A program made the position numbers and the translations under genes. Of a stretch of 20,491 nucleotides of DNA, positions 1 to 20,491 are shown piece after piece. Positions within the stretch are counted from its first letter, which is position 1. Each line of letters opens with the position of its first letter. The notes beneath the pieces were generated by a model. That model worked only from the letters and a program-made list of their open reading frames with translations, had not been told where the DNA came from and searched no databases. Origin of the DNA: an uncultured Candidatus Saccharibacteria bacterium (GTDB lineage Bacteria > Patescibacteria > Saccharimonadia > Saccharimonadales > CAMLKC01); NCBI GenBank assembly GCA_946480595.1, contig CAMLKC010000013.1:1-20491 (forward strand), given 5' to 3'.

Positions 1-1354
1 AAAGTTCTAGTTCAACACGCTGCTCAAATGAAAGGTCATTGCGGCCAGAAACTTGCCAAAGGCCGGTCACACCGGACTGAACGCTAAGCAACAGGGCGCC
101 GCGATCTTTGTAGCGGGGCAGTTCAATAGGCTCAATAGGGCGGGGGCCAACCAGGCTGAGCTCACCCTTTAGTACGTTAAATAGCTGTGGTAGTTCGTCG
201 AGTGACGTGCGGCGAAGGAAATGTCCGAACGGCGTAATGCGTGGGTCGGGGCAGCTAAGGATTTTACGGTTTTTCTCGTACTCTGTGGCAAGGTCGGGTC
301 GTCCCATATCTTTAAAATCCTGGACGGCATCTTTCGAGCCGAACTCGGGGCGCATACTGCGGAACTTAAGCATACCAAATGGCTGTGAGTAACGAGTAAG
401 GCGATTGGCGGCGTAAAAGATAGGACCAGGATTTAGCAGTTTTTGCAAAATAATAATAAGCAGAAACAGCGGGGAAAGGACGATGACAATAATTGACGTA
501 GCGAGGAGGTCGAACAGGCGCTTAAAAATACCGCCCCAGCCGATTAACGGCGTTTGGCTAACAGAGATCATTGGATAGCCAAGAAAAATATCAACGGTGT
601 TTTTACCAGTATAAAACTCAGGCTCACCCGGAATAAAACTATAGCTGATGTGATTGAGCTGGGCGGCGCCAAGAATTCGTTGGTTACGGTCCGTTGAGTC
701 GTAAAGATCGGTCTGAATAATGGTTGTGATGCGCAACTCTTTGATTTTCTCGAGTGCTTTATCGACAGAAGAAAAATGATTCACTTCCAGTCCGGGCGGA
801 ATGACCTTTTTTGGCCCGGCGATAGCAACGATTTTGTAGCCGCTGTGGTAGGTGTCAGATAGGTTGTCGGCAATGTCGCGTGTTGCGTCGGAGTCACCGA
901 TTATCAGCACACGGCTCGTTCCCCGGTTGCGGTAGAAAAGCCAGCTGCGAACCAGCCGAAGGAACTCGCGCTCTACCAGAACGAGCACGAACGATGCGCC
1001 AAACCCATATGCGGCAACCAAGCGGGCAGGAAAGATGTGTTTGCCCGTAACATATTCCCATCCGATAATCAGCAGAATGCCAATGAACGTTCCAATCGCA
1101 ATCTTCCCCCACTCTACGAGGCGGCGATTATATATGTTTGCCTGGTAAAGTCCTAGTGAAACAAAAATAAGGATCCAAAACGGTGCAATAAATAGAAATG
1201 TCCGAAAGTATTCCACGGCGTACACCTGTGCAACCAGTGGCCGCTGGTCATATTGCACCCGGACAACGTAGGCAAGACCGAACGCCAGAACCAAGACCGC
1301 AAAGTCGGCAATCATCAGAACAAGGCTGTAGAACTTGGTGTTTTTAGATGGCAT
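1..1354 (-). CDS. Polyprenyl-phosphate sugar-1-phosphate transferase (WcaJ/WbaP-type), 3' end cut by window edge
   Basis: This enzyme family moves a sugar-1-phosphate from a nucleotide sugar to undecaprenyl phosphate at the inner face of the membrane and starts capsule, exopolysaccharide or O-antigen units. The 451 residues visible begin with four hydrophobic segments (about residues 9-33, 50-70, 83-101, 112-128). A Rossmann-like CoA-binding-type region follows (RVLIIGDSDAT near 148). Then comes the catalytic sugar-transferase domain: FKRLFDLLAT at 277-286, a membrane segment to about 306, PGPIFYAANRL at 309-319, LKFRSM at 329-334, DPRITPFGHFLRRTSLDELP at 370-389 and SLVGPRP at 400-406. These are family hallmarks. 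Family members are about 460-480 residues, so only a short C-terminal piece is missing. The start at 1354 is chosen because an extended -10 lies just upstream. It is divergent from the O-antigen ligase-like gene, consistent with a polysaccharide locus. The sugar substrate cannot be read from sequence. Confidence 0.93.
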   Translation of the reverse strand, partial: MPSKNTKFYSLVLMIADFAVLVLAFGLAYVVRVQYDQRPLVAQVYAVEYFRTFLFIAPFWILIFVSLGLYQANIYNRRLVEWGKIAIGTFIGILLIIGWEYVTGKHIFPARLVAAYGFGASFVLVLVEREFLRLVRSWLFYRNRGTSRVLIIGDSDATRDIADNLSDTYHSGYKIVAIAGPKKVIPPGLEVNHFSSVDKALEKIKELRITTIIQTDLYDSTDRNQRILGAAQLNHISYSFIPGEPEFYTGKNTVDIFLGYPMISVSQTPLIGWGGIFKRLFDLLATSIIVIVLSPLFLLIIILQKLLNPGPIFYAANRLTRYSQPFGMLKFRSMRPEFGSKDAVQDFKDMGRPDLATEYEKNRKILSCPDPRITPFGHFLRRTSLDELPQLFNVLKGELSLVGPRPIEPIELPRYKDRGALLLSVQSGVTGLWQVSGRNDLSFEQRVELEL

Positions 1355-1365
1355 CTATGGCTGTT

Positions 1366-1374
1366 ATTATACCA
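1366..1374 (-). promoter_or_regulatory. Extended -10 promoter of the sugar transferase gene
   Basis: On the minus strand the sequence reads TGGTATAAT, a perfect extended -10 element (TGn + TATAAT). The predicted transcription start is near 1359, only about 5 nt before the ATG at 1354. No convincing -35 is visible, as expected for an extended -10 promoter. Confidence 0.7.
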
Positions 1375-1383
1375 TTTTTCCGC

Positions 1384-1389
1384 TACACT
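1384..1389 (+). promoter_or_regulatory. Probable -10 box of the O-antigen ligase-like gene
   Basis: TACACT ends 7 nt before the ATG at 1397, giving a predicted start at 1396, essentially leaderless. It lies only 12 nt from the opposing -10 element of the sugar transferase. No -35 is clear, so this is weaker than the other promoters in the window. Confidence 0.4.
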
Positions 1390-1396
1390 AGAGATA

Positions 1397-2698
1397 ATGA
1401 AGTCAGATCGGCTTGAAAAACTCCTGGTTATCCTCCTGATGGTAGTGTTGGGCGGCATTGTCATTCATGCGCCACTTAGCGTGTGGCTAGGAACGCTATT
1501 CTCAGACTACAGCCTGCTTATAAAATCATGGAAAGAAGTGCTTCTCATCGCTTGTATTCCTCTGGCTATCACTATAGTCACTCGCTGGAAGTTATGGCGG
1601 GATCTCCTAAGCGACTGGCTGTTTCGGCTTATCTTGGCATTCGCGGGACTGCATTTTGTACTGGTGCTGTTTTTTTACAAAGGTGCGGCGTCGACGGCTG
1701 CCGGCCTTAGTATCGATCTTCGGTTCCTGCTTTTCTTTTGTCTGATGTATGTAGTAGTCAAGGTGCTGCCTGCATATCGTCGCCGGTTGGTGCAGATAGC
1801 CACTGTTGGTGCAGCTATTGTTGTAGGATTTGCCACATTACAGTTGTTCTTGCCGCCTGATATTTTATCGCATATTGGGTATGGAAAAGACACGATCGCG
1901 CCGTACCTTACGGTAGACAAAAACCCACAGTTCATTCGTGAAAACAGTACGCTCCGTGGCCCCAACCCATTAGGCGCGTACGCTGGCATCGTGCTCAGTA
2001 GTCTCGCGGCGGTGTGGGTGCGAAAACGAGACTGGCTTAACTCTGGCAGTCGTAAGGTTGGCTACGCGGTGCTTTTTGCGTGCGCTCTTGTTGCGTTATG
2101 GGTAAGTTACTCGCGCAGCGCTCTTGTCGCTGGCATAGCTGGCGTACTCTTGGTGTTAGTCATTGGGGTCGCACGTCAGGCATCGCGTCGGACGTGGATT
2201 ATTGGGTTGGCGGTAACGGCGGCGCTAGCCGGAGGCTTGGTGGCCGCGAAAGGCAGCGATTTCGTATCAAATGTCATTCTGCACGAAAATCCAAATGGTG
2301 GTAGCGCCGTTAGTTCAAACGAAGATCATGTCGAATCACTCGTAAACGGCTGGGATAAGTTTATTCGACAACCTTTAGGGGCGGGTGTGGGCAGCACAGG
2401 GTCGGCATCGTTATTCGGCGGGACGCACCAGGTAATTGAAAACCAGTATTTGTTCATTGCGCACGAAGCTGGTTGGTTGGGGCTTGCGCTATTCCTCGCT
2501 ATTTTCGGACTTGTGTTAGCACGGCTATGGACGCGACGAAATGACTGGCTGGCACTCGGACTATTCGCTAGTGGTCTTAGCTTGGCGGCAATCGGGCTAC
2601 TACTGCCCGTCTGGGCAGACGATACAGTGTCCATAGTTTGGTGGGGAATGGCGGCAATCGCACTAGGAGGTAATCATGCAAGACGCAAGGCCAAGTAA
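1397..2698 (+). CDS. O-antigen ligase / Wzy-type polysaccharide polymerase family membrane protein
   Basis: A 433-residue polytopic membrane protein of the O-antigen ligase/polymerase (Wzy_C) type, which joins or polymerises lipid-linked glycans on the outer side of the membrane. About ten to twelve hydrophobic segments are visible. Typical features are GPNPLGAYAG at 188-197, the SRS tripeptide at 239-241 leading into a membrane helix, and the large external loop around 319-361 with QPLGAGVGS and ENQYLFIAHEAGWLG. That loop carries the catalytic or binding residues in this family. An in-frame ATG further upstream (1253) would add 48 polar residues that overlap the divergent sugar transferase. 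The start at 1397 fits both the first membrane helix and the -10 box. Whether it acts as ligase or polymerase cannot be decided here. Its 3' end overlaps the LexA-like gene by 23 nt. Confidence 0.85.
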   Translation: MKSDRLEKLLVILLMVVLGGIVIHAPLSVWLGTLFSDYSLLIKSWKEVLLIACIPLAITIVTRWKLWRDLLSDWLFRLILAFAGLHFVLVLFFYKGAASTAAGLSIDLRFLLFFCLMYVVVKVLPAYRRRLVQIATVGAAIVVGFATLQLFLPPDILSHIGYGKDTIAPYLTVDKNPQFIRENSTLRGPNPLGAYAGIVLSSLAAVWVRKRDWLNSGSRKVGYAVLFACALVALWVSYSRSALVAGIAGVLLVLVIGVARQASRRTWIIGLAVTAALAGGLVAAKGSDFVSNVILHENPNGGSAVSSNEDHVESLVNGWDKFIRQPLGAGVGSTGSASLFGGTHQVIENQYLFIAHEAGWLGLALFLAIFGLVLARLWTRRNDWLALGLFASGLSLAAIGLLLPVWADDTVSIVWWGMAAIALGGNHARRKAK

Positions 2699-3023
2699 AA
2701 AACAGCGCGAGCTGCTTAGTTTTATTGACGGTTTTATAAAAGGGAATGGCTATGGCCCAAGCTACCGCGAAGTAATGCGGGCGCTCGACTACAAATCGGT
2801 CTCGACTGTCGCGGTACACATCGACGGTCTTATCGCGCACGGACTGCTTCGTAAGAAAGACAATTCGGCAAGGTCGCTGGAGATTGTTTCAACCGCTCCG
2901 TCAAAAAGCCTGCGGGATTTGCATATAGAATGGTTGCAAAAAGAACTGAAAAAGCGTGAAGGTGATTCTGAAAAAGATGCCGGTACTCTGCGAGAAGCGC
3001 TAAAAATATTACAAAACGACTAA
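2676..3023 (+). CDS. Stand-alone LexA-type winged-helix DNA-binding protein, no S24 peptidase domain
   Basis: A 115-residue protein whose residues about 5-72 match the N-terminal DNA-binding domain of LexA: SKKQRELLSFIDGFI, then GYGPSYREVMRAL, then STVAVHIDGLIAHGLLRKK and a short wing. LexA normally continues into a roughly 130-residue S24 autoprotease domain with Ser/Lys catalytic residues. Here the protein instead ends in a charged helical tail (about 80-115). It therefore cannot be a self-cleaving SOS repressor and is more likely a constitutive or ligand-independent regulator. A strong Shine-Dalgarno AGGAGG at 2665-2670, 5 nt before the ATG, sets the start inside the end of the polymerase gene, so the two are co-transcribed and probably coupled. 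Its 3' end overlaps the convergent glycosyltransferase by 4 nt. Target genes are unknown; the polysaccharide operon is the obvious candidate. Confidence 0.8.
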   Translation: MQDARPSKKQRELLSFIDGFIKGNGYGPSYREVMRALDYKSVSTVAVHIDGLIAHGLLRKKDNSARSLEIVSTAPSKSLRDLHIEWLQKELKKREGDSEKDAGTLREALKILQND

Positions 3024-4540
3024 CCCTGCTGTTTGCTGCCCGAGCCGATAATAAACGGCGAGGATATATCCTTTAGGCCTTGGCCAAGGCTTTCCGCCAG
3101 GGGATTCGGCCAGTACCAGTTCGGGTCGCTGCGGACCGCGTAAGTAAGAATCCCCGCTCCCTGGGAAGTAAGTAGAAGGACGACCGCCACGAGACTAACC
3201 TTGATTTGCAGCGCGTGCCCTGAAAATGCTTTTTTGCGAAGCAGCAGGCCATAAGCCGACGCGATAAGGGCAAGTATAAACGGTAGTATCGGTATGAGGT
3301 ACCGGCCGTTGATTGCGAGAAATGCGTCGTATTTTATGTAGTCCGAATAGTTTACATATACAAGTGAAGCAATGTAAATCAGAGCAATAAACGCAACGAG
3401 CAATAACTGCGGACTTACCTTGAAAAGCCGACGGCTGTAAATAGCAACAAGGACGAGGCCAGTGAGCCCAAAAACATAGGCGGCGGCTATCGGCAAAGGC
3501 AGCTCATAGTAGTTAATATAGTCGTAATTTATCGCAAAATAGAGCCGGTGCATAATACCTATAACCCAGCCGATGGCAAATGGGGTTTGATCAGTACCCG
3601 ATGGCGTCGCCCCCGTTGTTAAAAGGTAGTTGCGCGCCCATGGTCCGTACTCTTTACAATGGTCAATGCTCTCCACCTTGGCACAGTCAGGATCCAGGCT
3701 TTGGTATTGGATGATATTTCCGCCGTATCGTTCAGCAAAAAGCCCAAAAGAAATAAGCAATAACAGTATAATCCCCATCTTTGCAGAAAACTTAGTTGAG
3801 GTGATTGAGCTCCATGTTTTCTTGATAACTTTTCCGAAATTTCTTTGCCGGATGACGATTATCGCAAGGTATACGACGGCTGCAAAAAAGATGGGCAAAA
3901 AAGCGTACTTTACGAGCGATCCCAGCATACCGATTGCGAGTAACCAAGTGAGGCCACTAGCAGGTAGGTGACCTTTAGCAGTGATTTCTCGGCCACACGC
4001 GAGAACAGCAAGACTGATGGCCGGGACTAAAATAAACAGAAGGTTGTCGTAGTTGATCTGTCCCGCCAGAAAGGGAACGACGGGAATTAGAATAAGCAGA
4101 AGCAAAGAAAGGTTGGCAATCGCTTCTGAGAAACGTAGCTTTAGGAGTACTTTTCGGAACATAAACAACCCCACTGTAAACAGGGCGATATTTATAAAGC
4201 GTAGAAAGATGATTTGTATCGTTTCTTGATTTGTAACCAAAGCGACAAGCCGGTAAGGAAAGCTCATAAGGTAATGGTAAAGATATGACGGTGTGCGGAT
4301 CAGCTCGCCGTACGCGCCGGAGTCAGGGGGTGTCGAAGTAATGAATGGCCCCCATTGGTGGGAGTAGATTTTGATGATTCCCCAGTGAAAGTTCTCGTCA
4401 AATGCCATTGGGTAACGAGCGGTAAGCGCTATCCAAATAGCCTGCAGCACAAGTAGCATGACGATGCCGTAGAAAAACTTTTTTGAACTGAGGATGGAAA
4501 AAGCCGAGGCTGCCATCTTTTTAAGACTGGGTGTGGACAT
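3020..4540 (-). CDS. GT-C fold membrane glycosyltransferase-like protein (GT39 / DUF2142-like)
   Basis: A 506-residue polytopic membrane protein with roughly eleven hydrophobic segments. It has the outline of GT-C glycosyltransferases, which use polyprenyl-phosphate sugars outside the membrane. An acidic pair sits in the first external loop (FDENFH, D48-E49) after the first helix. A Tyr/Pro-rich loop (RTPSYLYHYLMSFPYRL) follows, then an INYDNLLF segment in the middle, and NGRYLIPILPF near the last helices, a motif common in this superfamily and in DUF2142 proteins. Exact family placement is uncertain. It lies near the sugar transferase and O-antigen ligase-like genes, which supports a role in glycan assembly or protein glycosylation. 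The start at 4540 has a weak GGAG about 6 nt upstream. It is transcribed toward, and overlaps by 4 nt, the LexA-like gene. Confidence 0.7.
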   Translation of the reverse strand: MSTPSLKKMAASAFSILSSKKFFYGIVMLLVLQAIWIALTARYPMAFDENFHWGIIKIYSHQWGPFITSTPPDSGAYGELIRTPSYLYHYLMSFPYRLVALVTNQETIQIIFLRFINIALFTVGLFMFRKVLLKLRFSEAIANLSLLLLILIPVVPFLAGQINYDNLLFILVPAISLAVLACGREITAKGHLPASGLTWLLAIGMLGSLVKYAFLPIFFAAVVYLAIIVIRQRNFGKVIKKTWSSITSTKFSAKMGIILLLLISFGLFAERYGGNIIQYQSLDPDCAKVESIDHCKEYGPWARNYLLTTGATPSGTDQTPFAIGWVIGIMHRLYFAINYDYINYYELPLPIAAAYVFGLTGLVLVAIYSRRLFKVSPQLLLVAFIALIYIASLVYVNYSDYIKYDAFLAINGRYLIPILPFILALIASAYGLLLRKKAFSGHALQIKVSLVAVVLLLTSQGAGILTYAVRSDPNWYWPNPLAESLGQGLKDISSPFIIGSGSKQQG

Positions 4541-4612
4541 GGCTCCAGTATGCCCTAAACGGGCTGAATAAATGCTGATATCTCCCTCTACTATACACGC
4601 CTTCGCTGCCTA

Positions 4613-4642
4613 TTGACCAGTAAGGGGTCTAACGGGTATAAT
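4613..4642 (+). promoter_or_regulatory. tRNA-Asn promoter (-35 TTGACC, -10 TATAAT)
   Basis: TTGACC at 4613-4618 and TATAAT at 4637-4642 are separated by 18 bp and place the transcription start near 4649, 5 nt before the mature tRNA. The -10 is embedded in a perfect 6-1-6 palindrome (GGGTATAATACCC, 4634-4646). Confidence 0.8.
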
Positions 4643-4653
4643 ACCCTTTGTAT

Positions 4654-4728
4654 TCCGGCATAGCTCAGTGGTAGAGCGGATCGCTGTTAACGATTAGGTC
4701 GCTGGTTCGAGCCCAGCTGCCGGAGCCA
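4654..4728 (+). tRNA. tRNA-Asn (anticodon GTT)
   Basis: A complete cloverleaf can be folded by hand. The acceptor stem TCCGGCA (4654-4660) pairs with TGCCGGA (4718-4724). The D-arm is GCTC/GAGC. The anticodon stem GATCG/CGATT encloses the loop CTGTTAA (4684-4690) with anticodon GTT at 4686-4688. The variable loop is AGGTC and the T-arm is GCTGG-TTCGAGC-CCAGC. The discriminator is G, and the 3' CCA is encoded (4726-4728). It has its own promoter and terminator and reads asparagine codons AAC/AAU. Confidence 0.96.
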
Positions 4729-4729
4729 G

Positions 4730-4767
4730 AGAAAAAGCTCTAGATCCTTTGATTTAGAGCTTTTTCT
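4730..4767 (+). terminator. Intrinsic terminator after tRNA-Asn
   Basis: A perfect 13-bp stem, AGAAAAAGCTCTA (4730-4742) with TAGAGCTTTTTCT (4755-4767), around a 12-nt loop, with the T run in the descending arm. It lies 1 nt after the encoded CCA. Because the stem is flanked by A and T runs it could also work in the opposite direction. Confidence 0.85.
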
Positions 4768-4776
4768 TATGTCTAG

Positions 4777-5190
4777 ATGGAAATCATTACACTTCTCTAT
4801 GATAAGATGCAACGTATGGAGATGATTTTTATTATTACTTTTGGGATTTACGCTATTTCGTTAGGGATGCAAATGCTGCTTAGTTACATGTTATTTAAAT
4901 CGCTCAAAAAGGATCATCTCGTCTATTACAAATCTATTGGTGAGCCGATCGTAGTTATGCTTGCCAGACTTAGGGATACGGAGGATGAAATCTTCCGAAA
5001 CTATATTCGAGGTCTGAAAGGCGCTGCTTTCGGATATCGCATGATTTTTAGGGGAATTTCAAAACGTTTTCCCGCAGATACGAGGGCTAGGAAATTAGCC
5101 TGGGCTATTCGTATCATTACTACAATAACGGTTATTTCATTCACGGCGTTCATTGTCATAGGCTACTTCTTCTATCAATATACTCTTTAG
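4777..5190 (+). CDS. Small two-helix membrane protein of unknown function
   Basis: I do not recognise this 137-residue protein. It has two hydrophobic segments, about residues 17-40 (IFIITFGIYAISLGMQMLL) and 110-133 (ITTITVISFTAFIVIGYFF). They flank a roughly 65-residue charged, basic middle region predicted to be cytoplasmic. It starts just downstream of the tRNA terminator in AT-rich DNA. No Shine-Dalgarno precedes the ATG at 4777. A TATGAT box at 4798-4803 would instead suggest a start at the in-frame ATG at 4816 with a 6-nt leader, which removes 13 residues but keeps the first helix. The start is therefore unsettled. Confidence 0.6.
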   Translation: MEIITLLYDKMQRMEMIFIITFGIYAISLGMQMLLSYMLFKSLKKDHLVYYKSIGEPIVVMLARLRDTEDEIFRNYIRGLKGAAFGYRMIFRGISKRFPADTRARKLAWAIRIITTITVISFTAFIVIGYFFYQYTL

Positions 5191-5271
5191 ATCGAGTAAC
5201 TATCTTGGGAGGATGACTAGAGATTTCTTTTCTAACTTCATCAACGACGCGGAGCCATATTGAAAATCACT

Positions 5272-5304
5272 AAAATAGAACTGTTAATTCAGTTCTATTT
5301 TTTA
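5272..5304 (+). terminator. Intrinsic terminator upstream of the beta-propeller gene
   Basis: A perfect 12-bp stem, AAAATAGAACTG (5272-5283) and CAGTTCTATTTT (5290-5301), around a TTAATT loop, followed by more T. It ends transcription of the small membrane protein gene 80 nt after its stop. Confidence 0.85.
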
Positions 5305-5395
5305 TTGGCGTTCTGACAAACGGATACCTATCTTGTATTGCGCTTTGATTACCCCAGTATTACTATGAGGGTACTATTAACAAAAGGTGGGTGAA

Positions 5396-6760
5396 GTGAA
5401 AAAAGTAAAGGCTTTAAGTTTAATTCTTATTGCAGTTGTCGTAACTGCTGGGACATTATTTAACTTATCAGCAGAGGCTTTGGTTCCGGGTGTAAATGTA
5501 CTAGTAAATTATGATACGGCTGGGAATCCTGCAACTGCGGGTAACCAGTTGGCCCGTGTCACGGAAGACGGCAACACAGTGGCCTGGACTTCAGCGAAAC
5601 ATAATATCTTTCCGGGCGATCCATTTCCGACTTCAACCGCTTCGGTCATCTACAAGCGAAATTTGCAGACTGGTGATACAAGTTATGCGACACCCACTAA
5701 TACAGCGGGTGGACTCGTTAGTATCACAGATTATAATTTTGCAATGAGTAGGTCGGGGAGATACGTAGCTTATTACAGTAGAAATACAAATGTGGTTACT
5801 AGCCCGACCGTGCCTTATCCGACAAGTGTCGATCATGTTTATTTAACTGATACAAAGCTAGGAACGACAACGTTGGTGGATCAATCGAGCGCAGGAGTTC
5901 TTGCTAACGGTAATTCAGATAGTACATATGCCCTAAATGTAAGTGATGACGGTCGCTTTGTACTTTTCACTTCAACTGCCACCAATCTGCTTAGCTCGGG
6001 TAATCCAAGCGTCGCTGCTATCAATTACTACGTGAAAGATATGAAGACTGGCGAAGTAATTAACCCAACCGTGTCCAATTCGGGGCAGCGAGCAAATGGT
6101 TGGGTAAGTAGAATGGTTTCGAGTTGCGACGGATCAATTTTAGCGTTCAATTCAAATTCGACAAATCTGACGCCGCAAGACAGAGGTGTCGGGGATGCCT
6201 ACCTAGTAGATATTAGGAATGGCTATGATATTACGAGCATATCTCATATTGCTAATCAGCCCGTAGGTGTGCTTTCGATATCTTGCAATGGAAGGTATTT
6301 GATTTTGGCTACAAATGCTACTAACTTAACATCGGACGTTATACCGGCTGGCTCGAATTCTCACTATTATCGATATGATAGACTCACTGCTGATTATGTT
6401 CTAGTTGATAAATCCACCTCTGGTTACATATCATCTACGGCTAATCCAAGCTCAAACACTTGGGGTAACTCAACGATCGTTAGTGACGATGGCAAAGTCA
6501 TCTTTCGAAGTAATGATAAGAATATGATTTCGCCTGCTGCGACTCAAAACTCGGAGGTGTATCTCAGGAATCCTGAAATGGGAACGACGGAACTAGTTCC
6601 TGTTAATGCTTCGGGAGTTGAGCAGAATGCGGTTACGAATAACCAAGCTCTCACAGTTAATGCTCGAGGAACAGTAGTTCTATATAACACAGGTGCTACA
6701 AACCTCATTCCAGGAATTACCTCCGGGGCAACGATGCTAGTTCTATCGAAAATCCAGTAG
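5396..6760 (+). CDS. Secreted seven-repeat beta-propeller protein (TolB/PD40-like)
   Basis: A 454-residue exported protein. A basic N-terminus and a hydrophobic stretch (about residues 4-26) form a signal peptide, with likely cleavage near AEA. The mature part has seven repeats of about 50 residues. Each contains an S-D-G-R-x-V/I-x-F-like strand, then an S-x-x-T-N-L segment, then a Y-x-D/R-x-x-T-G-like strand. Examples are VSDDGRFVLFTSTATNLL and VSDDGKVIFRSNDKNMIS. This is the pattern of TolB/PD40 or WD40-like propeller blades, so a seven-bladed propeller is expected outside the cell. Partner or ligand is unknown. GTG at 5396 is preferred over GTG at 5387 because AAAGG at 5383-5387 then sits at proper spacing. 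Codon use is AT-rich compared with the second half of the window. It sits alone between two terminators. Confidence 0.75.
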   Translation: MKKVKALSLILIAVVVTAGTLFNLSAEALVPGVNVLVNYDTAGNPATAGNQLARVTEDGNTVAWTSAKHNIFPGDPFPTSTASVIYKRNLQTGDTSYATPTNTAGGLVSITDYNFAMSRSGRYVAYYSRNTNVVTSPTVPYPTSVDHVYLTDTKLGTTTLVDQSSAGVLANGNSDSTYALNVSDDGRFVLFTSTATNLLSSGNPSVAAINYYVKDMKTGEVINPTVSNSGQRANGWVSRMVSSCDGSILAFNSNSTNLTPQDRGVGDAYLVDIRNGYDITSISHIANQPVGVLSISCNGRYLILATNATNLTSDVIPAGSNSHYYRYDRLTADYVLVDKSTSGYISSTANPSSNTWGNSTIVSDDGKVIFRSNDKNMISPAATQNSEVYLRNPEMGTTELVPVNASGVEQNAVTNNQALTVNARGTVVLYNTGATNLIPGITSGATMLVLSKIQ

Positions 6761-6840
6761 GTAAGGGATTCTGTTGGCCTACGCCACGATCAGAATTTAA
6801 ATTGGTTCTCATTTCGTACACAGTGCTGAGCCAAGCATAG

Positions 6841-6866
6841 ACACTTTCTGAAAGGAAAGTGTTTTT
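6841..6866 (+). terminator. Intrinsic terminator after the beta-propeller gene
   Basis: Stem ACACTTTC (6841-6848) and GAAAGTGT (6855-6862), loop TGAAAG, followed by TTTT at 6863-6866. It is immediately followed by the extended -10 promoter of the next gene. Confidence 0.85.
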
Positions 6867-6869
6867 GTT

Positions 6870-6878
6870 TGCTAAGAT
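6870..6878 (+). promoter_or_regulatory. Extended -10 promoter, predicted leaderless start for the PsbP-like gene
   Basis: TGC followed by TAAGAT (6873-6878). The hexamer ends 6 nt before the ATG, so the predicted first transcribed base is the A of the start codon at 6885. Confidence 0.6.
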
Positions 6879-6884
6879 AAATGT

Positions 6885-7532
6885 ATGATTAAGTACTCTC
6901 AAAAACAAAGTGGAAGTACACTGGCAGTGATCGCAATTATTCTAGTAATTGCCACTATTGGAGTGCTCGGACTTATTTTTTTGCAGAATTTTACTAGTAG
7001 AACAACAGACAGGTCTGCGGTTCCAGATACAAACGATACGAAAATTACAGACCCATACAAGGATTGGAATAATTACGAAAGTACCAATAGTAAATATAGT
7101 ATTAAATACCCAAAGAACTGGATAGCGTTAAAAGAAACGGTTCAAGACGGCCCATATATTCGAAATTTTGACCCAGCTTCAAAACAATCACAAGATGGAT
7201 ATCCAGAGGGATATATTAATGTCCGCATACTTCGTGAAGAAAATAATGCAAGCTTTAAGGCGATGACGGGCTATACGACAACTGAATGGTATGACGCGCT
7301 TGGTAAGGTCCAGGTGCGGAACGACCCAATGGTTCACTCGCCAGAAGATGTAAAAGGAATGGAAATAAGCGGGTTGCCTGCAAAGAGCACAAAAGCCGTC
7401 TTTACAGAGACTGACGAGATAATCTATGTTTTAAGAGGTGATAAGCTCTACTCGATAAATCTTTATCCATACGGCATATCATCCGATCCCACCGTTAAGC
7501 TAATGCTTGATAGTTTCACCTTCACTTACTAG
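6885..7532 (+). CDS. Membrane-anchored PsbP-like protein
   Basis: A 215-residue protein with one N-terminal membrane segment (about residues 11-33, STLAVIAIILVIATIGVLGLIFL). A polar linker to about 55 follows, then an extracytoplasmic domain. The phrase YSIKYPKNWIALKE (about 72-85) is the typical opening of PsbP-like domains, a fold seen in many bacterial membrane-anchored proteins. The rest alternates strands and helices and ends in LMLDSFTFTY, also typical of this fold. No enzyme function is known for such proteins, and a role in envelope or surface-protein assembly is only a guess. The start at 6885 is supported by the promoter position. There is no Shine-Dalgarno, and the terminator directly upstream makes this a single-gene unit. 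Confidence 0.75.
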   Translation: MIKYSQKQSGSTLAVIAIILVIATIGVLGLIFLQNFTSRTTDRSAVPDTNDTKITDPYKDWNNYESTNSKYSIKYPKNWIALKETVQDGPYIRNFDPASKQSQDGYPEGYINVRILREENNASFKAMTGYTTTEWYDALGKVQVRNDPMVHSPEDVKGMEISGLPAKSTKAVFTETDEIIYVLRGDKLYSINLYPYGISSDPTVKLMLDSFTFTY

Positions 7533-7605
7533 CGAATAATCAAGATCTACTAATAAGGTAGAATTAAGTGCATTTTTCGAATAAATAGGCAGTCTACTAT
7601 TCTTT

Positions 7606-7614
7606 TGCTATGGT
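7606..7614 (+). promoter_or_regulatory. Extended -10 promoter, predicted leaderless start for the Dabb gene
   Basis: TGC followed by TATGGT (7609-7614). The hexamer ends 6 nt before the ATG at 7621, placing the transcription start on the start codon itself. Confidence 0.55.
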
Positions 7615-7620
7615 AGTCTC

Positions 7621-7947
7621 ATGACAAGAATACGACACACGGTGATTTTCACCTGGTATGACACCACTACGGAAGAGCAAAAAGAAGAAGTCATTTCACG
7701 GCTAAACGCAATGGGTAAATGGCTCACCGAAAATGCGAGTGTAACAAACTGGGTGGTCGCAAAACATATTCCAGAAACATCTAAGGCAGGGCGAGCTCAC
7801 CTGTTGCAAGATGGAATTTTTCCGAACATTGAATCACTCGCATCCCATGCAGACTCCGAGGCTCATAAGCGGGTGGTAGAATTGACGCCCCGAGTTTGCG
7901 ACTGGATGACGGTTGATACGGTCGTTCTAGAAAGCAGCCAAATATAG
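7621..7947 (+). CDS. Dabb (stress-responsive A/B barrel) domain protein
   Basis: A 108-residue soluble protein that is a single Dabb domain. It opens with IRHTVIFTWYDTTTEEQKEEVISRL, the usual beta strand plus helix. A valine-rich strand follows (NWVVAKHIPE), then a third strand (LLQDGIFPNIESLASH) leading to AHKRVVELTPRVCDW, where family members have a helix with a short PxH-like motif, and a last strand VDTVVLES. Dabb proteins form dimeric alpha/beta barrels. Some are stress-induced, some bind small ligands or act as cyclases, so the substrate cannot be assigned. It has its own promoter and no Shine-Dalgarno. Confidence 0.8.
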   Translation: MTRIRHTVIFTWYDTTTEEQKEEVISRLNAMGKWLTENASVTNWVVAKHIPETSKAGRAHLLQDGIFPNIESLASHADSEAHKRVVELTPRVCDWMTVDTVVLESSQI

Positions 7948-8104
7948 CAATTCTCTCTACTGTCTTTGATGCGGAACTAGGAGAATGGCTATTGGCAAAT
8001 AAGGCGCTCTGTGTTTTTTTGGGATTGTGAAAATTCTCACATTTTTCTATTGTTATTTGTTTTCAGTTAAGATAAGCTTAAGAAAATTAAATGGGGATGT
8101 AGGG

Positions 8105-8458
8105 ATGCGTATTAATCGCGGTTTGTTTACTCGTACTAGTGAATTATGTAAAGAAATACACTCCTTCAGTAAGCATCTTTGGAATAAAATTATGGTGACG
8201 AAAAAGTTAACGAATAAAAAACTACTAATTATAAAATCACTAGTCTTTATACTAGTGATAGCCTACCTTTATTCACCTCTGACCGATGATTACATAAAGC
8301 AGCCGGGTCGCATGAATACTCGCCTGTATGCAACGATCTTACTTCTGTCATTTCTTGCTGTGTTAGTAATATTAAAGCTCTGGGAACTCAAAGGTAAGCA
8401 AAGAAAGGGTGAAAGTAGTGAAACTAGCACCATCAAAAAACCCGGAAAAAGAAAGTAA
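8105..8458 (+). CDS. Small two-helix membrane protein, unknown function
   Basis: A 117-residue protein I do not recognise. It has a basic N-terminal region of about 35 residues, two hydrophobic segments (about 41-60, LLIIKSLVFILVIAYLY, and 78-96, ATILLLSFLAVLVILKL) with a short external loop, and a Lys/Arg/Ser-rich C-terminal tail. Both ends are predicted to be cytoplasmic. An upstream in-frame GTG at 8027 would add 26 residues. I prefer ATG 8105 because a TAAGAT box at 8068-8073 predicts transcription starting near 8080, downstream of that GTG, and a GGGG at 8093-8096 lies 8 nt before the ATG. It ends 41 nt before the next gene. The DNA is distinctly AT-rich. Confidence 0.55.
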   Translation: MRINRGLFTRTSELCKEIHSFSKHLWNKIMVTKKLTNKKLLIIKSLVFILVIAYLYSPLTDDYIKQPGRMNTRLYATILLLSFLAVLVILKLWELKGKQRKGESSETSTIKKPGKRK

Positions 8459-8499
8459 GCGGTTTGGCACTCTTGCGCTTGCGTAAAATGTCCGATAAT

Positions 8500-9030
8500 A
8501 TGAATGAATTACAGCTAGCTAAGATAGAGGACGTCTTTGGGGTGCAGCTTCCTAAAGAGTTCAAAGATTATATTACAGAAAAACCAGAAGCACTTGCAAT
8601 TTTTGAGCTTACTTGGTCCTCCGATCCCTCTTTGATTAGAGAAGCTACATGGAAAGCATATGAAGACTCCCTGCGATTCGATATAGAAGAAAATAATTAT
8701 TGGCCAGTCGTATTCGGCGAACGCCCATCTTTGCTGGTTGAGCGGGTAGCTGTTGCCATGGAGTATATCAAGACGCTTCCACCACTCTTGCCGATTCATG
8801 GTCTGCGTAAACTAATTCCAACAAAGACATCCGATACCACGAAAGAGATGCCCATTCTGTCTTTTCATGGATTCTCAGATACTATCTACATGTATGCCAA
8901 TCTTGATGACTTTCTCAGAGATAAATCGGTATCTGATAAGAAAAGGCAACAGCTGCCTCGAGTCATCGGATGGGAGAAGGTTTTTGACGGTCTTGGGGCT
9001 GGTGACGACGAGCTATATAGAGAACAGTAA
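8500..9030 (+). CDS. SUKH (SMI1/KNR4)-like protein
   Basis: A roughly 176-residue soluble protein. The start, LAKIEDVFGVQLPKEFKDYI, has the pattern of SUKH domains (an acidic helix, then LP and an aromatic/Asp helix). The later part, WPVVFGERPSLLVERVA through PPLLPIHGLRKLIP and an aromatic strand ending SDTIYMYANLDDFL, resembles a group of uncharacterised bacterial SMI1/KNR4-like proteins with PLIPVYGHRYLP-type motifs. SUKH proteins often serve as immunity proteins against nuclease or deaminase toxins, but no toxin gene is next to it, so that role is only a possibility. The start is uncertain: in-frame TTG 8464, ATG 8488 and ATG 8500 exist. A TAAAAT box at 8484-8489 favours 8500. It is convergent with the VOC gene, with 10 nt between stops. 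Confidence 0.65.
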   Translation: MNELQLAKIEDVFGVQLPKEFKDYITEKPEALAIFELTWSSDPSLIREATWKAYEDSLRFDIEENNYWPVVFGERPSLLVERVAVAMEYIKTLPPLLPIHGLRKLIPTKTSDTTKEMPILSFHGFSDTIYMYANLDDFLRDKSVSDKKRQQLPRVIGWEKVFDGLGAGDDELYREQ

Positions 9031-9040
9031 GTGGCTATAA

Positions 9041-9469
9041 CTACGCTCTATCTGGGTTAAATTCCACCGTCCACTCGATGCCGAATTTGTCTCTGAACAT
9101 TCCAAAGTATGTCCCCCATGGGCTATCGCCTAGAGGCATTTCAATCTCTCCGTCTACGGTAAGGCCGGCGAATATTTTTTCGGCTTCTTCGCGGCTGTCA
9201 GCGCTGACCGATATTTTAGACCTGTTTTCATTCTCGTTTACTGGGCCTAGGCTTTCAGGAACGTCGTTGGCTATCAGCGTATTCCCACCAATCGGCAGGG
9301 TAATGCGCATGATTTTGTTTGCTTCGTTTTCCGGGACGGGGAAATCGGGGCCCGCTAGGTCTTTGAAGCGTACGACGCTGCCAAATTCGCCGCCAAATAC
9401 TGACTTGTAGAAATTAAACGCTTCTTCGGCATTTCCGTTGAAGTTAATGTAAGGATTGATAGTTGCCAT
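9041..9469 (-). CDS. PhnB-like VOC family protein (glyoxalase/bleomycin-resistance fold)
   Basis: A 142-residue single-domain VOC protein of the PhnB-like group. Visible hallmarks are NPYINFNGNAEEAFNFYKSVFGGE at the N-terminus, KIMRITLPIGGNTLIANDVP in the middle, and the closing PLGDSPWGTYFGMFRDKFGIEWTVEF, close to the usual WG-x-x-x-G-x-x-D-x-F-G-x-x-W-x-V/I. PhnB-like proteins dimerise to form ligand or metal sites. Their substrates are mostly unknown, and antibiotic resistance should not be assumed. AAGGGG lies 9 nt before the ATG, and a TATAAA box at 9509-9514 (minus strand) could be its -10. It shares a 90-bp divergent promoter region with the DUF1801 gene. Confidence 0.88.
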   Translation of the reverse strand: MATINPYINFNGNAEEAFNFYKSVFGGEFGSVVRFKDLAGPDFPVPENEANKIMRITLPIGGNTLIANDVPESLGPVNENENRSKISVSADSREEAEKIFAGLTVDGEIEMPLGDSPWGTYFGMFRDKFGIEWTVEFNPDRA

Positions 9470-9524
9470 TTCGTTAGTCCCCTTAGTAGTGCTTAGTTTC
9501 GCTCTCGTTTTATATTGTCACAAA

Positions 9525-9553
9525 TTGCCGCGCTTTACATCTGCCTGTATAAT
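9525..9553 (+). promoter_or_regulatory. Promoter of the DUF1801 gene, predicted leaderless
   Basis: TTGCCG (9525-9530), a 17-bp spacer, then TATAAT (9548-9553). The -10 ends 6 nt before the ATG at 9560, so transcription is predicted to start at the A of ATG. It overlaps the upstream region of the divergent VOC gene. Confidence 0.7.
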
Positions 9554-9559
9554 TTTCGT

Positions 9560-9949
9560 ATGACTGATTCTCTGAATATGCAGATTGATTCGTTTATCGA
9601 ACAGCTGCCGTCCTGGCAAAAAGACGTGTGCGTTCAGGTGCGCCGGCTTATCCACGAAGCAGAGCCAGCGATCGAGGAGACGATAAAGCGGGGAGACCGA
9701 CCGTATTTTGTTCTTGGCGGCAACATCTGCGCGCTTCAGGCAACCAAAGATCACATCAATGTTTTTATTTACGATCCCATCGCTCCGGATCCGGAAAATA
9801 TTATTAATCAAGGCAACGAGAATAAGACCGCCCGTGCAATCCAGATTTACCGAAACAACACACTCAACCAGAGCGCATTTAAGAACTTAGTTCGTGCCGT
9901 TGCGAACAACAACCGAGCCGGAGGGTGGCGAAAAGTAAAGAAAGCGTAA
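9560..9949 (+). CDS. DUF1801 family protein (YdhG-like)
   Basis: A 129-residue soluble protein matching DUF1801. It opens with QIDSFIEQLPSWQKDVCVQVRRLIHEAEPAIEETIKRGDRPYF, giving two helices and the typical E-x-x-K-x-G/R-x-P-x-Y/F motif. Strands GGNICALQATKDHINVFIYD follow, then an IYRNN-containing stretch and a basic tail with GGWRKVKK. Function is not established; the fold resembles iron-chaperone/frataxin-like proteins. The start at 9560 is preferred over the longer frame beginning at 9515, since the promoter and predicted transcription start lie within that extra segment. There is no Shine-Dalgarno. Confidence 0.82.
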   Translation: MTDSLNMQIDSFIEQLPSWQKDVCVQVRRLIHEAEPAIEETIKRGDRPYFVLGGNICALQATKDHINVFIYDPIAPDPENIINQGNENKTARAIQIYRNNTLNQSAFKNLVRAVANNNRAGGWRKVKKA

Positions 9950-9961
9950 CAGGGGTGAGTA

Positions 9962-9990
9962 TTGACTTTTTGTCATAAATATGATAATAT
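9962..9990 (+). promoter_or_regulatory. Promoter, predicted leaderless start at 9997
   Basis: TTGACT (9962-9967), 17-bp spacer, TAATAT (9985-9990). The -10 ends 6 nt before ATG 9997. This favours that ATG over the in-frame GTG at 9991, which would lie upstream of the predicted transcript. Confidence 0.65.
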
Positions 9991-9996
9991 GTGAGT

Positions 9997-10563
9997 ATGG
10001 CTCTATTTAAAAGAAACAGAAACACCGAACCAGTCACCAGACGATCCGACCAAAAAGAAACACCAGCTCCAGCCGCCGGAAATCTCTACCCGGCCATAGA
10101 GGGCGGGCGTTTGTATGAAACAACAGTGCGTTTGGCAGATATACAAAAGACCTTTTTGACCGATTGCGAAGAGAAGGGCATTAGCGCGCAGGATGCCACA
10201 ACAGCGATAGCCAATGCAATCACGGCGGGTGCTTACCCTGGCGCTGTATCTTTGAAACCAAGGCGCAATATGAGCCGAGATCTCTACCTTTTCCATGGAA
10301 TGGTTCCAGAAGGAGCGGTCGTTATCACCAAAAATGATTTTGACGGACTATCTCTCGGCATAGGTAAAATGCCCGACGGAAGCGACTGGCCAACTGAACC
10401 AGACGCCGATGAACCTGACGCATTTTATATTGAGCGCCATCACGTTGTTCCCTCGGGCGAAGTTCCTACGTACGGAAATCCGGATATTGATATACCCGCT
10501 GCTCAAAAGTACAAGGACATAAATGACCGTTTGTCAGAGATGATCGACAGTCGTACAGTGTAA
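9997..10563 (+). CDS. Unrecognised soluble protein, 188 residues
   Basis: I do not recognise this protein. A polar, basic and proline-containing first 30 residues (KRNRNTEPVTRRSDQKETPAPA) looks disordered. A folded alpha/beta part follows, with a helix around DIQKTFLTDCEEKGISAQDATTAI, a strand region RDLYLFHGMVPEGAVVIT, an acidic segment (PTEPDADEPDAFYIERHHVV) and a last helix to DSRTV. There is no signal peptide or membrane segment, so it is cytoplasmic. It has its own promoter and sits 27 nt before the DUF488 gene, which also has its own -10. The real start could be GTG 9991 if the transcript begins earlier. Confidence 0.6.
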   Translation: MALFKRNRNTEPVTRRSDQKETPAPAAGNLYPAIEGGRLYETTVRLADIQKTFLTDCEEKGISAQDATTAIANAITAGAYPGAVSLKPRRNMSRDLYLFHGMVPEGAVVITKNDFDGLSLGIGKMPDGSDWPTEPDADEPDAFYIERHHVVPSGEVPTYGNPDIDIPAAQKYKDINDRLSEMIDSRTV

Positions 10564-10578
10564 TTCAGTCCAGTGTCA

Positions 10579-10584
10579 TATAAT
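10579..10584 (+). promoter_or_regulatory. -10 box of the DUF488 gene, predicted leaderless
   Basis: TATAAT ends 6 nt before the ATG at 10591. No clear -35 is visible. The predicted transcript begins with the start codon. Confidence 0.55.
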
Positions 10585-10590
10585 AAAGAT

Positions 10591-11136
10591 ATGACGGGAT
10601 TATTCACCATAGGGCATTCAACCAGGGAAATTAACGAATTTATTGAACTGTTGAACTCCCACGCCATCACGCAACTGGTGGATATTCGCACTATTCCAAA
10701 ATCAAGACATAACCCGCAGTATGGCCAGGACCAGCTGGAAAAAAGCCTCGAAGAGCGAGGAATAAAATACGTTTATTTGAAAGAGCTTGGTGGCCTGCGG
10801 CCTGCGGTTAAGAACTCGACAAATGATGCATGGTACAACAAATCTTTTAGAAACTATGCCGACTACATGCAAAGTGATGAGTTTGAACAGGGGTTGAACG
10901 AGTTGATTGGACTTTCGCAAAAAGCGACAACCGCGATCATGTGCGCCGAGGCTGTTCCGTGGAGATGCCATCGCTCGCTGGTAAGTGATGCGCTGTTGGC
11001 TCGTGATATACCTGTTGAGGAAATAATTGGCAGTGGCAACACGAGGCCGCATACTATGACGCCGTTTGCGGTTGTTGATGGAGCGAAGATTCACTACCCT
11101 AAATCTGCCGTAAAAGAAGAAACGAAAGATGACTGA
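10591..11136 (+). CDS. DUF488 family protein
   Basis: A 181-residue soluble protein of the DUF488 family. It opens with LFTIGHSTREINEFIELL and continues LVDIRTIPKSRHNPQYG, where DUF488 proteins have the V-D-I/V-R-x-x-P-x-S-R signature. It then has KYVYLKELGGLRP and the CAEAVPWRCHRSLVSDAL motif with its two cysteines and His-Arg, the family's most conserved site. The biochemical role is unknown. The conserved Asp/Arg/Cys/His cluster suggests an enzyme or nucleic-acid-related function. ATG 10591 is chosen because of the -10 box at 10579. The charged tail (KSAVKEETKDD) lacks predicted structure. Confidence 0.88.
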   Translation: MTGLFTIGHSTREINEFIELLNSHAITQLVDIRTIPKSRHNPQYGQDQLEKSLEERGIKYVYLKELGGLRPAVKNSTNDAWYNKSFRNYADYMQSDEFEQGLNELIGLSQKATTAIMCAEAVPWRCHRSLVSDALLARDIPVEEIIGSGNTRPHTMTPFAVVDGAKIHYPKSAVKEETKDD

Positions 11137-11207
11137 TTATTTAGACGATCCCTTTATACTAGCTGGCCTTGCTAGGACATAGTTAATCTAAAAAATCTGG
11201 CCACCTC

Positions 11208-11216
11208 TGGTATAAT
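11208..11216 (+). promoter_or_regulatory. Extended -10 promoter of lysS, predicted leaderless
   Basis: TGG followed by perfect TATAAT (11211-11216). The hexamer ends 6 nt before the ATG at 11223, so the mRNA is predicted to start at the start codon. A second TATACT at 11155-11160 could be an additional upstream promoter. Confidence 0.75.
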
Positions 11217-11222
11217 AGCGGT

Positions 11223-12740
11223 ATGGCGACATTAAAAGAGTTTCGCGATGAGCGAATTAAGAAACTAGAAAAGCTTCGCGGCATGGGATACAATCCTTAC
11301 CCAGCCAAAGCAAACAGAACCGTAATGACCAGTGATATCCTGGCCGATTTTGATGCATTTGACGGCAAGACCGAAACGGTTTTCGGCCGCATTAAGTCTA
11401 TTCGCAAGTTCGGCAAACTCGCTTTTATTGTTGTACGTGATTTTTCAGGTTCGATCCAGCTTTTTCTGCGTGCGCAGGACGTCCAAGCTTCTGACAGTAC
11501 CAAGGGCTTGATCGGTATTGAAGACCTCAACCTGCTTGATACTGGTGACTTTATTGAGGCCACTGGCCCGGTTATTAAAACCAAGACCGGTGAAATTTCG
11601 CTTGCTGCAACCGAACTCCGCCTTGTTACGAAGGCGCTGCGCCCCATGCCACTTGAACACGAGAGCTTTACCGACAAGGAAGAACGCCTTCGCCGCCGCT
11701 ACGTTGATATGAATGCCAACATCGGCGTGCGCGATCGTTTTGTTCGCCGGTCCAAGTTTTGGCAGGCAACTCGCGACTTTTTAATCTCTAAAGAATTCAT
11801 TGAAATCAACAACACCGTCCTGGAAGCAACAGCCGGTGGTGCCGATGCTAACCCGTTTGTGACACACATGGACGCGCTCGACCAGGACTTTTATCTGCGT
11901 ATCAGCCACGAGTTGCCATTAAAACGGTTGCTGGTTGCCGGCTTTGAAAAGGTATTCGAGATCGGCCCGCGTTTTCGTAACGAAAACTACAGCGAAGAAC
12001 ATTTGCCCGAGCACAACGCCATGGAATGGTACTGGGCCTCGGCCGATTGGGAAATGGGCATGGCGCTCACCGAAGAGATGATTCGCTATGTGGCCGACAA
12101 AACCTGGGGTACGCGCAAGTTCACTCTGGCGGATGGCCAGCAGGTAGATTTCGGTAATGACGGCGAGCACTTTGAGCGCATCAGCTTTTTGGATGTGCTG
12201 AAAACCCAGTACGGCATTGATGTGTTTGAATCTTCGATGGAAGATATTCAGGCCAAACTAAAAGAAGAGAAACTAGAAGTTGAAAAAAGCGACAACCGTA
12301 TCCGCAGCCTGGACAAGCTATGGAAAAAGTACCGCAAAACGATTGCCGGGCCTGTTTTCCTGGTTGATATCCCCGTATTTATGCAGCCGCTCGCAAAGAC
12401 TAACCCGAACGATACGCGCCTGACCGAGCAGTTCAATCTTGTCTTTGGCGGTAGCGAAATGTGCAAGGCGTTTAGTGAGCTGAATGACCCGATCGACCAG
12501 CTGAACCGTTTTGTCGAACAGCAAAACATGCGCGATGCTGGTGACGATGAGGCGCAGATGCTCGATATTGACTTTGTAGAAGCGCTTGAATACGGCATGC
12601 CGCCAGCTTGCGGCCTGGGGTACAGCGAAAGAATCTTCTGGAGCCTCGAAGGTGTTTCTGCCCGCGAAGGTGTGCCGTTCCCTCAGTTAAAGACTGAAAT
12701 CGACGAAACCACCAAAGACATTTACGGCGATATTCTGTAG
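11223..12740 (+). CDS. lysS: Lysyl-tRNA synthetase, class II
   Basis: A 505-residue enzyme that charges tRNA-Lys with lysine using ATP. The order is as in the family. An N-terminal anticodon-binding OB domain covers about residues 50-140 (VFGRIKSIRKFGKLAFIVVRDFSGSIQLF). The class II catalytic core follows: motif 1 region RRRYVDMNANIGVRDRFVRRS, AGGADANPFVTHMDALDQDFYLRISHELPLKRLL, motif 2 FEIGPRFRNEN followed by EHNAMEWYWA, and motif 3 at the end, ACGLGYSERIFWSLEGV. Length is standard. The motif 2 loop (YSEEHLPEHN) and the E-R instead of D-R in motif 3 differ somewhat from common bacterial LysRS, consistent with a deep-branching lineage. It has no Shine-Dalgarno; a strong extended -10 directly abuts it. 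The HhH gene follows 25 nt later in the same direction. Confidence 0.96.
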   Translation: MATLKEFRDERIKKLEKLRGMGYNPYPAKANRTVMTSDILADFDAFDGKTETVFGRIKSIRKFGKLAFIVVRDFSGSIQLFLRAQDVQASDSTKGLIGIEDLNLLDTGDFIEATGPVIKTKTGEISLAATELRLVTKALRPMPLEHESFTDKEERLRRRYVDMNANIGVRDRFVRRSKFWQATRDFLISKEFIEINNTVLEATAGGADANPFVTHMDALDQDFYLRISHELPLKRLLVAGFEKVFEIGPRFRNENYSEEHLPEHNAMEWYWASADWEMGMALTEEMIRYVADKTWGTRKFTLADGQQVDFGNDGEHFERISFLDVLKTQYGIDVFESSMEDIQAKLKEEKLEVEKSDNRIRSLDKLWKKYRKTIAGPVFLVDIPVFMQPLAKTNPNDTRLTEQFNLVFGGSEMCKAFSELNDPIDQLNRFVEQQNMRDAGDDEAQMLDIDFVEALEYGMPPACGLGYSERIFWSLEGVSAREGVPFPQLKTEIDETTKDIYGDIL

Positions 12741-12765
12741 CTTAGGTTAATAGTAAGGAGGTATA

Positions 12766-13242
12766 GTGGACAAACCTCTTCCGCCTAAAAAACGGACAAA
12801 ACGGATCAAACCAGTACATCACGCGGCAGACTTTGGGCTGGATGTACTGTCGGGCGACGACGATTTATTCCGCTGGTTTTTACTGACGTACCTACTAGGA
12901 AAACCAATCCAGTCGACGGTGGCTGCGCGGACGTGGCAATTGTTTATTGACCGCAAGCTTGACCTGCCTTGGGCTATTCTTGAACTATCCGATCGTCAGC
13001 TGACGATCCTTCTGCATCAGGGCGGCTATACGCGTTACCAGCACGTCATGACAAAAGCGCTAAAAACTTGCATGCAGCAACTAGTGAGCCAGTACGAAGG
13101 GTCACTGCTTATGATGATTGAAGAAAGCCGCGATGAAGAGGAGCTATCAAAGCGACTGCAAAAGCTGTACGGCGTGGGGCCAAAGACGGCCGAAATATTT
13201 ATGCGCGAGACCGAAGAGTTCTTTGCGCGAAGGGTAGAGTAG
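12766..13242 (+). CDS. HhH-GPD-like protein lacking the C-terminal catalytic/FeS part
   Basis: A 158-residue soluble protein. After a basic N-terminus, residues about 33-150 follow the helical layout of HhH-GPD base-excision glycosylases such as endonuclease III. There is a FRWFLLTYLLGK helix, a GGYTRYQHVMTKALKTC region, and the helix-hairpin-helix LQKLYGVGPKTAEIFMRE near the end. The Lys of GVGPKTA corresponds to the catalytic Lys of bifunctional glycosylases. The protein stops right after, so the catalytic Asp region (VDTH in EndoIII) and the four-Cys iron-sulfur loop are absent. It may be a DNA-binding relative rather than a working glycosylase. The start GTG 12766 is set by a perfect AAGGAGG at 12755-12761, and it is very likely co-transcribed with lysS. 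Confidence 0.75.
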   Translation: MDKPLPPKKRTKRIKPVHHAADFGLDVLSGDDDLFRWFLLTYLLGKPIQSTVAARTWQLFIDRKLDLPWAILELSDRQLTILLHQGGYTRYQHVMTKALKTCMQQLVSQYEGSLLMMIEESRDEEELSKRLQKLYGVGPKTAEIFMRETEEFFARRVE

Positions 13243-13271
13243 GCTCATGCGTTGCCGCTGTATCTCCCTTA

Positions 13272-13280
13272 TGCTATGAT
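13272..13280 (+). promoter_or_regulatory. Extended -10 promoter upstream of the 13319 gene
   Basis: TGC followed by TATGAT (13275-13280), predicting a start near 13287. This lies after the first in-frame ATG (13283) and so argues for the ATG at 13319, reached through a 32-nt leader containing TTGGAG. Confidence 0.55.
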
Positions 13281-13318
13281 TGATGCAAGTAAGAACAGGA
13301 ATTGGAGAAACAACAGAC

Positions 13319-13912
13319 ATGGATGGGGGACCGTTTCGTTCGCAGCGACCAGCTGAGCGAAGAGTTGCGAGTAGGCCTGAGCCGGCACATCGGCAGCCGG
13401 AAGAGCCGGAGCCGGTAAGCATGCCGCCAAAACCTGTACATCGTGCGGCACCGCACCATGCTCCAAAAGAGGAGAAAAAGTCGTGGAAGCGACTTTTGTG
13501 GCCGATTATTGCTGTCGTTATAGTACTGGGCGCTGGTGCTGGTTGGTTTGCTTGGTCAAACATGGGCAGCGGTACCCCCGGCATTGACGGTAGTAAGTAC
13601 CAGGCGGTGTTTTTTGAGAACGGCCAGATTTACTTTGGCAAGCTGCAAGCGCTAAACGGTAATTACATGAAACTGACGGATATCTTCTATCTGCAGTCAA
13701 GTGACAACAAAGATAGCAGTAATCCTCAGGCGACATCGAGCGATCAGAGTCAGAGCGGTAACAATATGCAGCTTATCAAGCTGGGCGACGAAATCCATGG
13801 CCCGCAAGATGAGATGATTATTACCAAAGACCAAGTCCTTTACTACGAGAATCTAAAAGCCGATGGCAAAGTAACGCAGTCAATCAAAAAATTCAAAGAC
13901 TCAGCTAATTAG
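13319..13912 (+). CDS. Single-pass membrane protein with extracytoplasmic domain, conserved in CPR style
   Basis: A roughly 197-residue protein. A Pro/Arg/Glu-rich, probably disordered cytoplasmic N-terminus runs to about residue 57. One membrane helix follows (about 59-79, LLWPIIAVVIVLGAGAGWFAW), then an outside domain. That domain has two conserved-looking blocks, YQAVFFENGQIYFGKLQALN with TDIFYLQ, and LIKLGDEIHGPQDEMIITKDQVLYYENL. They are separated by a Ser/Gln/Asn-rich linker. I recognise this block pattern as an uncharacterised protein type common in Patescibacteria genomes, with no known function. GGAG at about 13303 supports ATG 13319; in-frame ATG 13283 is the alternative. It is convergent with, and overlaps by 4 nt, the next gene. 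Confidence 0.75.
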   Translation: MDGGPFRSQRPAERRVASRPEPAHRQPEEPEPVSMPPKPVHRAAPHHAPKEEKKSWKRLLWPIIAVVIVLGAGAGWFAWSNMGSGTPGIDGSKYQAVFFENGQIYFGKLQALNGNYMKLTDIFYLQSSDNKDSSNPQATSSDQSQSGNNMQLIKLGDEIHGPQDEMIITKDQVLYYENLKADGKVTQSIKKFKDSAN

Positions 13913-14529
13913 TTTGTTAGCGATACGACGTAGCTGGTCCACGACGTGTCGCTAATTTTTTTCTCTGATTTTATGAGAATGAGTAGCTTTTTAGTGGCAA
14001 AAATAGCCGATTGCGGACCTTTGACTGACGTGCCAATGTATACCGGCGTGCCGTTAGCGTCGATCTTGTCGGTAGCGTTGAATTTTTTTGCCAGATCAGC
14101 AACCTGGCTGTCGATGTTGTTCTTGAACTGCTGCGGCAGTGGCTGCTCGGTGACGCTGACTGGTATGCCATCGACCGCGTCTGTAAAAGCGAAGACCGGC
14201 TGATCTTCTGGTGGGCTGACGCGCTTCCAGCCGCCCAATTCGTGGATTGTTTTCCCTTGCGGCAACAGTGTTTGGTACGTTGGTTTTTTTGAGGTAGCGT
14301 TGGAATTGCTGTTCATGGACCGGTAGATCATCAGTCCGGTAATAAGACAAATGACGATTCCCAGACCGATAGCCGTCTTTTTGTTAAGCAGCCGGCGGCG
14401 CTTCCGTGTCGTCTCGGGTGCTGGTTCTGGCGGCGGCACCTGAGTTGCAGGAGCTGTTGGAACGACAATAACCGGAGTGCTGCGCGGCGGCACCGATCTT
14501 TTCTGTCTGTTAGGTTTTTTGAATTCCAC
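13909..14529 (-). CDS. Single-pass membrane protein with proline-rich cytoplasmic N-terminus
   Basis: A 206-residue protein I cannot name. The first 50 residues are basic and Pro/Thr-rich (VPPRSTPVIVVPTAPATQVPPP), then a KRRR cluster precedes one membrane helix (about 51-68, TAIGLGIVICLITGLMIY). The outside domain, about 80-206, begins LLPQGKTIHELGGWKRVSPPE and continues with alternating strands and helices. The layout (disordered inside, one helix, small outside domain) mirrors the convergent neighbour at 13319, though the sequences are not obviously related. It starts with GTG at 14529. It lies 37 nt downstream of the fibre-like gene on the same strand but has its own -10. Confidence 0.65.
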   Translation of the reverse strand: MEFKKPNRQKRSVPPRSTPVIVVPTAPATQVPPPEPAPETTRKRRRLLNKKTAIGLGIVICLITGLMIYRSMNSNSNATSKKPTYQTLLPQGKTIHELGGWKRVSPPEDQPVFAFTDAVDGIPVSVTEQPLPQQFKNNIDSQVADLAKKFNATDKIDANGTPVYIGTSVKGPQSAIFATKKLLILIKSEKKISDTSWTSYVVSLTN

Positions 14530-14538
14530 TCTGCTTTT

Positions 14539-14547
14539 AGTATAACA
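14539..14547 (-). promoter_or_regulatory. Extended -10 promoter for the gene starting at 14529
   Basis: On the minus strand TGT precedes TATACT. The predicted transcription start is near 14532, 3 nt before the GTG start codon, so the leader is nearly absent. The box lies in the 37-nt gap after the fibre gene's stop. Confidence 0.55.
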
Positions 14548-14566
14548 GCGATGTCTAGCGGGCTAC

Positions 14567-16906
14567 CTAATTATTGCTAAAGGTAAAGCCGAGGTTGCTG
14601 ACGTAGGCGTTTGCGTCGTTCTTGGAGATAAGGTTTATTCGGAAAAGAACGCTATCCCCGGCGGAGAACCCACAAGCTGAAGGATCTGCGCCACCACTCG
14701 CCGTAGCTTTTTGCCAGGTGGTCTGCGCGCCCGAGGTGACTGACACGGCCAATCCGCAGGAGGTGAGTCCGGAGCCGTCGTCGCGGTATATCTGGTAGCT
14801 GACGGCAGAATCCGCGCTGTCTGTACGCCCCATGAGTGACGTCGTGCCCGGGACGAACTCCTTAAACGATGCAGGTAATTGGTAGGTGACAAAAATGCTG
14901 CGGGTCTGATCGGTGGTTTCGGCAGATGTCCAGTTGTAGAAGTTATACGTCTCGTTGGTGCCACAAACTGTTGGCTGTGACGAGCTGCCGTCGTTAATAT
15001 TAAGGGTGTCCGAACAAAGATCGGAGGTGATTGTACCGATGTCGGTGCCGTTCATGACGGCGTTGGTGTATTCAGGGCTGATGGTGACAAAACTATCTGG
15101 TGCCGCACCACAAGCACCCCAGCCTTCGGATTCGTAACACTGTACCTTACCGAGCGTCGTATCGTAGTACATGCTGCCCAGTAGTGCGCTCTGATCTTGT
15201 ACGGTTGGTGCGGAGCTGGCCTTGTCGAGGGTTAAGAGGCTTGTTGCGCCACTGCCCGAGCCGGTACCTATCTGTACGTTTGCTGCACCGCTGGCGTCAT
15301 CGGTGTTGACCGATAGGATGTCCTTACCGGACGAATCTTGTACCTGGAAGGCGTTGGTGCTATCGACAGCATTCTTAAAGGTTGCGTCGCCGGTAGGACC
15401 AAGGTTGAATATGGTAGCGTTGCCGCCAAATGAGTCGGCCGCGCCGCCACTCGTATCAACAGTGGCATAGAGTGATAGCCGGCCTGCGCTAGTGCTTTCG
15501 GTTGCGAATGTATTTGGCAGTGTCGAGCCGGTCATGTGGGCGCGCGTACCAACTCCTGTAGTGAGCTTGGTTGTATCATCACAGTCCGTAGCGAGCGAAA
15601 GCCAGTAAATGGTGCCACTGGTAACATTGACGCTGGCAGTCAGTGGCATGGTGTTCCAGCCAGTCGTACCTGCTGTCTGTGCGGATTTTCCAAGGAGCGA
15701 TCCGGGGGCTGTACCGCTGCCGTTGTCGGCGTAAACACCAAGCTGAACGTTGGGGCAGAAGCTGTCGACGCTGCTCAGGTAAACTGACATATTCAGAATA
15801 GAGCCAGTTTCAGTGGCGGTGTATTTTTGTGCCTGTACGTGCTGGTAGTTGCCCGTTCCGTCTGTGGCGCCAATCGTCGAATCGCCAATGGTAGCGGTAG
15901 AGCCGCCGGCGATCGAGCTGGCTACCTTGAACGACCCGTCGCTGGCATCAATGCCAACTGAGTACTTGCTTGAGCCGTTTGCTGACAGTTCGATTCCTGC
16001 GTCGCCGGTACCCTGCTGGGCTATACGGACAGGGAGGCTGTTGGTTGACGAGTTGCTGACGGCGACGTCGAGCGGACGGCTTGGTGCTAGTGTGCCAACA
16101 CCCAAATTGCCACTGAAAGTGGCGTTGCCGGTCTGATTGAGGGTGCCGGTGGCGTCGATATTGAAATAGCTACTGCCGCTGCTGTCTTGAACATCCAGCG
16201 CCTTGCCTGTTTGTGATGATCCTTGTTTGATGACAAGGTTAGATGAGCTTTGGTTGGTGCGACCCTCGATGTAAGCGGTAATATCCGAGTCGTTACCCGA
16301 CTGCAGGGCAATGTTCGAGCCAGCTTGTAGGTCGGTGGTGTTGTGTATCAGTTCGTTAACGGTTTTGCCGCCTACAGCGCCAGAGTTAATGGCGTATGGC
16401 GTTGCGGTGATGCGGCGCATCGGTAGCATTTCGCCGTCGGCCGAGCACGAGCCGGCGTCAAACGACGTACAGTCCGTTGCTGCGCCAGCGACATTCATTG
16501 AGAGCCATAACGTGTCTTGGTTCCAGTCAACGCTGGTTCCGAACGGATTGAGCGAACCCAGGCTGACAGAGAAGAAGCCGTTTTTGACCTCGACGCCGCT
16601 TGTGCCGCCGTTATTGATGTATGACTCTGTCCATTTGAGCGTGCCGCCAGGATTACCTGCCGCTGACCCCGAGCCGTCTTGATAAATCTTGAATTGGATG
16701 TTGTAGTGGCCATCTTCAACGACGGCACCTGTTGATTTGAGGAGGCGTCCCTGGAAGTTGATGGTTTTAGTGACATTTGGCGCCGCAAGTGAAACATTAG
16801 CTAACAATAGCGTTGTAATTAACGCTACACATAGCGCGAATAGCCCTGCTGTTTGCAGTGCATGACGCTGTTTAAAGATAGTGGGGAGGTGACACCACGC
16901 TGTCAT
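14567..16906 (-). CDS. Large secreted fibre/adhesin-like protein
   Basis: A 779-residue exported protein. A long N-region with a hydrophobic core (about 20-40) and LAA cleavage site near 42 forms the signal peptide. The first mature domain (INFQGRLLKSTGAVVEDGHY at 49-68, continuing to MLPMRRITATPYAINSGAVGGKTVNEL) is a jelly-roll-like module often seen at the start of CPR surface proteins. The middle has tail-fibre-like segments (NATFSGNLGVGTLAPSRPLDV; KNAVDSTNAFQVQDSSG; ASSAPTVQDQSALLGSMYYDTTLGKVQC). There is a lectin-like module around 360-470 (ILNMSVYLSSVDSFCPNVQLG to GTIYWLSLATDC) and a C-terminal beta domain. It is rich in Gly/Ser/Thr/Asn/Asp, with no sorting motif or C-terminal membrane anchor. 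A role in attachment to a host cell or surface is inferred. It is divergent from the F1-ATPase cluster. Confidence 0.75.
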   Translation of the reverse strand: MTAWCHLPTIFKQRHALQTAGLFALCVALITTLLLANVSLAAPNVTKTINFQGRLLKSTGAVVEDGHYNIQFKIYQDGSGSAAGNPGGTLKWTESYINNGGTSGVEVKNGFFSVSLGSLNPFGTSVDWNQDTLWLSMNVAGAATDCTSFDAGSCSADGEMLPMRRITATPYAINSGAVGGKTVNELIHNTTDLQAGSNIALQSGNDSDITAYIEGRTNQSSSNLVIKQGSSQTGKALDVQDSSGSSYFNIDATGTLNQTGNATFSGNLGVGTLAPSRPLDVAVSNSSTNSLPVRIAQQGTGDAGIELSANGSSKYSVGIDASDGSFKVASSIAGGSTATIGDSTIGATDGTGNYQHVQAQKYTATETGSILNMSVYLSSVDSFCPNVQLGVYADNGSGTAPGSLLGKSAQTAGTTGWNTMPLTASVNVTSGTIYWLSLATDCDDTTKLTTGVGTRAHMTGSTLPNTFATESTSAGRLSLYATVDTSGGAADSFGGNATIFNLGPTGDATFKNAVDSTNAFQVQDSSGKDILSVNTDDASGAANVQIGTGSGSGATSLLTLDKASSAPTVQDQSALLGSMYYDTTLGKVQCYESEGWGACGAAPDSFVTISPEYTNAVMNGTDIGTITSDLCSDTLNINDGSSSQPTVCGTNETYNFYNWTSAETTDQTRSIFVTYQLPASFKEFVPGTTSLMGRTDSADSAVSYQIYRDDGSGLTSCGLAVSVTSGAQTTWQKATASGGADPSACGFSAGDSVLFRINLISKNDANAYVSNLGFTFSNN

Positions 16907-16918
16907 TTGTATTGTTTT

Positions 16919-16934
16919 TACCCCTATCAGGGTA
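16919..16934 (-). other. Small hairpin in the leader of the fibre gene
   Basis: TACCC (16919-16923) and GGGTA (16930-16934) form a 5-bp stem with a 6-nt loop, 12 nt upstream of the start codon. Together with a longer-range 8-bp complement (16893-16900 with 16960-16967) it could fold the leader. Weak on its own. Confidence 0.3.
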
Positions 16935-16987
16935 TGAAAAATGTTTGTTTCACTGTGACGCGTGGTGGTTCATCAAAGCTTGTGGTT

Positions 16988-16996
16988 ATTCTAGCA
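16988..16996 (-). promoter_or_regulatory. Probable extended -10 promoter of the fibre gene
   Basis: Minus-strand TGC followed by TAGAAT. The predicted start is near 16981, giving a leader of about 75 nt, unusually long for this window. No Shine-Dalgarno sits at the ideal place; the nearest G-rich run (AGGGG) is about 14 nt upstream of the ATG. Confidence 0.4.
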
Positions 16997-17103
16997 CAAG
17001 CGCATTAAAAACAACAATAAATATCGCATTGAAAAACTCGTATTTTGTGGCTTTTTTGAGCCTAAGAATAGTCTGGGCGGCAGCGGTGTTGGTATGCCAC
17101 TTA

Positions 17104-17112
17104 TGGTATAAT
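17104..17112 (+). promoter_or_regulatory. Extended -10 promoter of the F1-ATPase-like cluster
   Basis: TGG followed by perfect TATAAT (17107-17112). The predicted start near 17119 is 4 nt before the GTG at 17123. It is the only promoter visible for the tightly packed genes that follow. Confidence 0.7.
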
Positions 17113-17122
17113 TAGCCCATCA

Positions 17123-17965
17123 GTGAAAAAATCAACATTTATCCTTAGTTTGGCGCTCGTTATCGGGGCGGTGGCAACAGTTACCGTACCGGTTTTCGCG
17201 GCGACGTACGGCGGCGGGAGCGTGCAGGGATACGCAGCGGTAAAACCGCTCGACAATGGGACGATCGTCGAGTTGACAGGTAAAGGCTCAGACGAGGTAA
17301 AAATCGCTACCCAAGCAGAGCTGCCAAATATGTTCGGCGTCACGGTCGATCGCAACCAGCTCCCGCTGACCATCACCCGTGAAGGAGTTAAGAACGAAAC
17401 GTTTGTGGCCGTGTCGGGCACGTACAATGTTTTGGTAAGCACACAGGGCGGTGCGATAAAAGCTGGAGAATACGTCACTCTCTCGTCGGTTAATGGTGTT
17501 GCAATGAAGGCTGGAACCGAAGAAAAGACAGTATTCGGCCGAGCACAAGCGTCCTTTGACGGCAAAGGCATCACACTTAGCACCGCATCGCTCAAAGACA
17601 CGTCCGGCAAAGCCAGTAAGACCGTCAAGTTGGGCCTTATCCCAATTACTATCGACATTAGAAGCAATCCGAACCAAAAAACAACCAAGGTAAAAGTACC
17701 GTCCTTCCTTGAGCGTGTCGGTCTGGCTATTGCCGAAAAGCCGGTGAGTCCAATCCGTATTTACCTCAGTATCGCTATTTCGGTTATTTGTGTGATTGCT
17801 GCCATTGCTATCGTGTACGCTGGGGTGCGAAACGGCGTCATCTCCATCGGCCGTAACCCGATGTCAAAAAAGTCTATCTTCAGAGCTTTGATCGAAGTGA
17901 TTTTAACGAGTTTGCTTATTTTAATTATTGGCATGTTTGCGGTATATTTACTACTGAAGCTATAG
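17123..17965 (+). CDS. Exported protein with fibre-like ectodomain and a C-terminal two-helix hairpin resembling ATPase subunit c
   Basis: A 280-residue protein. Residues 1-27 are a signal peptide (KKST, hydrophobic core, VFA cleavage). Residues about 28-170 form a beta-rich outside domain whose pattern (NGTIVELTG, GVTVD, VAVSGTYNVLVST, GGAIKAGEYVTLSS, FGRAQASFDG) resembles modules near the ends of phage and CPR fibre proteins. After a linker come two helices, 211-234 and 256-278. They are joined by a short basic, hence cytoplasmic, loop with IGRNP at 242-246. Helix-loop-helix with an RNP/RQP loop and both ends outside is the topology of F0 subunit c. However, the loop is shorter than in c. 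The only acidic residue of helix 2 (E258) sits near the cytoplasmic edge, 12 residues after the Pro instead of about 18. Homology to c is therefore uncertain. It is first in the operon, 13 nt before the next gene. Confidence 0.7.
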   Translation: MKKSTFILSLALVIGAVATVTVPVFAATYGGGSVQGYAAVKPLDNGTIVELTGKGSDEVKIATQAELPNMFGVTVDRNQLPLTITREGVKNETFVAVSGTYNVLVSTQGGAIKAGEYVTLSSVNGVAMKAGTEEKTVFGRAQASFDGKGITLSTASLKDTSGKASKTVKLGLIPITIDIRSNPNQKTTKVKVPSFLERVGLAIAEKPVSPIRIYLSIAISVICVIAAIAIVYAGVRNGVISIGRNPMSKKSIFRALIEVILTSLLILIIGMFAVYLLLKL

Positions 17966-17978
17966 GTGGGAACAAACG

Positions 17979-18674
17979 ATGGGATTATTTCAGGGGAAAC
18001 AAAAAACAGATCAAACGACGCCAATCGACGAAAAAAGCGATGGTGTCCAAAAGTTCTTTGACGGCTATTTTCATGAGCTGCGAGTTCGCGGCAAGGCGTA
18101 TTTTGAAGAAACTGTCGATGAAACAGTCGACGAGTTTAAAAAAGAGCTCGACGCGACTATTGCCGATGCCAATGCCGAGCTGAAAAAGCATATTGTTGAA
18201 AAACTCGAAGAGCAATTTACTGAAAACCACGCTATTATCCAGGAGGCGCAAAAAGCCGCACTGGTGTCGTTGACAACGAGTGCTAAAGCTGTCGCGGATA
18301 AGCAGCGCGAACTGGGTGAAAAAGTCCAAAAGGACATCACCGACCAAGAGGTAGCCCTGAACGGGATGCTTGAGCAAAGCAAGTCGCGCATTGCCGAGAT
18401 TAACCGTGCACAGGACGAAGCGCTGCAGTCGCTAACTGGCAGCGTAAAGGCGGTCGAAGAGCTCCACCGGGAAATCAACGACCGGCTGCAAAAGAGCGTG
18501 GCCGACCAAGAGGCAATGATTTTGAATGCTTTCGAGGAAAACATGGCCCGGATTGTCGAGCACTACTTGCTAGAAGCTCTCGGCGACCAGTATGACCTCA
18601 AGGCGCAGTTGCCAGCAATTATTCAGCAGCTAGAGACTAACAAGCAAGCAATCGTGGACGATATGAAATTATGA
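17979..18674 (+). CDS. Coiled-coil protein with internal duplication, peripheral-stalk (subunit b)-like by position
   Basis: A 231-residue, highly charged, almost entirely helical protein rich in Ala, Glu, Lys, Gln and Asp. In an F-type operon this slot (after c, before delta) belongs to subunit b, whose long helix forms the outer stalk. Unlike b it has no membrane segment; it begins with a short, mildly hydrophobic MGLF and a polar stretch. Residues 90-138 and 144-192 are a clear tandem duplication (AQ-x-x-AL-x-SLT-x-S-x-KAV in both, ending S/M-x-RI). A C-terminal segment of about 40 residues (HYLLEALGDQYDL onward) might contact delta. SD-like AGGTGGG precedes ATG 17979, and its TGA overlaps the next ATG (ATGA, 18671-18674). 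Function as a stalk is inferred from order and shape only. Confidence 0.7.
   Translation: MGLFQGKQKTDQTTPIDEKSDGVQKFFDGYFHELRVRGKAYFEETVDETVDEFKKELDATIADANAELKKHIVEKLEEQFTENHAIIQEAQKAALVSLTTSAKAVADKQRELGEKVQKDITDQEVALNGMLEQSKSRIAEINRAQDEALQSLTGSVKAVEELHREINDRLQKSVADQEAMILNAFEENMARIVEHYLLEALGDQYDLKAQLPAIIQQLETNKQAIVDDMKL
18246..18554 (+). repeat. Two imperfect tandem copies coding a 49-residue coiled-coil unit
   Basis: Copy 1 is 18246-18392 (residues 90-138) and copy 2 is 18408-18554 (residues 144-192), offset by 54 codons. Shared positions include AQ, AL, SLT, S-x-KAV, RE, QK and DQEA. The DNA has diverged more than the protein pattern, so the duplication is old. Confidence 0.65.
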
Positions 18675-19171
18675 ACGGCATGAGCTTTACATTGCCGCCG
18701 AGTATTGTCAGCAAGATAGACGTGGCGCGTCTGGTGGGAGAAGTCGAGCAGATAGATAACGCACAGACCGCCGAAGCCGTGCGCGAAAAAATCGGTGCGG
18801 CAAGCCATTCCGAAACGTCGTTTTCAGAACAGCTATCTGCCTTTTTGACGCAAAACCAACTTACTATTGGCAATGGTCTCGAGCGGAGCGAGCTGATCAA
18901 GCAGCTCAAGCTAATGAAAGAAAACGTCCCCGTTATTCATATGACGTTTGCCGTGCCTGCCGATCGCGAAAGCCTGCAACAGCTAGTAGCGTGGTTGCGC
19001 ACGTCGGTACATCCGCAGGCGGTTGTTAGTGTCGGGTTGCAGCCATCGCTGGTGGCCGGAGTGAGTATTCGCACGCCTAATCACATCCACGATTTCAGCA
19101 TGCGTTCTGTCCTCAAGAAAAATCACGGCCTGCTTGTAAAAGAACTGGGAGCGCTTCGTGGAACCGAGTAA
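18671..19171 (+). CDS. atpH: F1 ATPase delta/OSCP-like subunit
   Basis: A 166-residue protein. Its C-terminal half (about 90-160) fits the delta/OSCP C-terminal domain. HMTFAVPADRESLQQLVAWLR corresponds to the amphipathic helix, then comes AVVSVGLQPSLVAGVSIRTPNHIHDFSMRSVL. The last segment parallels the canonical D-P-S-L-I-G-G-x-x-x-R-x-x-D-x-x-x-D-G-S-V-R with Q for D, A for G and F for G. The N-terminal part (LPPSIVSKIDVARLVGEVEQID) is shorter than and unlike the usual six-helix domain, but resembles delta proteins annotated in other CPR genomes. Delta ties the stalk to the top of the alpha3beta3 head. It starts by ATGA overlap with the coiled-coil gene and overlaps alpha by 14 nt, so translation is probably coupled. 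Confidence 0.78.
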   Translation: MNGMSFTLPPSIVSKIDVARLVGEVEQIDNAQTAEAVREKIGAASHSETSFSEQLSAFLTQNQLTIGNGLERSELIKQLKLMKENVPVIHMTFAVPADRESLQQLVAWLRTSVHPQAVVSVGLQPSLVAGVSIRTPNHIHDFSMRSVLKKNHGLLVKELGALRGTE

Positions 19172-20491
19172 GATTTTTGAAAAACTGGTTGGCGACGGAA
19201 ATCCGGTCGGAGAAGTCATCGGAATCGACTCGTTTATGGTCAAGGTAAGGGGCCTGCAGCCAACTAACGTCCATGCGGTCATTCGGTTTGATGACGACAC
19301 GCGTGGCTATGTGCACGAGGTATTTGAAGACCACGTTATTGTCATGAAGCTCGATCCTTCGCCGCTTCATATTGGGACGGTGTGTGTTATTGAGTCGCGC
19401 GATATTATGACGCCAGTGGGCAAGAATTTCATCGGCCGCGTTATCAATGTGTTTGGCGAGCCGATTGACGGCAAAGGTCCGATCGAACACGACCAGGAAT
19501 GGGATGTTTTTCACTCTGCGCCAATGCTTTACGAGCGCGAACTTTTGGATACGCCGGTAGAAACGGGCGTGACGATTCTTGATCTTGAATATTCCTTGGC
19601 GCGCGGCCAGCGTATGGCAATGCTCGGTGATAGCAAAGTGGGAAAAACAGCGCTTGCCGCCCAGGTGGCCATTAACCAAAAAAATACCGACATTACCGTG
19701 GTTTACGTGCTGATTGCCAAACGTCAGCATGACGTGGCGGAGCTGGTGAACAACCTCGAAAAGAACGATGCGCTTAAAAAGGCAATCGTCATTGTCAGTA
19801 ACTCGTTTGAGTCGCTTATTCTTACCTATTTGGTGCCATATGTCGGTGCGGCACACGGCGAATATTTCTGGCATAAGCTGAATATGGACACCCTCATGAT
19901 TTACGACGACCTGACGGCGCACGCTCAGGCGTACCGCGAAATTTCGCTGATTGCCGGCGTTTCGCCAGGCCGCGATTCATACCCAGGCGACATGTTCTAT
20001 ACGCACTCTAGCCTGCTGGAACGCGGTGGCAAGACCGAGTCGAATCATGCCAGCCAGACACTAATTCCTATCGTGTACGCGCCAGGCGGTGATATTACCG
20101 CCTATCTGCCAACTAACATCATGTCTATTACGGACGGTCAGTGGATTTTGGACGGCCAGATCTTTAAGGACACGATGCGTCCTGCAGTTAGCACGGCACT
20201 TTCGGTCACTCGTGTGGGTGGCGTTGGGCAAAACAAGCGCCAAAAGGGCCTCGCAGACAAGCTCAACCTGACACTTGCTGGCTATCGCACTGCTGAGGAA
20301 TACGCGCACTTTGGTACCGAACTGAGCCCGCAGGCCCAAGCCGATTACGACAAGGGTAAGGTGCTTTTCAAGCTCATGAACCAGCAAATTGGCGAGATTT
20401 ATAACTTTGCCGAGCAGCAGTTTATTATGAGCATCGTTCTTGAAAGCAAGCCCGACGAAGTCATTAACGTCAAAGCGCTGAAAGAAAAAGT
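19158..20491 (+). CDS. atpA: F1 ATPase alpha subunit, divergent, 3' end cut by window edge
   Basis: The 444 residues visible are clearly alpha-type. There is a beta-barrel domain (GEVIGIDSFMVKVRGL), then GRVINVFGEPIDGKGPI at 93-109. The P-loop GDSKVGKT is at 157-164, where alpha normally reads GDRQTGKT. A Walker B-like TLMIYDDL follows at 245-252, then SPGRDSYPGDMFYTHSSLLER at 269-289 and AYLPTNIMSITDGQ at 315-328. SVTRVGG at 349-355 contains the arginine finger. YVLIAKRQ at 183-190 aligns with the alpha signature YVAIGQK but has K where Q is expected. The N-terminus is about 12 residues shorter than E. coli alpha, removing most of the helix that binds delta. It starts with GTG, overlapping delta by 14 nt. 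Gamma and beta are expected just outside. Whether it serves ATP synthesis or another motor is open. Confidence 0.93.
   Translation, partial: MEPSKIFEKLVGDGNPVGEVIGIDSFMVKVRGLQPTNVHAVIRFDDDTRGYVHEVFEDHVIVMKLDPSPLHIGTVCVIESRDIMTPVGKNFIGRVINVFGEPIDGKGPIEHDQEWDVFHSAPMLYERELLDTPVETGVTILDLEYSLARGQRMAMLGDSKVGKTALAAQVAINQKNTDITVVYVLIAKRQHDVAELVNNLEKNDALKKAIVIVSNSFESLILTYLVPYVGAAHGEYFWHKLNMDTLMIYDDLTAHAQAYREISLIAGVSPGRDSYPGDMFYTHSSLLERGGKTESNHASQTLIPIVYAPGGDITAYLPTNIMSITDGQWILDGQIFKDTMRPAVSTALSVTRVGGVGQNKRQKGLADKLNLTLAGYRTAEEYAHFGTELSPQAQADYDKGKVLFKLMNQQIGEIYNFAEQQFIMSIVLESKPDEVINVKALKEK

Follow-up and report, generated by a model that had tools for sequence, protein, structure and literature searches.

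The window analyzed here, i.e., the entire 20,491-nucleotide stretch of Saccharibacteria DNA, ends in four genes on the forward strand (17123..20491), which correspond to the first four of a seven-gene Saccharibacteria cluster with the order c*-b*-delta-alpha-gamma-beta-epsilon. The first of these, designated c* (17123..17965), has a GTG start and encodes an exported protein of 280 residues that is probably derived from ATP synthase subunit c. It is followed by b* (17979..18674), encoding a 231-residue coiled-coil protein in the stator position, which is without a membrane helix in the group to which the window belongs. The third gene (18671..19171) specifies the delta (OSCP) subunit, whose match to PF00213 (E-value 1.7e-5; 25.4 bits) exceeds the Pfam cut-off of 22.3 bits, while the fourth (19158..20491), which is cut by the end of the window, encodes the alpha subunit of an F1-like ATPase (PF00006, ATP-synt_ab; E-value 8e-63). 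The b* and delta genes overlap by 4 nucleotides (ATGA) and the delta and alpha genes by 14 nucleotides, and the gene order, coordinates and overlaps given in an earlier, sequence-only reading of this DNA were all reproduced. That reading had also pointed to a missing subunit a, which is borne out: no such gene lies upstream in the window because the preceding gene (14567..16906, reverse strand) is divergent, and none was found near the operon, atpB being located elsewhere, with a canonical set of its own, in the genomes looked at. The divergent gene encodes an exported repetitive protein of 779 residues (family 'up'), which matches no Pfam family above cut-off; it is a frequent neighbor of the cluster rather than an established part of the machine.

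The cluster is not a chance arrangement, since the same seven genes were found in exactly this order at 74 of the 86 c* loci with at least 6.8 kb of downstream sequence. The gamma, beta and epsilon genes anticipated downstream of the window indeed follow alpha directly in its relatives, and the window's own copies are presumably placed likewise, as judged from relatives that are approximately 90% identical in alpha. The F1 sector was found to comprise alpha, beta, gamma, delta and epsilon, with its catalytic motifs (P-loop, Walker B, catalytic Glu and arginine finger) retained; beta, gamma and epsilon were examined in the relatives, the window itself stopping within alpha. All matches of the window alpha to NCBIfam alpha models are below the model cut-offs, and ordinary alpha models give it higher scores (PRK13343, 374 bits; atpA, 360 bits) than do MMOB1660 (326 bits) and MSC_0619 (243 bits). 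In a FastTree phylogeny, which did not include Mycoplasma sequences, the F1-like alpha and beta subunits form one separate clade with a local support (as distinct from a bootstrap) of 1.0, and similar gene sets present elsewhere in the phylum, beyond Saccharibacteria, encode alpha and beta subunits that belong to the same clade. Many Saccharibacteria and some of their relatives possess a second ATP synthase-like gene set, often beside the normal one.

The c* protein is composed of a signal peptide (recognized by eye from the sequence), a beta ectodomain (model residues 34-181), a short helix (194-204) and a C-terminal, subunit c-like helical hairpin (210-279; 17750..17959, forward strand), whose R-N-P turn (17852..17860, forward strand) is equivalent to the polar loop that subunit c turns towards gamma and epsilon in F1Fo. 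This turn reads GRNP in 108 of 109 c* copies and ARQP in the other, the copy at locus L197, cut before the turn, having been left out of the residue counts. When superposed on subunit c of Chloroflexus, the predicted hairpin aligns over 69 of 69 residues at 1.2 Å, and c subunits lead its matches to known folds. Furthermore, an hhalign comparison with 35 canonical c sequences, chosen by D/E at P+18 (2 of 37 were dropped), returned a P-value of 9.6e-6 and a probability of 82.6%; a smaller comparison of 64 c* tails with 7 canonical sequences had aligned the loop only (probability 33%, P 4.5e-4; reversed control 0.038), the score thus rising with the larger sequence set. At the canonical ion-binding level (P+13 to P+28), D or E is present in none of the 109 copies and in none of 23 further copies. 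PF00137 (subunit c) was not listed for the window c*, nor at c* places in a genome search in which HMMER filters drop most weak matches, and neither Pfam nor NCBIfam listed a subunit c or b family for the products at 17123 and 17979. The hairpin, the R-(Q/N)-P turn and the external termini all conform to subunit c, the topology being deduced from the signal peptide, and on sequence and model grounds c* is probably a subunit c derivative without the ion-binding carboxylate. The non-canonical protein previously described in the c position is confirmed in its signal peptide and ectodomain, but it is not an unrelated substitute: apart from the missing ion site, the fold, turn and profile of its hairpin are all like those of subunit c.

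The ectodomain (17222..17665, forward strand) exhibits a predicted phage capsid-cement/head-fibre/gp12 C-terminal fold, matching phage capsid cement and minor capsid proteins (PF23982, PF22758). PF23982 was above cut-off in two of the six c* relatives scanned, four of which had been picked because such matches were already listed for them, and was below cut-off or absent in the window protein. In phages, this fold is seen in proteins that decorate the capsid or form fibres, several of which are trimers. Where c* occurs without F1 genes, single-TM surface proteins are often adjacent. The neighbor designated down1 is a single-TM, fibre-like surface protein, for whose predicted model (mean pLDDT 72.8) no confident relative was returned by Foldseek (best E-value 0.01), the rows including tail-spike, tail-fibre, bactofilin and H-type lectin structures.

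The b-position protein had been read as devoid of a membrane helix, which holds for the window protein (best 19-residue Kyte-Doolittle mean of 0.48) but not as a trait of the system: an N-terminal TM helix is present in 73 of 100 b* proteins and absent in 27, i.e., the window and its close relatives, one of which (L007) is cut at a contig start. Two TM-bearing b* relatives searched for ATP-synt_B (PF00430) yielded one weak match (E-value 0.012, below cut-off) and no match, respectively. No conserved polytopic protein was found within 3 kb of the units in the Saccharibacteria set (28 ORFs at 19 of 101 loci).

The interpretation which we favor, with a probability of roughly two in three, is that the cluster encodes a dedicated ATP-hydrolyzing motor that moves no ions and acts on the cell surface. 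Since c* lacks the residue that carries protons and has acquired an outside domain, the machine probably uses ATP for surface work rather than for ATP synthesis or proton pumping. In such a motor, gamma-epsilon would dock on the RNP turns of several membrane-embedded c* hairpins, b*-delta would hold alpha3beta3, and ATP hydrolysis would turn the c* assembly, the outside domains turning along. Gene neighborhood suggests that these domains may act with down1, with the large proteins beside F1-less c* copies and with exported neighbors, possibly in attachment, surface movement or remodelling while the bacterium lives on its host. The sequence-only proposal of an F1 motor that drives something else than a standard proton channel, perhaps a surface structure, is supported in this core point, but has to be amended for the ancestry of c* and for a b* that is mostly TM-bearing.

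An improbable but tenable alternative holds that c* is a static anchor or small oligomer which brings F1 to a surface complex, gamma motion or a conformational change of alpha/beta doing the work. The glycine-rich packing pattern of helix 1, associated with ring packing, occurs in 0 of 109 c* copies compared to 29 of 35 canonical c sequences, and the trimeric state of several phage proteins with the ectodomain's fold suggests a trimer over a larger ring. Moreover, the twin motor solved from M. mobile is without a membrane part, force transfer to GliD being one suggestion discussed in the available part of that report (PMC11864180). Such a tether is, however, at odds with the near invariance of the RNP turn; gamma and delta are also retained, as is a b that in most cases has a TM helix, in keeping with a rotor-stator machine. 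It is quite unlikely that the cluster nevertheless encodes an ion pump or an ATP synthase, with c* borrowing the canonical subunit a and employing another residue, e.g., a glutamate at P+12. Indeed, 36 of 109 c* copies have D or E at P+12, and canonical c was also found in 58 of the 79 c* genomes compared; yet P+12 is not conserved, the ion-binding level is devoid of acidic residues in every copy counted, up to 20 genomes (some possibly incomplete) have c* with no canonical c detected, a further one being discounted because part of its canonical cluster is missing from the sequence analyzed, and the epsilon of L004 shows the beta-sandwich domain alone. Very unlikely, too, is a derivation of c* from a type IV secretion pilin (VirB2/T4SS_pilin) recruited beside F1: the two share a topology of signal peptide plus two helices, a weak NCBIfam match to a pilin-like family was obtained (E-value 8.6) and each of the eight genomes searched has at least six T4SS pilin matches, but the PF18895 matches listed for these genomes do not include c*, hhalign returned a probability of 1.6% (P 0.032; 17 pilins, at least one in the wrong frame) against that given above for canonical c, and c subunits lead the fold matches, so that the PF18895 listing and hhalign lend this origin no support. 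Finally, split ATP synthase operons do exist in bacteria, but an ordinary synthase with its canonical membrane genes elsewhere is refuted by the second F1Fo operon, which had been proposed as a check and was found as a separate cluster in the genomes looked at, with two alpha/beta pairs in seven of eight genomes and three in one, with the operons L050, L052 and L054 carrying their own a, c, b, delta and alpha, and with the F1-like alpha/beta in their separate clade; neither outcome named beforehand as fatal, i.e., a sole synthase assembled from both loci or ordinary c and b family matches, appeared.

The cluster shares with the Saccharibacteria F1Fo its F1 parts, the gene order from b to epsilon and the RNP turn in c, but differs from it in the lack of subunit a and of an ion-binding carboxylate, in the exported domain on c and in its distinct alpha/beta clade. 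Polyphenols reportedly act as inhibitors of F1Fo (PMC10488605). N-ATPases, the alternate F1Fo type (TIGR03324), likewise give a genome two F-type ATPases, but they have retained subunit a and a c subunit that binds ions, and the window alpha scores 304 bits with the TIGR03324 model against a cut-off of 750.5. The closest kin in kind are the F1-like ATPases of Mycoplasma, which, according to the available parts of the published accounts, also constitute a second seven-gene F1-like cluster beside a normal F1Fo, retain alpha, beta, gamma and epsilon, and are proposed to work a surface structure by ATP hydrolysis. Their Types 2 and 3 include a protein that has a signal peptide and, like c*, two TM segments at the C-terminus, a likeness of architecture drawn from the papers' descriptions rather than from sequence comparison. 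In these same accounts, the Mycoplasma clusters have a 12-TM protein, while no such partner was found near the Saccharibacteria units; they have no recognized delta or b, GliD being proposed as a b-delta fusion, whereas both are recognizable here; their two-TM protein is much larger, while c* has the turn and fold of subunit c; and part of the Type 3 protein is on the cytoplasmic side by limited proteolysis, whereas the c* ectodomain is exported. The so-called 'symbiotic' F-type ATPase of Omnitrophota (Seymour et al. 2023, PMC10066038) is similarly non-respiratory, F1-like and found in tiny host-associated bacteria; the available parts of that paper suggest a function in attachment and motility and report that its beta clusters with Saccharimonadia. 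A system of the present kind is hinted at in those parts, which cover alpha, beta and a link to type IVa pili and do not feature the Saccharibacteria cluster, a c without ion site or the ectodomain. No description of the Saccharibacteria cluster was found in the open-licence PMC literature, as far as available, that paper being the nearest.

A bolder version, possible though doubtful, is that Patescibacteria invented an outward rotary motor, in which F1 turns a ring of ion-dead c and phage decoration-like domains drive a surface fibre. Extending to bacteria other than Saccharibacteria, this would be an old use of F1, to be added to ATP synthesis, ion pumping, Mycoplasma gliding and MIB-MIP; the Mycoplasma two-TM protein would then be a further-drifted c*, and among surface-acting F1 motors, taken as one family, the present cluster would have changed least.

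If the favored reading of an ion-free surface motor is true, this would be a rotary ATPase whose rotor has come to face outward and in which the loss of a single residue put an end to ion transport; the phylum in which it occurs is large and still poorly understood. Because each subunit is still nameable in the Saccharibacteria cluster, it provides an answer, open to testing, to the problem of how F1-like ATPases that have no proton channel can exert an effect on the cell surface, which is unsolved for Mycoplasma gliding. Tallies of 'F-type ATPase' in Saccharibacteria, e.g., in the available part of PMC12592800, may count two different machines. Cultivated members of the phylum live attached to other cells, and strain TM7i has been used in motility work (both from the accessible portion of PMC12206443); TM7i was found to carry the full cluster (locus L019).

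The four genes at 17123-20491 that the sequence-only reading had described as an F1-type cluster, their order and their overlaps were confirmed in the window sequence. The delta product matches PF00213 (E 1.7e-5, above the cut-off) and the alpha product PF00006 (E 8e-63), while no subunit c or b family is among the matches listed in the family-model scan for the exported hairpin protein in the c position (c*) or the coiled-coil protein in the b position (b*). The top NCBIfam matches of alpha are to the F1Fo alpha models PRK13343 (374 bits, cut-off 554) and atpA (360 bits, cut-off 484), both under their cut-offs, with lower scores for the Mycoplasma gliding alpha (326 bits), N-ATPase alpha (304 bits) and MSC_0619 (243 bits). 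Elsewhere in the window, positions 8464-9027 encode a 188-aa protein with a weak match, under the cut-off, to SMI1/KNR4 (SUKH).

A search of GTDB contigs with the window alpha returned 49 relatives, comprising L001-L035 (57-94% identity), L049 (53%) and 13 distant ones (36-43%). The titles of L001-L035 mostly name Saccharibacteria or Saccharimonadia, some read merely 'bacterium', and L007 (Rhodoglobus) and L034 (Chloroflexi) are perhaps misbinned. The gamma, beta and epsilon genes that were to be sought downstream are present after alpha in the relative CP011211, whose cluster runs c*, b*, delta, alpha, gamma, beta, epsilon, neighbouring genes overlapping by 1-14 nt from b* onwards. A separate F0F1 operon, also suggested as a check, was found as well, with canonical a, c, b, delta and alpha genes in that sequence (L050, L052, L054); atpB lies away from the F1-like cluster in seven of eight genomes, and canonical gamma, beta and epsilon are legible in the eighth. 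Seven of eight genomes hold two alpha/beta pairs and one holds three. Genome G004 carries, in addition to its main cluster and canonical operon, a second, diverged but complete F1-like cluster (L118). In L102 and L112 the canonical subunit c glutamate is at P+17 (counted from the proline of the RNP turn), one residue before its position in the others.

The census of c* covered L001-L035, L049 and 79 regions hand-chosen from the search of the class of G002 (TM7i), a non-random sample in which second copies were deliberately kept, and yielded 112 copies, or 110 without identical ones. Exactly b*, delta, alpha, gamma, beta and epsilon follow c* in 74 of the 86 copies with at least 6.8 kb downstream; the remaining 12 comprise one split beta in an otherwise identical set, one set missing b* and delta, one break after alpha, and nine copies where F1 genes are absent. 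The 24 copies with a shorter downstream stretch are complete (9), partial or with split genes (10), or devoid of F1 genes (5). At E 1e-3, c* is matched in 130 of 294 genomes of this class, with a maximum of four per genome. Among 147 genomes searched (assumed to be G001-G148 minus G003), some of which may be incomplete, c* occurs in 79 and canonical c (PF00137) in 82; both occur in 58, c* only in 21 (including G001, where this is not a genuine absence of canonical c), canonical c only in 24 and neither in 44.

The catalytic motifs are well preserved. Every beta longer than 400 aa (105/105) has a P-loop and, by a loose pattern, Walker B, and 102 have GERxREG, the other three having REA; the arginine-finger pattern is found in 111 of 114 alphas longer than 400 aa. 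In L004, gamma is a complete PF00231 protein and epsilon shows just the beta-sandwich domain; the 106 epsilons found have a median length of 103 aa. A hydrophobic helix is present in 73 of 100 b* proteins (window included), beginning within about the first ten residues in 68, and the 27 without it are the window and its close relatives (among them L007, which is cut at its start). The absence of a b-position membrane helix therefore holds for the window but is a local trait of its group, not one of the system.

Beyond the class, the c* profile is matched in 137 of 379 genomes drawn from the phylum, many matches being the ectodomain alone in open frames of 1,000-4,400 aa (G362, G395, G479, G504 and others). 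In 16 of 20 regions hand-chosen from this draw, c* accompanies an F1-like set placed by its alpha and beta outside the clade of Saccharibacteria (the tree did not include L243), and in L244 one placed inside it; F1 genes were found in none of L225, L226 and L240. Across these 20 regions, b* was detected in L227-L230 and L244 only, and delta was undetected in L233, L234, L236, L239, L242 and L243. In L227-L230 a single F1-like set lies between two different c* genes, and in each of these regions one of the two converges on epsilon; such a pair might form a mixed ring or serve as two rotors on one motor. All 23 c* proteins of the chosen regions have the RNP turn, and none has D/E at P+13 to P+28. 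The alpha-plus-beta FastTree (66 taxa, 927 columns, L243 left out) unites all 38 F1-like sets in a single clade (1.0), within which the 23 sets from Saccharibacteria are a clade of their own (1.0); outside it stand the 16 canonical sets and the 12 outgroups, canonical L273 branching beside the F1-like stem. This topology fits a single old origin, and transfer may also have occurred.

No conserved polytopic protein was found close to the units in the Saccharibacteria set; 28 polytopic ORFs occur, spread over 19 of the 101 loci, the biggest group having nine members (the four printed names being c* itself) and the second three. Where at least 5 kb is available beyond epsilon, 18 of 21 units encode down1, a single-TM protein with a beta-rich ectodomain, and 19 encode one or more exported proteins of the down2, S1 or S2 families (S1 18, S2 13, down2 12), whose models, to judge from match counts, have most matches in common. 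Among 117 c* with F1 genes, 89 have a single-TM, large-ectodomain ORF no more than 2.5 kb from c* or epsilon (down1-like in 58); among 16 c* for which the available stretch shows no F1 genes, some near contig ends, 12 have such an ORF within 2.5 kb (down1 in 8); overall, such ORFs number 160 of 1,891, c* neighbours counted in. The twelve are L119, L120, L124-L128, L130, L155, L159, L169 and L177, with proteins of up to 2,440 aa; in L120 the counted ORF is a different gene, the 2,440-aa ORF being on the opposite side of c*, as judged by eye. Two genes beyond the lone c* and fibre gene of L119 (10089-12867) resemble, by eye, type IV pilus PilB and PilC.

From the conserved motifs, alpha3beta3 would hydrolyse ATP and turn gamma-epsilon, which, given the conserved turn and fold, would be seated on the RNP turns of c*; since c* is incapable of carrying ions, torque would pass to its outside domains and surface partners. 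The cluster is classed apart from F1Fo ATP synthase because defining features of the latter fail. The available text on the Mycoplasma F1-like ATPases proposes a similar way of working (PMC11864180, PMC12994834), but these have a 12-TM protein that the Saccharibacteria cluster lacks, whereas the latter retains b and delta. An outward-turning F1 motor on an ion-dead c* ring, with the Mycoplasma two-TM protein as a drifted c*, is a tentative reading (probability about 0.3, lowered from 0.35), as its equation of the two proteins is weakened by proteolysis that, in the available part of PMC3369863, assigns part of the Mycoplasma protein to the cell interior.

No account of c* was found in searches of open-licence PMC articles. 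In the sections available, Seymour et al. 2023 describe a non-respiratory F-type ATPase of Omnitrophota, its beta grouping with Saccharimonadia, for which they suggest a role in attachment and motility (PMC10066038); the predicted F-type ATP synthase of Southlakia was dispensable on the host (PMC10633639). As far as the accessible text goes, motility was tied to pili in TM7i via a PilB inhibitor that is nonspecific, and in TM7x via quercetin (PMC12206443). In strains carrying the F1-like motor, such as TM7i (L019), this link may be confounded, because quercetin and polyphenols are also reported, in the excerpt available, to inhibit F1Fo or ATP synthesis (PMC10488605).
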